Assembly (NCBI GenBank): GCA_944392335.1
Contig: CALXWJ010000082.1
Location: forward strand, 1 to 64,000
Length of the DNA: 64,000 bases
Reading direction: 5' to 3'
Origin: an uncultured Clostridia bacterium
Lineage (GTDB): Bacteria; Bacillota; Clostridia; UBA1381
In this document: in pieces, positions 1 to 64,000 of the stretch
Layout of the letters: the number at the start of each line of letters is the position of its first letter
Numbering within the stretch: the stretch's first letter is position 1
Notes under the pieces: generated by a model
What the model was told of the DNA's origin: nothing
What the model saw: only the letters and a program-made list of their open reading frames with translations
Databases searched by the model: none
Translations under genes and position numbers: made by a program

Positions 1-133
1 ATAAGCGGCGCATCTTGCCCTTTATCGGAGCTTGAAGTATCAACATACGTCGGCGCTCCTCAAAAGAGCAATCTGCTTGCTTCTTTTCCACGTTGGATTT
101 GTGCCGCCGAATGGCGGCGGAATGGAGATTAAA

Positions 134-1303
134 ATGTATACATTACTTCTTGCAGTTATTTACTTAATATTTATAAGCCTCGGTCTTCCCGATTCTCTCC
201 TGGGCTCGGCATGGCCGACAATGAGGCTTGAGTTTGATATGCCCGTATCCTATGCAGGCATTATTTCCATGATAATTGCAGGAGGAACTATTATATCAAG
301 TCTTATGTCCGAACGATTGACAAAAAAATTCAGCACAGCCTCCGTCACAATTTTCAGTGTATTTCTTACGGCAATTGCCCTTTTCGGTTTTTCTGTATCA
401 TCACAATTCAGTATGCTGTGTTTATGGGCAATTCCCTACGGTCTTGGTGCCGGTGCAATAGATTCTGCAATAAATAATTATGTTGCACTTCATTACAATT
501 CACGTCATATGAGCTGGCTGCATTGTTTTTGGGGTGTGGGGACTGTTATAAGCCCATATATTATGAGTATGGCAATTACCCACTCCATATGGAACGATGG
601 TTATCGTGCCGTATCTTACATACAGTTTACAATTGTTATAATATTATTGCTTACGCTCCCTTTATGGAAAGTAAACAGAAAATCATATGATTCCGACAAC
701 AATTCAAATGAAATTCTCGGTATTAAAGGAGCATTGAAGATAAAAGGTGCGGCAACCTTATTTGTTGGATTCTTCTCCTATTGCGCCGCTGAGGCAACCG
801 CAATGCTTTGGGCAAGCAGTTATCTTGCAGGCACAAAAAATATAACCGAAGAAAAAGCTGCCGCTTTCGGTTCTCTGTTTTTTATCGGTCTTACAGCAGG
901 CAGATTTATTTCGGGTTTTTTCTCCGAAAAAGCAGGAGATCATAAAATGATACGCATAGGAGCATTTATTTCCATTCTGGGAATAATATGCATTTCCATT
1001 CCTGTTTCGTCAAATCTGCCGGTACTTATCGGTTTAATAATTTTCGGGTTTGGGTGTGCTCCGATTTATCCGAGTATAATACATTCAACACCTTCAAATT
1101 TCGGCGCGGCAAATTCACAGGCTATAATAGGTATACAAATGGCAAGTGCATATGTAGGTTCAACATTTATGCCTCCTTTGTTCGGACTTATAGCAAATCA
1201 CATAAGTCTAAAGTTAATGCCTCTGTTTCTTGCCGTATTTGTTGTTTTAATGATTATAATGACCGAAACAACATTTGCTGTGGTTTCACACAAACATAAA
1301 TAA
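134..1303 (+). CDS. MFS transporter (12-TM, sugar-permease-like)
   Basis: This 389-residue protein is very hydrophobic, with about 12 predicted membrane segments, as expected for a major facilitator superfamily permease. Loop motifs typical of the family are visible: SERLTKKF after the second helix and GRFISGFFSEKAG in the second half. The reading frame is open upstream to position 32, but I chose the ATG at 134 because GGAG lies 6 nt before it and the protein then begins directly with a membrane segment (MYTLLLAVIYL). The frame before that ATG is polar and unlike a transporter N-terminus. Substrate is unknown; the fold resembles fucose or glucose permease-type MFS members, which is inference only. 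A Gx transporter gene follows 50 bp downstream on the same strand. Confidence 0.85.
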   Translation: MYTLLLAVIYLIFISLGLPDSLLGSAWPTMRLEFDMPVSYAGIISMIIAGGTIISSLMSERLTKKFSTASVTIFSVFLTAIALFGFSVSSQFSMLCLWAIPYGLGAGAIDSAINNYVALHYNSRHMSWLHCFWGVGTVISPYIMSMAITHSIWNDGYRAVSYIQFTIVIILLLTLPLWKVNRKSYDSDNNSNEILGIKGALKIKGAATLFVGFFSYCAAEATAMLWASSYLAGTKNITEEKAAAFGSLFFIGLTAGRFISGFFSEKAGDHKMIRIGAFISILGIICISIPVSSNLPVLIGLIIFGFGCAPIYPSIIHSTPSNFGAANSQAIIGIQMASAYVGSTFMPPLFGLIANHISLKLMPLFLAVFVVLMIIMTETTFAVVSHKHK

Positions 1304-1353
1304 CTTATTATTCCTTAAACTCTTCTAATAATAATTGCAAAGGGGGATTTTAC

Positions 1354-1842
1354 ATGAATTCAAAAAAAATAACACTTATTGCACTGTTAGCGGCAATTGC
1401 ATTAATTTTCGGATACATAGAATCCCTTTTCCCTATTCCACTACCCATTCCGGGAATAAAACTCGGTTTAGGTAATATTGTTATTTTGACTGCTTTGTAC
1501 ATATTTGATTTTCGAACATCAGTTCTCATTATGTTTATAAAGGTTCTGCTGTCTGCTCTGCTTTTTTCCACTCCTTCGGCTTTTATTTATTCTTTTGCCG
1601 GAGGGCTTGTCAGTCTTTTGGTTATGGCTATAATGAAAAAATTAAAATTCAATATAATCTGTACAAGTATGGGCGGAGGTATTTCACATAACATAGCACA
1701 GCTTACGTGTGCCGCCCTTATTCTTACAAATATTAATTTTTTCTATTATTTACCCATATTAATTATAGCAGGAAGTATTGTAGGCGCTGTTGTAGGAATT
1801 GTATCTAAAATAATAATCAATCGTGTTTCTGCTATGTTGTAA
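1354..1842 (+). CDS. Gx transporter / heptaprenyl diphosphate synthase component I family protein
   Basis: This 162-residue integral membrane protein has about five hydrophobic segments. The pattern FPIPLPIPGIKLGLGN near residues 26-41 and SMGGGISHNIAQL near residue 110 is characteristic of the Hpre_diP_synt_I family, now often called Gx transporters and related to ECF-type substrate-binding components. Family members usually sit beside NusG-domain and FMN-binding (Rnf-like) genes; that context is absent here, and the upstream neighbour is an MFS permease. A strong ribosome site (AAGGGGGAT) precedes the ATG. The transported molecule cannot be deduced; the old name implying prenyl synthesis is probably misleading. 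Confidence 0.8.
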   Translation: MNSKKITLIALLAAIALIFGYIESLFPIPLPIPGIKLGLGNIVILTALYIFDFRTSVLIMFIKVLLSALLFSTPSAFIYSFAGGLVSLLVMAIMKKLKFNIICTSMGGGISHNIAQLTCAALILTNINFFYYLPILIIAGSIVGAVVGIVSKIIINRVSAML

Positions 1843-1886
1843 TCAGCGAAATCAGAATTTATTATATAAAAATCCTTTTAATTCAT

Positions 1887-2642
1887 TTACAGCAATTCTA
1901 ATTCTGTCCTAAAACTTTCATCGGGATCAGGCTTTTCTGTAAATACTCTATTTTTATTTTCAATTTTTTTAAATTCATTATAATATCTGATTCCGAATTC
2001 TCTTAAAGATTCGGAATTAAAATGCAGATTATCGGGTTTCGATTTCAATCCTGATGCCGATACAAACCGTACCATATTACATTCTTTTGATATATTTTTT
2101 AACGCCTCATTAATATATGTGTAATTTCTATATGAACACTGATCTCCATTTATAAGAAAATCTCCCAGTCCTCCCACCATAAAAGGTACATCCTCTAAAT
2201 CCTTTTCTTTTCTGAATGCATTAATTATCTTTTTTAATTTTTCTTCATAAAAAGGATATAAATCTTCCTTGCAATCGCTTTCTCCCTGATGCCACAGAAT
2301 TCCCGCAACCGTCGAGGTTCTTGATGCTAACCTTGTTTGATAAATTGCATTATCAAACAGCAATCCTCCTTCCCTCCATTGATCAAGGGAGGTTCCTCCG
2401 TCAGCACAAGGAATTAAACCCACTTGCGTACTATGCTCCTTTGAATACACATCAGCAAAGCTTTCCGCAAGATTTACTCCCGAAAATACACGATCGGGAT
2501 TTACCGGAATATACATATTCTGCCATCTTCCGTTTCTCAACACTTTAATATTTGGATTATCTATAGGTTTTACATCCGTTATTTCTCCTCTTCCAGCCAT
2601 GTTGGATTGTCCGATTAATAAAAAAGAATGAATCATAATCAT
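1887..2642 (-). CDS. SASA-domain carbohydrate esterase (SGNH hydrolase, CE6-like)
   Basis: A 251-residue cytoplasmic esterase predicted to remove acetyl groups from sialate or xylan-type sugars. The nucleophile block is GQSNMAGRG (Ser13), the second conserved block is WHQGESD (residues 117-123), and D204 with H207 (PDNLHF) complete the SGNH-type triad. These are the hallmarks of the SASA domain. There is no signal peptide. The open frame could begin with TTG at 2645, but AGGAG sits 6 nt before the ATG at 2642, so that start was taken. It lies downstream of a secreted protein gene on the same strand, separated by that gene's terminator, so it is probably transcribed separately. Substrate specificity is not resolved. 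Confidence 0.85.
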   Translation of the reverse strand: MIMIHSFLLIGQSNMAGRGEITDVKPIDNPNIKVLRNGRWQNMYIPVNPDRVFSGVNLAESFADVYSKEHSTQVGLIPCADGGTSLDQWREGGLLFDNAIYQTRLASRTSTVAGILWHQGESDCKEDLYPFYEEKLKKIINAFRKEKDLEDVPFMVGGLGDFLINGDQCSYRNYTYINEALKNISKECNMVRFVSASGLKSKPDNLHFNSESLREFGIRYYNEFKKIENKNRVFTEKPDPDESFRTELELL

Positions 2643-2660
2643 CAAAATCTCCTTTTTAGC

Positions 2661-2695
2661 TAAAAAGAAAGGAACAGATTAAATCTGTTCCTTTC
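2661..2695 (-). terminator. Rho-independent terminator after the secreted repeat protein
   Basis: A near-perfect palindrome at 2667-2695 (GAAAGGAACAGATT paired with AATCTGTTCCTTTC) is followed on the minus strand by TTTTTA. It lies 44 bp beyond the stop codon of the secreted protein gene and just before the ribosome site of the esterase gene. Confidence 0.9.
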
Positions 2696-2738
2696 AATTT
2701 TATTAAAATAGTTAATAACTAAGTCTAAATCTTTGTTA

Positions 2739-4475
2739 TTATTTACCTAATAATGCTTGTTGAGCTTCTTCAAATCCTGTTTCAATAACTTCTGTTACAT
2801 ATTCATTGTTAGGTCCGAAATAGAATGATCCGCTACCCTGGAAAGCGTGTCCCGGATATACTACAGCAGGAACGCTCCAGTATGATACATTCTGACCATT
2901 TACAATAAACTTGTAGCCCTTAGCAATCAATGCATCGTGCAGGCAAGAATCCTGAATATTGTCACCTGATAAAGTAACCTTTAATACTCTGATACCATTA
3001 CCAACCTGAGGATTAGCTTCTGTTACTGAAGGAATAGCTTCAGCTGATGTTTCAGTTGAACGATAGATTCCTGTCGGACGTCCGTCTAAGTACTTCTCTT
3101 CATAGATTGTGTAAGGATATTCAGCTTCAGGCCAAGCAACTTTCCACTCAACTGTAGGATGAGCAACACCGCCTGTATATCTGAATACATATGGCAAATT
3201 AGTTGTCTTGTCTTCCAATACATTCTGTGTCATTGTGATTGTATCTTCATAACCTTCTTGAACTGTTGATACGCCCTTGCTAGGTGTTCCAACAGCAAAG
3301 TTGTTATTTGTGAAGATATTGTATCTGTCATAATACAATGCATTTGTATAATCGGTATATGTTTCTGTTGTTAAATCGTAATCATTTTCCTGACGTCTTA
3401 CATCATAATCAAATGATCCGCTTGTGTATACATTGTCAACACCGTCAAGAACATTCATATCATATGTAGCAACAACAGTTTCTCCAATTTTCTTTTGTCC
3501 TTCAGCTGGAGTTTTAATTGCTCTTCCATCCAATAGAACACCATTTACACACAATACCTGATAAATTCTGTAAGGATATTCTTTTTCATAACCTGCGGTT
3601 ACCCATTTAACATCCTGTGAATTTCTTGTCTTTTTAGCAATTACATCATCATAATATTGAGGATTAAATCCTCCTACATTGCTCTTCTTTGACATTTCGT
3701 CAAGCTTATCACCTAAAATCTGCATAGGAACAACTGTTTGTGTTTCGCCTGTATAATAGTTAGGACCTTCTAATTCTTCCCAAGCATATTGAGGAATAGC
3801 ATTCATAAATAAGTCATACTTCCAATCAGCTTCTTCACCATTCATAAATGCTTCTGTGAACTGACCGTTTGCATTTGTAACAGCATTATAATATTGATTA
3901 ATCAAGCTGTCAAGTTCGGTATAACCTACCGGAGCACCTGTTACTTGATTCTGTAATGCATTATATACATTATAATAGTTCATAACTTCTCCGTTAACAA
4001 CAACGAATCTGTCAAAACCAACTACAGGGAAAGAAACTTTAATATCTTCCTGTAATCCAGCATATCCAACAACAGTAGATGGCTTATAAGCACCGCCCTC
4101 TAAGCTTGAATATAATCTGTGATATACATCATATGGAGCTTTTGCTTCCCAGAAATCAGGTCTTAATTCTACAGCAGCATTTGCATAGTTTCCGGAATAT
4201 CTTGTTAAGCCGGTATCTTTGCCATCAAGAACTAATGTCTGAACTTCCTTGTGAGGATATTCTGCTTCATAAAAAGCGTGAACCCATTCAACAGTTGAAG
4301 CATAGCCATTAATAATGTTTTTGCCAACTTCAGGGCAGTAATAGATTTTACCGTATCTTCCCTGAGCATCAGCAATGTCATAGCCTATAAAGCTATCATT
4401 GTCGCATGCCAATGCACTTGCTGAGGAAATAACCATTAATCCAGCCAATGCACTTGCTAAAATCTTCTTAGTCAT
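2739..4475 (-). CDS. Secreted protein of unknown function with repeated WExEYPY motif
   Basis: A 578-residue protein that I do not recognise. Residues 1-23 form a signal peptide (MTKK, hydrophobic core, ending ASALA), so it is exported. The rest is acidic and unusually rich in Tyr, Asn and Val. An internal motif of about 30 residues, W-V-x3-Y/P-E-x-EYPY-x-x-Y-x6-DGxxTG, appears at residues 62-92, 289-318 and 441-471, with a weaker version at 104-130 (FWEAKAPYDVYHRLY). Between the repeats are segments such as FVVVNGEVMNYYNVYN and FIVNGQNVSYWSVP that may be a second repeated unit. There are no SLH, LPXTG or lipobox anchors. AGGAGG lies 8 nt before the ATG, and a strong promoter lies upstream, so it is likely abundant. 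It could be a surface or matrix protein; function is unknown. Confidence 0.8.
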   Translation of the reverse strand: MTKKILASALAGLMVISSASALACDNDSFIGYDIADAQGRYGKIYYCPEVGKNIINGYASTVEWVHAFYEAEYPHKEVQTLVLDGKDTGLTRYSGNYANAAVELRPDFWEAKAPYDVYHRLYSSLEGGAYKPSTVVGYAGLQEDIKVSFPVVGFDRFVVVNGEVMNYYNVYNALQNQVTGAPVGYTELDSLINQYYNAVTNANGQFTEAFMNGEEADWKYDLFMNAIPQYAWEELEGPNYYTGETQTVVPMQILGDKLDEMSKKSNVGGFNPQYYDDVIAKKTRNSQDVKWVTAGYEKEYPYRIYQVLCVNGVLLDGRAIKTPAEGQKKIGETVVATYDMNVLDGVDNVYTSGSFDYDVRRQENDYDLTTETYTDYTNALYYDRYNIFTNNNFAVGTPSKGVSTVQEGYEDTITMTQNVLEDKTTNLPYVFRYTGGVAHPTVEWKVAWPEAEYPYTIYEEKYLDGRPTGIYRSTETSAEAIPSVTEANPQVGNGIRVLKVTLSGDNIQDSCLHDALIAKGYKFIVNGQNVSYWSVPAVVYPGHAFQGSGSFYFGPNNEYVTEVIETGFEEAQQALLGK

Positions 4476-4530
4476 TACTTCATCCTCCTAAATTATTTAG
4501 ACTTAGATATTGTTTTATCAACTATGTTAT

Positions 4531-4559
4531 ATTTTAAACTGTTTTCCATTATTTGTCAA
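4531..4559 (-). promoter_or_regulatory. Strong sigma-A promoter of the secreted repeat protein gene
   Basis: On the minus strand TTGACA (4554-4559) and TAAAAT (4531-4536) are separated by exactly 17 bp. The predicted transcript starts about 45-50 nt before the start codon and includes an AGGAGG ribosome site. Confidence 0.85.
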
Positions 4560-4669
4560 TACTTTTTTCTTTTTTTTTTCAAAATATCCAATATTTTTAT
4601 ACGTTATATATATATTTTTTATATATGTTACAATATTGTAAATATAATGAAATTATTGTTAACATAGTG

Positions 4670-6514
4670 TTAAATTTCTTTGCCGGCAAACTGCGTAGTG
4701 TACAAATTATAATAACATCCTTTGTTTTTCATTAATTCATCATGATTTCCGGTTTCTGCTATAACTCCTTTATCGAGTACGACGATCAGGTCCGCATCTC
4801 TTATCGTTGATAATCTGTGAGCGATTATAATGCTTGTTCTGTTGCTCATAAGCTTTATCATCGCTTTTTGTATATGCAGCTCCGTTCTTGTATCCACATT
4901 CGATGTTGCCTCATCCAGGATCAGAATCTGAGGATTTTTCAAAACGGCTCTTGCAATTGATAATAACTGTCTTTCTCCCTGACTCAGATTACTGCCTCCT
5001 TCGGAAAGCTCCGTATCGTATCCGTCGGGCAGCCTTTCGATAAATATATCGGCATTTGCGGTATGCGCGGCATTTTTTATATCTACTATTTTTGCATTAT
5101 CCTTCCCGTAGCTTATATTTTTTGAAATAGTATCATTAAATAACACAGTATCCTGTAAAACCATAGCAATATTTTCACGAAGCTTTTTCTTGGATATGTT
5201 TTTTATGTTTATGCCGTCGATCAATATTTCTCCGTCATCAATATCATAAAATCCCGTAAGCAAATTTACAATTGTTGTTTTTCCGGAGCCTGTTGCGCCG
5301 ACCAGAGCTATTTTTTGGCCCGCCTGTACCTCCAAATTGAAATTTCTTATAACAGGTTCATCCTTATTATAGGAAAAGACTACATTTTTAAAGCTGATAT
5401 TCCCGCGGATATTTACCCTGTCCCCTTCAATTTGCAATTCGCTTTCGGTATCCATTATTTCAAACACACGCTCCGCACCTGCAGCCGCAGTCTGAATTTG
5501 GGCAAATTGATTTGCTATTTCATTTATCGGTCTTGCAAATTGCTTTGTATAGATCAAAAATACCTGTATTGTTCCTATCGTTATTATACCGTTCCATGCC
5601 AAGCCGCCCCCTACGGCTGCAATCAAAAGATATCCGAAATTTGAGATAAAATTCATGATCGGTCCCATGGAGCCGCCCAATATCTGTGCCTTAATTGAAT
5701 ATTTTTTCAATTCATCGCTGATATCGTTAAATTTATCTTTTTCTTTTTCCTCCAGCATATACGCCGAAATTGTTTTGTTCCCCGTAATTGTTTCCTCTGC
5801 ATGAGCATTAAGACTTCCCAGCAGCACCTGCTGTCGTATAAAGAATTTCCTCATGTATTTTGTCAAAACCTTTGTTACAAGCAGAGTCAATCCCATTGAC
5901 ACCAGACTTACACCGGTCAAGATCGGGCTGTAAAACAGCATTATAATAAATGTACCTATCAGTGTCAATATACTTGAAATAACCGAGCTGATCGATTGTG
6001 ATACTGTGTTTGAAATATTCTCTACATCATTTGTCATTCGGCTCATTATGTCTCCGTGCCTGTGTGTATCAAAATATTTGATCGGAAGATACACAATTTT
6101 CGCAAACAGATCACTTCTCATTTTTTTAACCGTTAGCTGTGATAATTTTGCGGAAAAAATGCCTTGCAGATATGTAGAAACAGAATTTGCTATATGAAGA
6201 ACGATCAAAAAGATCAATAATTTTAAAAATAAATCAAAATCAACTATCCCTCCGGTCACTGCCGGAGACAAACAGTCGATAGCGCTTCCCTGAATTGCCG
6301 GAATTGCCAGATTTAAAACGGTGATTATTAACATTACGATCATCAATGCAATAAACAGCCCTTTACTGTACCATATGTATTTTATCAGCCTTTTTAATGT
6401 TTTTCCGGCTTGTTTGGGTTTTTCATTTATCATAACAGGGCCCCGGCCCCTTCCTCTTCCGGGTCCCCCCATTAAATTGACCGGAGGTTTGTTTTGCATG
6501 TGTTTTGTTTCCAT
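4670..6514 (-). CDS. ABC exporter half-transporter, catalytic-Walker-B subunit
   Basis: A 614-residue fusion of six membrane helices (about 50-330) and a nucleotide-binding domain. Walker A is GATGSGKTT (about residue 407), the signature is LSQGE (about 510-514, a departure from LSGGQ), Walker B with catalytic Glu is ILILDE (about 530-535), and the H-loop His is in IIAHRLS. The N-terminal 35 residues carry a Gly-Arg run (GGPGRGRGRGP). It pairs with the next gene upstream, 37 bp away, as a heterodimeric exporter of the BmrCD/LmrCD type. Its abnormal signature would face the partner's degenerate Walker B, giving one full and one dead ATP site. GTG at 6517 is an alternative start; ATG at 6514 was preferred. 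Substrate is unknown: drugs, lipids or peptides are all possible. Confidence 0.9.
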   Translation of the reverse strand: METKHMQNKPPVNLMGGPGRGRGRGPVMINEKPKQAGKTLKRLIKYIWYSKGLFIALMIVMLIITVLNLAIPAIQGSAIDCLSPAVTGGIVDFDLFLKLLIFLIVLHIANSVSTYLQGIFSAKLSQLTVKKMRSDLFAKIVYLPIKYFDTHRHGDIMSRMTNDVENISNTVSQSISSVISSILTLIGTFIIMLFYSPILTGVSLVSMGLTLLVTKVLTKYMRKFFIRQQVLLGSLNAHAEETITGNKTISAYMLEEKEKDKFNDISDELKKYSIKAQILGGSMGPIMNFISNFGYLLIAAVGGGLAWNGIITIGTIQVFLIYTKQFARPINEIANQFAQIQTAAAGAERVFEIMDTESELQIEGDRVNIRGNISFKNVVFSYNKDEPVIRNFNLEVQAGQKIALVGATGSGKTTIVNLLTGFYDIDDGEILIDGINIKNISKKKLRENIAMVLQDTVLFNDTISKNISYGKDNAKIVDIKNAAHTANADIFIERLPDGYDTELSEGGSNLSQGERQLLSIARAVLKNPQILILDEATSNVDTRTELHIQKAMIKLMSNRTSIIIAHRLSTIRDADLIVVLDKGVIAETGNHDELMKNKGCYYNLYTTQFAGKEI

Positions 6515-6551
6515 CACATTCGTCCTTTCAAAAAAAAAACAAAATATAATT

Positions 6552-8285
6552 TTATAATTGTTTTTTCAGAATTTGCAGCTGAGAATTATATATATCCATA
6601 TAAATTTTGCTTGTTTTCAAAAGCTCCTCATGCGTTCCGTCCGCCGCGACAGTACCGTTGTCAATAACTACTATTCTGTCGCAATCCAATACGCTTGCTA
6701 CCCGCTGTACTATCATGATCACTGTTGCACCCTTCAGCTCACTGTTTAATGCTTTATGAAGCTTCGCTTCGGTTGCCAGATCCAAAGCGGAAGTGGCGTC
6801 ATCAAAAATCAGGATTTCGGGCTTCCTTATAAGAGCACGGGCAATTGAGATCCTTTGTTTTTGTCCTCCCGACAACGATGAACCCTTTTCCGTTACCATT
6901 GTCTCATAGCCGTTTTCAAAGGAAGTAATAAAATCATCTGCCTGAGCTATTTTTGCCGCCGCTATTACCTCCTCTTTTGCTGCGTCTTCTTTGCCCATTT
7001 TTATATTATCTGAAACGGAACCTGAATATAATTCGCTTTTTTGCATTATTACGGCTATTTTATCCCTTAACTCTTTAAGCTTATAATCTCTTACATCAAT
7101 CCCTTCAACCTTAATGCTCCCGCTTGTGACATCATAAAACCTCGGCATCAAATTAACAAGCGATGTTTTCCCCGATCCGGTCGCTCCGAGAATTGCCACA
7201 CGTTCTCCGTGTTTTATTTTCAAATTGAAATTGTCAATAATCGGCTTACCCTTAGAGTCCCGGTACGAAAAGCTTACATTTTCAAATTCAATACAATATT
7301 TTTTATTTTTTGCCTCGTCATCAAAGCCTTTTCCGTCTTTGATAACGGGTTCGGTATTCATGACCTGATTTATTCTTTCGGCAGAGGCTTTTGCTCTTGT
7401 TATTGAGCGAAAGATCATATTCACCATCATAATGGAATTTAAAATCATGGTAATATAATTTATCGCCGCCATAATTTCACCCACCTGGATATTTTGCGCC
7501 AGGACTTGAAGCCCGCCTATATATATGATAAATACAACGGCAACATTCATCAATATCATCATGATCGGCGATATGATCGCCATAGTCTTCATAACATGCA
7601 AATTTATATCGAGCAGCTCATCATTCGCGTTCTCAAATCTTTCCTTTTCGTATTCCTCCTTGACGTATGCTTTAACCACTCTCGCGCCCGTTACATTCTC
7701 AAGCATCACCGAATTCACCTTGTCGAGCTTGTTTTGTACGATCATAAATGCCGGTGCGATTTTTTTCATAAAAAAAATAATTACAAATAACTGCAACGGA
7801 AGTACTATTGCAGTTATTTTCCCATATTCAACATTAAGCGATAACAGCATTATAATACCGCCCACAAACATAAATCCCGAACGCGCAAATCCCCGCAACG
7901 CAAAATTAATAAAATCCTGCATTGCCGTAACATCGTTTGTCAGCCTTGTTATCAGTGAACCTGTTGTAAACTTATCGGTCTGTTCAAATGAAAGCGATAT
8001 TATTTTATCATATAATTTTTTTCTCAGATCATTTCCGTAATTTTGTCCCGCAAGGTTTGTAAAAGCACCAGATAATACGCCGAATATTCCGCCCAGTGCG
8101 GTACATCCCAGCATTCTCAGTCCTGTATGTACTATTATGCTTATGTTTTGATCTAAAACACCCTCATCAACTATTTGCGCCATAAGCTTAGGTAAAACAA
8201 GATCCATAAATACCTCGCCGATCATGCACAGCGGCGCTAAAACGGCAAAAAACCAATATTTTTTTAAATATTTCAGTGTTCCCAT
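6552..8285 (-). CDS. ABC exporter half-transporter, degenerate-site subunit
   Basis: A 577-residue membrane/ATPase fusion. Walker A (GATGSGKTS, about 366-374) and the signature LSGGQ (about 471-475) are normal. Walker B reads ILIFDD, with Asp where the catalytic Glu should be, and the H-loop reads MIVQRVAS, with Gln in place of His. Both changes are the recognised mark of the non-hydrolysing site in heterodimeric exporters, so this is the partner of the following gene rather than a homodimer. GGGAG lies 8 nt before the ATG at 8285; starts further upstream (8300, 8306) lack such a site. It is first in a two-gene operon with its own promoter. Confidence 0.9.
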   Translation of the reverse strand: MGTLKYLKKYWFFAVLAPLCMIGEVFMDLVLPKLMAQIVDEGVLDQNISIIVHTGLRMLGCTALGGIFGVLSGAFTNLAGQNYGNDLRKKLYDKIISLSFEQTDKFTTGSLITRLTNDVTAMQDFINFALRGFARSGFMFVGGIIMLLSLNVEYGKITAIVLPLQLFVIIFFMKKIAPAFMIVQNKLDKVNSVMLENVTGARVVKAYVKEEYEKERFENANDELLDINLHVMKTMAIISPIMMILMNVAVVFIIYIGGLQVLAQNIQVGEIMAAINYITMILNSIMMVNMIFRSITRAKASAERINQVMNTEPVIKDGKGFDDEAKNKKYCIEFENVSFSYRDSKGKPIIDNFNLKIKHGERVAILGATGSGKTSLVNLMPRFYDVTSGSIKVEGIDVRDYKLKELRDKIAVIMQKSELYSGSVSDNIKMGKEDAAKEEVIAAAKIAQADDFITSFENGYETMVTEKGSSLSGGQKQRISIARALIRKPEILIFDDATSALDLATEAKLHKALNSELKGATVIMIVQRVASVLDCDRIVVIDNGTVAADGTHEELLKTSKIYMDIYNSQLQILKKQL

Positions 8286-8324
8286 TATTAATTCTCCCAT
8301 TAACACTTATATATTGTCAAAAAT

Positions 8325-8353
8325 ATCTTATTCTCTTTTCACTTTTTTGTCAA
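8325..8353 (-). promoter_or_regulatory. Sigma-A promoter of the ABC exporter operon
   Basis: Minus-strand TTGACA (8348-8353), 17 bp, then TAAGAT (8325-8330), about 40 bp before the first exporter gene. Nothing else was recognised in the remaining AT-rich spacer up to the tRNA promoter. Confidence 0.75.
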
Positions 8354-8534
8354 GGAGTTTCACAAAAATTTCACATTGATGTCTTTGGGCTCCCCATTAA
8401 TATTTTGCCCTTTAGCCATATATAAATATGAAGGATTATGCAATTTTTAAGGTTATTATTGTTTCTAAACTGTCAAATATTACCGAAATGTAAATATTTT
8501 ATTACATTTTTATATATAAATTTTGAAAAAATAC

Positions 8535-8563
8535 TTGACATTTAATTTTTTTTATGCTATTAT
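8535..8563 (+). promoter_or_regulatory. Promoter of tRNA-Trp
   Basis: TTGACA at 8535-8540, 17 bp, TATTAT at 8558-8563, ending 17 bp before the mature tRNA 5-prime end. Confidence 0.85.
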
Positions 8564-8580
8564 ATTTAAGTATCTTATTT

Positions 8581-8656
8581 AGGGGTGTAGCTCAGTTGGT
8601 AGAGCAACGGTCTCCAAAACCGTGTGCCCAAGGTTCGAGTCCTTGTACCCCTGCCA
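8581..8656 (+). tRNA. tRNA-Trp (anticodon CCA)
   Basis: A complete 76-nt cloverleaf. The acceptor stem pairs AGGGGTG with TACCCCT; the D-loop is AGCTCAGTTGGTAGAGC; the anticodon loop CTCCAAA gives anticodon CCA; the T-arm contains GGTTCGAGTCC. The 3-prime CCA is encoded. It is a lone tRNA with its own promoter. It sits 61 bp before a copy of the dispersed repeat. Confidence 0.97.
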
Positions 8657-8717
8657 TTAAAATTGTCCTTGAGCTCGGCAGCAGGCTTGGTTTAAGGGCT
8701 TTTTCTTTTTTTCGGAG

Positions 8718-8863
8718 TTCAATAAGGACTTGTCCCTTCATTCAACAAGGATAAAAGCGCAGGCAAAGCTTGCGCTGTAATCAGTGGGAGATTGTACTCT
8801 CACTGATTACAAATATGAAACCCGCCGCATATAACGGCCAGGGGACAACATGTTCGCAGTTAT
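8718..8863 (+). repeat. Dispersed structured repeat, copy 1
   Basis: A 146-bp element starting TTCAATAAGGACTTGTCCC and ending TTCGCAGTTAT. Successive hairpins: CTTGTCC with a partly decayed partner; GCGCAGGC/GCTTGCGC; a 15-bp stem TGTAATCAGTGGGAG/CTCTCACTGATTACA; CCGCCG/CGGC; and GACA/TGTT. It lies between tRNA-Trp and the 3-prime end of the minus-strand gene that stops at 8870, only 7 bp away. Confidence 0.9.
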
Positions 8864-8869
8864 ATATTT

Positions 8870-9298
8870 CTACAGATACTCATTCATAGCACATATATTT
8901 TTTTGTTCTGTTTCAATCAGCTTATAAGCAAGCTCTCTTGATTTTTCACACGCGCCGGTGCAGGAATTGATATATCCTACAATATCATAAATACCCTCCG
9001 TGCTTCCGTTGATCAATATTTTTGCCATACGATGCTGCGACGTATGATTCCCGCCGATAAGATTGATACTCAAATACAATGATACCTTATCGGTCAAATC
9101 CTGTTTATGGGGAAACGAACGCAATTCCTTCATCATGTTTTGTGCCGTATTGGCAATACTTCTGTATTCCGTCATTTTTGTAAAAAGACAGTCAAACATC
9201 TTTCCTTCATTTAATTTTATCAAGAGAAGAGATATTGCATTGATTGCTGTTATGGAATTATTATATATTTCATTTAGCAGCATTATATCCGAATTCAT
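8870..9298 (-). CDS. Small all-helical protein of unknown function
   Basis: A 142-residue protein with no recognised domain. The sequence is predicted to be almost entirely alpha-helical, with four long amphipathic segments (about 3-30, 34-62, 70-82 and 100-142). The C-terminus, IETEQKNICAMNEYL, resembles the last helix of small four-helix-bundle or ferritin-like clostridial proteins. A clear ferritin-type metal site is not evident, so this is weak inference. It has two Cys near the C-terminal half (CTGAC). There is no signal peptide or membrane segment. GGAG lies 10 nt before the ATG. It is transcribed divergently from purB. Confidence 0.6.
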   Translation of the reverse strand: MNSDIMLLNEIYNNSITAINAISLLLIKLNEGKMFDCLFTKMTEYRSIANTAQNMMKELRSFPHKQDLTDKVSLYLSINLIGGNHTSQHRMAKILINGSTEGIYDIVGYINSCTGACEKSRELAYKLIETEQKNICAMNEYL

Positions 9299-9408
9299 TT
9301 ATTATCCACTCCAAAAATTTATTCTAAAATAATGTAAACAATACTTATTCTATATTCTTCACAAAATTCCGATGTTTTATGCGAGCAGAAAAATATTAAA
9401 AATGGATA

Positions 9409-9437
9409 TTGATTTTAATAATAATTTGTATTATAAT
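9409..9437 (+). promoter_or_regulatory. Promoter of purB-purA
   Basis: TTGATT at 9409-9414, 17 bp, TATAAT at 9432-9437, about 75 bp before purB. No purine riboswitch or PUR-box pair was recognised in the 213-bp divergent spacer. Confidence 0.75.
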
Positions 9438-9511
9438 ATATAATGTATTTTTATGTGTTATTTTAATTAACTAATCATAAAAAAATATAAATTACGGAAA
9501 GGAATAAAATT

Positions 9512-10945
9512 ATGGCTTCAGACTCATATGAAAGTCCGTTAAATTCACGGTACGCGTCAAAAGAAATACAATACATATTTTCACCGGACAAAAAGTTTTC
9601 TACATGGCGAAAGCTTTGGATCGCATTGGCGGAAAGTGAAAAAGAACTCGGGCTTGATATCACCGATGAGCAAATAGAACAAATGAAGGAACACGTTACG
9701 GACATTAATTATGATGTTGCAAAGGAACGTGAAAAAGAAGTCAGACATGACGTAATGAGCCACGTATATGCATACGGAGTTCAGTGTCCCAAAGCAAAAC
9801 CCATCATACACCTCGGAGCAACAAGCTGCTATGTCGGGGATAATACAGACATTATAATCATGCATGAGGCTTTGGAACTGATCTTAAAAAAATTGGTAAA
9901 TGTTATTGCCGAGCTTTCAGGATTTGCGAACAAGTATAAAAATCTTCCCACCTTGGCGTTTACACACTTCCAGCCCGCACAGCCGACCACTGTCGGTAAA
10001 AGAGCCGCTCTTTGGCTGCAGGATCTGCTGATGGATCTTGAAGATGTTGAATATTTGCTGTCTAAAGCCAAACTACTGGGCTGTAAAGGTACAACCGGTA
10101 CTCAGGCAAGTTTTCTTGAACTGTTTGACGGGAATCATGAAAAATGCAGGGAACTTGATAATAAAATCGCGCAAAAAATGGGTTACGGTTCATGTTTTGC
10201 AGTAAGCGGACAAACTTATCCAAGAAAGCTCGATTATCAAATTTTATCTGTACTTTCATCAATTGCCCAAAGTGCATATAAATTTTCTAACGACATCAGA
10301 TTGCTCCAGCACCTAAAACAAATTGAAGAACCTTTTGAAAAAAATCAAATAGGCTCCTCCGCAATGGCATATAAGAGAAATCCAATGAGATGCGAAAGAA
10401 TAGGCGCTCTTGCAAGATACGTGCTGGTAGATGCGGTCAATCCCGCGATTACCGCCGCTACACAATGGTTTGAAAGAACTCTTGATGACTCGGCAAATAA
10501 AAGGATAAGCATTCCCGAAGCATTTTTGGCTGTTGACGCCATATTGGATTTATATATAAATGTTGTAGACGGACTTGTGGTTTATCCAAATGTGATCCAC
10601 CGCCAGTTTATGAGTGAAATACCATTTATGGCAACAGAAAACATTATGATGGATGCTGTCAAAAAAGGCGGAGACAGGCAGGAATTACATGAAAAAATAA
10701 GAAGATATTCCATGGAGGCCGCACGAAATGTTAAAGAGTTTGGCCTTGAAAACAATTTGTGTGAATTAATTTCAAAAGACAGCTCTTTCGGGTTGACAGA
10801 AGAAGAAATTAAAGCAATTCTTAAGCCCGAAAACTTTATTGGAAGAGCTCCGCAGCAGGTTGATGAATTTACAAATGAATGTATAAAGCCTGTTCTGGAT
10901 AAGTACAAGGAATTATTGGGTATTTCTGTTGAAATAAACGTATAA
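9512..10945 (+). CDS. purB: Adenylosuccinate lyase
   Basis: Cleaves adenylosuccinate to AMP and fumarate, and SAICAR to AICAR, in purine synthesis. The 477-residue length matches the longer adenylosuccinate lyase subgroup rather than the roughly 430-residue Bacillus form. The fumarase/aspartase superfamily signature GSSAMAYKRNPMRCER is at residues 281-296, and the conserved TSCYVGDNTD and THFQPAQPTTVGKR blocks are at 104-113 and 151-164, including the catalytic His of THFQ. A ribosome site (GGAAAGGAA) precedes the ATG. purA follows 31 bp downstream, so the two AMP-branch enzymes form a compact operon without the rest of the purine cluster. Confidence 0.97.
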   Translation: MASDSYESPLNSRYASKEIQYIFSPDKKFSTWRKLWIALAESEKELGLDITDEQIEQMKEHVTDINYDVAKEREKEVRHDVMSHVYAYGVQCPKAKPIIHLGATSCYVGDNTDIIIMHEALELILKKLVNVIAELSGFANKYKNLPTLAFTHFQPAQPTTVGKRAALWLQDLLMDLEDVEYLLSKAKLLGCKGTTGTQASFLELFDGNHEKCRELDNKIAQKMGYGSCFAVSGQTYPRKLDYQILSVLSSIAQSAYKFSNDIRLLQHLKQIEEPFEKNQIGSSAMAYKRNPMRCERIGALARYVLVDAVNPAITAATQWFERTLDDSANKRISIPEAFLAVDAILDLYINVVDGLVVYPNVIHRQFMSEIPFMATENIMMDAVKKGGDRQELHEKIRRYSMEAARNVKEFGLENNLCELISKDSSFGLTEEEIKAILKPENFIGRAPQQVDEFTNECIKPVLDKYKELLGISVEINV

Positions 10946-10976
10946 TAAATAAAATTTTAATAAAGGTTGTGTTATT

Positions 10977-12254
10977 ATGGTAAAAGCAATTGTCGGGGCT
11001 AACTGGGGTGACGAAGGCAAAGGTAAAATTACCGATATGCTCGCCGCAGAGGCTGACATAGTTATAAGGTTTCAGGGCGGCGCAAATGCAGGGCATACCA
11101 TTATAAATAATTACGGTAAATTTGCGCTTCACTTGCTTCCGTCGGGGTCTTTTAATTCAAATGTCGTAAATATGATTGGTAACGGTGTGGCTTTAAATAT
11201 ACCGGAATTATTTGCGGAAATCAAGGGGATCGTAGACAGAGGCGTTCCGATGCCTAATTTGGCAATATCGGAAAGAGCGCAAGTCTTGATGCCGTATCAT
11301 ATACTTTTTGATCAATATGAAGAAGAGAGATTATCGGACAGAAAATTCGGTTCGACAAAATCGGGTATCGCGCCTTTCTTTTCGGACAAGTATTCAAAAA
11401 TCGGTTTTCAGGTATGGGAACTGCTGCAAGACGACGACGTCTTAATGGAAAAGATAAAAAATGTTTTGGAAGTTAAAAACATAATTTTAGAGCATGTATA
11501 TCATAAACCGTTATTGTCGGCTGAGGAATTACTTGAAACCTTGAAAGGGTACAGAGAAATGGTAAAGCCTTATGTTATAAATTCAGTTGAATTTATACAC
11601 AAAGCCATTAAGGAGGGAAAAAACATTCTTTTGGAAGGGCAGCTTGGTTCTTTAAAGGATCCTGATTTTGGCATTTACCCTTTCACAACATCTTCTCCTA
11701 CAATAGCCGGTTTCGGAGCTGTCGGTGCGGGTATTCCCCCTTATGAGATCAAAGATATTATAACGGTCTGCAAAGCATATTCATCAGCTGTCGGTGCAGG
11801 CGCATTTGTTTCGGAAATATTTGGGGATGAAGCAGATGAACTCAGAAAAAGAGGAGGAGACGGCGGCGAATTCGGCGCTACAACAGGCAGACCGAGAAGA
11901 ATGGGTTGGTTTGACTGTGTTGCTTCAAGATACGGATGTATGGTTCAGGGCACAACTCAGGTTGCTTTTACAGTTCTTGATGTTCTTGGTTATCTTGATG
12001 AAATTCCTGTTTGTGTCGCATACGAGATTGACGGACAACAAACAAAAGAATTTCCTACCACAGACAAACTGAACAGAGCAAAGCCTGTATTAAAAACACT
12101 TCCCGGTTGGAAAGAGGACATAAGAGGTATTAAAAATTACAGCGATCTTCCCGAAAATTGCAGAAAATATATTGAATTTGTTGAAAAAGAAATAGGATAT
12201 CCAATTACTATTGTTTCAAACGGTCCCGGTCGGGAGGATATTATATACAGATAA
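10977..12254 (+). CDS. purA: Adenylosuccinate synthetase
   Basis: Joins IMP and aspartate using GTP to make adenylosuccinate, the step before PurB. The N-terminal P-loop-like motif GANWGDEGKGKITD (residues 7-20) contains the catalytic Asp and phosphate-binding Gly residues. GGANAGHTI with the catalytic His follows near residue 40, and the Lys-containing block EGQLGSLKDPDFGIYPFTTS is near residue 220. Length 425 is normal. Second gene of a purB-purA operon; a repeat copy and then a strong terminator lie downstream. Confidence 0.97.
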   Translation: MVKAIVGANWGDEGKGKITDMLAAEADIVIRFQGGANAGHTIINNYGKFALHLLPSGSFNSNVVNMIGNGVALNIPELFAEIKGIVDRGVPMPNLAISERAQVLMPYHILFDQYEEERLSDRKFGSTKSGIAPFFSDKYSKIGFQVWELLQDDDVLMEKIKNVLEVKNIILEHVYHKPLLSAEELLETLKGYREMVKPYVINSVEFIHKAIKEGKNILLEGQLGSLKDPDFGIYPFTTSSPTIAGFGAVGAGIPPYEIKDIITVCKAYSSAVGAGAFVSEIFGDEADELRKRGGDGGEFGATTGRPRRMGWFDCVASRYGCMVQGTTQVAFTVLDVLGYLDEIPVCVAYEIDGQQTKEFPTTDKLNRAKPVLKTLPGWKEDIRGIKNYSDLPENCRKYIEFVEKEIGYPITIVSNGPGREDIIYR

Positions 12255-12283
12255 ATCATCAGTATTATATAAACGAATAAACA

Positions 12284-12414
12284 TTCAATAAGGGCTTGTT
12301 CCCTTATCGGACGAGGACAATCGCTGCTGTACTGTAATCAGCGGGAGGTACTCTCTCACCTATTATAGATATACAGCCCATGTCGGCAGGAGGCGGGATA
12401 TCCTGTCCGCAAGT
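12284..12414 (+). repeat. Dispersed structured repeat, copy 2
   Basis: A shortened 131-bp copy. It starts TTCAATAAGGGCTTGTTCCC and ends CCTGTCCGCAAGTT. The TTGTTCC/GGACAA stem, the central TGTAATCAGCGGGAG arm and the GCCC/GGGC arm are recognisable. It sits 30 bp after the purA stop codon and 5 bp before the purA terminator, so it is transcribed in the sense direction as part of the 3-prime UTR. Confidence 0.85.
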
Positions 12415-12418
12415 TTAA

Positions 12419-12455
12419 AATGGCAGAGACAAAATTAATTGTCTCTGCCATTTTT
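12419..12455 (+). terminator. Terminator of purB-purA
   Basis: AATGGCAGAGACAA pairs perfectly with TTGTCTCTGCCATT across a 6-nt loop and is followed by a T run. It immediately follows repeat copy 2. Confidence 0.92.
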
Positions 12456-12508
12456 ATGTGTTTTAATTTTACAAATATCTATTTTGGGTAATACTGTGGC
12501 AATTGAAG

Positions 12509-12647
12509 CGGGCAATTCGTGAATTGTGTCCCTACGATATTTGTTTTATTGTCGCACAACAACCGTTTTTAATGTTGCCATCGATATTATATCATGATAA
12601 TGGTTGAGATGATGCTGTTTTTGTAGGGGCGATTCACGAATCGCCCG
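12509..12647 (+). repeat. Short inverted-repeat element (MITE-like)
   Basis: A 139-bp segment bounded by imperfect 25-27-bp inverted repeats. The left end begins CGGGCAATTCGTGAATTG and reads into TCCCTAC; the right end is GTAGGGGCGATTCACGAATC followed by GCCCG. The ends are themselves nearly palindromic. The interior has no coding potential. Sequences of the form GTAGGGGCGATTC...GAATCGCCC are familiar as dispersed repeats in many bacteria, so this is probably a non-autonomous mobile element. It accounts for most of the gap between purA and the S-layer gene. Confidence 0.65.
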
Positions 12648-12685
12648 TTTTTTATACCGGCCATTTGCAGATGACACATCAATAC

Positions 12686-12720
12686 ATAAAAAGAACTGAC
12701 CTTTCGGTCAGTTCTTTCTT
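12686..12720 (-). terminator. Terminator of the S-layer gene (bidirectional)
   Basis: AAGAACTGACC and GGTCAGTTCTT (12691-12716) form an 11-bp stem with a 4-nt loop. The minus-strand transcript continues into TTTAT, and the plus side is also T-rich. Confidence 0.85.
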
Positions 12721-12753
12721 TTAAAATATATTAATTCAATATATTTGTTTTTA

Positions 12754-15700
12754 TTATTCAGCAATAAATGTTAATACATCAACTGCGAAACCATCAACAA
12801 CCAATGCTAATGCAAAGTTTACAGCATCTTTGTTAGGTGTTTCACCGTCTTTTGATAAATCCCAAGGAATTATGTCACCGCTGTTAATTGTATTTGAGCT
12901 TGAGAATGATGACTTAACAATACTTGAATTTGTTCCAAGTGACAATCTTGAGTTGCTGCCGTATGCATAGTTATATTCATAAACTGCAGTATCTCCGTTG
13001 AACATGATGTCATATACACCGTCAGTTGATCTTTCATCATTTAAAGTATTTGTATACAATCCAGTATATTCTTCGTCTTCTTCACCTACAGTGCCGTTTG
13101 CCACTCTACCAACTGAATAGTAAGAATTTGCTTTACTCATTATAGGTCCGTATACGATTTGAATTGCTTCAGATTTACTTGTATCCCAAGCTTTATCCCA
13201 ATCTTCTGACAGGTCATCTTTATTAGGATATGATACAAATGAAGCAAGATAAGCGTCTTCATTACCTTCAACAATTGAGTTCTCTACCAAATCATCATAA
13301 TTTGAAGCACCTGACTTGTTAAAGTTAAAGATAATGTCAATCTGATCTGCATATCCATTAGAATCTGTCAAGAACATGAATACGTCACCCTTATTTAATG
13401 CCAATGCTTGTGTATCAATATCTGCTGAAGCAACAATTGTTGTTTCTTCACCCATGTACATTACAGGAATTTCATAAATTTCATCACCTGTATTTTCATC
13501 TACACCTGATGATGTAGCACCTGTAACAACCGCAAATCTTGAAGTTGCGTTATAAGCGCCTTCACCTGCAAGGATAAGAACCACAGGATATGTTCCGTCT
13601 GACAATCTGTCGCCGTAAGCATAAGCTGCATATGGTGTATCATCTACTAGAACATCTACAGTTGCAATGCTTAAGTCAGAGATTTCATAATCGTTATTAA
13701 AATATTCAATACCATCAAATATCTTTGTAGCAGAACTTAATTTCACGGAACCGATTGCACTGTTCTTTTCCTTATAGCTGTCTGTTATTATAACGTCACC
13801 CTCTTCAATATCAACCGAATCAGCAGCAGCTGTCAAGAATTCAATTGAGGTAAGGTTACCTGATGAAGATGAAACCTTATACTTGATTACTCTATCGTTT
13901 GCCGGTTTCTTTACTGTACCTGCATTATTACCTGTATATTCGTTATCATATACTCTTTCAAATACAGCTTCTTTTGTAGCTTCCTTATTGTTCTTAGCTA
14001 ATACGTCATCGTCAAGTTTTACTGTTTCACCATCTTGAAGTACTTCTGCTCTACCTGAATCAAATGTATAGGTCTTTGCAGTACCTTCTGATGTGAAGAG
14101 TGTTGCTCTATAGTTTTCTTCTGATGTTGAATAGATGAACTTATCAATTATAGCATATTTAGCATTAACTGTATCTATTTCATACTGATAAATTCTGCCA
14201 AAGTAATCAACATAAATTGTAAATTCATCTGAAAGCTTCATTTCATCTGAAGTAGGGAATTCAGTTACAAATTCGTACTCTGTTCCACCAATTGTTACGT
14301 ATTCTTCAGCGTCACTTCTTCCTGTCAATTTGCCTGTCTGAACATCTCTTGAAACATAAATGTCATAAACATTTGAGTTCTGGAATGTACCTGTTACATC
14401 ATAAGCAATTGAAAGAACATCATTCTGCTTTAATTCAGCAAGTGTAATTTCTTCACCATTGTAGTAGATGTGGTAAACTAAATCATCATTAGTTTCTGTA
14501 TCTAATGTGAGAGATGATGAAGCTGTTGATTCTTTAAATGTGATTTTTCCGTTTGATGTGCTTACAGAATCAACCCAAGCTGTTTCATAATATGAAACAT
14601 AGATTGAATCATAGTAACCATCTGTCTTATAAGTATCAACCAAATCAATTGTACCTACAGTGTTTGCAAGAACATATTTTGTAAAGTTATTAACGTTTGC
14701 TTCAACTTCATAACCGTTTACATACAATGTTATGTTAGCATCACCGTTTGAATCTTTTTGTAAGTTGTACTTTGTTGACTTTGAAGCAGCTTCTGTTGCA
14801 TAGAAGTATAAGTATGTAGGAACTTCACTAATGACAATGTTTTCATCAGAGTCTTCGAAATCTTCAGTATCAATTAAGCTGAAATCAAATGATGCAGTCT
14901 TATTCTTGCCTGAAGGCTCAAAGCTGATCAATACATAATCATCATATTCGTCAACCATAATAATTGCTGTAGCGTAAACGCCCTGATAATTAGCAGCATC
15001 TGTATCACCAACATATACAGGAGACAATTCTCTTGAGCTGTTTATAAGTTCATTGTAATCTGCTACTGTATCTGTATAGCTGAAGTCATCATTGTCATAC
15101 TTTTGTGACTTAGCAATACCGAATGCTACCTGATCTGCATTAAGACCTGTTCCTGACTTATTTGTTTTGGTTACATAACCTTCAACAAAGTAAGCGTCAA
15201 AGTTTTCTGTTAAGATTGTTTTGTAGTCGTTGTCGTTCTTACCGTCCATCTTAGAAAGAGTAGGAACTAATTGACCGTTTGGGCCATATTCCAAACCGGT
15301 ATTTTCAACTAAAGGTGTTCTTAAGAAGTTATAAACCAACTGTGCAACCTGTGCTCTTGTAACAGTTTCGTCAGCACCTAATTTAACACCGTCTGTTATA
15401 CCTTCTGAATTAGCAATTGAAAGATAACCGTTAGGATATCCGCCCATGAATTCTGCATATTCATTGTAGTTTAATGATGAAACAAGCATTTTAACAATTT
15501 GTGCATATGTAACATTAGCCTTAGGAGCAAATGTTCCGTCGCCCATACCGTTAATAAAGCCTACCTGTACACCGGCATTAACGTAACCGTTAGCCCATGC
15601 ACTGCTTTCATCCATATCGGTAAACTGAGTTGATCCTGACATACCTTCAGCGGACTCAGTCATGTTAAGAGCTGCAATAACAACTTTTGTTACTTCTGCT

Positions 15701-15909
15701 CTTGTAATTAAGTTATCAGGTAAGAAGGTGCCATCTTCATAACCATTGATAACATTCAATGCAACCAAAGTATTTACCGCAGTTGCATATGATGCTGTAT
15801 CCGGTACGTCTGACAAAACAACCTTAGCAGCAAAAGATGCCGGTACAAGGCTGCCTGCAATCGCCAATGAGATAACAGCAGAAATTACCTTTTTGAGATT
15901 CTTTTTCAT
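12754..15909 (-). CDS. S-layer protein with three N-terminal SLH domains
   Basis: A 1051-residue exported surface protein. Residues 1-28 are a signal peptide (MKKNLKK, hydrophobic core, ASFAA). Three S-layer homology repeats follow (about 32-75, 93-138 and 155-200), each with the typical pattern: YATAVNTLVALNVINGYEDG with ITRAEVTKV, then WANGYVNAGVQVGFINGMGDG with VTYAQIVKM, then ITDG with VTRAQVAQLVYNFL. SLH domains bind pyruvylated secondary cell-wall polymer. The remaining 850 residues are acidic, Ser/Thr/Asp/Tyr-rich and beta-predicted, with no catalytic domain I recognise, so a structural array subunit is likely. AGGAGG lies 9 nt before the ATG. Two strong promoters and a long leader support very high expression. 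Confidence 0.93.
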   Translation of the reverse strand: MKKNLKKVISAVISLAIAGSLVPASFAAKVVLSDVPDTASYATAVNTLVALNVINGYEDGTFLPDNLITRAEVTKVVIAALNMTESAEGMSGSTQFTDMDESSAWANGYVNAGVQVGFINGMGDGTFAPKANVTYAQIVKMLVSSLNYNEYAEFMGGYPNGYLSIANSEGITDGVKLGADETVTRAQVAQLVYNFLRTPLVENTGLEYGPNGQLVPTLSKMDGKNDNDYKTILTENFDAYFVEGYVTKTNKSGTGLNADQVAFGIAKSQKYDNDDFSYTDTVADYNELINSSRELSPVYVGDTDAANYQGVYATAIIMVDEYDDYVLISFEPSGKNKTASFDFSLIDTEDFEDSDENIVISEVPTYLYFYATEAASKSTKYNLQKDSNGDANITLYVNGYEVEANVNNFTKYVLANTVGTIDLVDTYKTDGYYDSIYVSYYETAWVDSVSTSNGKITFKESTASSSLTLDTETNDDLVYHIYYNGEEITLAELKQNDVLSIAYDVTGTFQNSNVYDIYVSRDVQTGKLTGRSDAEEYVTIGGTEYEFVTEFPTSDEMKLSDEFTIYVDYFGRIYQYEIDTVNAKYAIIDKFIYSTSEENYRATLFTSEGTAKTYTFDSGRAEVLQDGETVKLDDDVLAKNNKEATKEAVFERVYDNEYTGNNAGTVKKPANDRVIKYKVSSSSGNLTSIEFLTAAADSVDIEEGDVIITDSYKEKNSAIGSVKLSSATKIFDGIEYFNNDYEISDLSIATVDVLVDDTPYAAYAYGDRLSDGTYPVVLILAGEGAYNATSRFAVVTGATSSGVDENTGDEIYEIPVMYMGEETTIVASADIDTQALALNKGDVFMFLTDSNGYADQIDIIFNFNKSGASNYDDLVENSIVEGNEDAYLASFVSYPNKDDLSEDWDKAWDTSKSEAIQIVYGPIMSKANSYYSVGRVANGTVGEEDEEYTGLYTNTLNDERSTDGVYDIMFNGDTAVYEYNYAYGSNSRLSLGTNSSIVKSSFSSSNTINSGDIIPWDLSKDGETPNKDAVNFALALVVDGFAVDVLTFIAE

Positions 15910-16033
15910 AGTCTCAAATCCTCCTTATTTATTTGACTTGAAAGGGATACATCTGGAGAACGGTACACACCCCTTCTTTGCGAACCGCCTACTTTTATGT
16001 ACGTCAAGAATATAACTCCTTGACTATGCATTG

Positions 16034-16062
16034 ATTATAACACAAGAATTTGCCTTCGTCAA
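16034..16062 (-). promoter_or_regulatory. Proximal promoter of the S-layer gene
   Basis: Minus-strand TTGACG (16057-16062), 17 bp, TATAAT (16034-16039). The leader to the start codon is about 120 nt and contains no obvious terminator. Confidence 0.85.
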
Positions 16063-16073
16063 TGCACTTTTTG

Positions 16074-16090
16074 CAGTTGTAACACAACTG
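16074..16090. promoter_or_regulatory. Perfect palindrome upstream of the proximal S-layer promoter
   Basis: CAGTTGT-AAC-ACAACTG is a perfect 7-bp inverted repeat ending 12 bp upstream of the -35 box. A second interrupted inverted repeat (GCTGACAAAG with CTTTG..TCAGC) lies at 16098-16131. Either a protein-binding site or structure in the transcript from the distal promoter. Confidence 0.5.
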
Positions 16091-16227
16091 TAAAATTGCT
16101 GACAAAGAACCTCGTACTTTGTAATATCAGCATAAAACTGTAACATTTGTACAATATTTCTGTATCAGCATTGCAACACTCAGGAAATCAATATGTCATT
16201 TTCGCATATTGACACCCGTTATCGCTT

Positions 16228-16256
16228 ATTTTACACTTTTTATTTTTTCTTGTCAA
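16228..16256 (-). promoter_or_regulatory. Distal promoter of the S-layer gene
   Basis: Minus-strand TTGACA (16251-16256), 17 bp, TAAAAT (16228-16233). A transcript from here would carry a leader of about 310 nt containing both palindromes. The rest of the 661-bp divergent spacer is AT-rich and holds only these promoters and the pyk promoter region. Confidence 0.75.
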
Positions 16257-16469
16257 GAGATTTGCATAAAAACTGTATATTTTCAACAGTTTTTTTAAAA
16301 TTTTTATTGCTTTAAGTGTTATTTTAGGATTTATTTTGCTTTATATATTACAATATTTGCTTTTTTCTTCATTATTTACCGTTTTTTTAATGACCTATTT
16401 AACCCATATAAGTAGGAAATGAATAAAGTCTTTTTTTTGTTAATTTTGCGTAAAATTTTACCATTATGT

Positions 16470-16530
16470 TGACGTATCTGAAATAATATAGTATAATTAA
16501 ACTGACGTATCTAAAATAATTTAATATACA
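16470..16530 (+). promoter_or_regulatory. Tandemly duplicated promoter of pyk
   Basis: TTGACG (16470-16475), 17 bp, TATAAT (16493-16498) is an excellent promoter. The unit TGACGTATCTGAAATAAT recurs 32 bp later as TGACGTATCTAAAATAAT, giving a second CTGACG, 17 bp, TATACA (16525-16530). The direct repeat could be a duplicated promoter or two operator sites for one regulator. Confidence 0.75.
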
Positions 16531-16570
16531 TAATAATAGGTACAAACTCAGACAAAAGGAATGATGTATT

Positions 16571-17983
16571 ATGAGGAAAACCAAAATAGTATGCACTATA
16601 GGGCCATCCAGTAACGACGAAAACACATTCACCCAAATGTGCAAAGCAGGACTGAACGTCGCCCGTCTCAACTTTTCCCACAGCACACATGAAGAACATC
16701 AAAAAACAATTGACATGATAAAAAAAGTTCGTGAAGAGCTTGATCTTCCCATAGGAATAATGCTTGATACAAAAGGTCCCGAATATAGGATCAAAACATT
16801 TAAAAACGGTAAAGTAACTATTGCCGACGGGGCGGACTTTACCTTTACGACACGTGACATCGAGGGAGACGAAACAATTGTTTCGGTTAATTATAAAGGA
16901 TTGGTAAACGACCTTTCGGTCGGCGACAGGGTTCTTGTAAATAACGGTCTTGTAATCTTTGAGGTTACGAATATAGACAAATGCGATGTTAAATGCAAGG
17001 TCATTACAGGCGGCGAGCTTTCAGACAGAAAAAGCATGAGCTTCCCGAATAAAGTTCTGAATCAAATATATTTAAGCGAACAGGATAAATCCGATTTGCT
17101 TTTCGGAATAAAAAACGACGTTGATTTTATTGCCGCCTCATTTGTTTCACGCAAACAGGATATTCTTGATCTAAAAGAATTCCTGCACGAAAACGGCGGA
17201 GACGATATCGATATCATAGCAAAAATAGAAAATCGTACCGGTATAGATAATATTGAAGAAATTTGTGAAGTATGTGAAGGTATAATGATAGGCAGAGGCG
17301 ATCTGGGTGTTGAAGTTCCTTTTGCAGAGCTTCCCGCCATCCAAAAATTTCTTATTACAAAATGCCGTATGCTTGGAAAGCGTGTCATAACCGCCACAGA
17401 AATGCTTGAATCAATGATATATAACCCGCGACCCACAAGAGCGGAAATTTCCGATGTTGCAAATGCCGTATATGATGGTACAAGCGCCGTTATGCTGTCA
17501 GGCGAGTCGGCTGCGGGAAAATACCCTGTCGAAACCGTAAAAACAATGGAAGCGATCGTACACGAAACAGAAGAACACATACATTATGAAAAACGCTTTA
17601 AAACAAATGATTTTAAAATAAAGAATAAGGTAGACGCTATTTCCCATTCTACATGCGGCATGGCAATAGACATAGGCGCAAAAGTGATCGTTGTATCATC
17701 AATGTCAGGAATAACCGTTCGGATGGTATCGAGATTCCGTGCCCCTACCGATATAATAGGCATGGCAACAAATAAAAAGGTTTGGTATAAGCTGTCTCTT
17801 TCCTGGGGGGTTCTGCCCGTGTTATCCGAGAAATTCACCTCAACCGACGTACTTTTTTATCATGCACTTCGTGCCGCAAAGGACAATTTCAAGTTAGATA
17901 AAGGTGATTCTGTCGTTATGACAGGCGGCGTTGCAAACGGAGATGCCGGAAGTACAAACACAATAAAAGTTGAAACAATTTAA
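16571..17983 (+). CDS. pyk: Pyruvate kinase
   Basis: Converts phosphoenolpyruvate and ADP to pyruvate and ATP, the last step of glycolysis. The 470-residue protein has the N-terminal TIGPSS and ARLNFSH motifs, the metal/PEP block IIAKIENRTGI near residue 215 with its catalytic Lys, and TATEMLESM followed by PTRAEISDVANAVYDG near 275-305. The length shows the basic catalytic form, without the extra C-terminal PEP-utiliser domain found in Bacillus and many Clostridia. AAGGA lies 10 nt before the ATG. It is monocistronic or weakly linked to the CDF gene 120 bp downstream. Confidence 0.97.
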   Translation: MRKTKIVCTIGPSSNDENTFTQMCKAGLNVARLNFSHSTHEEHQKTIDMIKKVREELDLPIGIMLDTKGPEYRIKTFKNGKVTIADGADFTFTTRDIEGDETIVSVNYKGLVNDLSVGDRVLVNNGLVIFEVTNIDKCDVKCKVITGGELSDRKSMSFPNKVLNQIYLSEQDKSDLLFGIKNDVDFIAASFVSRKQDILDLKEFLHENGGDDIDIIAKIENRTGIDNIEEICEVCEGIMIGRGDLGVEVPFAELPAIQKFLITKCRMLGKRVITATEMLESMIYNPRPTRAEISDVANAVYDGTSAVMLSGESAAGKYPVETVKTMEAIVHETEEHIHYEKRFKTNDFKIKNKVDAISHSTCGMAIDIGAKVIVVSSMSGITVRMVSRFRAPTDIIGMATNKKVWYKLSLSWGVLPVLSEKFTSTDVLFYHALRAAKDNFKLDKGDSVVMTGGVANGDAGSTNTIKVETI

Positions 17984-18026
17984 AAATCAATATTTTATCT
18001 TTTGTATTTATTAAATATGTATTATT

Positions 18027-18075
18027 ACAAAGTCTGAAAATTTGCGGCAAGTAAATACCGCTTTTCAGACTTTGT
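18027..18075 (+). other. Long two-part hairpin between pyk and the CDF gene
   Basis: ACAAAGTCTGAAAA pairs with TTTTCAGACTTTGT (14 bp) and encloses a second stem, GCGG/CCGC. No T run follows, so it is not a standard terminator; it ends 29 bp before the CDF start codon and may be a processing, attenuation or stability structure. Confidence 0.6.
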
Positions 18076-18103
18076 GTTGTGAAGGGAGTTAAAGTTTACC
18101 GCT

Positions 18104-19285
18104 ATGACAGATTTTCTAACAAAAAAATTTATTAAAGATCACGAAAACACACAAAATTCCATTGTCAGAGCAGCATACGGCAAGTTTGCCGGCACTGTCG
18201 GAATTATTTGTAACATTATTCTCTTTTTACTTAAAATTATTATAGGAACACTATCAAATTCGGTTTCCATCACAGCAGATGCCGTAAACAATCTTTCGGA
18301 TGCGTCTTCAAGCATAATATCCCTTTTGGGATTTAAACTCGCGGAAAAGCCTGCCGATACTGAACATCCGTACGGACACGGAAGATATGAATACCTATCC
18401 GGGCTTACCGTAGCAGTACTTATTATTGTAATTGGCGTTGAATTATTAAAATCCAGTGTTGAAAAGATATTAAATCCTTCTGAAGTAGAATTTTCAGCAG
18501 TGCTTGTTTGTATTCTTGTTTTTTCGATACTTCTGAAATTGTGGATGATGGTATTTAACAAAAAGCTCGGAAAGAAAATTAATTCAACAACCCTTGAGGC
18601 AACATCAGCCGACAGCCGTAATGATGTTATATCTACTTCTGCGGTATTGATTGCCTCAATAATATCACATTTTACAAATTTTGAACTTGACGGTATTATC
18701 GGTCTTTTTGTTGCGGTATTTATTTTGTTAAGCGGAGTAGGTTTGATAAAGGACACTATAGACCCCATGCTGGGTTCCGCACCTTCGGAAGAATATGTAA
18801 AGGAAATACGCGATAAAATAATGTCCTATCCCGAAGTTCTCGGAATGCATGATTTAATGATTCATGATTACGGCCCTTGCAGAAAATTTGCAAGTGTTCA
18901 CGTTGAAATGGCAGCAGAAGAAGACGTTATAAAAAGTCATGATGTTATCGATAACATTGAATATGACTTTTTACAAAATGACGGACTTCATATGATAGTG
19001 CATTATGACCCTATTCTTACAAAAGATTCAATTACAACGGATTTGCGCAAAGAGCTTTCCGATATTGTTAAATCAATTCATCCTGACCTTACTATCCACG
19101 ATTTAAGGGTTGTTCCCGGAACAACACACACAAACCTTGTATTCGACTGTGTTAATCTGTATCATCTGAATATGTCGGACGCAGAACTTAAAAACAAGAT
19201 TTCTGCACTGGTAAAGGAAAAGCACAGTGATTATAACTGTGTTATCACAATAGATAAAAGCTATGCTCCCGTTACAAAGAATTAA
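18104..19285 (+). CDS. Cation diffusion facilitator exporter (possibly Mn2+)
   Basis: A 393-residue CDF family efflux protein with six membrane helices (about 28-225) and a cytoplasmic dimerisation domain (about 230-310) plus a C-terminal extension. The metal site residues are N-x3-D in helix 2 (NNLSD, about residues 62-66) and D-x3-D in helix 5 (DSRND). Zinc exporters normally show H-x3-D, whereas an Asn-Asp-Asp-Asp set is typical of manganese exporters such as MntE. Manganese is therefore a reasonable inference, not a demonstrated substrate. The family motif HPYGHGRYEY is at about 86-95. Ribosome site GAAGGGAG precedes the ATG. Confidence 0.9.
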   Translation: MTDFLTKKFIKDHENTQNSIVRAAYGKFAGTVGIICNIILFLLKIIIGTLSNSVSITADAVNNLSDASSSIISLLGFKLAEKPADTEHPYGHGRYEYLSGLTVAVLIIVIGVELLKSSVEKILNPSEVEFSAVLVCILVFSILLKLWMMVFNKKLGKKINSTTLEATSADSRNDVISTSAVLIASIISHFTNFELDGIIGLFVAVFILLSGVGLIKDTIDPMLGSAPSEEYVKEIRDKIMSYPEVLGMHDLMIHDYGPCRKFASVHVEMAAEEDVIKSHDVIDNIEYDFLQNDGLHMIVHYDPILTKDSITTDLRKELSDIVKSIHPDLTIHDLRVVPGTTHTNLVFDCVNLYHLNMSDAELKNKISALVKEKHSDYNCVITIDKSYAPVTKN

Positions 19286-19313
19286 ACCTATCGATTATTT
19301 TATATCAAAGCGC

Positions 19314-19350
19314 AAAACAGACGGCAGAGAAAAACTCTGCCGTCTGTTTT
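19314..19350 (+). terminator. Bidirectional terminator between CDF and ABC permease genes
   Basis: ACAGACGGCAGAG and CTCTGCCGTCTGT form a 13-bp stem with an A5 loop and a T run on the plus side; AAAA before the stem gives a short T run on the minus side. It serves both convergent genes and touches the permease stop codon. Confidence 0.9.
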
Positions 19351-21385
19351 AATTTATAATTGTAACTGCTTCTGTTTCAACAGCCGCCCCCATACCATTA
19401 TTGCTTAAATTGTCTTCATCAGGATAACGCTTTTCACATTCATCAAGTATAAGTTTTGGAGTTGATTCGTCGATGCTGTAATAATCTTCAGTCAATATGA
19501 CATTTTCACCACTGTAAAACTCAATTTTGACATTTGCATAATAGCTTCTGTTACTTCTTTCCGGTATACAGTTATTATATGCACAATAGCTGTAAAGTTC
19601 TGCAATTTGTGTTCTGTCTGTAATTTCTGTGGGTTCTCCTCCGTCAATTCGGTATGCAACCTTAGTAATATCATCAACCGTTGGAGTATTATCAAATATT
19701 CCGTATTGATACAGAAGCTTTACGGTATTGGTAAATTCAGGTGAGATTGTTATTCTGTCGCTGAATTGTGATACACTTGTTATTACATTATTAAACGTTA
19801 CAGGTTCATTTTTATCATTGACAATAGGACGCTTATAGTTAATGTCTATATATGTTGTACCTCTATTTTCATAAGTCAGCGTTTCGTAACTCAGATTCTT
19901 TATATCCTCTCTTATTGCATTAATCAGAGCAGTGGCTTCCGGTGAAGTTCCGGTAAATATTTTATTATTTGCCACACCGTTTATCATTCTGTCATCTGTT
20001 ATTGATATATTTTCAAGTTCTGCATCATCATGGTCAAAATACGGATATTGTTTGTTTCTCATTATATCTGTTGTAAAGACAGGTTCAAGATATTCTTTAT
20101 CCTGTGAATATGATATTTGGTAAACTCTTTTTATTGTATTTCCGTTTTTCAGTTTATACACAACAGGTAAACTGGTGCTTGTGCTTCTTTCACTGTATTG
20201 CGGTTTTAATTCTATCAGGTACTTGTGCAGATTCATAACATTCTGAATATCTTCTTTTTCGGTGAACGCATATTCACTCAGATACTTTGGATTTACGTAA
20301 TAATATTCCTGTCCGTTAAACTCCTGATAGCTTTCCCTTCTATTATAATCATCCTCATTGAATTGCTCATATACCACATTAACACTTGCAACATCATCTA
20401 TATCGGGTATACGTCTTTCAAATCCCGTAATATCATATTCCACCACTGCAAACAACACAAATACTGCCGCTATATATATCAGTGCGGGTTTCCAAACACC
20501 CTTAAAGGTAAATGCTTTTTTGGAAAGCATATAAGCTATTATTATACCTAAAATTCCAAAAGGCAGCATAAAGAATATATTATTTGTGAATATATTTGAA
20601 AGATAGAAATACCCCAAAAATCCCATGTATACCGAAACACCTGCTATAAATACCGGTTTCAGCCATTTAAACGCTATTATATCTCCGTTTGACTCTAATT
20701 TTCTGTATTTGTACAAAAGCCATGCAACAATATAGCATACTATACCGATACCCAGCATCACACCCATAAAGGTGTTGAATTTATCGGTCCGGAAATTTTG
20801 TATTGTAATATAATCATTTCCCCATATACCATATATATTCTGTTCAAGAAAAGACTTGAAAATCATTTCCGAATAATACGGAAACCCTGCAAATATCGCA
20901 CCGAAAGCAATGGCTGCAACAGTATTTCCCGTAACCATAATGCCCAAGAGCGACGCTCCCGAAAAAATAATTACCATTACAAAGTTCATACAAAATATTT
21001 CGCACATTTCTAATCTTTCCCTGGTATAACCGTTATAGGATACTACCTGACCGATTAAAAATCCGATTATAACAGGTACAAACAAAATCACCGCAAGGGA
21101 AATAATATTGGTTATGTAATGTGCGCTTCTCTTTATAGGAAAAGCATGCATACAGGTAACCGAATTTGCGGAATTAAGGTAGGAAAACAGCAAAGGCGGA
21201 ACAATTATCGAATATCCTATTGCCAATACGTTTATTGTATTAAAGCCGTCATTATATCCGTATTCTATTAACGGAAGCAGGGCAAATGTAAGCACTGCCA
21301 CAAACAAACACGCGCTTATCCACCAGAACCGTTTCATGTTTGCTTTAAAAATCGAACTGCTAAAGAATGATATTTTCGAACTCAT
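19349..21385 (-). CDS. ABC transporter permease of a YtrA-regulated system
   Basis: A 678-residue membrane protein. Residues 1-320 contain about eight membrane segments; a large hydrophilic domain (about 330-678) follows and carries no domain I recognise, although its length and Tyr/Asp content suggest an extracytoplasmic or surface domain. The frame is open to 21445, but GGGAGG lies 9 nt before the ATG at 21385, and this start overlaps the end of the ATPase gene by 26 bp, implying translational coupling. With the upstream ATPase and GntR genes it forms a cell-envelope ABC module of the kind induced by wall-active antibiotics in other Firmicutes. Export substrate is unknown. Confidence 0.82.
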   Translation of the reverse strand: MSSKISFFSSSIFKANMKRFWWISACLFVAVLTFALLPLIEYGYNDGFNTINVLAIGYSIIVPPLLFSYLNSANSVTCMHAFPIKRSAHYITNIISLAVILFVPVIIGFLIGQVVSYNGYTRERLEMCEIFCMNFVMVIIFSGASLLGIMVTGNTVAAIAFGAIFAGFPYYSEMIFKSFLEQNIYGIWGNDYITIQNFRTDKFNTFMGVMLGIGIVCYIVAWLLYKYRKLESNGDIIAFKWLKPVFIAGVSVYMGFLGYFYLSNIFTNNIFFMLPFGILGIIIAYMLSKKAFTFKGVWKPALIYIAAVFVLFAVVEYDITGFERRIPDIDDVASVNVVYEQFNEDDYNRRESYQEFNGQEYYYVNPKYLSEYAFTEKEDIQNVMNLHKYLIELKPQYSERSTSTSLPVVYKLKNGNTIKRVYQISYSQDKEYLEPVFTTDIMRNKQYPYFDHDDAELENISITDDRMINGVANNKIFTGTSPEATALINAIREDIKNLSYETLTYENRGTTYIDINYKRPIVNDKNEPVTFNNVITSVSQFSDRITISPEFTNTVKLLYQYGIFDNTPTVDDITKVAYRIDGGEPTEITDRTQIAELYSYCAYNNCIPERSNRSYYANVKIEFYSGENVILTEDYYSIDESTPKLILDECEKRYPDEDNLSNNGMGAAVETEAVTIIN

Positions 21386-22259
21386 AGCCCATACCTCCCA
21401 ACTCATATATAAATACCTCTTCAAGGGTAAGGGGGAGAATATCACAAATAAGCGGATTGTATTTTGCTATTTGCGCTTTTATATCCTCCGTAACACCCTT
21501 TACTATCATTGTTTTTACGCTTCCGAATTCCGAAATATGAAGCGGTTTTAACTTTCTGATTAATTCATCGGGAATGCCGTCTGCAAATGCAGTCTGTACC
21601 TTGTGTATATTTCCTTTAACGTCGTCAAGGGATTTTTCCAAAACAACCTTCCCGTTGAACATAATTCCCACATGATCGCATACATCTTCAAGTTCTCTTA
21701 AATTGTGACTTGATATTAAAACAGTTGTTTCATTTTCTGCCACATCAGACAAAACAAGACTCCATACATTTCTTCTCATAACCGGGTCAAGTCCGTCAAC
21801 CGGTTCGTCAAGGATCATAATATCGGGGCAAGCACTTATTCCAAGCCAGAATGCGACCTGTTTCTGCATACCCTTTGAAAGACGTCTTATCTTTCTTTTA
21901 TCATCCATTTTAAATACTTCTTTCATATTTTGGTATCTGTTCCAATCCCATTTGGGATATATTTTTGAATACATATCGGCAGCCGCTTTTATTGAGTATG
22001 TAGAATAGAAAAACAACTCGTCGCTTATATAAATCATTCTTTGCTTTATTGCGTTGTTTTCATACACCGGCTGATTATCTATTAATATATCACCTTCGTC
22101 AGGTCTGTATATTCCGCACAGATTTTTTATAATTGTTGTCTTTCCTGCGCCGTTAGGTCCGATTAAGCCGTATACCGAACCCTTGTCGACATTAAGATTC
22201 AATTGATTCAATGCCGTAAACCCGTCAAAGGTCTTTGTTACATTTGAAACCTTAATCAT
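21360..22259 (-). CDS. ABC transporter ATP-binding protein
   Basis: A 299-residue ATPase of the CcmA/YtrB type. Walker A is GPNGAGKTT (about residues 34-42), the region before Walker B reads RLSKGMQKQ (a common variant signature for this subfamily), Walker B is IMILDEPVDGLDP, and the H-loop is ISSHNLRELE. A C-terminal accessory segment of about 80 residues follows. It is the middle gene of gntR-ATPase-permease, 11 bp from the regulator and overlapping the permease. Confidence 0.92.
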   Translation of the reverse strand: MIKVSNVTKTFDGFTALNQLNLNVDKGSVYGLIGPNGAGKTTIIKNLCGIYRPDEGDILIDNQPVYENNAIKQRMIYISDELFFYSTYSIKAAADMYSKIYPKWDWNRYQNMKEVFKMDDKRKIRRLSKGMQKQVAFWLGISACPDIMILDEPVDGLDPVMRRNVWSLVLSDVAENETTVLISSHNLRELEDVCDHVGIMFNGKVVLEKSLDDVKGNIHKVQTAFADGIPDELIRKLKPLHISEFGSVKTMIVKGVTEDIKAQIAKYNPLICDILPLTLEEVFIYELGGMGYEFENIIL

Positions 22260-22270
22260 TGTCTTCCTCC

Positions 22271-22627
22271 TTATTTATAATATAAATCAATTATCTGATA
22301 CAGCTTTTCTTTCGGATATCCCAAAAAATATAACTCTCTGACCAAATCGGATATATGCTCTATTAGCTCGGAAAATTTATCCTCTTTAGCTTCGGGCATT
22401 TTTACAAAGTACCCCTTTGCAGGTCTTGCGTATATATACCCCTCTGTTTCCAATTGCTTATACGCTTTTTGAATGGTATTGGGATTTATTGCAAGCTGTG
22501 CTGACAATTCCCTCACTGACGGCATTTTGTCATGCTCCTTTAAATAACCCCTGATTATCAAATCCTTCATCTTTTCCGTTATCTGTTCATATATAGGTCT
22601 TGGATCGGTAAGATTTAAATCAATCAT
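22271..22627 (-). CDS. GntR-family (YtrA subfamily) transcriptional regulator
   Basis: A 118-residue repressor-type protein. The winged helix-turn-helix occupies residues 10-75 (PIYEQITEKMKDLIIRGYL, then MPSVRELSAQLAINPNTIQK and LETEGYIYARPAKGYFV), and only a short helical dimerisation tail follows. That compact form is the YtrA subfamily, which controls adjacent ABC transporter genes. A palindromic operator overlaps the start site of its own promoter, so autoregulation of the three-gene operon is expected. GGGAGG precedes the ATG. Confidence 0.92.
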   Translation of the reverse strand: MIDLNLTDPRPIYEQITEKMKDLIIRGYLKEHDKMPSVRELSAQLAINPNTIQKAYKQLETEGYIYARPAKGYFVKMPEAKEDKFSELIEHISDLVRELYFLGYPKEKLYQIIDLYYK

Positions 22628-22645
22628 ATATTATTCCCTCCCTTC

Positions 22646-22664
22646 GTATTAACTGTACTAATAC
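22646..22664. promoter_or_regulatory. Probable operator of the YtrA-type regulator
   Basis: GTATTA-7 bp-TAATAC is a perfect inverted repeat placed directly after the -10 box of the gntR promoter, 19 bp upstream of the start codon. Binding here would block transcription initiation. Confidence 0.7.
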
Positions 22665-22666
22665 AT

Positions 22667-22695
22667 ATAATACAGTATAATAATTTATTTGTCAA
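22667..22695 (-). promoter_or_regulatory. Promoter of the gntR-ABC operon
   Basis: Minus-strand TTGACA (22690-22695), 17 bp, TATTAT (22667-22672). The operator palindrome begins 2 bp downstream. Confidence 0.85.
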
Positions 22696-22753
22696 TAGGT
22701 TTTTTAAAAATTTTTAGAAAAATTTTTTGAATTGTTTAATTGTGTTTTTTTAA

Positions 22754-22782
22754 TTGACATGACTATGGCTATATGATATAAT
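22754..22782 (+). promoter_or_regulatory. Promoter of the GH2-DUF4886 operon
   Basis: TTGACA (22754-22759), 17 bp, TATAAT (22777-22782), about 75 bp before the GH2 start codon. A consensus promoter with no clear cre site recognised next to it. Confidence 0.85.
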
Positions 22783-22863
22783 TTGCACTGAAATAAGTTG
22801 GAAATTTGAGAAAGAAAGCAGAGAACAATTAAGTCTGCAAAAAAAATGTAAAGGAGAAGATTT

Positions 22864-25800
22864 ATGTCAAGAGAAAAAATTTATTTAAACGGCGAATGGG
22901 ATTTTATGCCCATGTACGACAACAAGTTTTCATGTGATCTACCTGAAAATATTGTGTATGAAAAAGAAAAATGCATTGTCCCTTCAAACTGGAGAGAACA
23001 CGTAACAGGTTTTTATATCGAAAAATATGATTTTGATCCAATGAGCGTGTACGGATACCCTCAAAAATGGGCTGATGCCGAAGCAGGTGTATTACACAGA
23101 ACATTCACCGTCCCCGATAATATGAAGGGACAGAGAATCTTTTTGGGATTTGACGCCATTGCACACAAAAGCGCAGTATACTTAAACGGCGAAAAACTAA
23201 CCGAATGGCTTGAAACTTTTTTACCCCTTTATATTGATATAACAGACAAAGTGAAATTAAATGAAGAAAACGATTTATATGTTGTCTGCTGTGAATATGA
23301 AGAATGTACAATTCCAAGCGGCGCGCAAAAATCAACAGGGCTTGTGGGCTCATGGTTCGGAAAGCTTGCAAGAGGTATATGGCAGGACGCATATTTATAT
23401 ACCAAACCTCATATACATACATCTGATGTTGAAATAGTAACATCGGTACAGAATAAAAATTTATCGGTTTATACAACACTTACCAATACCACTGCAGATA
23501 ATGAAAATCTTACAGTATCTGTAAAAATAAAAGACGGCGACAATATTGTAAAAACCTTTGATAAAAATGTTACCGCAGAAAAAAATACCGATACGGCCGT
23601 TGATTTTTGCGAAAAATGGGAAGATCCTATTTACTGGGATATAGAAAATCCCCATCTTTACAATATGGAGATTGATATTATAAAAGACGGCAAAGTTATT
23701 GATACACTTTTTGAACGTTTCGGTTTCAGAGAATTCTGGGCAGAGGGTCAGAACTTTATTTTAAACGGTGTAAGAATAAATTTAAAGGGTGATTCATGGC
23801 ATTTCCAGGGTGCCGGTCAGCAGACAAAGGAATATGCGCTTAACTGGTGCAAACTTTGTAAAGAAAACGACGTCAACTCCATAAGATACCATGCAGAGCC
23901 TCATCCCCGGTATTATCTTGATGCCGCCGACGAAACAGGTATATTAATTGTTGATGAAACAGCTATCTATGGTTCGGGTAAAACAATGGACGCATCAAAT
24001 CCCGTTTATCTTAAAAACTGTGCGGATCATATTAAGCATTTTGTACACAGGGATAAAAATCACCCCTCTGTTGTAATATGGAGTCTGCAAAATGAAATGA
24101 GATGGGTTGACGGCAGAGATGAATATAAAAAGCATGTTCCTGAACTTATGGATATATTCCACAAATGCGACCGCTCGGGAAGACTTATCTCCCTTGACGG
24201 TGACAACAGATTAATTGACAAGGAACACACAGAAATTGCAAGCCTTCACTACAATATTGACGGTATGGTAGATCAATGGGACAGAAAAACACCTCTTACA
24301 ATAGGTGAACACGGCGGCTCATGGTATATCTGTCCTCAGAATGCGAGTATGTACCTCGGTCTTAAAACCTATACCGACAGTGAATACTGCGCAGAGGGCG
24401 TAACATTTAAAGAACAGCTATTCATGGAATATGCAAGAAAAGAACAGGTTTCGGGGATATCCTCCTTTAACTTTGCACACTATTTTGAAAAGAGTATGCC
24501 AAAGGAAGATATCGAGTTTAAATATGATGATTATTCAGGAGAAGGTGTAAAACCAAAAAGAATACCTAAATATTCACTTACAATCAACAACGGAAAGCTT
24601 CCAAAAGAATATCCCATGTATATGCCTAACCCGTCCTTTAAGTATGCGGCAGAAGGCATGAGAGCGGTTACAGTTTTTTGTGATGAATACAATCATTCTT
24701 TCTATGATGACAAAAATATTGTAAGACATCTGTATGTATTCAATGATACAATGAAAGAAAAAAATGTAACCCTTGTTATCAAAGCAATCAGCGATAATAA
24801 AACAATATTTGAAAAAACAGAAAAATTTGTTCAGCAGCCGGGTAATTATGAAATAAAGGAAGTTGAATTTACACCCTGTAAGGTAACGGAAAGAACACCT
24901 CTTGAGTTTATATGCGAGCTGTATCACGGCGATACTCTGATGTTTACCATGCATAAAAATTATTCAATTTATCCTGCTTCATTGAAATCAGACAAGGTTA
25001 CCGACAAGAAGGTGGCGCTCTACGGCAGCGAAAAGGATTTTAATATTATTTCAAAATTTGCCCCTGACTGCACAAGGGTTGAGCTTAAATCGGACAGCAA
25101 AATTGATGCAGACATACTTGTACTGGGTGCATATTTAAAGGATTCCGAAAAGGATATTCAAAAGAATATTGAGAAATTTGTAAGTGACGGCGGTAATGTA
25201 ATCATTCTTGAACAATTCGGTTACAGTCTTGGCACAATGCGTCTTAACAAAAAAGATTTCTTAAGAGCCCATGCAAGTGATTATTCACATCCTGTTTTAA
25301 AAGGTTTGTCGGATAACGATCTTATATTCTGGCACGAAAAGGCATATGAGTATGGTCCTGTCCCCTTTATTGAAGCGGCATTTGAAAAACCGGTTGAGGG
25401 AAATTATAACATGCTTTTGGAATGCAGCTTCGGCGATTTCGGTGATGACGGTGATTTATGGTCGCCATTACTGGAATACAAAAATAAAAATGGCATTGTT
25501 ATTGCAAATCAGCTGCAAATCACCGATAATATTGAAAATGTTCCTCAAGCCGCAGTTTTACTGAAAAATATGCTTGAGTACGCTTCCGAAAAAAATGTTA
25601 ATACAATAACAACATCGGCAATTGTAAATGATAATGACAAAAAATTATTGGACAATATAATGCTTGATTGCAATTATTGCAGTACAATTTCCGAAATAAA
25701 GGGGAAACTTTTGATAATATCCCCGGACAAACTTCAAGATATGGCTCAAGATATAAAAACACTTACACAAAACGGTCTTAAAGTCCTTGTTATGCCGTCT

Positions 25801-26787
25801 GAAAAATGCCACGAAAAAGGGTTATCCGTTCTTTTCGACGAGCCTGTTAATATTACACCTCAGTATTCATATATTCTGGAAGCCGATTATGATAACAACA
25901 TCATAAAAGGTGTATCAATAGTTGATTTATACGGATTTGACAAGCCTCAGCTGTCACCGAGAGAAGTTACCAATGAAATACTTGCGCAAAACGCTGTTGA
26001 TGCAAAAGATGCTAAAGTAATAATGTCAGGTGTAGAAGGTACGATTTGGGAGGATAAGTGTGTTTATGGGTACTCGGCAGAATATTCAATGCGTGCATTG
26101 GTGGAATGTAATCAACTGAATAAAAGACCGTCTCTTCCATATATGATTTCAAAAGAAATAGGAAAAGGCGAAGTTATTGCCATTCAATTCAAAAATGATC
26201 CGCAATATGCAAAATCAATACGTGTTTATACAAAAATTCTTGATAATCTCGGTGCTTCCTTCAATGATAATGCACTTAGCACAATAAAAAATAAGGCTGA
26301 AAATGCACTTGAGGTTATTATGGCGCTTCCGTATATGCCATATCAGGATTACAATAGGGCATACGAATATTACACCGATCCCGTATTTTCACTTAATAAC
26401 TTAGGCGAAGGTCTTTACGGCTGGATGAAAAAGACTGAAAGAAACAGAAACGACGGATACTTATATATTGCAGACAGCAAAAACAATACGATGTTCTTAA
26501 CAGCCTTTGTTCACTCTCTTAAAAATCCGTCCGATCCTGCCGGCACAAAGCTGAATGAGGATTATACGGTGGAGATTGACGCTTCAAGGCCATATGAACT
26601 GTATATAAACGGTGAAAAGATCACTTCTGAAAATATTAAACTCAAAGAAGGAATTAACAGACTGTTTATCCTGTCAAAAGCAACAGAAGATGAATTAAAA
26701 ATAAGAGTTCTGTTTAAAAATCCCGACGGGACATATGCAAATAATTTAAAATACAGATTGACAACCGATGAGGTTGATCCCAAATAA
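22864..26787 (+). CDS. Glycoside hydrolase family 2 enzyme, unusually long
   Basis: A 1307-residue intracellular enzyme (no signal peptide). Residues 1-185 form the sugar-binding jelly-roll, about 190-295 the immunoglobulin-like domain, and about 295-600 the TIM barrel. The acid/base Glu is in WSLQNEMRW (E411) and the probable nucleophile is E482 in LTIGEHGG. This fits GH2, which includes beta-galactosidases, beta-glucuronidases and mannosidases; which bond it cuts is not clear. The C-terminal half (about 620-1307) has segments resembling an amidotransferase-like or trimerisation fold (KVALYGSEKDFNII, then FVSDGGNVIILEQ near 770-800), repeated near 930-1020, and a last beta domain. Family members are commonly 600-1000 residues, so the extension is notable. 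AAAGGAG precedes the ATG. Confidence 0.88.
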   Translation: MSREKIYLNGEWDFMPMYDNKFSCDLPENIVYEKEKCIVPSNWREHVTGFYIEKYDFDPMSVYGYPQKWADAEAGVLHRTFTVPDNMKGQRIFLGFDAIAHKSAVYLNGEKLTEWLETFLPLYIDITDKVKLNEENDLYVVCCEYEECTIPSGAQKSTGLVGSWFGKLARGIWQDAYLYTKPHIHTSDVEIVTSVQNKNLSVYTTLTNTTADNENLTVSVKIKDGDNIVKTFDKNVTAEKNTDTAVDFCEKWEDPIYWDIENPHLYNMEIDIIKDGKVIDTLFERFGFREFWAEGQNFILNGVRINLKGDSWHFQGAGQQTKEYALNWCKLCKENDVNSIRYHAEPHPRYYLDAADETGILIVDETAIYGSGKTMDASNPVYLKNCADHIKHFVHRDKNHPSVVIWSLQNEMRWVDGRDEYKKHVPELMDIFHKCDRSGRLISLDGDNRLIDKEHTEIASLHYNIDGMVDQWDRKTPLTIGEHGGSWYICPQNASMYLGLKTYTDSEYCAEGVTFKEQLFMEYARKEQVSGISSFNFAHYFEKSMPKEDIEFKYDDYSGEGVKPKRIPKYSLTINNGKLPKEYPMYMPNPSFKYAAEGMRAVTVFCDEYNHSFYDDKNIVRHLYVFNDTMKEKNVTLVIKAISDNKTIFEKTEKFVQQPGNYEIKEVEFTPCKVTERTPLEFICELYHGDTLMFTMHKNYSIYPASLKSDKVTDKKVALYGSEKDFNIISKFAPDCTRVELKSDSKIDADILVLGAYLKDSEKDIQKNIEKFVSDGGNVIILEQFGYSLGTMRLNKKDFLRAHASDYSHPVLKGLSDNDLIFWHEKAYEYGPVPFIEAAFEKPVEGNYNMLLECSFGDFGDDGDLWSPLLEYKNKNGIVIANQLQITDNIENVPQAAVLLKNMLEYASEKNVNTITTSAIVNDNDKKLLDNIMLDCNYCSTISEIKGKLLIISPDKLQDMAQDIKTLTQNGLKVLVMPSEKCHEKGLSVLFDEPVNITPQYSYILEADYDNNIIKGVSIVDLYGFDKPQLSPREVTNEILAQNAVDAKDAKVIMSGVEGTIWEDKCVYGYSAEYSMRALVECNQLNKRPSLPYMISKEIGKGEVIAIQFKNDPQYAKSIRVYTKILDNLGASFNDNALSTIKNKAENALEVIMALPYMPYQDYNRAYEYYTDPVFSLNNLGEGLYGWMKKTERNRNDGYLYIADSKNNTMFLTAFVHSLKNPSDPAGTKLNEDYTVEIDASRPYELYINGEKITSENIKLKEGINRLFILSKATEDELKIRVLFKNPDGTYANNLKYRLTTDEVDPK

Positions 26788-26804
26788 AAATGGAGGAATT
26801 ACAG

Positions 26805-27554
26805 ATGATTAAAGTATTATCAATAGGAAACAGTTTTTCGGAAGATTCAACAAGATACCTGCATGGTATCGCAAAATCTGCAGGGGTTGATTTAAAATCG
26901 GTAAATCTTTATATAGGCGGCTGTCCGTTGTGCGAACACTATATAAATGCCATTGAAGACAGACCAAATTATGCCCTCACTTTTAACGGTGAGGGTACGG
27001 GATTTCATGTTTCAATTAAAGAGGCACTGTTAAGTGAATCATGGAACGGCTGGGATTATATCACCGTTCAGCAGGTAAGTCATAAAGCCCCCGATTATGA
27101 TACATATCAGCCTTATCTTAATTCTCTTGTTGAATATGTAAAAAAATATGCACCAAAAGCAAAATTGCTTGTACATCAGACATGGGCTTATGAACAGGGC
27201 AGCGACAGACTTACAAAGGAATTGGGTTACAATGATTATCATGAAATGCTTAACGATGTGACAAGAGCCTATGACAAAGCCTGCAGGGATATTGACGCCT
27301 ACGGTATTATACCATCAGGTACCGCCTTTGACAGACTTATAGAAAATGGTATAAAACAGGTACACAGAGATACCTTCCATGCTTCGCCGGGATTGGGCAG
27401 ATATACCCTCGGCCTTGTTTGGTATGAAGTTCTCACCGGAAACTCTCTTGATAACATATCCTTTAATGATTTTGATGTTCCGGTAACCGATGAAGAAATA
27501 AAAATTGCAAAGAAATCAGCACATGAAGCTGTAATGAAATATTGGGATAAATAA
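26805..27554 (+). CDS. DUF4886 SGNH-like hydrolase
   Basis: A 249-residue protein of the DUF4886 type, an SGNH-hydrolase-like family common in carbohydrate-degradation loci of gut bacteria. The N-terminal GNSFSEDST block (from residue 8) supplies the candidate Ser. Further blocks are GWDYITVQQVS, LLVHQTWAY and, near the C-terminus, DTFHASPGLGRY, which could provide the His. No signal peptide. GGAGG lies 8 nt before the ATG at 26805; an in-frame ATG at 26790 would overlap that ribosome site and was rejected. It sits 17 bp after the GH2 gene and shares its transcript, suggesting removal of acyl groups from the same glycan, which is inference. Confidence 0.85.
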   Translation: MIKVLSIGNSFSEDSTRYLHGIAKSAGVDLKSVNLYIGGCPLCEHYINAIEDRPNYALTFNGEGTGFHVSIKEALLSESWNGWDYITVQQVSHKAPDYDTYQPYLNSLVEYVKKYAPKAKLLVHQTWAYEQGSDRLTKELGYNDYHEMLNDVTRAYDKACRDIDAYGIIPSGTAFDRLIENGIKQVHRDTFHASPGLGRYTLGLVWYEVLTGNSLDNISFNDFDVPVTDEEIKIAKKSAHEAVMKYWDK

Positions 27555-27621
27555 TAAAATATTAACATTAAAAATACAAGATATAAATTTGCCACTAACA
27601 ATTAAAATGGGGGAGATAAAT

Positions 27622-28047
27622 ATGCCTGAGAATTTTCCGGAAGAAGCAAAAAAAATAATGAATGAGAGATTTGGACATGATACCTTGATTTCTCTTGCTA
27701 CAATCGACGGTAATATTCCAAATGTTCGTACAGTTAATGCTTATTATGAAAACAGTTCATTTTATGTTATAACTTATGCATTATCAAATAAAATAAAACA
27801 AATAACAAACAATCCGAATGTGGGAATATGCGGAGAATGGTTCACAGCACACGGCAAAGGTATCAACCTCGGATGGTTTTGCAAAGAAGATAACACCATA
27901 ATTGCTCAAAAACTGCGGACTGCATTCAGCGAATGGATAGATAACGGTCACAACAATTTTGATGATAAAAATACTTGTATCCTTTGTATTAAACTTACCG
28001 ATGGCGTTCTTTTCTCAAACGGCAAAAGATATGATATAATTTTTTAA
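27622..28047 (+). CDS. Pyridoxamine 5'-phosphate oxidase-like flavoprotein
   Basis: A 141-residue split-barrel protein of the PNPOx-like family, predicted to bind FMN or a related cofactor. The N-terminal strand pattern LISLATIDGNIPNVRTVNAYYENSSFYVIT and KIKQITNNPNVGIC are typical. Such small clostridial members are often annotated as general stress or flavin-nucleotide-binding proteins; the reaction is unknown. GGGGGAG lies 6 nt before the ATG at 27622, so the upstream in-frame starts (27589, 27607) were not used. It follows DUF4886 by 67 bp and may be part of the same transcript. Confidence 0.8.
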   Translation: MPENFPEEAKKIMNERFGHDTLISLATIDGNIPNVRTVNAYYENSSFYVITYALSNKIKQITNNPNVGICGEWFTAHGKGINLGWFCKEDNTIIAQKLRTAFSEWIDNGHNNFDDKNTCILCIKLTDGVLFSNGKRYDIIF

Positions 28048-28209
28048 AAACAAAAGATCTTTCTACAAAAAAATTTTCAGGCTTTAGGATAATGAACTAT
28101 GTTCTGCAAAGCTATTTTTAATAAATAATTTATTCAAATGTATAAAAAAAATTTCTAAGGCTATAATATAAATAACCTCACAAAAATACATTTATCCCCT
28201 AACCAACAA

Positions 28210-28252
28210 ATTCCCTGCCCTAAAAAATTATTTGGGCAGGGAATATTTTTTT
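28210..28252 (+). terminator. Terminator between the flavoprotein and LCP genes
   Basis: ATTCCCTGCCC pairs with GGGCAGGGAAT (28210-28244), followed by seven T on the plus strand. The preceding 160 bp after the flavoprotein stop is AT-rich and shows no gene. On the minus side the T run is weak, so termination of the LCP transcript here is possible but less sure. Confidence 0.85.
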
Positions 28253-29798
28253 AATCAAGTGTTATAACTTCATCATCTTCAGAATCGGTTACAGCGTTAT
28301 TTGTATTTTCAGGTTCTTCCGTATCTTCTTTTTCATCCGGTATATTTACAGTCGGTTTCGGTGTTGAAACAATGACATCGGTATTTTCTTTTTCACTGTC
28401 TGTGTCATTATCGGTAATAACGTCACTGTTATCATAGTCATAATCCGAACTTTCTCTTGCATCCTCCTCATCTGCAACAGGAGTCTTTTCAGGTTCTTCT
28501 GACTTTTTAGGTGTAGGAGTTGCAGTATTCTTTTCTGTATCAGAGGTTTTTTTAGGTTCATTCTCTTTCTCATCATCATCCTTATCATCATTACTATTAT
28601 TATTTTTTGATGAGCTTTTCGGTGAAGAAGTTAAAACATTTTTTGTACCTTCTACATCCTCTATTGTAATACTTGTGGTAAGTCCCGTTGCCTCATAACC
28701 AAAACTTTCGGTTATCAGCTTTGCGGTTTCCTCCAAATCACAAATGAAATACCAGCCTGCACTTGTTCTTTTTGACTCTCCGGGCAAGCTGTACGAAGTT
28801 ATTGCATCACCTGAAATACCATTCAGATATTTACCGAATTTTATTATATCTCCCGCTGAGAAATTTGTTTTTATATTCTTTTTCAGCTGTGAGAAAATTG
28901 ACGGCAATTTTGCAATAAGGGTTATATTTACCTTTTGATCAATAACTGCCTTAATAAATTCCTGCTGTCTTTTAACTCTGCTTAAATCGCTTCCGTCTGA
29001 TGAACCGTCATTTGACTTTCTGTAACGCAGGAATTGCTGTACCTGATTTCCTGTCAATTCCTGTAATCCGGGTTCTAAATGTATATGAAGATCCTGTGCC
29101 GGATCGTCATAATTCATACCTTTTCCGTTTCCTTCAATATCCGGAACATCAAACTCAATTGGGCCTAAAATATCTGCAAGCTCATCTATTGCCGTAAAGC
29201 TGAATTCAACATAATAATGTATGGGAACAGAGGTTAAAGCGGTAACCGCTTTAACGCTTCCCATAGGGCCAATTAAGTTATTATCTTTATCATGCATTGC
29301 ATGAATTTCATTTATTTTTCTAATAACATTTCTGTCGGTAACCTTCATCTGTGTATCTCTCGGTATAGACATGACATTTGCTGTATTTTCCTTAAAATTA
29401 TAAGAAACAAGCATCATGGCATCTGTTCTTAAACCGTCATTGTCAACACCCAGCAAAAGTACATTTACTTTTCCTGCTTCCATATCTACCGGGATAAGTG
29501 CTCCTGTTTCATCTCCGCTGCCCCATCCCATTCCCATTGCCACAAGAAAAATAACTATTACAGCCAAAATAAGAAGCAATATAATATTTCTGATTCTTTT
29601 TTTAGCGGATTTTTTTGTTGTCTTTTTCTTTCCCTTTGTATTTGTTTTTGTCCCTTTTTTTGACTTGGGAGTAACAATGGTTGCATTTATGTATTGCTTA
29701 TCTTGGGAAGATCGCCTGACTATTTCAGGCACATCTATACTATCATATTTTGAACTTGTTTTTGTTTTTGCGGAATTTCTTCCTCTTGCTCTCTTCAA
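28251..29798 (-). CDS. LytR-CpsA-Psr (LCP) family ligase, paralogue 2
   Basis: A 515-residue type II membrane protein that probably transfers lipid-linked anionic polymers onto peptidoglycan. A basic cytoplasmic tail (1-70, with KGKKKTTKKSAKKR) precedes one membrane helix (about 71-92). The LCP domain (about 110-350) has NVLLLGVDNDGLRTDAMMLV, SIPRDTQ with the conserved Arg and Asp, and QFLRYRKSNDGSSDGSDLSR with the pyrophosphate-binding Arg residues. Residues 390-515 are a highly acidic, Ser/Thr/Pro/Lys tail, presumably outside the membrane. The start is TTG with GAGG 9 nt upstream; the only ATG nearby is followed at once by a stop. It is 20 bp behind its paralogue. Confidence 0.92.
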   Translation of the reverse strand: MKRARGRNSAKTKTSSKYDSIDVPEIVRRSSQDKQYINATIVTPKSKKGTKTNTKGKKKTTKKSAKKRIRNIILLLILAVIVIFLVAMGMGWGSGDETGALIPVDMEAGKVNVLLLGVDNDGLRTDAMMLVSYNFKENTANVMSIPRDTQMKVTDRNVIRKINEIHAMHDKDNNLIGPMGSVKAVTALTSVPIHYYVEFSFTAIDELADILGPIEFDVPDIEGNGKGMNYDDPAQDLHIHLEPGLQELTGNQVQQFLRYRKSNDGSSDGSDLSRVKRQQEFIKAVIDQKVNITLIAKLPSIFSQLKKNIKTNFSAGDIIKFGKYLNGISGDAITSYSLPGESKRTSAGWYFICDLEETAKLITESFGYEATGLTTSITIEDVEGTKNVLTSSPKSSSKNNNSNDDKDDDEKENEPKKTSDTEKNTATPTPKKSEEPEKTPVADEEDARESSDYDYDNSDVITDNDTDSEKENTDVIVSTPKPTVNIPDEKEDTEEPENTNNAVTDSEDDEVITLD

Positions 29799-29818
29799 TT
29801 TATCATACCTCGTTTAAC

Positions 29819-31648
29819 TTATTGATTTGCCTGCGGTCTTCCGCTTCCATTGCTCGTATTATTCTCACTATTTGAGTTGTTTTCACCAGACGGTGTGTTT
29901 ATGGGAGTAGGAGACGGCGTTGGAACAGGTGTTTTTACAATATTTTCATTTTCACTTGGATCCTTCACACCTGTATTAGAATTTCCGCCTGAAGAATCAA
30001 TTATTGTTCCCGGTTTTGTACCAAAGGAAGGCGCTGTTGACTGAACCGGCACTGTTACTTCATGCGATGGCGTCGGTTGTTCCGTTTCAGCCGATTGCGT
30101 CGGCTTTACTGTGCTCTCAGGCTCTTCAGTCCTTTTTGGAGTTGATGTCGATGTCGGTTTTTTTGTTGAGTCGGTTGTTTCTTTTGCTGATGAAGTAGGC
30201 TTTGATGTGTTTTTATCCGATGATGAAGCCGTTGAAGATGTTGTCTCTTTATTTGTATTGGTTTCATCGGTATCGTCAAACGTCAAATATTCTCCCGGTT
30301 TTTTATATGTTATCTTCGACGCATCGTATCCAAAAACCGTTTCAATTAACTCTTTTACTTCATTCATATCCGCGATCCAATATGATGCAGAATATTCGCT
30401 TCCGCTGTAGTCTCCCGGCAAGCTGTAGGTTGTAACATTATCCATGGATAATTCAAGTAAACTCGGGCCATATTTTGTCATATCGGAAAGTGTAAAATTT
30501 GTTTTTATATTCTCTGATAAAGTTTTATAAAGATTGGGCAGCTTTGTTATAATGCTTGCATTCATCTTTTGCTCTGCCAAAGCCTTTATAAAGTTCTGCT
30601 GCACTTCAACCCTTTTTATGTCGCCCTGCGGATATTGTCTGAATCGCACAAGCTGTTCCGCTTTATCCCCGTCAAGCAATTGATATCCGCTTGTAAGATG
30701 AATATAAAGATCCTGAGAAGAATCCTCATAATTCATATTTTGAGGAACATTAAAATAAACACCACCCAAGGCATCTATCGTTTCTCTGAATGCTTCAAAG
30801 CTGAATTCAACATAATAGTTTATAGGTATTCCGGTAAGTCTTGTTACTGCTTCGATCGAACCCTGCGGGCCTGCAATTTTTCCGTTCTTTGTTATTGCAT
30901 GAGCAGCATTTATTTTCTGGTATTTTGTTCCCACATACATTCTTGTATCCCTCGGTATGGACAGGATATTCATAATATGATCATCGGTATCATAAGAAGC
31001 AACCATAATTGTATCAGTTCTTAATCCTTCATTATCCACACCCAAAAGCAATACGTTTACTTTTCCCGTAACTTCATCAACAGGAGTCATGAAATCCTCA
31101 TTCGAATCACCGTAAAGCGATGATTTGTCAAAAAAACCGCTTAACCCAAAGGCCAAAAGCGAAAAACAAATAAATACAGCAAGAGAAATAGAGAAAATTA
31201 AAACTGTTTTTTTCTTTCCATCTAATTTTTTAAATCTTCCGCCTTTCGATACTGTTTTTTTATTTATTATATCTGTGTTTTCGTCTGTATCCGTCCGTAT
31301 TTCTTCTGTGATATCTCTATCGGCCGCTATATCATTGACATTTTCACTTTCCTCGCTGCTCATCGTTGAGTCATTTTCTTTGTGCGTTTCATGTGCTTCT
31401 TCGTCCGGCACATCACTGTTTTTACCTGTTTGAGCCTGAGCAGAAAGTATTTCCGGACCCTCCTGCAAATTTTCCTCATCCATTACTTTCCCATAATATT
31501 TCATTTGCAGGTCACGTTTTTCATCTTCATTTATATTATATTTATTATCATCTATAGTATTTTTTTCAGTTTCATCAGGCCTATTTTTACTCAATTGTCT
31601 TTTTGACACGGTGCTTCTAGAAAAATTCCCTTTTCTGGCTCTTTTCAC
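29819..31648 (-). CDS. LytR-CpsA-Psr (LCP) family ligase, paralogue 1
   Basis: A 609-residue paralogue of the following gene; both begin MKRAR. The cytoplasmic N-terminus is long and acidic (about 1-145), followed by a membrane helix (about 148-170) and the LCP domain (about 195-430) with VNVLLLGVDNEGLRTDTIMV, SIPRDTRM and QLVRFRQYPQGDIKR. The external tail (about 455-609) is Ser/Thr/Pro/Asn-rich with many TPSP- and SSA-type stretches. The start codon is GTG with AGGG upstream. First gene of a two-gene operon. Two LCP enzymes side by side may serve different wall polymers, including the pyruvylated polymer needed for SLH anchoring, which is inference. Confidence 0.92.
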   Translation of the reverse strand: MKRARKGNFSRSTVSKRQLSKNRPDETEKNTIDDNKYNINEDEKRDLQMKYYGKVMDEENLQEGPEILSAQAQTGKNSDVPDEEAHETHKENDSTMSSEESENVNDIAADRDITEEIRTDTDENTDIINKKTVSKGGRFKKLDGKKKTVLIFSISLAVFICFSLLAFGLSGFFDKSSLYGDSNEDFMTPVDEVTGKVNVLLLGVDNEGLRTDTIMVASYDTDDHIMNILSIPRDTRMYVGTKYQKINAAHAITKNGKIAGPQGSIEAVTRLTGIPINYYVEFSFEAFRETIDALGGVYFNVPQNMNYEDSSQDLYIHLTSGYQLLDGDKAEQLVRFRQYPQGDIKRVEVQQNFIKALAEQKMNASIITKLPNLYKTLSENIKTNFTLSDMTKYGPSLLELSMDNVTTYSLPGDYSGSEYSASYWIADMNEVKELIETVFGYDASKITYKKPGEYLTFDDTDETNTNKETTSSTASSSDKNTSKPTSSAKETTDSTKKPTSTSTPKRTEEPESTVKPTQSAETEQPTPSHEVTVPVQSTAPSFGTKPGTIIDSSGGNSNTGVKDPSENENIVKTPVPTPSPTPINTPSGENNSNSENNTSNGSGRPQANQ

Positions 31649-31683
31649 TCTTTTATCCCTGCCTTTCTGTATTTTATCGTCTT

Positions 31684-31713
31684 ATTATATCACTTTATGT
31701 TAGTTTATGTCAA
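31684..31713 (-). promoter_or_regulatory. Promoter of the LCP operon
   Basis: Minus-strand TTGACA (31708-31713), 18 bp, TATAAT (31684-31689), about 35 bp before the GTG start. Confidence 0.8.
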
Positions 31714-31763
31714 TACAATTTAAAAAGTTTACAATTAGTCCAATATATATTTTTCTCATTTAT

Positions 31764-31802
31764 TTAAAAAAAATACGCAAAACATTACCGTTTTGCGTAT
31801 TA
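31764..31802 (-). terminator. Terminator of the ctsR-mcsA-mcsB-clpC operon
   Basis: AATACGCAAAAC and GTTTTGCGTATT (31772-31801) form a 12-bp stem followed by eight T on the minus strand, directly after the clpC stop codon at 31809. Confidence 0.92.
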
Positions 31803-31808
31803 TATAAA

Positions 31809-34250
31809 TTATGCTAATACAAATTCGTTATCTTTGGCGTCAATCGTTATTTTATCACCCGATTTAATGTCGCCATCGATAATTTTTTCAGCAAGCATAT
31901 CCTCAATTTTACTTTGAATAGCCCGTCTTAAAGGTCTTGCTCCGTAAATTGGATCATATCCCTCTTTAGCTATCAAACTTATGGCGTCATCCGTAAAATC
32001 TGCGCTTATATCATTAGAGATAAGTCTGGTATTAAGATTATTCAACATAAGCTTTGCAATTAATTTTATATTATCCTCAGAAAGTCTCTTAAAGACGATA
32101 ATCTCATCGATTCTGTTCAAGAATTCAGGCTTAAACGCATTTTTAACCTCTTCCATTACCTTTTCCTTGATTTTTGCATCATCATTTTCACTGTTTTCCT
32201 CGTTTTCTGATTTAAAGCCTAATTTTGACTTGGTATTCAGAATATTTTTCGCGCCCAGATTTGAGGTCATAATAATGATCGTATTTCTGAAATCCACCCT
32301 CTTGCCTTGTGCGTCAGTCAAAATACCATCCTCAAGGATTTGCAGCATAATATTGAATACATCCGGATGAGCTTTTTCTATTTCATCAAACAAAATAACC
32401 GAATACGGGTGTTTCCTGATCTTTTCGGTCAGCTGTCCGCCTTCATCATATCCTACATATCCCGGAGGTGATCCAATAAATTTTGATACCGAATGCTTTT
32501 CCATGTATTCCGACATATCAACCCTGATCATTTCGTCTTCAGAGCCAAACATTGCCTCTGCAAGAGCTTTTGAAAGTTCAGTTTTTCCAACTCCCGTAGG
32601 TCCTAAGAATAGGAATGAACCCATAGGACGTTTAGGATCCTTCAGTCCTGCTCTTCCACGCCTGATTGCTTTTGCAACAGCCGTAACAGCCTCATCCTGT
32701 CCAATAACTCTTTCATGAAGGATTGCCTCTAAGTTTTTGAGTTTTTCACTCTCTTCCTCTGCCACCTTTTTAACAGGTATTTTGGTCCAGCTTGAAATAA
32801 TATCGGCAATATCTTCTTCCGTTACACACAAATTATGTGAAGTTGTTGTTTCTTCTTTCCATTCGCCCTTGGCCTTTTCTATTTCTTCTTTTATTTTCGT
32901 TTCCGAATCACGTAATTCTGCTGCTTTTTCAAAATCCTGAGCGGTTATTGCCTCCTGTTTGTCATGAGACAGTTTTTCAAGCTTTCCCTCAAGTTCTTTA
33001 ACTCCGTCAGGTGCAACGAGAGTTGAAAGCTTTTTCTTTGAGGCTGCTTCATCAATCAAATCAATCGCTTTATCAGGCAAGAATCTGTCCGTAATATATC
33101 TTTCAGACAGCTTTGCGGCAGCCTTGATCGCCTCATCGGTAATTTTTACACCATGATGCGCTTCATATTTATCCCTTACTCCTTCAAGAATCTGTATTGT
33201 TTCTTCTACAGTGGGTTCTCCTACCATTACAGGCTGAAATCTTCTTTCCAGTGCGGCATCTTTTTCAATATACTTTCTGTATTCATTCAATGTCGTAGCA
33301 CCTATTAACTGTAATTCACCACGCGCAAGCGAAGGCTTCAGGATGTTTGATGCGTCAATTGCACCCTCTGCCGAGCCTGCTCCTACAATTGTGTGGATTT
33401 CATCAATGAACAAAATTACATTGCCGGCGGAAATAACTTCTTCAACCGCTTTTTTCAAACGTTCCTCAAATTCCCCTCTGTATTTTGCCCCGGCAACCAT
33501 TGAAGATAGATCAACCGCAACCAATCTTTTGTCTTTTAACGATTCAGGTACGTCACCCGAAGCTATCTTTTGTGCCAGTCCTTCAGCAACAGCCGTCTTG
33601 CCTACACCCGGCTCACCGATTAAACACGGGTTGTTTTTGGTACGTCTTGAAAGTATCTGCATTACCCTTGCTATTTCGTTATCACGGCCTATTACAGGGT
33701 CAAATTTGTTCTCATTTGCCATTTCGGTAAGATCTCTGCCAAACTTATCAAGTGTAGGAGTTTTTTTGCCTCCATTCTTTTTCTTGCTTCCCTGGGGCTG
33801 TGTATAGCTTTCATTGTCTATCGCGTTTAATGTGTTTGTATAAAAAGTATCCAGGTTTACTCCAAGACTCATAAGGATCTGTGCTGCAACACCGTCACCG
33901 TCACGCATGATAGCCATCAATATATGTTCTGTTCCTATATAGTTGTGTCCCAGCCTTTTTGCCTCCATCGCGCTGTATTCGAGGATCCTCTTACTTCTTG
34001 GTGTAAGTGAAAGTTCTGTTGAAAGGCTTATTGGCGGTTTTTTCCCAATAAGGGCTTTTAATTTTTCCGTTACGGCCTCCTCTGTAACGCCTTCATCTTC
34101 CAAGGCCTTTGCCGCAACACCGGTACCTTCTCTGATAAGTCCGAGCAGGAAATGCTCGCTTCCTATATAATAATGTCCCATTTCGCAAGCAACATCATGT
34201 GCGTTTGATATTGCGGCTCTTGCTTTTTCTGTAAAATTCGAAAACATCAT
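31809..34250 (-). CDS. clpC: ATP-dependent Clp protease ATP-binding subunit ClpC
   Basis: An 813-residue HSP100 unfoldase that feeds McsB-marked and adaptor-bound proteins to ClpP. Two Clp-N repeats (about 1-145) precede AAA domain 1 (Walker A GEPGVGKTA near 207), a UVR-containing middle segment (about 420-455, with DFEKAAELRD) and AAA domain 2 (Walker A GPTGVGKTE near 545). The C-terminal D2-small domain ends in DAKDNEFVLA. The ClpP-binding loop is expected in D2. AAGGA lies 8 nt before the ATG at 34250; an in-frame ATG at 34259 overlaps that site. Last gene of the CtsR operon, 54 bp after mcsB. Confidence 0.97.
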   Translation of the reverse strand: MMFSNFTEKARAAISNAHDVACEMGHYYIGSEHFLLGLIREGTGVAAKALEDEGVTEEAVTEKLKALIGKKPPISLSTELSLTPRSKRILEYSAMEAKRLGHNYIGTEHILMAIMRDGDGVAAQILMSLGVNLDTFYTNTLNAIDNESYTQPQGSKKKNGGKKTPTLDKFGRDLTEMANENKFDPVIGRDNEIARVMQILSRRTKNNPCLIGEPGVGKTAVAEGLAQKIASGDVPESLKDKRLVAVDLSSMVAGAKYRGEFEERLKKAVEEVISAGNVILFIDEIHTIVGAGSAEGAIDASNILKPSLARGELQLIGATTLNEYRKYIEKDAALERRFQPVMVGEPTVEETIQILEGVRDKYEAHHGVKITDEAIKAAAKLSERYITDRFLPDKAIDLIDEAASKKKLSTLVAPDGVKELEGKLEKLSHDKQEAITAQDFEKAAELRDSETKIKEEIEKAKGEWKEETTTSHNLCVTEEDIADIISSWTKIPVKKVAEEESEKLKNLEAILHERVIGQDEAVTAVAKAIRRGRAGLKDPKRPMGSFLFLGPTGVGKTELSKALAEAMFGSEDEMIRVDMSEYMEKHSVSKFIGSPPGYVGYDEGGQLTEKIRKHPYSVILFDEIEKAHPDVFNIMLQILEDGILTDAQGKRVDFRNTIIIMTSNLGAKNILNTKSKLGFKSENEENSENDDAKIKEKVMEEVKNAFKPEFLNRIDEIIVFKRLSEDNIKLIAKLMLNNLNTRLISNDISADFTDDAISLIAKEGYDPIYGARPLRRAIQSKIEDMLAEKIIDGDIKSGDKITIDAKDNEFVLA

Positions 34251-34304
34251 AATAATCATCCTTTCGTTTATTCCTGTGCTTTAAATAAGAATTTTATCCA
34301 ATAG

Positions 34305-35315
34305 TTATATATTATTTCTTATCATTTCAGCCCGCATTTTATCCCGTTCGTCGGGTGTAAGACGTTTGCCCGCTTTATTCTCTATCGAGGCAGGCTCTGC
34401 CAAGATCATCAGCTCTATTAAATTTGAATTAATATCTTTTAGTATTTCCATATTTTTACCCATAATAATATCGGATAAAAGTGTTTTTGCTTCTTGTGAT
34501 GACAAGCTTCTTGCATATTTTAAAGTTCCGTAAGCGCGGTAAAACCTATCTTCAAGATAATCTTTGTTATTTTCACTCAATTTCTTACGTGCATCTCTTT
34601 CATGCTCTGCGATCTGATTTACAATATTCTTTACCTTTTCAATAATTTCCTTTTCGGAAAGGCCTAAAGTTATTTGATTTGATATCTGATACAAATTGCC
34701 GTATGCCTTTGAACCTTCACCGTATAAGCCTCTTACTGCAATACCAAAATTGCTTGCCGAAGAAATAATCCTTGAAATATTATTTGTCATTGTAAGCGCC
34801 GGCAAATGCATCATAACGGATGCTCTCAAGCCTGTACCGGTGTTAGTAGGACAGCTTGTCAAATAACCGAATTCCTTATCAAATGCATACTTCAAGCTTT
34901 CATCTATAACATCATCGACACGAGATGCGGTTTCATATGCTTCGTCAAGTTTATATCCACCGAGTATGATCTGCAGCCTAATATGATCCTCTTCCATAAG
35001 CATTATGCTCATACTGTCATCATCACTTATCATAACAGATGCTTCCTGTTTTTTAAGTAAATCAGGACTGATCAAATGTTTTTCCGTCAAGACCTGTTTA
35101 TCAACATCACTTGTTTCTTTAATATAATAAGTCTTAAAGCTCTTTGAAAGAGTGGAATTGGAATTTAATATACTGTTTTCAATCTCCCTGGATGCCTGTC
35201 TCATTTGCTCACTGGTCATGGCGTTTGGAAAGGGATAATTTGCAAGGTTTCTGGCAAGACGTATTCTTGTACTTACTATTATATCATCATTATTTTTTTC
35301 TTTATACCAGATCAT
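34305..35315 (-). CDS. mcsB: Protein arginine kinase McsB
   Basis: A 336-residue phosphagen-kinase-like enzyme that phosphorylates arginines to tag proteins for ClpC-ClpP and to inactivate CtsR. The N-terminal block DIIVSTRIRLARNLANYPFP (residues 10-29) and the later CPTNTGTGLRASVMMHLPAL are diagnostic. The C-terminal domain has the pArg-allosteric region. The operon context gives certainty. GGAGGTGAT lies 7 nt before the ATG at 35315; the upstream frame to 35333 contains that ribosome site and is not coding. 14 bp separate it from mcsA. Confidence 0.96.
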   Translation of the reverse strand: MIWYKEKNNDDIIVSTRIRLARNLANYPFPNAMTSEQMRQASREIENSILNSNSTLSKSFKTYYIKETSDVDKQVLTEKHLISPDLLKKQEASVMISDDDSMSIMLMEEDHIRLQIILGGYKLDEAYETASRVDDVIDESLKYAFDKEFGYLTSCPTNTGTGLRASVMMHLPALTMTNNISRIISSASNFGIAVRGLYGEGSKAYGNLYQISNQITLGLSEKEIIEKVKNIVNQIAEHERDARKKLSENNKDYLEDRFYRAYGTLKYARSLSSQEAKTLLSDIIMGKNMEILKDINSNLIELMILAEPASIENKAGKRLTPDERDKMRAEMIRNNI

Positions 35316-35329
35316 ATCTATCACCTCCG

Positions 35330-35698
35330 TCATGATTCATCAATATTTCCCAATGATTTGAGCTGTTTGTGCAGCTGTGCGGCTTTTTCGTAGTTTTCTT
35401 CTTTTACCGCCTGCTGCAATGCTGCTTTCAATTCCTCATATTGTCTTTTCTTCTTTAATTCATACGCACTTCCTGCCGGGATCTTTCCCGTATGCTTTGA
35501 ATTTTGCTGTATTTGACGCAATGTTGCCGATATAGGCGATCTAAATGTCTCATAACACTTAGGGCATCCAAATCTTCCGGTCTGTTGGAAGCTTTGATAA
35601 GTCCTGCCACAGCCCGGACAGCTTTTTACCTCCCTGTATGTAGGGAATACATCAAAATTATCAAAAAAGTCTGCAAATTCCGAAAATAAATCATACAT
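35330..35698 (-). CDS. mcsA: McsA, zinc-binding activator of McsB
   Basis: A 122-residue protein that activates McsB and senses stress through metal-binding cysteines. Two CxxC pairs, CPGC and CPKC (about residues 27-30 and 45-48), mark the zinc site, and the C-terminal UVR domain (EELKAALQQAVKEENYEKAA, followed by QLHKQLKS) is clear. B. subtilis McsA is longer, about 185 residues, with a second pair of CxxC motifs; only one pair-set is present here, so this is a shortened form common in Clostridia. The ATG at 35698 has AAAGGA upstream; a TTG three codons earlier was rejected. Confidence 0.93.
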   Translation of the reverse strand: MYDLFSEFADFFDNFDVFPTYREVKSCPGCGRTYQSFQQTGRFGCPKCYETFRSPISATLRQIQQNSKHTGKIPAGSAYELKKKRQYEELKAALQQAVKEENYEKAAQLHKQLKSLGNIDES

Positions 35699-35821
35699 AA
35701 AAATCAATCCTTTCTTAATTTATTCTTAATATCTGTTTTTCATACTATAACTTACTATATAATCCGCAGTAAATAATATTGCATTGAATAATATGAAACA
35801 TTTGCCGTATATTCTTTCATC

Positions 35822-36271
35822 TTATGCCTGTGTAAGCAGCATATTTTTCAGTATATTTGCCCTTATATCATCTCGGCGGTCAATATTCTGCGGAATACTC
35901 TTATCAGAAATTGCCGCCGTAATAAGCTCTGCAGTTTTATTATCAATTATTTTGGATGAAGTCAAATAAACAATAATGGATTTTGCCGTAGAATAATCTA
36001 TTGAAGTTCCAATTTTTTGAATTGCTTTGCAGATCAGGTCGTTTCCGTCATGTTTAATTTTCTTTATCCTCAAATATCCGCCTCCGCCTCGTCTTGATTC
36101 TACAATATAACCTCTGTCAGCATTAAATCTTGTTGATATAACATAATTGATTTGCGACGGAACACAGTTAAAAACCGATGCCAGCTCATTTCTGCCTATT
36201 TCAAGCCAATCACCATCATCATTTTTCAATAATTCCAATATAAAACTTTCTATTCTGTCGCTTGTACCCAT
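35822..36271 (-). CDS. ctsR: Class III stress repressor CtsR
   Basis: A 149-residue winged-helix repressor of clp genes. The DNA-binding region (about 1-75) includes NCVPSQINYVISTRF and the glycine-rich wing VESRRGGGGYLRI, the thermosensing wing in Bacillus and relatives. The C-terminal helical dimerisation domain carries the McsB-binding region. It is the first gene of ctsR-mcsA-mcsB-clpC, with 123 bp of AT-rich spacer before mcsA. Its own promoter holds a CtsR operator, so the operon is autoregulated and induced by heat or protein damage. Confidence 0.96.
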   Translation of the reverse strand: MGTSDRIESFILELLKNDDGDWLEIGRNELASVFNCVPSQINYVISTRFNADRGYIVESRRGGGGYLRIKKIKHDGNDLICKAIQKIGTSIDYSTAKSIIVYLTSSKIIDNKTAELITAAISDKSIPQNIDRRDDIRANILKNMLLTQA

Positions 36272-36297
36272 ATTCTCATCTCACTTCCGACTTTAAC

Positions 36298-36315
36298 TTT
36301 GACTTTCTTTGACCT
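36298..36315 (-). promoter_or_regulatory. CtsR operator
   Basis: Minus strand: AGGTCAAAGAAAGTCAAA, matching the known CtsR heptad direct repeat (GGTCAAA, 3-nt spacer, second GTCAAA). It lies 10 bp downstream of the -10 box and 26 bp before ctsR. Confidence 0.93.
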
Positions 36316-36325
36316 TTATGATATT

Positions 36326-36353
36326 ATTATAACACATATTATCAGAATGTCAA
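36326..36353 (-). promoter_or_regulatory. Promoter of the ctsR operon
   Basis: Minus-strand TTGACA (36348-36353), 16 bp, TATAAT (36326-36331), with the CtsR operator just downstream. Confidence 0.85.
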
Positions 36354-36422
36354 TTAACAAATATAATACATTTTATGAATTTATTGTTAACACTATAATT
36401 TTTTTTAAACATGCTTAATTAT

Positions 36423-36466
36423 AAAAAAACCGTATTTCTTCTGCATAAATCGCATCAAAAATACGG
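36423..36466 (-). terminator. Terminator of the GH29 gene
   Basis: CCGTATTT and AAATACGG (36430-36466) flank a 21-nt loop and lead into seven T on the minus strand. It lies 47 bp after the GH29 stop codon. Confidence 0.75.
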
Positions 36467-36512
36467 ATAATCGGTTGTATTACAGCTTCAACAGCTTTTA
36501 TTGTATAATAAA

Positions 36513-37529
36513 TTATATATTACTTTTTCTCCTCAAGCCCAGTTTTTCCGAAAGTTTATTTAAATTATCAACATCTCCGCCTACCAGTTTGCCTTTTGTG
36601 TTCACAGGCAGATTAATAACAAGGATATTGTCGGTATCAAATACTGTTTTAGCATTATTGTACATCACATCAATATCCATTAACGGCGCATCTTCATATA
36701 CATTTGAATAAAACCAGTTAAACCCTTCTCTTGAACATAATGTTATTTCACACGGCAGATAATATTTATTATTCTGGAAGGTATAAATTTTCGGATCATC
36801 TTTTCGTATCATGCAGCCGTCCCATAATCTGAAATCGCTAGGGAACATTCTCATGGGATCATTAAGCTGATAATTTTCCGGCTGCCATCTTTTCTCAGGA
36901 ATTTCTGCCAGATTATTATCATCGCCTATAGTATGATTAACTCCTATCTGACATCCCGGCTGCAATTTTTTCACTGTGTCATACAATACGTCAAGTTCCC
37001 ATTCCCGTCTTGTCTTATCCCACGCCCCGTCAAGCCATAATTCACATATTTTGCCATATCTTCCGTCCATCAGCTCGGTAAGCTGATTACGCATATAAGG
37101 CAGATATCCATCCTTGAAATTGTTATAATAACACGGGATTTTTCTGTCCCATAACGAATAATACAGACCTAATTTCAATCCGTATTTTTTACAAGCTTCC
37201 GAAAGCGCCTTTACAACATCTGTTGTATTGGATGAATTTCGTACACAGTAATCGGTATATTTCGTATCCCAAAGGCAAAATCCATCATGATGCTTTGTAA
37301 CAAGTACGATAAAGTTCATTCCTGCCTCATATGCAATTTTTGCCCAGCTGTCTGCATCTATCGTTTCCGGCTTATAAGATTTTGCCCTGATCATTCCGTC
37401 TGACCATTCGGTATTTCCAAAAGTGTTTACACCAAAATGAATAAACATACCGAATTTTCGTTTTATATGTTCCAATTGATATTTATTTGGTTTTGTTGAA
37501 GGTATTTGTTTAATAAAATTCTCTTCCAT
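36513..37529 (-). CDS. Alpha-L-fucosidase (GH29), catalytic domain only
   Basis: A 338-residue intracellular GH29 enzyme releasing L-fucose from glycans. The barrel starts with FGMFIHFGVNTFGNTEWSDG, then YEAGMNFIVLVTKHHDGFCLWDT (His pair of the active site), LGLYYSLWD, and the nucleophile Asp in ELWLDGAWD. GH29 enzymes usually carry a C-terminal beta-sandwich and exceed 430 residues; this protein ends right after the barrel with a short basic tail (LGLRRKSNI) and a normal stop, so it is a single-domain form or a truncation. No signal peptide. The ribosome site is weak (GAGTGG). A repeat remnant precedes it. Confidence 0.87.
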   Translation of the reverse strand: MEENFIKQIPSTKPNKYQLEHIKRKFGMFIHFGVNTFGNTEWSDGMIRAKSYKPETIDADSWAKIAYEAGMNFIVLVTKHHDGFCLWDTKYTDYCVRNSSNTTDVVKALSEACKKYGLKLGLYYSLWDRKIPCYYNNFKDGYLPYMRNQLTELMDGRYGKICELWLDGAWDKTRREWELDVLYDTVKKLQPGCQIGVNHTIGDDNNLAEIPEKRWQPENYQLNDPMRMFPSDFRLWDGCMIRKDDPKIYTFQNNKYYLPCEITLCSREGFNWFYSNVYEDAPLMDIDVMYNNAKTVFDTDNILVINLPVNTKGKLVGGDVDNLNKLSEKLGLRRKSNI

Positions 37530-37555
37530 ATTTCCACTCTTTTCTATTGATATTT

Positions 37556-37575
37556 TTCAATAAGGTCTTGTCCGC
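37556..37575 (+). repeat. Left-end remnant of the dispersed repeat
   Basis: TTCAATAAGGTCTTGTCCGC matches the left end of the repeat fused at CTTGTCC to the first bases of its right end (CTTGTCCGC). It lies 14 bp downstream of the rpiB stop codon (minus strand) and resembles the 26-bp minimal forms at 51255 and 62419, but its end has drifted. Confidence 0.65.
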
Positions 37576-37588
37576 TGGATATTAATCA

Positions 37589-38032
37589 TTAATCATTATT
37601 TTTTTCAAGAATATGTATCTTTTCAATTCTTGCGGCATGTCTGCCCCCTTCAAATTCCGCATTTAACCATGTATCAATGATCTTAAATGCCAATTCTCTT
37701 CCTATAACTCTGCCTCCGAGACAGATCACATTTGCGTTATTGTGTCTTTTTGTCATTTCAGCACTGTATACATCATGGCAATGGGCCGCCCTGATACCGT
37801 TGATCTTATTTGCAGCAATGCAAATACCTATGCCCGTTCCGCAAATCAGTATCCCATTTTCGCATTCTTTATTATTTATCGCTCTGCACACCCTTTCGGC
37901 TATGTCCGGATAATCAACACTGTTTTCATCATAACAGCCAAAATCCTCATATTCCAGACCATTTTCCTCAAGATGCTTCAAAATATGGTTTTTTAATTCA
38001 AAACCACCGTGGTCACTTCCTACAGCTATCAT
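37589..38032 (-). CDS. rpiB: Ribose-5-phosphate isomerase B
   Basis: A 147-residue RpiB/LacAB-family isomerase linking ribose 5-phosphate and ribulose 5-phosphate. Characteristic blocks are GSDHGGFELK at the N-terminus, the catalytic Cys in GILICGTGIGICIAANK (about residues 60-76), AHCHDVYSAEMTKRHNNANV and CLGGRVIG. Length is normal for RpiB; galactose-6-phosphate isomerase subunits are close relatives but are normally paired. GGAGG precedes the ATG by 4-5 nt. Between tsaB and the GH29 gene on the same strand. Confidence 0.93.
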   Translation of the reverse strand: MIAVGSDHGGFELKNHILKHLEENGLEYEDFGCYDENSVDYPDIAERVCRAINNKECENGILICGTGIGICIAANKINGIRAAHCHDVYSAEMTKRHNNANVICLGGRVIGRELAFKIIDTWLNAEFEGGRHAARIEKIHILEKNND

Positions 38033-38083
38033 TTTTCCTCCGCTCCGTCGAAAAATTCACAAAAAAATTCATCGGCAATACTT

Positions 38084-38797
38084 TTAAAATTTATTTTTCA
38101 GTTTCTTTTCTTCAGCTTCTCTCTCTGCCTGAGATTTTCTAAGATATACAGGTACCAGCCCAAATCCGTCGGTTGCCTCGCCCCTGTCAAACATTTTTTT
38201 TGCAGCCGCCGCAACAGCTGAAGCCTTTTGGGCGTTTGCACAAGACGGAGCAAATAAAGCACTGTTTCCCAGTCCTTTCTCGATCATTTCCCGATAAACA
38301 GGTACCCCGTCGCCCAAAAATACGACTTTTTCCTTTAATTCTTTTAATCCGGAAAGTAATTCCTCAACGGATATTGCTCTTGGCGGATATATTTGATCCA
38401 ATTCCCCGGCGTTCCACTTATATACCGCATTATAGACCTGAGAACGTCTCGCATCCATTATGGGAGCGATCACAAATCCGCAGTACGGCAAATTATACGC
38501 CATTGCGGCAAGTGTGCTTACTCCTACGACCGGTTTTTTTAAAGCATCCGCCAATCCTTTTGCGGCCGATACCCCGATCCTCAAGCCCGTAAATGAACCC
38601 GGTCCGTTTGCAACCGCTATCAAATCCACATCGGATAATTCAGTTTCGGATTCTTTTAACACACGGTCAATCATCGGCATAAGTGTCTGAGAATGAGTTA
38701 ATTTATTATTCAGCACAAACTCACAAACCAATTTTTCATCTTCTGTCACCGCCGCCGAAGCAACCTGCGAAGAAGTATCTATAGATAATATTTTCAT
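38084..38797 (-). CDS. tsaB: tRNA threonylcarbamoyladenosine biosynthesis protein TsaB
   Basis: A 237-residue ASKHA-fold scaffold that dimerises with TsaD for t6A formation at tRNA position 37. MKILSIDTSSQVASAAV at the N-terminus, HSQTLMPMIDRVL and NGPGSFTGLRIGVSAAKGLA (about residues 65-84) are diagnostic. The C-terminus is highly charged (SQAEREAEEKKLKNKF). 43 bp after tsaE; tsaD is not in this window. Confidence 0.95.
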   Translation of the reverse strand: MKILSIDTSSQVASAAVTEDEKLVCEFVLNNKLTHSQTLMPMIDRVLKESETELSDVDLIAVANGPGSFTGLRIGVSAAKGLADALKKPVVGVSTLAAMAYNLPYCGFVIAPIMDARRSQVYNAVYKWNAGELDQIYPPRAISVEELLSGLKELKEKVVFLGDGVPVYREMIEKGLGNSALFAPSCANAQKASAVAAAAKKMFDRGEATDGFGLVPVYLRKSQAEREAEEKKLKNKF

Positions 38798-38840
38798 ACA
38801 TGTTTTACCTCTCTTGTAAACCTACCGCAATAAAATCACC

Positions 38841-39272
38841 TTATTGATCCCTTTTCTCAATTTCAATGTATCTGAAATTCTCATGTTTATTATAATCCTT
38901 TGAAATTGAAATATCATATCTTTTTTGAGGAAGTATCTCTTGTATCTTTTCCGACCATTCTATGATCGTTATCCCGTTGCCGTATACATATTCCTCAAAT
39001 CCCACTTCGTACATTTCATCGCAGTCATCGATCCTGTACACATCAAAATGATATATAGGAAATTTTCCCCCTTCATAGCAGTTCACAATTGTAAAGGTAG
39101 GGCTGCTGATAGGCTCCGAAAATCCCAATGCTTTGACCAGTCCCTGCACAAACGCGGTTTTTCCGGCTCCCAAATCACCGTTTAAACACAAAACGTCACC
39201 GCTTTTTAATGTCTTAGCAAATGCTTTTGCAATATTTGCAGTTTCCAAAGGACTGTTTGACTTATAGATCAT
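38841..39272 (-). CDS. tsaE: tRNA threonylcarbamoyladenosine biosynthesis ATPase TsaE
   Basis: A 143-residue P-loop ATPase that recycles the TsaB-TsaD complex. Walker A is GDLGAGKT (about residues 33-40), followed by FVQGLVKALG and PTFTIVNCYEG; IIEWSEK near residue 108 is the conserved W-x-E block. Its ATG shares one base with the stop codon of fhs (TGATG), so translation is probably coupled. Confidence 0.95.
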   Translation of the reverse strand: MIYKSNSPLETANIAKAFAKTLKSGDVLCLNGDLGAGKTAFVQGLVKALGFSEPISSPTFTIVNCYEGGKFPIYHFDVYRIDDCDEMYEVGFEEYVYGNGITIIEWSEKIQEILPQKRYDISISKDYNKHENFRYIEIEKRDQ

Positions 39273-40942
39273 CAGAATAAACCTGTTATTTTCCCGTCCG
39301 CGTCAATGTCTATATTATTTGCGGCAGGCTTTTTCGGGAGTCCGGGCATGACCATAATATCACCCGTTTCAACAACGATAAAACCGGCGCCATTCGATAC
39401 TCTCACTCTCGAAACAGTGACCTCAAACCCCTCCGGTCTGCCCAAAAGCGATGGATTATCCGACAACGAGTATTGAGTCTTTGCCATACATATCGGTTTC
39501 TTATCAAGACCGAATCGTTCCAGTTGTTCAATCTGTTTGTTTGCTTTTGCAGTATATACAGCGCCCTTGCCTCCGTATATTTTTTTTATTATTATATCAA
39601 TTTTTTCTTTTATGGGAAGGTTTTCATCATATAACGGTGCATACCCCGATCGTTGATTGTCAATTGCACTGACAACTTTATTTGCCAGATCCACTCCGCC
39701 TTCTCCGCCTTTTGCAAATACTTCCGACAACGACACCTCAACATTGTATTCCGCACAAATATCAGTTACGGTTTTTAACTCTTCCTCCGAGTCGGTATCA
39801 AACCTGTTCAAGGCAACTACGACCGGCACATTATAGCCCTGCATGTTCTCAATATGCTTTTTAAGGTTTACAATACCTTTCTTTAAAGCTTCCACATTTT
39901 CCGTTTTTAATTCGGATTTTGATACACCGCCGTTATATTTAAGAGCACGTACCGTTGCAACAATAACCACGGCGTCAGGCTTCAATCCCGCAAAGCGGCA
40001 TTTTATATCCATAAATTTTTCAGCGCCGAGATCTGCCCCGAAGCCCGCCTCCGTTATGACATAATCTCCCAACGACAAAGCAAGCTTTGTTGCAATGATA
40101 CTGTTGCACCCATGTGCAATATTTGCAAAAGGCCCGCCATGTATAAAGCAAGGGGTATGGGCCAATGTCTGTACCAGATTCGGTTTTATTGCATCCTTGA
40201 GCAGCACTGTCATTGCACCCTGTGCGTTTAATTGTTTTGCATAAACAGGCTGTCCCGAGCGGTTATAGCCTATAATTATTTCACCTAATCTGTATTTAAG
40301 ATCATCAAGATCGTTTGCCAGACATAAAATTGCCATAATTTCAGAGGCAACGGTTATCATAAACCCGTCTTCACGCGGAATCCCATTTATTTTACCTCCA
40401 AGAGCCACAACAACATTTCTCAACGCCCTGTCATTCATATCAAGAACACGTTTCCACACTATATTTGTAACATCGATATCAAGTTCATTGCCTTGATGGA
40501 TATGGTTATCTATCATCGCCGACAATAAATTGTTTGCTGCGGTTATGGCATGCATATCTCCGGTAAAATGCAGATTAATATCTTCCATCGGGACAACCTG
40601 ACTGTATCCTCCTCCGGCGGCGCCGCCTTTTACGCCCATAACAGGTCCTAAAGACGGCTCCCTTAATGCAAGAACACATTTTTTCCCGATAAGAGCCATA
40701 GCGTCTCCCAATCCGACGGTTGTAGTCGTTTTACCTTCTCCCGCAGGGGTAGGATTAATAGCCGTTACTAAAATTAATTTTCCCTTTTTGTTTTTTTCTG
40801 CATTTTTTATAAAACTGTCCGAAATTTTTGCTTTATATTTTCCGTAGAATTCCAAATCATCCTCCGGTATTCCGATAGTTTTGGCGACATCTTTAATATG
40901 ATTCATCTTTGCAGCTTGTGCAATCTCAATATCCGTAAGCAT
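39272..40942 (-). CDS. fhs: Formate-tetrahydrofolate ligase
   Basis: A 556-residue enzyme making 10-formyl-THF from formate, THF and ATP, for one-carbon metabolism and, in acetogens, the methyl branch of Wood-Ljungdahl. The P-loop is [18 protein letters not shown] (about residues 64-81), then [20 protein letters not shown] and [15 protein letters not shown]. Length is normal. GGGAGAG precedes the ATG. First gene of fhs-tsaE-tsaB-rpiB. No other acetyl-CoA pathway gene is present here, so acetogenesis cannot be inferred. Confidence 0.97.
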
Positions 40943-40991
40943 ACCGTCTCTCCCTTTGATTATTATAAAAACAATAAAGGCTATACCTTAA

Positions 40992-41038
40992 ATACGACAC
41001 AGAGCCCAAAACTCCCTAATCATACGGCACAGCCCAAA
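40992..41038 (-). repeat. Imperfect direct repeat upstream of fhs
   Basis: Plus-strand ATACGACACAGAGCCCAAA (40992-41010) recurs as ATACGGCACAGCCCAAA (41022-41038), period 30 bp, 50-96 bp before the fhs start codon. It could be a regulator site or leftover duplication. No folate riboswitch fold was recognised. Confidence 0.5.
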
Positions 41039-41052
41039 CAGTTTATTATGTA

Positions 41053-41496
41053 TTATTTATTGTTAAAATAATTCCTGTCATCCGAAACCTTTTTCAAAAG
41101 CATTTCCAAACGGCGTTCAACATCACCCAATACGTCATCTGCATACCGGTCGCTGTCAGTAATAAGCTTTGATGATTGTGCTTTGGCATCCTCAACGAGC
41201 TTTGTTGCATATTCCTGAGCCTGTTTTGTTATTTCATTTTCATCGACCATCTGAATCATTTTGGCTTCTGCCGTCTTGATCATAGAATCCGCTCTTGCCT
41301 CTGCTTCTGAAAGTATTCTTTGTCTTTCCTCTTTTACCCATTTTGCTTCTTTAACTTCATCAGGATATGATAAACGCATCTCCTGAATATAATCCAATAT
41401 ATCCTCTTTGTCCAAAAGAATTTTCCCGCTCAAAGGTACAGTAGGCGCCTTTTCAACATTTTCCTCCATCAAATTAATGATTTCCATTATATCCAT
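41053..41496 (-). CDS. Coiled-coil protein, V-ATPase subunit H-like
   Basis: A 147-residue hydrophilic helical protein with a long predicted coiled coil (about 45-145: KEERQRILSEAEARADSMIK, then QEYATKLVEDAKAQ). Clostridial homologues beside coaD are often labelled vacuolar-type H+-ATPase subunit H-like, with some resemblance to DivIVA. An early segment (VPLSGKILLDKEDILDYIQE) looks like a short DivIVA-type targeting region, so a role in division or envelope organisation is possible but unproven. AGGAG lies 8 nt before the ATG at 41496; a TTG two codons earlier was rejected. 24 bp after coaD. Confidence 0.75.
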   Translation of the reverse strand: MDIMEIINLMEENVEKAPTVPLSGKILLDKEDILDYIQEMRLSYPDEVKEAKWVKEERQRILSEAEARADSMIKTAEAKMIQMVDENEITKQAQEYATKLVEDAKAQSSKLITDSDRYADDVLGDVERRLEMLLKKVSDDRNYFNNK

Positions 41497-41520
41497 GTTC
41501 AAAACTCCTCACATTTTTTA

Positions 41521-41994
41521 TTAAAATTTCTTCATAATTTTATCGGCTATTCCGGCAGGAACCAGCCCCTCAAGCTGCCCATGATACTTTGCCACTTCCT
41601 TTACCATGCTTGAGCTGATATAAGAGAACTTACTGTCTGTCATCATGAATACGGTCTCATATTCCGGATTTAACGCCTTGTTTAAAAGTGCCATTTGAAA
41701 TTCATACTCAAAATCCGCCACCGTTCTCAATCCCTTTATAATTACCGTCGCAAAATTTTGTTTTGCAAAGTCTACCAATAATCCGCTGAAAACATCGCAA
41801 GATACATTTTCAATGTCACGAGTTGTTTCATTGATCATTTCTCGTCTTTCCTCTGCGTCAAAAACAGGATTTTTACTTGCATTATTAAGGACTCCGACAA
41901 TAACCTTGTCATACAGTCTCGATGCTCGTTTTATAATATCAAGATGTCCGTTGGTAATCGGATCAAAGCTCCCCGGATACACCGCTATTCTCAT
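41521..41994 (-). CDS. coaD: Phosphopantetheine adenylyltransferase
   Basis: A 157-residue nucleotidyltransferase that forms dephospho-CoA. [15 protein letters not shown] (residues 7-21) contains the T/HxGH motif, and [14 protein letters not shown] near residue 125 is the ISSTxVR-like motif. Its ATG overlaps the rsmD stop codon by one base, so the two are translationally coupled, the usual clostridial order rsmD-coaD. Confidence 0.97.
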
Positions 41995-42539
41995 CAGTCT
42001 ACACCTCTTTGGTAAATTGTAATGTAGCTTCTTCCGTATTTTCTCTGTTTTAATATTTTGATCCCGTCAAACTCGCCGTGCTCATCAATAAAATCACTTT
42101 CCAAAACAATTATTCCGTCTTTGCTCAGCTTGTCCGACGCAACGACCCCTTCAATAACAGGCCTTATAAATCCCTTGTTATATGGAGGATCCAAAAAAAT
42201 TATGTCAAAGCTATCTCTATATTCCTTTAAAAAGTCCATTGCGGAAATTTTTTTAATTATGACCCTATCACAAAACCTCAATTTTTCCGCATTCTTTTTT
42301 ATTAAGCTTATAGAATGTATATCTATATCACAGATAACAGCTTTTTTTGCACCCCTGCTCAGAGCTTCAAGGCTCAAAGCGCCGCTTCCGCCGAACAAAT
42401 CCAAAACATTTGCATCATATACAAAATCCATAATAAGATTAAACATGGATTCTCTGACACGATCTGTTGTAGGCCGTATATCCATTCCGTTAAATTCAAA
42501 TAATTTCTGTCCTTTCCGGGAACCGGATATAATTCTCAA
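41994..42539 (-). CDS. rsmD: 16S rRNA (guanine966-N2)-methyltransferase
   Basis: A 181-residue SAM-dependent methyltransferase modifying G966 of 16S rRNA. The SAM motif is [20 protein letters not shown], and the catalytic motif is DPPY (FLDPPYNKG). The family begins RIISG; I chose the TTG at 42539, which puts AGGAAGG 8 nt upstream and gives that canonical N-terminus. The in-frame GTG at 42548 leaves almost no space after the ribosome site. First gene of rsmD-coaD-coiled-coil. The 185 bp back to recG is AT-rich with nothing recognised. Confidence 0.93.
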
Positions 42540-42733
42540 AGCCGTCACCCTTCCTGAAAGAGAAAGACTATTCCTTCTACATTACATATTATATATTTTA
42601 ACTTAAATAATTCAAATCGTCAACCATATTTACAAAAAAAATTTCAAAAATATCAAAAAAAATAATATTTTTTCACTTCACTAAACAAAATGTCGCAAAT
42701 TGTACATATTAATTTTAAAGATACATTAATTCG

Positions 42734-44755
42734 TCAATTTGAGACAATGCCTTCACGAAACATTTCTCTGATTTTTTCATACAACTTCGTATCGATATTT
42801 CCCGGATACCCATTGCATTCAATAATTTTCTTTGCCGCCGACTGTGCTTTTTTTAAAATCTGCATATCTGAAAATAAATTAGCAATTTTCAATTCCGGTA
42901 TCCCGTGCTGACGTGTGCCGAAAAAGTCTCCCGGCCCCCTTAATTTTAAATCTTCTTCGGATACATAAAATCCATCGTTGGACGTGCACATAATTTCCAT
43001 CCTTTTTTTTATTATCTCATTGCTGCCATGAGCAAACATAATACAAAACGCCTGATTTTTCCCTCTGCCCACTCTTCCTCTCAGCTGATGCAATTGACTG
43101 AGTCCGAAACGTTCCGCATTTTCTATTATCATTATATTTGAATTGGGGACATTTACGCCGACCTCTATAACAGTGGTGGATACAAGTATTCTAATTTCTC
43201 CCCGTGCAAACCTCATCATTATCTCTTCTTTTTCTTTCGGGTTCATTTTTCCGTGTATGATCCCAACATTATAATCGGGAAATAATTTTTTCATTTTTTC
43301 ATGTATCTCCACCGCATTTTTCAAATCACTTTTCTGTGTTTCCTCTATCAAAGGACAGACCACATAGCACTGCATTCCCTCTTTTAAATTTTTCTCTAAA
43401 AAAAGATATATCCTCTTTCGCATATCTTCTCCGACTGCATAAGTTTTCACAGGAATTCTTCCCGGAGGCAGCTCATTAATTACCGAAATGTCCAAATCAC
43501 CGTAAAGTATCAACGCAAGAGTTCTCGGTATCGGTGTTGCCGTCATGACCAATGTATGTACGTCATTGCCTTTTCCCATAAGCTTTGCACGCTGCGTTAC
43601 ACCGAAACGATGCTGTTCGTCTGCTATAACAAGTCCGAGATTTGCATATTCCACACTGTCCGCAATAAGTGCATGCGTACCGATAATAATATCATATTTC
43701 TGCTGCTTGATTTCGTCATAAAGTTCTTTTTTCTTTTTTGTGCTTGAAGTCAGCAAGCATATTTTTATATCCGTTTCCTTAAAAAACTCACAAAATGATC
43801 CATAATGCTGTCCGGCAAGTATTTCTGTCGGAGCCATAATTGCCGCCTGATAACCGTTTTTCACCGCCACATACATAGCCGCGGCGGCAACAGCTGTTTT
43901 TCCCGAACCAACGTCACCCTGAACCAACCTGTTCATTGGCACATCTTTTTTGAGATCGGACAAAATATCCATGCATACATTTTTCTGTGATCTTGTCATT
44001 TCAAATGGGAGTAAAGCCAAAAACTCATCCATACATTCGGTATTGTAAAAAGGTTCTCTTTTAACGCCTTTTAATGTTTCTTTTTTGCACAACAATGCCA
44101 ATTGCAGCATGAAAAGCTCTTCAAATACAAGTCTGTACCTTGCCGTTTCAAAATCCTTGAAGGTATCCGGAAAATGTATGTTTTTGATAGCATAATTTAT
44201 ATCGCATAGCTTGTATTCCTTGATTACTCCCTTTGGCAAATACTCTTCAAACTCCCCGCATACTTCAAGAGCCTCACTCATGACTGTTTGGATAAATTTT
44301 TGTGTAAGATTCCCCCAGAGCGGATATATCGGTATGATCTTCCCAGTAAATTGCTCTTTTCCAACTCTTTCATAAACCGGCGTCAGCATTTCTTTTTTTC
44401 TTGAATTAGGATTTATTTTCCCATAAAAATAATATTGATCGCCTTTTTTGAAAATTTTTTTCACAAATCTGTTATTATACCATGTTACCGTCATGATCCC
44501 GGTATCATCGCCCACCGTCATCGAATACAAGGTCATATTTTTTCTTATTCTTGTTTCCTTTACTTCAGACACTACAACAGCCTTAACCAACAATTCCTCT
44601 CCCGGGCGGCAGTGGGCAATATCTTTTGAAAATCCTCTGTCCTCGTAATTTCTCGGAAAAAAATACAAAAGCTCCTCCACCGTATTTATTCCTTTTTGTT
44701 CAAATAATTTTGCCCTTGTATCACCTATTCCACGTAAACTGCGAATATTATGCAT
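42734..44755 (-). CDS. recG: ATP-dependent DNA helicase RecG
   Basis: A 673-residue branch-migration helicase that reverses stalled forks. The N-terminal wedge/OB region (about 1-230) includes RNYEDRG and VTWYNNRF. Helicase motifs follow: GDVGSGKTAVA (Walker A, about 268-278), DEQHRFGV (DEQH box), TATPIPRTLAL, and QLRGRVGRG (motif VI). Length is normal. Start at the ATG after CGGAGGAAGAT. Two repeat copies occupy the spacer upstream; no promoter was clearly seen within them. Confidence 0.97.
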   Translation of the reverse strand: MHNIRSLRGIGDTRAKLFEQKGINTVEELLYFFPRNYEDRGFSKDIAHCRPGEELLVKAVVVSEVKETRIRKNMTLYSMTVGDDTGIMTVTWYNNRFVKKIFKKGDQYYFYGKINPNSRKKEMLTPVYERVGKEQFTGKIIPIYPLWGNLTQKFIQTVMSEALEVCGEFEEYLPKGVIKEYKLCDINYAIKNIHFPDTFKDFETARYRLVFEELFMLQLALLCKKETLKGVKREPFYNTECMDEFLALLPFEMTRSQKNVCMDILSDLKKDVPMNRLVQGDVGSGKTAVAAAAMYVAVKNGYQAAIMAPTEILAGQHYGSFCEFFKETDIKICLLTSSTKKKKELYDEIKQQKYDIIIGTHALIADSVEYANLGLVIADEQHRFGVTQRAKLMGKGNDVHTLVMTATPIPRTLALILYGDLDISVINELPPGRIPVKTYAVGEDMRKRIYLFLEKNLKEGMQCYVVCPLIEETQKSDLKNAVEIHEKMKKLFPDYNVGIIHGKMNPKEKEEIMMRFARGEIRILVSTTVIEVGVNVPNSNIMIIENAERFGLSQLHQLRGRVGRGKNQAFCIMFAHGSNEIIKKRMEIMCTSNDGFYVSEEDLKLRGPGDFFGTRQHGIPELKIANLFSDMQILKKAQSAAKKIIECNGYPGNIDTKLYEKIREMFREGIVSN

Positions 44756-44766
44756 ATCTTCCTCCG

Positions 44767-44914
44767 TTCAATAAGGGCTTGTCCCGTCATCTAACAAGGA
44801 CAAGAACGCAAACTGTGCTATCGCTTTAATCAGTGAGAGATTGCATTCTCACTGATTAAAAATTTGTAACCCGCCGCTGGCAACAGAGGCGGGGGACATA
44901 TTGCCCGTAGTTAT
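44767..44914 (+). repeat. Dispersed structured repeat, copy 3
   Basis: A 148-bp copy beginning TTCAATAAGGGCTTGTCCCG. Perfect CTTGTCC/GGACAAG stem, 14-bp central stem TTTAATCAGTGAGA/TCTCACTGATTAAA, and CCCGCC/GGCGGG stem. The central stem differs from copy 1 by a G-C to T-A pair change at its second position, a compensatory change. It lies 11 bp upstream of the recG start codon. Confidence 0.92.
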
Positions 44915-44920
44915 AATACA

Positions 44921-44941
44921 AGAGCTGTTTTCAACAGCTCT
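44921..44941. terminator. Hairpin between repeat copies 3 and 4
   Basis: AGAGCTGTT and AACAGCTCT form a 9-bp stem. On the minus strand it follows the yloV gene and copy 4 and could end that transcript, although no long T run follows. Confidence 0.5.
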
Positions 44942-45043
44942 TATCCCTCATATATCAAATATGTAACAATTCCATCTTGATCAGGCAATGCTTTAATTAC
45001 GATACCAATTATGTAAAATAAGACTGCAAAAAATAATGCAGCA

Positions 45044-45190
45044 TTCAATAAAGACTTATCCTGTTATTCAACGAAAATGAGAACGCAGCATAACTGCACT
45101 GTAATCTGCAGAAAATTGTACTCTCACACTGATCACGGATATAAAACCCATCTTCGACAAAAGCGGGTGGGACATCTTGTCCGCAGTTAT
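45044..45190 (+). repeat. Dispersed structured repeat, copy 4
   Basis: A 147-bp degenerate copy starting TTCAATAAAGACTTATCC and ending CTTGTCCGCAGTTAT. The first stem is lost; a GCAG/CTGC hairpin, part of the central arm, ACCC/GGGT and GGACA-TCT-TGTCC remain. It lies 129 bp after copy 3 and 196 bp downstream of the yloV stop. With copy 3 and the hairpin it fills most of the 630-bp recG-yloV gap; the remaining 195 bp show nothing recognisable. Confidence 0.85.
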
Positions 45191-45385
45191 TTTTTGCAAA
45201 AGCCCGTATTGCTGTTATTTCCGTTAAGAAATCCGTAATACGGGCGATATATCCTCTGCTGAGAAAACATACAGGCATTTCTCTTTACCGGATAAGTTCT
45301 TTTTTGTTTTTTCCATACTTATCACATTATCTTAAATTATCTTTTTTATGAAGCTTAATAATTACGTAAAGGCAGTATATCTTTT

Positions 45386-47074
45386 TTATTCAACCGATAA
45401 AATATAATAATATAACGATTGCCCGCCGTATTTCACAGAGACGTCAAAATCATCATATTTCTCTTCAAGCTTGCCGGCAAGCTCCTCTGCCTTTTCACTA
45501 CTTATATCTTCACCGTAATATATGTTAATAAATTCATCGTCATCCCTTACCATTTTATCTATCAGCTGTTCTAAAACCTCTGTTGCATCCGATCCCGTAA
45601 CACTTATGCTGTTCTCTTCTATTCCGAGTATGTCTCCCTCTTTTATATCCAGATCATCGATTTTTGTATCTCTTACAGCATATGTTACCTGCCCGGTCTT
45701 GATCGACCCAATAGCTTTATTCATCGCGTCTTCATTCTTTTTTGCGTCCTTTGATTGGGAAAACGCAAGCATGGCGGAAATACACTGCGGAATACTCTTC
45801 GTCGGTATTACAACAATATTTTTCTTTGATATTTCCTTTGCCTGGTTTGCCGCCATAATTATATTTTTGTTATTTGGAAAAACAAATATTGTATCGGCAT
45901 TTACATGCTTTACGGCATTAACAATATCGTCGGTGCTGGGATTCATTGTCTGGCCGCCTTCAATTATTCGGTCTATTCCTAAATTTTTAAATATATCCGC
46001 AATTCCGTCTCCGACACATATGCTCACAAATCCAAAAGGTTTTTTTTCTCCTTCATCAAAAGTCTCCTGTTCCTCTTCTTTGCGATCATTTTGATTTGCT
46101 GAAATAAGGCTTTGATGCTGATGCTTCATGTTATCTATCTTTATGTTTATCATATCTCCGAGAAGAACCGCACGTTCGAGTATATATCCCGGATTATTCG
46201 TATGGATGTGGACCTTCACTATCTCATCATCATCGATCACAAGCATGCAGTCTCCCTTTAATTCTATGGCAGAACGGAATCTTTGAATATCTGCTTTCGG
46301 GTTATTTTTTTCAACTATAAACTCAGTACAGTATTTATATTTTATATTATTGGAATCAATAGTCTCCTGTGCAGCTGTACGTTCAGTTTTTGATTCGTTT
46401 TTTGTTTGTATGCTTTCAACTACTGCCCCCGTTTTCAAATACTCCAAAACGCCGTCTAAAAAGAATATCCAGCCCTGTCCGCCGGCATCGACCACTCCTG
46501 CTTTCTTCAGCGCAGGCAGCATTTCAGGAGTCTTTGCAAGGGCTTTATTGCCTTTTTTGACAGCACCCGCCAAAACTGTTTTAAAATCATCATCACTCTC
46601 TGAAATTTTAACGGCGCGTTGTGCTATTTCCCTCGCTACAGTTAAAATCGTACCCTCTGTGGGCTTCATGACCGCATTATATGCTGCCTGAGACCCTACA
46701 AGCAATGCATTGGAGAATTGTTTTACATCACATTCGGCAATTCCCTTTAAACTTTTGGAAATACCTCTGAAAAATTGCGACAAAATAACACCCGAATTTC
46801 CCCTTGCTCCTCTTAGAGTTGCATAAGACATTGTATCTGCCACCTTTGTTACAGAAGGCGTAACTATGCCCTGCAAAGATTTTGTCATTGCCATAACCGT
46901 CATAGACATGTTCGTTCCCGTATCGCCGTCAGGTACAGGGAAAACATTTAATTCATCAACAATGTGTTTTTTATTATATAAATTGTTAGCACCCGAAATC
47001 ATCATCTGAGCCAACAATTTTCCATCTATCCTGTTAATAGTAATCTCCTCCCAAACAGTCTTAATTGAAGACAT
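45386..47074 (-). CDS. DAK2-domain fatty-acid-kinase-like protein YloV (FakA family)
   Basis: A 562-residue protein with an N-terminal dihydroxyacetone-kinase L domain (about 15-210: LNVFPVPDGDTGTNMSMT, GARGNSGVILSQFFRGIS, VDAGGQGW), a middle region, and a C-terminal DegV-like domain (about 350-562). It is the FakA/YloV family, the ATP-binding part of fatty acid kinase that works with DegV-type FakB proteins. Its ATG is 3 bp after the yloU stop, the usual yloU-yloV arrangement; recG lies beyond, matching the conserved Bacillus order. Confidence 0.94.
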   Translation of the reverse strand: MSSIKTVWEEITINRIDGKLLAQMMISGANNLYNKKHIVDELNVFPVPDGDTGTNMSMTVMAMTKSLQGIVTPSVTKVADTMSYATLRGARGNSGVILSQFFRGISKSLKGIAECDVKQFSNALLVGSQAAYNAVMKPTEGTILTVAREIAQRAVKISESDDDFKTVLAGAVKKGNKALAKTPEMLPALKKAGVVDAGGQGWIFFLDGVLEYLKTGAVVESIQTKNESKTERTAAQETIDSNNIKYKYCTEFIVEKNNPKADIQRFRSAIELKGDCMLVIDDDEIVKVHIHTNNPGYILERAVLLGDMINIKIDNMKHQHQSLISANQNDRKEEEQETFDEGEKKPFGFVSICVGDGIADIFKNLGIDRIIEGGQTMNPSTDDIVNAVKHVNADTIFVFPNNKNIIMAANQAKEISKKNIVVIPTKSIPQCISAMLAFSQSKDAKKNEDAMNKAIGSIKTGQVTYAVRDTKIDDLDIKEGDILGIEENSISVTGSDATEVLEQLIDKMVRDDDEFINIYYGEDISSEKAEELAGKLEEKYDDFDVSVKYGGQSLYYYILSVE

Positions 47075-47077
47075 TAA

Positions 47078-47449
47078 TTACATATTATCCTGTACTCTTA
47101 CAGATTCAACCAAAACATTCACCTTTGTGACTTTAATACCCGTCTTATTTTCAAGTTTGTACTTTACATTGTGTATGATACTGTCACAGATCACATTGAT
47201 ATTTACACCGTATTCAACCATAATATGAAGTTCAATAACAATACCCGATTCAACAACGTCGATCTTTATACCCTTCGTCATATTGTCATATTTTAAAAGA
47301 TTTACGATTCCGTCCTTCTTGTTTCGTGATACCATACCTACAACACCGTAACATTTATTTGCAACCGCACCGGCAATCGAAGCTATAACACTATTGTCAA
47401 CAAGAACATCTCCGTATTCGCTGTTAATTTTAATAGCCACTTCAATCAT
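47078..47449 (-). CDS. Asp23/Gls24 family envelope stress protein (YloU)
   Basis: A 123-residue protein with the Asp23 fold: VDNSVIASIAGAVANKCYGVVGM (about residues 17-39), ELHIMVEYGVNINVICDSI and KVNVLVESVRV. Family members lie at the membrane and take part in envelope homeostasis. First gene of yloU-yloV. The 306-bp spacer to the recombinase gene is AT-rich, holds the recombinase promoter, and otherwise shows nothing recognisable. Confidence 0.92.
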   Translation of the reverse strand: MIEVAIKINSEYGDVLVDNSVIASIAGAVANKCYGVVGMVSRNKKDGIVNLLKYDNMTKGIKIDVVESGIVIELHIMVEYGVNINVICDSIIHNVKYKLENKTGIKVTKVNVLVESVRVQDNM

Positions 47450-47692
47450 TCCTTTCTATTTTTGATAAGTGAACAATATCCCCATTATTTATTATTTTCG
47501 TTTCAATGCAAACAACAGATCCAACAATCCGTTTTTCTTTATGAAATCCTGTTTTGTCAAACAAAAGCGGTTATTGCGCATTGATATACCATCTCCATCA
47601 TATTTTACTATACTTTAGTCATTTCGTCTATACTTATTTGAAATTTTTATCTAAAATATATCCAAATTAGTCTAAAAATATAATATATGATT

Positions 47693-47721
47693 TGATTTTT
47701 TGTTAAATTTATTATATAATA
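47693..47721 (+). promoter_or_regulatory. Promoter of the Xer-like recombinase gene
   Basis: TTGATT (47693-47698), 17 bp, TATAAT (47716-47721), 34 bp before the start codon. Confidence 0.75.
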
Positions 47722-47755
47722 AAAACCGGAAAATATACCAAAAAGGGATGATCTT

Positions 47756-48868
47756 ATGGCTTTAAACAAAAAGTATTCTTATCTCAAAGAGTACACGGTC
47801 CAAATGCCTGATTTTGTTACGGAATATATAATAGAATATTATAACGGCGAAAGTATCAATACCCAGATTGGGTATTCCATCGACATACGTGTTTTTCTAA
47901 ACTACCTTAAAGCCGAAGTATTTGATCATATTGAAAACATAAAAGACATAACAATAGCTGATATAAACAGGATAAAAGTCACCGATTTGATAAAATTCAA
48001 ATCCTATCTTAAAGAATATTCGCAGGAAAGTTATACTGTAACCGGCAAACCGATAATTCGCGTGTATCGAAATTCCCCCTATGGCATAAACAGAAAAATG
48101 TCCGCAGTAAGAGGATTGTTTATATACCTCTATAAAACAGATCAAATCAAAGAAAACATAACAGACAAGGTAGATTTTGCAAAGCTCCACCAAAAAATCA
48201 AAAAAAGGCTTACTTCACAAGAGACCTTTTCTTTGCTTGATGTTATATACAGCGGCGAAAAATATTACGAGGGACGCCTTTTGACCGAATATAATAACCG
48301 TAAACTCAGGGATATTGCGATCTTCACAACATATCTCGGCACCGGTATCCGTGTAAGCGAGCTTATAAATATAAATATTGAGGATATCGATCTTAACACA
48401 AATACCATCATCGTTACCCGAAAGGGCGGTGACCAACAGGAAATATTTATGCCGAATCAGGTCAAGGAAGCAATTATGATCTATATTAAAGACGAGCAAA
48501 CACGAAAAAACCGTGATATATCCTCAGGGCCCTTGTTTATAAGCCGCAACAAATCAAGATTTACAGCGGCAGGGATCGAAAAATTATTAAAAAACTACTG
48601 TCTGACCGTAGGTATAACCAATCCCGACAAAACAAGGCCTCACGCTTTGAGAAGAACCTTTGCCTGCCAGCTTCTCGAAGACGGCGTCGATATCAAGATG
48701 GTTGCCGATCTTCTCGGTCATAAAAATATAGAAGTAACACATAAATATTATGCACAATATAACGCAAAAGCACGAAAAGACCTTATGCTTCAGCAAGAAC
48801 CCATTCCGGAAAATATTTACAAAACTCTTGAAGATGAAAATACCGTCGACTCTGATAAACAGCACTGA
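47756..48868 (+). CDS. Tyrosine recombinase, XerS-like
   Basis: A 370-residue tyrosine recombinase with all catalytic residues: R in GTGIRVSEL, K in VTRKGGDQQ, HxxR in PHALRRT, H in LGHKN, and Tyr in VTHKYYAQY. The N-terminal SAM-like core-binding domain spans about 15-150. Its length, the long linker (LTSQETFSLLDVIYSGEKYY) and the N-terminal PDFVTEYI region resemble the single recombinase XerS of streptococci more than the roughly 300-residue XerC or XerD. A host role in chromosome dimer resolution is likely, because no phage or conjugative genes lie near it. A cell-encoded dif site was not recognised next to it. It ends in an acidic tail after the catalytic Tyr. Confidence 0.88.
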   Translation: MALNKKYSYLKEYTVQMPDFVTEYIIEYYNGESINTQIGYSIDIRVFLNYLKAEVFDHIENIKDITIADINRIKVTDLIKFKSYLKEYSQESYTVTGKPIIRVYRNSPYGINRKMSAVRGLFIYLYKTDQIKENITDKVDFAKLHQKIKKRLTSQETFSLLDVIYSGEKYYEGRLLTEYNNRKLRDIAIFTTYLGTGIRVSELININIEDIDLNTNTIIVTRKGGDQQEIFMPNQVKEAIMIYIKDEQTRKNRDISSGPLFISRNKSRFTAAGIEKLLKNYCLTVGITNPDKTRPHALRRTFACQLLEDGVDIKMVADLLGHKNIEVTHKYYAQYNAKARKDLMLQQEPIPENIYKTLEDENTVDSDKQH

Positions 48869-48924
48869 ATATTCAGCGCCGACAAAGGCACCAGACATCG
48901 CAAGTTAATTGCTTAAAATAAAAC

Positions 48925-48972
48925 CGCCTGTATCACAATTTTGAAAAACAAACCATGATACAGGCGTAAATT
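48925..48972 (+). terminator. Terminator between the recombinase gene and repeat copy 5
   Basis: CGCCTGTATCA and TGATACAGGCG (48925-48966) with a 20-nt loop. AAAATAAAA before the stem gives a T-rich tract on the minus strand, so it can end the glyS-mscL transcript after the repeat, as well as the recombinase transcript. Confidence 0.75.
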
Positions 48973-49138
48973 TTCAATAAGGGCTTGTCCCGTCTTGGGC
49001 AAGGACAAGAACGAAACAGACGATTTGCGAACCGCCTCTACGTTGCTGCGCTGTAATCAGTGGGAAATTGTACTCTCACTGATTACAAATATAGAACCTG
49101 CCGCCCATTGCGGCGGGGAACATCTTGTCCGCAGTTAT
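48973..49138 (+). repeat. Dispersed structured repeat, copy 5 (with insertion)
   Basis: A 166-bp copy, TTCAATAAGGGCTTGTCCCG to CATCTTGTCCGCAGTTAT. Perfect CTTGTCC/GGACAAG stem, 15-bp central stem, CCTGCCG/CGGCGGG stem, and TGTCC end. The second hairpin is replaced by about 20 extra bp containing GATTTGCGAACCGCCTCTAC, which resembles the end of the MITE-like element at 12509. It begins 6 bp after a terminator stem and is 71 bp from the mscL stop. Confidence 0.92.
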
Positions 49139-49209
49139 AAATAACGTCATTTGTATAAATCTCACCGTTCTTAATATTTGTTTTTATATGGATCCATGAG
49201 TCATATTTA

Positions 49210-49611
49210 TCATTCAGTTGATTTCTTTAACAGATCACGTATTTCGGTAAGAAGCAGTTCTTCATTTGAAAGTTTCGGCTCCTCGTCAGGCTTTTCTTCT
49301 TTCTTCTTTTCATATCTTGCTTTTAATGTATTTATACTCTTTACCATAATAAATACAACCAGCGAGATAATTAAAAAATCAATGACCGACTGGATAAAAC
49401 TGCCGTATCTTATCGATAATTTATCATTTATCACAATAGCGGCGTCCGCCATATTGATTTTACCAGTAATGCAGCTGATTACGGGAGTGATCACATCCGA
49501 CACCAGTGAATTCACTATTTTTGTGAAAGCAGTACCCACAATAATGCCGACAGCCATATCTACTACATTTCCTCTTGATATGAAAGTTTTAAATTCATCT
49601 AATATCTTCAT
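49210..49611 (-). CDS. mscL: Large-conductance mechanosensitive channel
   Basis: A 133-residue homopentameric channel that opens under membrane tension during osmotic downshock. The N-terminal amphipathic helix (MKILDEFKTFISRGN) is followed by TM1 (VVDMAVGIIVGTAFTKIVNS), a periplasmic loop, TM2 (FLIISLVVFIMVKSINTL) and a charged C-terminal helix bundle. The ATG at 49611 gives the canonical N-terminus; a TTG six codons upstream was rejected. 50 bp after glyS on the same strand. Confidence 0.96.
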   Translation of the reverse strand: MKILDEFKTFISRGNVVDMAVGIIVGTAFTKIVNSLVSDVITPVISCITGKINMADAAIVINDKLSIRYGSFIQSVIDFLIISLVVFIMVKSINTLKARYEKKKEEKPDEEPKLSNEELLLTEIRDLLKKSTE

Positions 49612-49661
49612 TATCAGTTCTCTTTTCAACTCTTATGAATAACTTTATATTTTACATATAT

Positions 49662-51053
49662 TTAGAAAGCAAGCTTTTCCTCTATAAATTTATCAATCTC
49701 TGAAATTTTAACGCGGGTCTGTTCCATTGTATCTCTGTCTCTTATTGTAACTGTTCCATCTGTTTCAGAATCAAAATCATACGTAATACACCACGGTGTA
49801 CCGATTTCATCCTGTCTTCTGTAACGTTTTCCTATCGAACCCGCCTCGTCATATTCAACATTATATTTCTTTGAAAGCTCTTCATATACCTTAGCTGCGC
49901 CCTCTGATAATTTTTTAGACAAAGGAAGTATGGCTGCTTTAACAGGCGCTAAAACAGGGTGAAGGTGCATAACAACCCTTGAATCCCCATCTCCCAGATC
50001 CTCTTCGTCATAGGCCTCGACCAAAAATGCCAGCGCAACTCTGTCAGCACCCAAAGAAGGTTCGATACAATAAGGCACATATCTTTCATTTGTAGCAGGA
50101 TCGATATATTCCATACTTTCGCCCGAATGTTCTTGGTGCTGTTTTAAATCAAAGTCGGTCCTGTCAGCTATTCCCCATAATTCTCCCCATCCGAACGGGA
50201 ATACAAATTCAATATCGGTAGTTGCATTTGAATAATGCGAAAGTTCTTCGGGTGAATGATCTCTGAAACGAACATTCTCCTCCTTAATTCCCAAAGATAA
50301 CAAGAAGTTCATACAGTATTCTTTCCAATAATAGAACCATTCCATATCCTTACCCGGAGCACAGAAGAATTCAAGCTCCATCTGTTCAAATTCTCTTGTT
50401 CTGAAAGTGAAATTGCCAGGTGTGATCTCGTTCCTGAAAGACTTGCCTATCTGACCTATACCGAAAGGAACTTTCTTTCTTGTAGTTCTTTGAACATTTT
50501 TAAAATTAACGAATATTCCCTGAGCCGTTTCCGGGCGAAGATATACCACCGAAGACGAATCCTCCGTAACACCCTGAAAGGTCTTGAACATAAGGTTAAA
50601 TTGACGAATATCGGTAAAATTATGTTTTCCGCATTCAGGGCAAACAATATTGTGATCATTGATATATTCGATCATTTTCTCGTTGCTCCAGCCGTCCACT
50701 GTAAGATTTTCACCCTTTGAAAACGCATAATCCTCAATGAGCTTATCCGCTCTGTGACGTGCTTTACATTCCTTGCAATCCATAAGCGGATCCGAAAATC
50801 CTCCCAGATGCCCCGATGCGACCCATGTCTGAGGATTCATGAGAATTGCACAGTCAACTCCCACATTATATTTTGATTCCTGTATAAATTTTTTCCACCA
50901 GGCCTTTTTTACGTTATTTTTAAATTCAACTCCCAAAGGTCCGTAATCCCAGGTATTGGCAAGTCCCCCGTAAATCTCGCTTCCCGCAAATATGTAACCT
51001 CTGCCCTTACACAGCGCAACTATTTTATCCATTGTTTTTTCAGTATTCTTCAT
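49662..51053 (-). CDS. glyS: Glycyl-tRNA synthetase (single-chain class II type)
   Basis: A 463-residue class II synthetase of the eukaryote/archaea-like homodimeric type rather than the bacterial alpha2-beta2 GlyQ/GlyS. Motif 1 region: [18 protein letters not shown]; motif 2: [23 protein letters not shown]; motif 3: [18 protein letters not shown]. Zinc-binding CKECK and CPEC are present. The C-terminal anticodon domain ends with [24 protein letters not shown] precedes the ATG. No T-box leader was seen in the 299-bp upstream gap, which holds only a minimal repeat form. Confidence 0.96.
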
Positions 51054-51254
51054 TACTTTGACACCTTTCCAAAAAAATCTTATTTTATTTTATCAGATAT
51101 CTGTTTAAAAATCAACATTTTTTCTTTATTTTCTGCTAAAAAAAACGTATCTTTAAAACAAAGGAACTGTTACATCGGCAATATTTGGGATTATACAATC
51201 AATTTCCGATCTCAAATATATGCCGAATGCGGCAGTCCCTTATTAATATCAATC

Positions 51255-51280
51255 ATAACTGCGGACAAGCCCCTATTGAA
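51255..51280 (-). repeat. 26-bp minimal form of the dispersed repeat (a)
   Basis: On the minus strand TTCAATAGGGGCTTGTCCGC then AGTTAT: the left end of the full element joined directly to its right end through the shared CTTGTCC. It sits 73 bp downstream of the glgP stop codon. The rest of the 299-bp glgP-glyS gap shows nothing recognisable. Confidence 0.85.
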
Positions 51281-51352
51281 TAATGCCTGTACAAAACCAT
51301 TTATTATGCGCCTATCCTCACAATGTAATAATTTATTTTACCTTTAATAAAA

Positions 51353-53812
51353 TTATTTTATCGCTTTTAAATGCCATATTTTATCGTTATATTCCTTTAT
51401 TGTTCTGTCGCTTGAAAAATACCCCGCGCAAGCTGTATTCATTACAGCTTTTTTGTACCACTCGTCTTTGTTCCGATACAGCTTTGACAGATTTTCCTGC
51501 ATCTTACAGTAATCTTCAAAATCCCTCAGTACCATATAAACATCGGGAGTTCCGTAATCGCCGAACAATAATGTCTGATATAGATCTCTGAACATTTGAG
51601 AATTGCCGTTAGAAAATTCTCCGTTTATAAGCTGTTCCAAAACCTGTCTTAATGCTCCGTTGAAAGAATATATATCTTTTACTTCCTCCGAATTGTTATA
51701 CTTAAATCTTGCATTTACTTCTTCTGTTTTCAGACCGAAAATAAATATGTTATCCTCACCCACCTGCTCAAGCATTTCGACGTTTGCTCCGTCCAAGGTA
51801 CCTATGGTTAATGCGCCGTTAAGCATAAACTTCATATTACCGGTTCCCGACGCTTCCTTACCTGCCGTTGATATCTGCTCTGAAATATCAGCTGCTATTG
51901 TAAGCTTTTCAGCTGTTGACACACCGTAGTTTTCCAAAAACACTACCTTTATCCGTCCCTTTATTCTCTCGTCGTTGTTTATCTTTTCGGCAACATTATT
52001 GATCAGCTTTATAATAAGCTTCGCCCTTGCATATCCCGGAGCTGCTTTTGCTCCGAAAATATATGTTTTTGGATAATAATCCATATCCGGATTTTCGATC
52101 AGCTTATTATATTCTGCCATAATATGCAACACATTCATCAACTGCCGTTTATATTCATGAAGCCTTTTAGCCTGAACATCAAATATTGATTCGGGATCGA
52201 TATCGATATTATTATGCTCCTTGATATATTCTGCAAGATGAATTTTATTTTTTTGCTTGATTTTACGAAATTCCTCACAAAATTCCTTGTCTTTTGCATA
52301 CGGAACAAGTTTTTTCAGCTCATCGTAATTTTTCAGCCATTTATCTCCTATTTTAGAAGATATCAGCTCCGTAAGCTCCGGATTACAATTTGCGATCCAT
52401 CGTCTGAAGGTTATCCCGTTCGTAATAGAATGAAATTTTTTCGGATTCAGTCTGTAATAATCGGCAAATATATCGGATGTCAAAATTTTTGTATGAAGTT
52501 TGGAAACGCCGTTTATCGCAAAACAGCTGTACAGACAAATATTTGCCATATTTACTTTATTGTCTGCGATGATCGCCATATACTTATGCTTTGCCGGGTC
52601 ATTGGGATATACGCACTCAAGATAGTCCATCAGACGTCTGTTCATTTCCTTAACAAGCATTGCAATTCGAGGTAATATCTTTTCAAACATGTCGAGCGGC
52701 CATTTTTCCAAAGCCTCACTCATAATTGTATGATTTGTATATGCAAATACTCTTTGAGTAATATCCCATGCATCATCCCACGATAGACCTTTATCGTCAA
52801 GCAGTATCCTCATCAATTCCGGGATCGCGAGAGTAGGATGTGTATCATTGATATGAATACAAGCTTTTTCGGGCAGCTTTTTCCAATCATATCCGTATCT
52901 TTTTTCAAATTCCCGTAAAATCCATTGAATGGTAGCAGATACCAGGAAATATTGCTGTTTCAGTCTGAGTTCTTTCCCTTCAATATGATTATCCTCCGGA
53001 TACAGTACCTTTGAAATCACTTCCGCAAGCTGTTTTTCTTCGACTGCACGTACATAATTACCGCTGTTGAATTCCGACATATTCATATTGTTAGGTGATT
53101 TTGCCGACCATAATCTCAATTTATTCACAATTTTTGAATTATAACCTACCAACGGTACGTCATAAGGCATAGCAAGAATTGTATGTGCGTTTTCGTATCT
53201 TACATAGAAACGTCCGTCATGCCAATCGGTATATACCTGCCCTCCAATCTTTACTTCAACGGTTTCTTCCGGACGCGGCACTTCCCACGCATTTCCGTCT
53301 TCAAGCCATGTATCAGGCAATTCCGTCTGATACCCGTCTACAATTTTCTGTCTGAACAATCCGTATTCGTACCTGATGGTACATCCGTACGCCGGCAAGT
53401 CAAGGGTCGTCAAAGAATCAATAAAGCACGCAGCAAGCCTGCCCAATCCGCCATTTCCCAAGCCTGCGTCATTTTCAAGTTCGGCAATATCCTCTAAATT
53501 GTATCCCAAAGAATTTAACACATTTTTGTATTCGTCGGTCATCATCAAATTTAATATATTTGTCGTAAATAATCTGCCCATCAAAAATTCAAAAGACAGA
53601 TAGTAGAGCTTTTTAGAGCCCTCTTCCTTTACCTCTTTATGTGATACTGCCCATTTTGACATTATCCTGTCTCTTGCGGTAAGGGCGCAGGCAGTATAAA
53701 CCATTTTCGGTGTGGCATCTTCCATCACCTTTCCGAAATGGCGCGAAACTTTTCCTATGATCTCAGCTCTTAACGCTTCTTCATTCGCTGTAAGTTTTAA
53801 CTTTTTCTCCAT
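51353..53812 (-). CDS. glgP: Glycogen phosphorylase
   Basis: An 819-residue PLP enzyme that releases glucose 1-phosphate from glycogen. Conserved blocks: YYLSFEFLMGR and ENDAGLGNGGLGRLAACF at the N-terminus, THPTLAIPELMR in the middle, and the PLP-Lys region EASGTGNMKFMLNGALTIGT near residue 660. Length is standard. It is downstream of glgA on the same strand, with a degenerate repeat between, so synthesis and breakdown enzymes are co-located; glgB and glgC are not in this window. Confidence 0.97.
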   Translation of the reverse strand: MEKKLKLTANEEALRAEIIGKVSRHFGKVMEDATPKMVYTACALTARDRIMSKWAVSHKEVKEEGSKKLYYLSFEFLMGRLFTTNILNLMMTDEYKNVLNSLGYNLEDIAELENDAGLGNGGLGRLAACFIDSLTTLDLPAYGCTIRYEYGLFRQKIVDGYQTELPDTWLEDGNAWEVPRPEETVEVKIGGQVYTDWHDGRFYVRYENAHTILAMPYDVPLVGYNSKIVNKLRLWSAKSPNNMNMSEFNSGNYVRAVEEKQLAEVISKVLYPEDNHIEGKELRLKQQYFLVSATIQWILREFEKRYGYDWKKLPEKACIHINDTHPTLAIPELMRILLDDKGLSWDDAWDITQRVFAYTNHTIMSEALEKWPLDMFEKILPRIAMLVKEMNRRLMDYLECVYPNDPAKHKYMAIIADNKVNMANICLYSCFAINGVSKLHTKILTSDIFADYYRLNPKKFHSITNGITFRRWIANCNPELTELISSKIGDKWLKNYDELKKLVPYAKDKEFCEEFRKIKQKNKIHLAEYIKEHNNIDIDPESIFDVQAKRLHEYKRQLMNVLHIMAEYNKLIENPDMDYYPKTYIFGAKAAPGYARAKLIIKLINNVAEKINNDERIKGRIKVVFLENYGVSTAEKLTIAADISEQISTAGKEASGTGNMKFMLNGALTIGTLDGANVEMLEQVGEDNIFIFGLKTEEVNARFKYNNSEEVKDIYSFNGALRQVLEQLINGEFSNGNSQMFRDLYQTLLFGDYGTPDVYMVLRDFEDYCKMQENLSKLYRNKDEWYKKAVMNTACAGYFSSDRTIKEYNDKIWHLKAIK

Positions 53813-53950
53813 ACTTATATACCTTTCTGTATTAATTTAATTATTACTGCTTTTCTTTTAAATCGGAGCAACGCTCCATCAAGCTTGTTTGAAATGCGGC
53901 TTGAAAACGTTGCAACCGGCAATAGGAGCGTTAGCCCCTCAGCGTTTCAT

Positions 53951-54029
53951 CGGGAGATTATAACTACCACAGAAATAATGAATGGAACCCGCCTCCGATA
54001 ACGGCGAAGGACATCTTTTCTTAGGTTAT
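53951..54029 (+). repeat. Dispersed structured repeat, copy 6 (degenerate right half)
   Basis: Only the second half is recognisable: CGGGAGATTATAACTACCAC, then AACCCGCC..GGCG, and GGACATCTTTTCTTAGGTTAT. The left part is replaced by unrelated palindromic sequence with GGAGCAACGCTCC and GGAGCGTTAGCCCC (53865-53940). Its right end overlaps the last codons and the stop of glgA on the opposite strand. Confidence 0.65.
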
Positions 54030-55874
54030 TATCTTTTTCTCTGTCGTTTTTTCTTCCTGTATCAAGGCCGGTGTTTCTTTTTCCTTTTTTGCGGCGGTTT
54101 TCTTTGCCGTTGCCGAAGATGCCTTATTTGCCGCTGATTTTGCACCGTTCTTTTTTGCCGGCGTCTTTTTCTTTTCCTGTTCGGTCTGTGTTAAAGAAAT
54201 TTGTTTTTTCTCCTTGGTTTTTGTATCGGTTTTAATATCTTCCTTTTGTGTCTTTCCAACTGCTTTCTTTTTTGGTCTTTCATCGATTTCTTCCAATACT
54301 TTTTCTTCCTCTTTTACTCTGGTCGAACGCTTTGCGGCAGGTTTCTTTATACTTTTTTCTTTTTTTCCCTCCGATATCTTATCTTCTGCTTCCGTTATGC
54401 TTTCCTCTTTGTTTTTTTCTTCAGGCTTTTTATATTCAATCCCTGTAATTTCAGAATACATTTTAATATACTTCTCCGCCGAAATGCTCCATGAATAATC
54501 GGCAGACATTGCCTGCTTAACAAGCTTTTGCCATACCGTTTTATTATCATAATAAACCTGCATCGCATATTTTATAACATGGAACATGTCATTTGAATTA
54601 AAGTTTGCAAAAGAAAATCCTGTTCCCTCGCCCGTATATTCGTTATAAGGAATAACAGTATCCTTTAATCCACCCGTTTCACGAACAATCGGGAGAGTTC
54701 CGTATCTCATTGATATTATCTGAGACAATCCGCACGGCTCAAACAATGAAGGCATCAAAAACGCATCACACCCTGCATATATTTTATGCGACATCTCATT
54801 AGAAAAATATATATTTGCAGAGACTTTATCCGGATATTTCCATGCATAGTGCCTGAAAAGATTCTCGTATTTTTCCTCTCCGGTCCCCAATACTATGATC
54901 TGCATACCGCCTTCACACATACGTTCAATTGCCGCTGCGATCAGATCAAATCCCTTTTGCTCGGTGAGACGTGAAACGATTCCTACCGTAAATATGTTTT
55001 CGTCTATAGGAAGATTAAGAATTTTTTGAAGTTCTGTTTTATTCTTCTTTTTCTTATCAACAAAATTTGAAATATTATAATTTTCAAATATATTATTATC
55101 TGTTTCGGGATCCCATTCTTTGTAAGAAATACCGTTCACAATACCTACAAGATCATTTTTCCTTGCACTTATTATTCCCGACAATCCTTCGCCGTACTGT
55201 TCTGTCTGAATTTCACTTGCATAGCTTTCCGATACGGTCGATATCTTTGTCGCATATACCAAGCCCCCTTTTAAAAGGTTTGCATCTTTATAATACTCAA
55301 GTTTGTCTTCTGTAAAATAATAGTCTCCTATGTTCATGAAATCCTTGATTTTGTCTAAATTCCATCTGCCCTGGAATTTCAAGTTATGAATAGTCATAAC
55401 GGTTTTTATACCGCGGTAAAAAGGATTATCAAGAAAAGTGTCAAGGAATACAGGAATCGCGGCAGTCTGCCAATCGTTGCAGTTAATAACATCAGGTCTA
55501 AAATCCAAAGACGGAAGCAATGACAAAACAGCCTTTGAAAAGAAAATAAATTTCTCGCAGTCCAAATGAATATAATCATATGGTTTATCGCCGTTAAAAT
55601 AAAATTCATTATCTACGAAATAAAATATACATCCGTCATGCTCAAGTTTTTTTACGCCGCAGTATTGTCTTCTCCAGCCTATATCAATATAAATATGTGT
55701 GATATATTCCATTTGATCCTTAAAATGCTGCGGAATTGATTTATAAAGCGGTATTATTACTCTTGCATCTATTCCCTTTTCCTTTAATGCGGGAGGAAGA
55801 GAACCTGCAACGTCACCCAATCCTCCTGTTTTTGCAAAAGGAGCCGCCTCAGAGCTTGCGTACAATATGTTCAT
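54021..55874 (-). CDS. glgA: Glycogen synthase with Lys/Ala-rich C-terminal tail
   Basis: A 617-residue GT5 enzyme that extends alpha-1,4-glucan from ADP-glucose. Residues 1-477 are the complete family enzyme: AKTGGLGDVAGSLP (ADP-glucose-binding KTGGL at 15-19), NDWQTAAIPV, GIVSRLTEQKGFDLI, and the C-terminal PSLFEPCGLSQIISMRYGTLPIVRETGGL. Normal GlgA stops near 480. Here a tail of about 140 residues follows, made almost wholly of Lys, Glu, Ala, Thr and Ser (KKPAAKRSTRVKEEEK, KKTPAKKNGAKSAANKASSA, TAKKTAAKKEKE), like histone H1 tails. The stop codon lies within a degenerate repeat copy. The tail's role is unknown; it is not a frameshift, since the base frame is continuous. Confidence 0.95.
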   Translation of the reverse strand: MNILYASSEAAPFAKTGGLGDVAGSLPPALKEKGIDARVIIPLYKSIPQHFKDQMEYITHIYIDIGWRRQYCGVKKLEHDGCIFYFVDNEFYFNGDKPYDYIHLDCEKFIFFSKAVLSLLPSLDFRPDVINCNDWQTAAIPVFLDTFLDNPFYRGIKTVMTIHNLKFQGRWNLDKIKDFMNIGDYYFTEDKLEYYKDANLLKGGLVYATKISTVSESYASEIQTEQYGEGLSGIISARKNDLVGIVNGISYKEWDPETDNNIFENYNISNFVDKKKKNKTELQKILNLPIDENIFTVGIVSRLTEQKGFDLIAAAIERMCEGGMQIIVLGTGEEKYENLFRHYAWKYPDKVSANIYFSNEMSHKIYAGCDAFLMPSLFEPCGLSQIISMRYGTLPIVRETGGLKDTVIPYNEYTGEGTGFSFANFNSNDMFHVIKYAMQVYYDNKTVWQKLVKQAMSADYSWSISAEKYIKMYSEITGIEYKKPEEKNKEESITEAEDKISEGKKEKSIKKPAAKRSTRVKEEEKVLEEIDERPKKKAVGKTQKEDIKTDTKTKEKKQISLTQTEQEKKKTPAKKNGAKSAANKASSATAKKTAAKKEKETPALIQEEKTTEKKIIT

Positions 55875-56084
55875 AATATTACCAACCTTTCTGTGCCGTA
55901 ATACCTTTGATTTTCCATACGGCTTATTTTTTTAAAGCATACGTTTAAATATTTAACTGAGGTTTCAGTGTTTAATCATGTATAGTGCCGCAGTAAAGGC
56001 ATAAATAAAAATCCATCTCATGAAAAAACACAAGCATTAATACTTTATTGGGATTATTTTGAATATCATCATATCGTCATAATT

Positions 56085-56113
56085 ATTTTATATTATTTTT
56101 TTTAATTTGTCAA
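56085..56113 (-). promoter_or_regulatory. Probable promoter of glgA-glgP
   Basis: Minus-strand TTGACA (56108-56113), 17 bp, TAAAAT (56085-56090). It predicts a leader of about 200 nt before glgA. The rest of the 516-bp gap to trxB holds a hairpin and repeat copy 7. Confidence 0.7.
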
Positions 56114-56265
56114 TTTTTCATCAACCCTAAAAAAATAAAGTGTGTAATTTAACTATCTGACACCGTTTATATCGTTTACATTTATATATTTTCAATAATG
56201 TATTTTTCCCATTATTATGTGAAAAAAGGCGAATTTTGGCTGAACCGGTATTAATTTTCCAAAAG

Positions 56266-56299
56266 AAAAATTACGGCCGGGGATACAGCCGTAATTTTT
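56266..56299 (-). terminator. Terminator of trxB (after repeat copy 7)
   Basis: AAAAATTACGGC and GCCGTAATTTTT form a 12-bp stem with a 10-nt loop; on the minus strand it leads into TTTTTCTTTT. The trxB transcript would cross repeat copy 7 and stop here. Confidence 0.8.
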
Positions 56300-56311
56300 A
56301 AAAACCGTTTT

Positions 56312-56460
56312 TTCAATAAGGACTTGCCCCGTTATTCAACGAGGGCAAAAACGCTGTATAGCCGCGCTGTAATCAGCGGGAGATCATACACACACTGATT
56401 GCGGTTATGTCCCCCCGCCGCCGATTACGGCGAGGGGGGGGACAACATGTGCGCGGTTAT
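56312..56460 (+). repeat. Dispersed structured repeat, copy 7
   Basis: A 149-bp copy, TTCAATAAGGACTTGCCCCG to TGCGCGGTTAT. The first stem has become CTTGCCC/GGGCAA, a T-A to C-G compensatory change relative to copies 3 and 5. Central arm TGTAATCAGCGGGAG is partly mispaired; a strong CCCCCCGCCG/CGGCGAGGGGGGG stem follows. It lies 19 bp from the trxB stop and 13 bp after a terminator hairpin. Confidence 0.9.
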
Positions 56461-56478
56461 AATTAAAACAGCTTTTAT

Positions 56479-57390
56479 TTATCCGTTAATATAGTTGATG
56501 GCTGACGTTGCCGCAACGGCCCCGTCGGCAGCTGCGGTAACAATTTGTCTCAGCGGCGTATTTCTTACATCTCCCGCCGCGTATAATGCCGTTATGTTCG
56601 TTTCCATTTTTTCATTCGTTTTTATAAAACCATTCTCATCAAGCTCTACATATTTTCCGGCAAGCTCCGACTTTGGTATTATTCCTACGGCAATAAATAT
56701 TGCACTCACCGGTATATTCGTTTTTTTACGTGTTTTTTTATTTATTATTTCTATATTGTTAACAGTAGTGTCCCCATCTATTTTTGTAACCTCCGAATCC
56801 AAAACAAAATTGATTTTTTTATTTTCCTTTGCTCTCTCAACAAGAGTTGGAACCGCACGAAATTTATCACGCCGATGTATCAAAGTTACACTCTTTGCAA
56901 ACCTTGCAAGATACAACGCGTCTTCAAACGCCGTATTCCCTCCGCCCGCAACCGCAACGTCCTGACCTTTAAAAAACGCGCCGTCACAGGTCGCGCAATA
57001 AGAAACGCCTACACCGTAAAACCTATCCTCGCCTTCAACACCCAGCTTTTTCGCAGACGCTCCCGTCGCAAAAATAACAGTCTTTGTCAGATAACGGTTT
57101 TTTCTTGTTTCTACAGTCTTTATCCGGTCATTGAGCCCCAATATGTTCTTTGCCGTTTCAGTTGTAAATTCTACATCAAATTTTTCGGCATGCTTTTTCA
57201 ATCTTTCGGAAAGCTCTGCACCGCTGGGATTATCATCTACCGCAGGATAGTTGTCAACCTCATAGGTATAATTCATTTGTCCGCCATAGCTCGTTCCCTC
57301 CATGACAAGTGTTTTCATTCCGCTTCTTCCCGCATAAATCGCAGCTGACAACCCAGCCGCTCCTCCGCCGATAATAATTATATCATACAT
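56479..57390 (-). CDS. trxB: Thioredoxin reductase
   Basis: A 303-residue NADPH- (or ferredoxin-) dependent flavoprotein that reduces thioredoxin. FAD-binding GGGAAGLSAAIYAGR near the N-terminus, redox-active CATC (SYCATCDGAFF, about residues 132-135), NAD(P)-binding GGGNTAFEDALYLAR, and the C-terminal FAD block ALYAAGDVRN. GGAGG lies 6 nt before the ATG at 57390; the upstream open frame to 57429 contains that ribosome site and was rejected. No thioredoxin gene is adjacent. Confidence 0.95.
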   Translation of the reverse strand: MYDIIIIGGGAAGLSAAIYAGRSGMKTLVMEGTSYGGQMNYTYEVDNYPAVDDNPSGAELSERLKKHAEKFDVEFTTETAKNILGLNDRIKTVETRKNRYLTKTVIFATGASAKKLGVEGEDRFYGVGVSYCATCDGAFFKGQDVAVAGGGNTAFEDALYLARFAKSVTLIHRRDKFRAVPTLVERAKENKKINFVLDSEVTKIDGDTTVNNIEIINKKTRKKTNIPVSAIFIAVGIIPKSELAGKYVELDENGFIKTNEKMETNITALYAAGDVRNTPLRQIVTAAADGAVAATSAINYING

Positions 57391-57497
57391 TTTTATCCTC
57401 CGATCTGCCGCATTTATCCAACGGCTCATTTACTGTCAAAAAACAAAATTAATCATGTTTTTATTGTTTATTTGTAAAATTCTTATGATCAGTAACT

Positions 57498-57526
57498 ATT
57501 ATATACCAAATCTCTGTTTAAAACAA
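57498..57526 (-). promoter_or_regulatory. Probable promoter of trxB
   Basis: Minus-strand TTGTTT (57521-57526), 17 bp, TATAAT (57498-57503), about 100 bp before trxB. Confidence 0.55.
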
Positions 57527-57542
57527 GTATAAAAAAAATTTA

Positions 57543-57571
57543 TTTACAAATTGCCGCTTTTATGATAAAAT
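57543..57571 (+). promoter_or_regulatory. Probable promoter of the DUF975 gene
   Basis: TTTACA (57543-57548), 17 bp, TAAAAT (57566-57571), 33 bp before the start codon. Confidence 0.6.
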
Positions 57572-57604
57572 AATGATATCAAATAAAATGTATGGAGAAA
57601 AGTT

Positions 57605-58402
57605 ATGTTTGACAGAGCCGAATTAAAATCAAATGCGAAAGAAATTCTAAAAAAAGAAAATACATATTGGATAAGCTTTGCGGTATGTCTTCTGGTTTTT
57701 GCAATATCAAACGGCGTTTACGCATTTTATTCAAATATTAATGTCCGATTTTCAATAGAGGACATAATTAATGCAAGCAATGATCAGCTGTTGTCCTATA
57801 TGCCGGTATTAGCACCCATCATTCTTGGATTTTTAATTCTTCAGTTTGCTGTAAATATATTTCTTTTTATGCCGCTGACAGTCGGTAAAAACCGGTTTTT
57901 CATAAAATCCGCAAAAGGTGACAATTCATTTTCCGGTATCTTTGAGATTTTTAAAAGCGAATGCTATATTAATGTTGTAAAAATCATATTTTTAAAACAT
58001 TTGTATCTTTTCTTTTGGAGTTTGATTTTTATAATTCCATATATAGTATTATGCGCTGCTGTATATATTTTAAGAATAAATATATCATATATTTTTATTG
58101 CCTTTTTCGGGTATATTCCGTTAATCATGAAATATTATTCGTATTTTATGATTGAATATATCGTTGCGGAAAATCCGAAAATATCGAAAAAGGACGCTTT
58201 TGAACAAAGTAAAAGGATGATGCAGTCATACCGCTTTAAAACCTTCGGGCTTCAGCTTTCCTTTGTCGGATGGATGATCCTCGGTCTGCTTCTTTGCGGA
58301 ATTGGTACATTGTTTGTCAGTCCATATATGGAAGCGACCATGACACAGCTGTATTTCTATCTAAAAAACAAAGAAAATAAATATGATATATGTTACGAAT
58401 AA
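57605..58402 (+). CDS. DUF975 family membrane protein
   Basis: A 265-residue integral membrane protein. The N-terminal FDRAELKSNAKEIL segment before the first membrane helix is the family hallmark. About six membrane segments follow, with the conserved cytoplasmic block GDNSFSGIFEIFKS near residue 105 and YIVAENPKISKKDAFEQSKRMM near 185-206. DUF975 proteins occur widely in Firmicutes and have no assigned function; some occur near capsule or envelope genes. GGAG precedes the ATG. Confidence 0.85.
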   Translation: MFDRAELKSNAKEILKKENTYWISFAVCLLVFAISNGVYAFYSNINVRFSIEDIINASNDQLLSYMPVLAPIILGFLILQFAVNIFLFMPLTVGKNRFFIKSAKGDNSFSGIFEIFKSECYINVVKIIFLKHLYLFFWSLIFIIPYIVLCAAVYILRINISYIFIAFFGYIPLIMKYYSYFMIEYIVAENPKISKKDAFEQSKRMMQSYRFKTFGLQLSFVGWMILGLLLCGIGTLFVSPYMEATMTQLYFYLKNKENKYDICYE

Positions 58403-58418
58403 TTTTATAAAAAACATA

Positions 58419-58447
58419 TTGATTATTTATTGTTGATGTGATAGAAT
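58419..58447 (+). promoter_or_regulatory. Promoter of eda-kdgK
   Basis: TTGATT (58419-58424), 17 bp, TAGAAT (58442-58447), about 56 bp before eda. Confidence 0.65.
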
Positions 58448-58502
58448 ATTAAATTGTATGATTAAGCATTATTTTTATAAATATACAGAAAGGGAGATAA
58501 TT

Positions 58503-59144
58503 ATGGATAAAGAAAAGGTACTTACCAAGCTTACCGACGCAGGTCTGGTTGCGGTTGTTCGTGCAAATAACGCTGATGAGGCAATAAGGATTGCGGATGC
58601 ATGCTTAGAAGGCGGATGTCCCTCCATTGAGCTGACATTTACTGTTCCTGGTGCACATAAGGTCATTGAAGCTCTTGCCGCAAAATATACCAACGGCGAA
58701 ATGCTTTTGGGTGCAGGTACCGTTTTGGATGCAGAAACCGCAAGAACGGCGATCTTATCAGGTGCAAACTACATAGTAAGCCCCGGATTTAACCTTGAAG
58801 CGGCAAAGCTATGCAACCGTTACAGATTACCTTATTTACCCGGATGCATGACAATTACCGAGGTGTTGACAGCCATGGAAGCAGGAGCGGACATTGTTAA
58901 AATTTTCCCGGCCGATCTGTTCGGTCCCAAAATTATAAAAGACATCAGAGGTCCGCTGCCGCATGCCAAAATGATGCCTACCGGAGGAGTCGACATATCA
59001 AACGTTGATCAATGGATAAAAGCCGGCGCCGTTGCTGTTGGCGCTGGTTCATCTCTTACGGCAGGAGCTAAAACAGGCGACTATGCAAAAATCACCGAAA
59101 CAGCCAAAGAATTTATAAGAAGGATCAAAGAGGCAAGAGCGTAA
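58503..59144 (+). CDS. eda: KDPG / KHG aldolase
   Basis: A 213-residue class I aldolase that splits 2-keto-3-deoxy-6-phosphogluconate into pyruvate and glyceraldehyde 3-phosphate. Conserved blocks: GLVAVVRANNADEAI, GGCPSIELTFTVP (catalytic Glu), LGAGTVLDAETAR, ANYIVSPGFN, YLPGCMTITEV, and the Schiff-base Lys in ADIVKIFPAD. GGGAG lies 6-7 nt before the ATG at 58503; the frame is open 15 codons further upstream but without a ribosome site. With kdgK 66 bp downstream it completes uronate or pectin breakdown from KDG. Confidence 0.94.
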   Translation: MDKEKVLTKLTDAGLVAVVRANNADEAIRIADACLEGGCPSIELTFTVPGAHKVIEALAAKYTNGEMLLGAGTVLDAETARTAILSGANYIVSPGFNLEAAKLCNRYRLPYLPGCMTITEVLTAMEAGADIVKIFPADLFGPKIIKDIRGPLPHAKMMPTGGVDISNVDQWIKAGAVAVGAGSSLTAGAKTGDYAKITETAKEFIRRIKEARA

Positions 59145-59210
59145 CCTTTATTGGGTCATATTTTCTTTTTAGCAATCGGAAAATATATAAATTTGAAAGG
59201 AATGTTTTAA

Positions 59211-60242
59211 ATGGCAAAAATCGTTACAATGGGAGAAATAATGCTTCGGCTGTCAACTCCCAACAATGAAAAGTTTATTCAGGCAGATGAATTTGATGTA
59301 TGCTACGGCGGCGGTGAGGCTAATGTTGCCGTATCTTTGGCAAACTACGGTCATGATGCCGAATTTATTACAAAAGTCCCCAAAAATCCGATCGGCGACT
59401 GTGCGGTTGCCGCATTGAGAAAGCTTAATGTTGAAACAAAGCATATTGCAAGAGGCGGCGAAAGATTAGGTATATATTTCCTGGAAACAGGCGCCGCTAT
59501 GAGAGCTTCAAATGTTATATACGACAGGGCTCATTCATCGATTTCAACGGCTGCTGCTTCGGATTTTGATTTTAATGAAATTTTTGAAGGCGCCGACTGG
59601 TTTCATTTTACCGGTATCACACCTGCCATATCCGATGCTGCCGCGGAATTAACACAAGCCGCTTTAAAAGCCGCAAAAGCAAAAGGGATCACAGTATCCG
59701 TGGATCTGAATTTCAGAAAGAAATTATGGTCAAGCGAAAAGGCTCAAAAGATTATGACAAACCTTATGCAGTATGTTGATATTTGTATTGGCAATGAAGA
59801 GGATGCGGAAAAGGTTTTGGGATTTAAACCGGGCAATACAGATGTTACAAGCGGCGAATTGGAGCTGGCGGGCTACAAGGATATATTTGAACAAATGGTT
59901 GAAAAATTTAATTTTAAATATGTCATCAGCTCACTTCGTGAAAGCCACTCAGCTTCCGATAACGGATGGTCCGCATGTATTTATTCGAGAGATACAAAAG
60001 AGTTCTATCATTCAAGAAAATACAGGATAACACCTATTGTTGACCGTGTCGGCGGAGGCGATTCTTTTGCCGGCGGCGTTATATGCGGTTTTGTTGACGG
60101 CAAAAACTTCAAAGACGCTTTGGAATTCGGCGTCGCAGCATCCGCATTAAAACATACTGTTCCCGGTGATTTTAACCTTGTTTCAAGAGAAGATGTCGAA
60201 AACCTTGCCGGGGGCGACGGTTCGGGCAGAGTTCAAAGATAA
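59211..60242 (+). CDS. kdgK: 2-keto-3-deoxygluconate kinase (PfkB family)
   Basis: A 343-residue sugar kinase that phosphorylates KDG to KDPG, the substrate of the adjacent Eda. PfkB motifs: YGGGEANVAVSLANYGHDAEF near residue 35 and the C-terminal anion-hole block VDRVGGGDSFAGGVICGF (about residues 278-295), including the catalytic Asp of GGGDSF. The upstream enzymes that make KDG (UxuA/KduD) are not in this window. AAAGGAA precedes the ATG. No promoter was seen in the 66-bp gap after eda, so the two are co-transcribed. Confidence 0.93.
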   Translation: MAKIVTMGEIMLRLSTPNNEKFIQADEFDVCYGGGEANVAVSLANYGHDAEFITKVPKNPIGDCAVAALRKLNVETKHIARGGERLGIYFLETGAAMRASNVIYDRAHSSISTAAASDFDFNEIFEGADWFHFTGITPAISDAAAELTQAALKAAKAKGITVSVDLNFRKKLWSSEKAQKIMTNLMQYVDICIGNEEDAEKVLGFKPGNTDVTSGELELAGYKDIFEQMVEKFNFKYVISSLRESHSASDNGWSACIYSRDTKEFYHSRKYRITPIVDRVGGGDSFAGGVICGFVDGKNFKDALEFGVAASALKHTVPGDFNLVSREDVENLAGGDGSGRVQR

Positions 60243-60340
60243 AATTTTGGTATATTTTACGAATACTTGGGATAGAATACATATGTATAACACAGATCAT
60301 GTGTTGTCATATACCCTTTTATCATATATACCACCAAAAA

Positions 60341-60391
60341 AAGACTGCAGTAAATGAACATGTTATGTTCTTGCCGCAGTCTTGCTTTTTT
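60341..60391 (+). terminator. Bidirectional terminator of eda-kdgK and the BY-kinase operon
   Basis: AAGACTGC/GCAGTCTT outer stem and GAACAT/ATGTTC inner stem. The plus side runs into CTTTTTT and the minus side into TTTTTTT. Repeat copy 8 begins 11 bp beyond it. Confidence 0.88.
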
Positions 60392-60401
60392 GATCTGTTC
60401 T

Positions 60402-60547
60402 TTCAATAAGTTCTTGCCCCGCCATTCAGCAATGACAATAGCACGGCTGTTCGGCGCCGTGTTCGGTGAGAGATAATTGCTATCACACCGATAACGGATA
60501 TGGGACTTTCCGCCTAAAGAAGCAAAAGATGTCTTATCCCCAGTTAT
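60402..60547 (+). repeat. Dispersed structured repeat, copy 8
   Basis: A 146-bp diverged copy, TTCAATAAGTTCTTGCCCCG to TTATCCCCAGTTAT. The first stem and a GCACG/CCGTG second hairpin remain; the central arm is eroded (TTCGGTGAGAG, CTATCACACCGA). It lies 13 bp from the BY-kinase stop codon and 11 bp from the terminator. Confidence 0.8.
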
Positions 60548-60559
60548 ACGGATAGATAT

Positions 60560-61564
60560 TTACTTGTTTTTGTCTTTTTTATTTTCTTTTTCTTCTTTCT
60601 TTGCAAAATGTTTACTCTTTTCTTTTATATAATCGATACTGTTGTCTGACTCATATTGTTGATCAACACCAAAGAATTCGGGATTATTGTTATTTTTCAT
60701 CTCAATACTTGACTCGCCGTCGGAATAGTCATAATAGCCGTAACCATAGCCATATCCGTAGCCGTAGCCGCCATACCCGTATGAATATTTAGAATGTCCG
60801 TAGCCATATCCGTAACGCTTATAGGAGCCATATCTGCTGGTGAGATTATCAACATCGTTAAGAATATATCCCAAAATTTTTGCTTCGGCAAAATTCAAGC
60901 TGCTGCGTGCTCTTTCCAAGGTTTCATGAATCGTATAATTTTGTCTTATAACCACTATAACACCATCGGTGTACTTTGACATTGCAGTGGCATCTGAAAC
61001 CAAAGTCACCGGAGGAGTATCTATAAATATATAATCATAATCATTAGACAATTCCTCCAGTATTTCTCCCATTTTTGCAGATGAAAGCAATTCAACGGGA
61101 TTCGGAGGTATCTGTCCGGCAGTGATACAATCAATTCCTATATCATCACAATGCTTGACAGCGTCTTTCAGCGTAATGAGTCCGCATAACAAATCGGACA
61201 AACCGTTTTTTCTTTCTAATTTTAAATATCTGTAAATCCTCGGTTTTCTTAAATCAGCGCCCACCAAAAGAACTCTAGAGCCTGTTTGATGAAATGCAAT
61301 GGCTAAATTCAGGCAAGTTGTGGTTTTTCCCTCTCCCGGGCTTGCACTTGTAACAATTATTTTCTTACATTTGCTCGTTATGTTGCTCAGAGTGAAAATA
61401 ATATTGGTACGTGCTGCTTTATAAGCCTCCGTCACCAAAAAATTCGAACTGTTACTGAGAACCGATTCCACTCTGGATTGGGCAGAAAGCTTTTCTTGTT
61501 CCGTGGCTTTTGTTTTTGCCTTTGTCTCATTTACTTTTCCGACAAATTTTTTAAAGAAACTCAT
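60560..61564 (-). CDS. CpsD/CapB-type bacterial tyrosine kinase with Gly-Tyr-rich tail
   Basis: A 334-residue cytoplasmic BY-kinase that controls capsule or exopolysaccharide export together with its membrane adaptor. Walker A is SASPGEGKTT (about residues 73-82), Walker A-prime LLVGADLRKPR (about 99-109), Walker B YDYIFIDTPPV. Autophosphorylation normally uses a C-terminal tyrosine cluster; here the cluster is extreme, with about 16 Tyr in some 42 residues after residue 245 (KRYGYGYGHSKYSYGYGG, then YGYGYGYGYGYYDY). Residues after that are acidic and then Lys-rich. The ATG overlaps the adaptor's stop by 4 bp. Polysaccharide synthesis genes are absent nearby. Confidence 0.92.
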   Translation of the reverse strand: MSFFKKFVGKVNETKAKTKATEQEKLSAQSRVESVLSNSSNFLVTEAYKAARTNIIFTLSNITSKCKKIIVTSASPGEGKTTTCLNLAIAFHQTGSRVLLVGADLRKPRIYRYLKLERKNGLSDLLCGLITLKDAVKHCDDIGIDCITAGQIPPNPVELLSSAKMGEILEELSNDYDYIFIDTPPVTLVSDATAMSKYTDGVIVVIRQNYTIHETLERARSSLNFAEAKILGYILNDVDNLTSRYGSYKRYGYGYGHSKYSYGYGGYGYGYGYGYGYYDYSDGESSIEMKNNNNPEFFGVDQQYESDNSIDYIKEKSKHFAKKEEKENKKDKNK

Positions 61565-62286
61565 TTATTCGCCCTCCTGCCTGATTGATTATTTGAATTA
61601 GGATCTATATCCTTCCTTACAAAGGACGGGATCTCACCGAGCAACGGCTCTTCATAACGCTGCCTTATTTCATTTCCGTTCTTGATCCTTGTATCGAATA
61701 ATTCAAGTACTATTATAATAAATGCGCCGAGCAATATTCCTATAAATATACCTATAAAAGTATTCTGACGAATATTTGGAGAAATGGGTGTATTTGTTTC
61801 ACTCGCATTATCAAGAACTTTCACCGAACCGGCTTCAACAACCCTTATTAATTCGTCCGGAGCATATTTTATGATGCTGCGCGTTATTTTATATACATCA
61901 TCGGCATTGGTCCCTTTAACTGTAATTGAAAGGATCTCCGTTTCGTTTAATGCTTCCATCGTTATCATGCTTTTAATTTCATTGACCGTATATTTGTTAT
62001 TCATATCTTGAGCAACCTTTTCAAGAAATGTTCTTGCCTGCAGGATCTCCGCATAAGTCATAACCAACTGACGCGAAGAATTCATGTTTGCGGTGGAAAT
62101 TTCCGTCGACGTTACCTCTCGTGATGAATTAACATACAGTGATGCTTTTGAACTGTATACCGGCGAAATGAATACTTCGGAATATACAAAAGCAAATATA
62201 CCTACCAGAACGGCTGAAACCACTATCACCATCCATTTTCTTAACAGCATATCAATTATGTCTAGTATACTTAATTGTTCATTCAA
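61561..62286 (-). CDS. Wzz/YveK-type chain-length determinant, BY-kinase adaptor
   Basis: A 241-residue membrane protein with two membrane helices (about 20-42 and 180-203) flanking an external domain: the CapA/YveK architecture that activates a separate BY-kinase and sets polysaccharide length. NTPISPNIRQNTFIGIFIGI is the proline-rich stretch before helix 2. The start is a TTG at 62286, giving MNEQLSILDIIDMLLRKW, with AGGAG 8 nt upstream; the open frame extends 18 codons further but lacks a ribosome site. Upstream partner of the kinase gene, overlapping by 4 bp. Confidence 0.9.
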   Translation of the reverse strand: MNEQLSILDIIDMLLRKWMVIVVSAVLVGIFAFVYSEVFISPVYSSKASLYVNSSREVTSTEISTANMNSSRQLVMTYAEILQARTFLEKVAQDMNNKYTVNEIKSMITMEALNETEILSITVKGTNADDVYKITRSIIKYAPDELIRVVEAGSVKVLDNASETNTPISPNIRQNTFIGIFIGILLGAFIIIVLELFDTRIKNGNEIRQRYEEPLLGEIPSFVRKDIDPNSNNQSGRRANK

Positions 62287-62418
62287 AAAAATCACTCCTA
62301 TATTTTTTCTGGCTTTTAATAAATATATGCCAAATTGCAAAACATTTTATTTTCATAGTTTCATAAAGATCATTAATATTTATTCCGCAAAATCGCCAAA
62401 AAATGAATTGTACCATAT

Positions 62419-62444
62419 ATAACTGCGGACAAGACATTATTGAA
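62419..62444 (-). repeat. 26-bp minimal form of the dispersed repeat (b)
   Basis: Minus strand: TTCAATAATGTCTTGTCCGC then AGTTAT, the same left-end/right-end fusion as at 51255. It sits 13 bp downstream of the stop codon of the small membrane protein gene. Confidence 0.85.
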
Positions 62445-62456
62445 TACATATCCGCT

Positions 62457-62744
62457 TTACATGATATAAACCAAAATGGCATAAATTATCGAAAAAACAA
62501 ATAAAATAATATGAATATAAATAAGCCTGTGTATACTTGAATATTTTTCTTGCTCATGCCATATCTTTATAGTTTTAAAAATGCATAAGGCGGCTCCGCA
62601 CACTATTGTCGGAAAAAAGAAAAATCCAAGTAAATAATAATATTTTGTTTCCGATATAAGCGCCATAACAAGAAAAAAATATCCCAATCCGCTGAGTAAA
62701 GAAAAAATCAATGTCCCATATTTTGAATTTAATAATTTATTCAC
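62457..62744 (-). CDS. Small membrane protein of unknown function
   Basis: A 95-residue protein with three predicted membrane helices (about 10-30, 33-55 and 70-92) and no recognised domain. A GTG start at 62744 was chosen because GGAGG lies 6 nt upstream; the open frame continues to 62777 through that site. It lies between the glucokinase gene (47 bp) and the polysaccharide kinase pair on the same strand. Aromatic-rich ends (YYYLLGFFFFP, YIHIILFVFSIIYAIL). Function unknown. Confidence 0.65.
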   Translation of the reverse strand: MNKLLNSKYGTLIFSLLSGLGYFFLVMALISETKYYYLLGFFFFPTIVCGAALCIFKTIKIWHEQEKYSSIHRLIYIHIILFVFSIIYAILVYIM

Positions 62745-62790
62745 CTTGATCCTCCATTCTGTCTCAATGGGCTGCAATCTTTAGGACAGA

Positions 62791-63732
62791 TTACTCTTTG
62801 CAGGAAAGGGCAGCGCCGACAATCCCCGCATCATTATATAATGTTGCGATGCTTAATTCTGTCTTTTTAAGATATTTATTATATTCATGCTTATCACAGT
62901 ATTCTTTTATCGGATTTAGAAGATAGTCTCCCTCTCTGCTGATACCGCCTCCGATAACAATTTTTTCAGGCTGAAATATATTGATTATACTGACCAGACC
63001 CGAGGCAACATATTCTAAATATTGCTTTACAACCTCATTCCCCGCCTTATCTCCGGCTTTTGCGGCAATAAACGCGGTCCTTCCATTGATTTTTCCGTCA
63101 GCCTTAGCTATTTCATGCATTTTTGAATCCGGATTTCTTTCCATCGCTTCTTTTGTCTGTCTGATAAGCGCAGTAACAGAAGCATATGCTTCCCAACAGC
63201 CTATGTTCCCGCAATTGCAGGGTATTCCGTTATGTACCAATGTAATATGACCCAATTCTCCTCCTGCACCGTTAAATCCACTGTATACTTTTTTATTTAT
63301 TATTATTCCTCCGCCTACTCCGGTTCCCAAAGTGATAAAGATAAAGGAATCAACATTGCTTCCATTTATCATGTATTCCCCGAAAGCCGCCGCATCAGCG
63401 TCATTTAAAATGTTTATCGGTTTGTCAAAATATTTTTTCATTTCCGCAACCAACGGCGCATGATCCATCTTTAAATTGTTGGAAAATGCAACAATACCGT
63501 TCTTGGAATCAACCGATCCCGGGCATCCTATTCCGATACCGTCAATATCATCCATTGTAAGTCCTGCTTTTGATACTATTTTTTCCGAAAGCTTTGCCAT
63601 ATCGGCAACAATTTCTTTATAATTTCTCGGAAGCAGGGTAGGAGTTGAATCGGTGTTGGTTATTTCCCCTTCTTCCGTTACAAGCCCTGCCGCAATATTT
63701 GTTCCGCCTAAATCTATACCTATATACATCAA
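62791..63732 (-). CDS. ROK-family glucokinase
   Basis: A 313-residue sugar kinase, most likely phosphorylating glucose with ATP. The phosphate-binding DLGGTNIAAG is at residues 7-16, IGCPGSVD near 70, the catalytic Asp in LNDADAAAFGEY (about 109-120), and the ROK zinc signature CNCGNIGCWEAYAS (about 174-187). There is no N-terminal helix-turn-helix, so it is an enzyme and not a ROK repressor. It would use glucose freed from glycans by GH2 and related enzymes. The start is ATG at 63732 (or 63729) after GGAGA. Confidence 0.9.
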   Translation of the reverse strand: MMYIGIDLGGTNIAAGLVTEEGEITNTDSTPTLLPRNYKEIVADMAKLSEKIVSKAGLTMDDIDGIGIGCPGSVDSKNGIVAFSNNLKMDHAPLVAEMKKYFDKPINILNDADAAAFGEYMINGSNVDSFIFITLGTGVGGGIIINKKVYSGFNGAGGELGHITLVHNGIPCNCGNIGCWEAYASVTALIRQTKEAMERNPDSKMHEIAKADGKINGRTAFIAAKAGDKAGNEVVKQYLEYVASGLVSIINIFQPEKIVIGGGISREGDYLLNPIKEYCDKHEYNKYLKKTELSIATLYNDAGIVGAALSCKE

Positions 63733-63768
63733 TATTTTCTCCTCTGATCTAATTAATACATTATGTTT

Positions 63769-63797
63769 ATTCTATACCATATTTCCATAAATGTCAA
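63769..63797 (-). promoter_or_regulatory. Promoter of the glucokinase gene
   Basis: Minus-strand TTGACA (63792-63797), 17 bp, TAGAAT (63769-63774), about 37 bp before the start codon. Confidence 0.8.
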
Positions 63798-63908
63798 TTG
63801 TTTTTTATTTTTTTCAAGTATTTGTAACCTAAATAAAACATAAGCGACAAAATATGTGAACCGGCGGACCTTGTACAATCAAAGGATATATACTGTCAAA
63901 CAGTTATG

Positions 63909-64000
63909 TTCAATAAGTGCTTGTCCCGTCATTCAATGAAGGCAAGAGCGCAGGCTGTGCTTTGCTGTAACCAGCGGGAGATTGTACTCTCACCGATTAC
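63909..64000 (+). repeat. Dispersed structured repeat, copy 9 (cut by window end)
   Basis: Starts TTCAATAAGTGCTTGTCCCG and continues through the first hairpin and the full central arm (TGTAACCAGCGGGAG with CTCTCACCGATTAC) to the last base. It is immediately preceded by CAGTTATG, which looks like the right end of another copy, so a tandem or nested arrangement is possible. Confidence 0.88.

Follow-up and report, generated by a model that had tools for sequence, protein, structure and literature searches.

An undescribed tyrosine-rich repeat protein of Clostridia, tied in its relatives to polysaccharide deacetylases, as a candidate surface polysaccharide-binding protein

Introduction

Bacterial cell surfaces carry proteins built of short repeats as well as enzymes that modify the polymers around them. 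Choline-binding or cell-wall-binding repeats (PF01473) are short beta repeats that are rich in aromatic residues and have a DG turn, and enzymes of the CE4 family deacetylate amino-sugar or xylan polymers outside the cell. Among the amino-sugar systems are those of IcaB and PgaB; in the accessible part of PMC7229062 the structure 4WCJ is given as IcaB, active on PNAG, and the canonical CE4 motif 2 appears there and in the accessible part of PMC13254593 as HxxxH. The latter text also describes PelADA of B. cereus, an exopolysaccharide deacetylase with an N-terminal carbohydrate-binding module, and novel domain acquisitions in Gram-positive icaB-like clades are reported in the portion of PMC7112194 available to us. 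In the accessible sections of the literature on ica and pga loci we found no repeat protein of the kind considered here.

We have analysed a window of 64,000 nucleotides from an uncultured Clostridia bacterium, for which an earlier note, made from the sequence, had pointed to a strongly expressed secreted protein with an undescribed repeat. We suggest, with a probability of roughly 0.42, that it is an abundant, acidic, Tyr-rich protein outside the cell which binds a surface polysaccharide of amino sugars, and that its partner deacetylase has been lost in the genus.

Results

The gene, its signals and the elements next to it are as follows.

2739..4475, minus strand: ORF of the 578-aa repeat protein, putatively exported (ORF call)
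4531..4559, minus strand: promoter-like TTGACA-17-TAAAAT, 11/12 consensus matches
4484..4489, minus strand: ribosome-binding site AGGAGG, read from the sequence
4407..4475, minus strand: signal peptide MTKKILASALAGLMVISSASALA, residues 1-23, recognised by eye, with an AxA site and then Cys24
2667..2695, minus strand: terminator hairpin, 13-bp stem then TTTTT (sequence, folding, conservation)
1887..2645, minus strand: next gene, SASA-type carbohydrate esterase PF03629 (Pfam), its link to the repeat protein uncertain

The signal peptide, consensus promoter, strong ribosome site and dedicated terminator of which the earlier note spoke were all recognised again. The promoter and AGGAGG are identical letter for letter between the window gene and that of a 93%-identical relative, and the terminator hairpin, which lies on an 87-nt stretch with a folding z of -6.3, is retained in the same relative with minor changes only. 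The promoter consensus alone is weak evidence of expression, because chance sites are common in this AT-rich DNA (28 promoter-like sites in the region against 19.0 +/- 4.4 in shuffles) and a perfect 12/12 match falls inside the 578-aa ORF itself.

A perfect 12-nt inverted repeat, CTAAGTCTAAAT / ATTTAGACTTAG, lies either side of the ORF at 2719-2730 and 4495-4506; it is the longest such match among the compared window ORFs, is the same in the 93% relative, and its length was reached in 3 of 2000 shuffles. Through it, the 5' UTR of the mRNA could base-pair with the 3' UTR just upstream of the ribosome site.

The absence of a wall anchor, also claimed before, agrees with our data, since the protein, which ends in VTEVIETGFEEAQQALLGK, has no C-terminal LPxTG with a hydrophobic tail and no SLH domain, and no Pfam family matched it at E up to 10. 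The ALA-Cys24 junction is compatible with a loose lipobox and also with a plain AxA site. Taken together with the PF03629 esterase that comes next in the window, and as a near-copy in G002, this lipobox-like cysteine might suggest an exported solute- or nutrient-binding protein (of plant glycans, for example), perhaps a lipoprotein, that has no relation to the coat of the cell itself and has the esterase as its partner. We regard such a role as highly unlikely: Cys24 is not conserved (a Cys right after the AxA site is found in 3 of the 22 family members only, G000, G002 and G019), a strong terminator separates the repeat gene from the esterase, a signal peptide is not visible in the latter, and an esterase neighbours the gene in just two of the 22 loci, both of one genus. 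On the grounds of the terminator, the signal peptide and these two loci, the esterase was rejected as functional partner in the main reading. Its position in the window is that of the deacetylase in the linked relatives described below.

The claim of high expression found independent support in codon adaptation measured against ribosomal-protein genes of the same genome, for which 28 ORFs of a ribosomal-protein-rich stretch (L161) served as the reference. The repeat-protein ORF reached 0.816, the highest value among the 38 window ORFs compared, each 150 aa or longer, and it equals or tops the reference ORFs, whose own range is 0.63-0.81. Because it stands at the top of the 38, on par with or above the ribosomal-protein references, we consider high expression of the window protein to be well supported by its codon usage. 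The effective codon number is below the mean of the neighbours in 17 of the 22 family loci, the five exceptions being G301, G420, G047 and both fused forms, in a comparison that is a weak test because some loci have one or few neighbours. Second in codon adaptation in the window (0.802) is a 1051-aa SLH-domain protein at 12754-15909, likely an S-layer protein.

With 9.0% of its residues, tyrosine is more frequent in the window protein than in any other of the 38 ORFs, and all 22 members are acidic (pI 4.3-6.0). The repeats are arranged within the protein in the following way.

4338..4391, minus strand: possible degenerate N-terminal copy, residues 29-46 (alignments by eye; missed by the repeat profile)
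4212..4289, minus strand: repeat R1 core, residues 63-88 (repeat profile, E 8e-14)
4110..4154, minus strand: degenerate repeat, residues 108-122 (repeat profile, E 6e-6)
3528..3608, minus strand: repeat R2 core, residues 290-316 (repeat profile, E 7e-16)
3204..3527, minus strand: insertion within the R2 unit, about residues 317-424 (alignment; shorter relatives are without it)
3156..3197, minus strand: conserved linker LPYVFRYTGGVAHP ending the R2 unit, residues 427-440 (alignments)
3069..3149, minus strand: repeat R3 core, residues 443-469 (repeat profile)

The repeat profile was built by iteration and found the corresponding positions in the relatives, as well as the degenerate copy after R1; the copies are weakest in G249, G289 and G304. 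Three copies with one or two degenerate ones correspond to the three to four counted in the earlier note. Pairwise scores were 65 for R1/R2, 81 for R1/R3 and 57 for R2/R3, against means of 23-26 (sd 4-5, maxima 42-45) in 200 shuffles each, and the strict motif occurs three times in the window protein as compared with a mean of 0.0012 per shuffle (5000 shuffles) and zero times among the 46 other window ORFs. The shorter relatives give a unit consensus W-x4-YE-x2-YP(Y/H)-x2-Y-x2-L-x3-G, followed by the linker RYTGGxAxP, with a unit length of about 45 aa; the second unit of the window protein has about 105 additional residues. W109 is invariant across all 22 sequences, and an N-terminal WxFxGYDTT...Y.K.YNE stretch of many relatives looks like a further degenerate copy.

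AlphaFold, given the unit 436-480 with its own copies from the window protein and one relative as input, predicted a three-stranded beta meander (strands 7-14, 21-28 and 31-40) with pLDDT 79, and a full-length model from the window protein and one 93% relative (pLDDT 27) was discarded. Neither Foldseek (best E 0.51, HrpA) nor VIA (best Z 3.4) gave the 45-residue unit a clear structural relative; the matches were generic small beta sheets from which no family could be assigned, and a fold may have been missed. Pfam at E 0.01 detected nothing in the 22 members except PF01522 in the two fused forms, the repeat part remained unmatched by PHROGs (all 22 members) and by NCBIfam (the window protein and 7 others), and no PDB chain matched it at the thresholds used. 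The statement that the motif matches no familiar domain has thus held at these thresholds, and no named family can be put to it, because neither the database nor the structural searches gave a clear match.

The repeat-protein gene is present in its own genome in a single copy. The alignment profile matched in 6 of the 70 genomes of the taxonomic family, in 9 of 95 of the order (one match spurious), in 19 of 391 of the class (3 spurious) and, in a phylum sample of 398, in the own genome alone plus one spurious match. The real family loci number 22, namely 8 from the initial search and 14 more from the class search. Left out of the counts were G070, G140, G142, G171 and G249:C5, which matched only the first 16-117 positions of the profile, mostly the signal peptide, at E 7.9e-5 or weaker and in proteins unrelated by sight, as well as G809 and a 50-aa frame of G088. 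G389, with two matching repeat units only, is not among the 22; there the two units stand in tandem towards the C-terminus of another protein, 297 aa long, that begins like a lipoprotein (L164:5702-6595), whose gene adjoins ORFs resembling, by eye, RNA polymerase beta/beta' genes. The only named relative is a protein of an uncultured Firmicutes bacterium (best segment 92% identical), no relatives were found in viral contigs, and a text search of the open-licence literature found no description of the repeat family. It may overlap with the novel domain acquisitions of the icaB-like clades as far as the accessible part of PMC7112194 presents them.

In 9 of the 22 loci the repeat gene is followed on its own strand, after a gap of 50-408 nt, by the gene of a polysaccharide deacetylase (G019, G005, G047, G050, G081, G067, G264, G110 and G284), five of the nine being assigned to PF01522 by Pfam and the remainder via a profile of the partners. 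In two further genomes, G249 and G289, the repeat protein and the deacetylase are fused into one ORF of 511 and 515 residues, in which the repeats directly precede the C-terminal catalytic domain, and both have the same genes on their flanks. These natural fusions are located at L066:5960-7495 and L068:6165-7712, and their deacetylase part is IcaB/PgaB-like. The 11 linked or fused loci span five taxonomic families. No deacetylase neighbours the gene in the 11 others (G000, G002, G437, G301, G163, G269, G420, G239, G403, G261 and G304), where the contigs of G301 and G163 stop soon after the repeat gene. Since these unlinked genomes have just 2-9 PF01522 matches each among all their genes, chance is unlikely as the cause of the linkage; G269 and G304 have partner-like enzymes elsewhere in the genome (158 and 151 bits). 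From our analysis, the repeat family accompanies an enzyme of known type and is itself an accessory family so far undescribed.

The pattern of linkage has to be weighed against the possibility that we deal with a self-assembling, S-layer-like surface or sheath protein which has no specific polysaccharide ligand, the deacetylase merely remodelling the anchoring wall polymer. Such a protein could well be acidic, tyrosine-rich and beta-type, with codon adaptation on par with the SLH protein of the window (0.816 vs 0.802) and with no deacetylase at half of its loci. However, neither SLH nor another anchor domain was found, a lattice protein would not usually be fused to a deacetylase, as the repeats are in two species, and the spread is very patchy (6/70 genomes of the taxonomic family), so that we hold this explanation to be rather unlikely.

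The catalytic Asp-Asp and H-x4-H are kept in all 11 linked deacetylases, Asp-Asp reading TADDG in G019 and TVDDG in G050. In a HMMER alignment IcaB 4WCJ has the same H-x4-H spacing as the partners, longer than HxxxH, and 4wcj is the best PDB match of one partner (E 5.7e-18). The partner enzyme may work like a PNAG-type deacetylase. All 5 partners tested of the 11 remained under the IcaB and PgaB equivalog cut-offs of NCBIfam, with best scores of 97.1 bits for PgaB (cut-off 321.9) and 83.2 bits for IcaB (cut-off 248.35), and the PgaC/IcaA synthase model TIGR03937 was above its cut-off in none of the 22 genomes, 21 of which have weaker glycosyltransferase matches to it. Judged by these PgaC/IcaA and IcaB/PgaB scores, the loci do not qualify as canonical PNAG loci.

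In the own genome, G000, which is 99.5% complete, a partner-type deacetylase was not found, the four PF01522 proteins present there scoring 33.5-39.3 bits on the partner profile versus 300-374 for the partners. A deacetylase relic at the window locus was rejected, as a tblastn search of the window with the partner deacetylases had no match below E 0.19; the two fused proteins, searched in the same way, matched the repeat ORF only. These data bear on a further explanation, according to which the repeat protein would be a partner or regulator of the deacetylase (a scaffold or a substrate-presenting subunit), kept for another enzyme after the loss of CE4. Adjacency and fusion, with the repeats right before the catalytic domain, are what one would expect of such a subunit, but it persists in the window genome where no partner-type enzyme is found, and codon bias above the mean of the neighbours in 17/22 loci exceeds the need of a rare-enzyme subunit; we consider the explanation quite improbable.

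The family tree has linked loci on both sides of its midpoint root, and G000 and G002 cluster, with support of 99/97, with G019, which is linked and, among the divergent relatives, stands closest to the window protein; the deep forks are weak (76/71) and there are three long branches. From these two features of the tree we infer, as the most economical account, that the window's genus lost the deacetylase. In a tree of partner versus other deacetylases, several forks of which are weak, the partners do not form one clade (3 changes), and the partner-like enzymes of G269 and G304 fall among them.

Seven of the 22 loci have an XRE-type gene in divergent orientation upstream, assigned by Pfam for L021, L020 and L060 and by likeness for the other four. 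A LytTR regulator is found upstream in G403, G261 and G269 and downstream of the deacetylase in G067; in these LytTR loci (L022, L067, L069 and L063) the divergent XRE gene is absent, and three of the LytTR genes are directly upstream of the repeat gene. In G163 a regulator-like gene upstream has a Pfam match just under the cut-off, and no regulator adjoining the repeat gene was found at the window locus. Elsewhere in the window, at 28251-31648, there are two adjacent proteins, possible wall-polymer ligases, which we take to resemble those of the LytR-CpsA-Psr type.

Discussion

That the protein belongs to the sugar coat of the cell is suggested by its relatives, in which it adjoins a deacetylase or is fused to it. 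According to the polysaccharide-binding reading that we prefer, the window protein would be an abundant exported structural or matrix protein built from aromatic-rich three-stranded beta repeats, and these may bind, via their aromatic strands, an amino-sugar polysaccharide of the cell surface that is N-acetylated or has been partly de-N-acetylated. Ancestrally, it would have been paired with a secreted IcaB/PgaB-like CE4 deacetylase modifying the same polysaccharide, which once deacetylated would carry positive charges that the acidic repeat protein could hold on to. The genus of the window would have lost the deacetylase gene and retained the repeat protein, and in the window's species a different enzyme may act on the polymer, or none at all. 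The repeats, the single copy, the codon bias, the linkage and fusion in the relatives and the lack of a partner-type deacetylase in the own genome are observations; we infer the export, the binding, the identity of the polymer and the order of loss.

In favour of binding to an amino-sugar polymer we have counted the linkage, the fusion, the catalytic motifs kept by the partners and their likeness to IcaB 4WCJ, the place of the linked loci and of G019 in the family tree, the codon adaptation, the tyrosine content, the acidity, the beta-meander model and the precedent of PelADA. Counted against it were the 11 of 22 loci that are unlinked, the window among them, the PF01522 proteins of the own genome, which are not of the partner type, the lack of a PgaC/IcaA above cut-off, and the failure of the linked deacetylases to form a single clean clade. 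Both fusions are without codon bias, so that their repeats may have another task.

We may even speculate, as an unlikely extension, that these exported matrix proteins form a new family and that their tandem, three-stranded repeat represents a new carbohydrate-binding module, directed at a de-N-acetylated exopolysaccharide that does not come from a canonical PNAG synthase. The family would occur in Clostridia together with a CE4 deacetylase of its own and with XRE or LytTR regulators nearby, and where the enzyme has been lost the repeat protein would remain as a stand-alone abundant coat protein. The repeat is, in any case, a testable candidate for such a module. The surface polysaccharides of uncultured Clostridia are largely undefined, and a protein that seems abundant and exported, and that adjacency and fusion tie to a deacetylase, offers a handle on one of them. 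The approach applied here also demonstrates that a codon-bias test can single out, from raw sequence, a protein without a known family that is probably exported and among the most strongly expressed.

Comparison with known systems

With the SLH-type S-layer proteins the window protein shares the signal peptide, the acidity and the very high codon adaptation, and it differs from them in having no SLH domain. Compared with the PF01473 repeats, its unit is longer (about 45 aa) and has another motif, and none of the 22 members gave a Pfam match there. The partner enzyme of the relatives has in common with the IcaB/PgaB CE4 deacetylases PF01522, the Asp-Asp and the H-x4-H of IcaB 4WCJ; it differs from those systems in that the tested partners (5/11) are far under the equivalog cut-offs and the PgaC/IcaA synthase is not above its own. 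PelADA, as presented in the accessible text of PMC13254593, has an alpha/beta/alpha module, whereas the repeat unit is predicted to be all-beta, and the repeat region is, unlike that module, a separate protein in 20 of the 22 loci; the likeness to PelADA lies in the fused forms G249 and G289, in which, as there, a non-catalytic N-terminal region is joined to a deacetylase.
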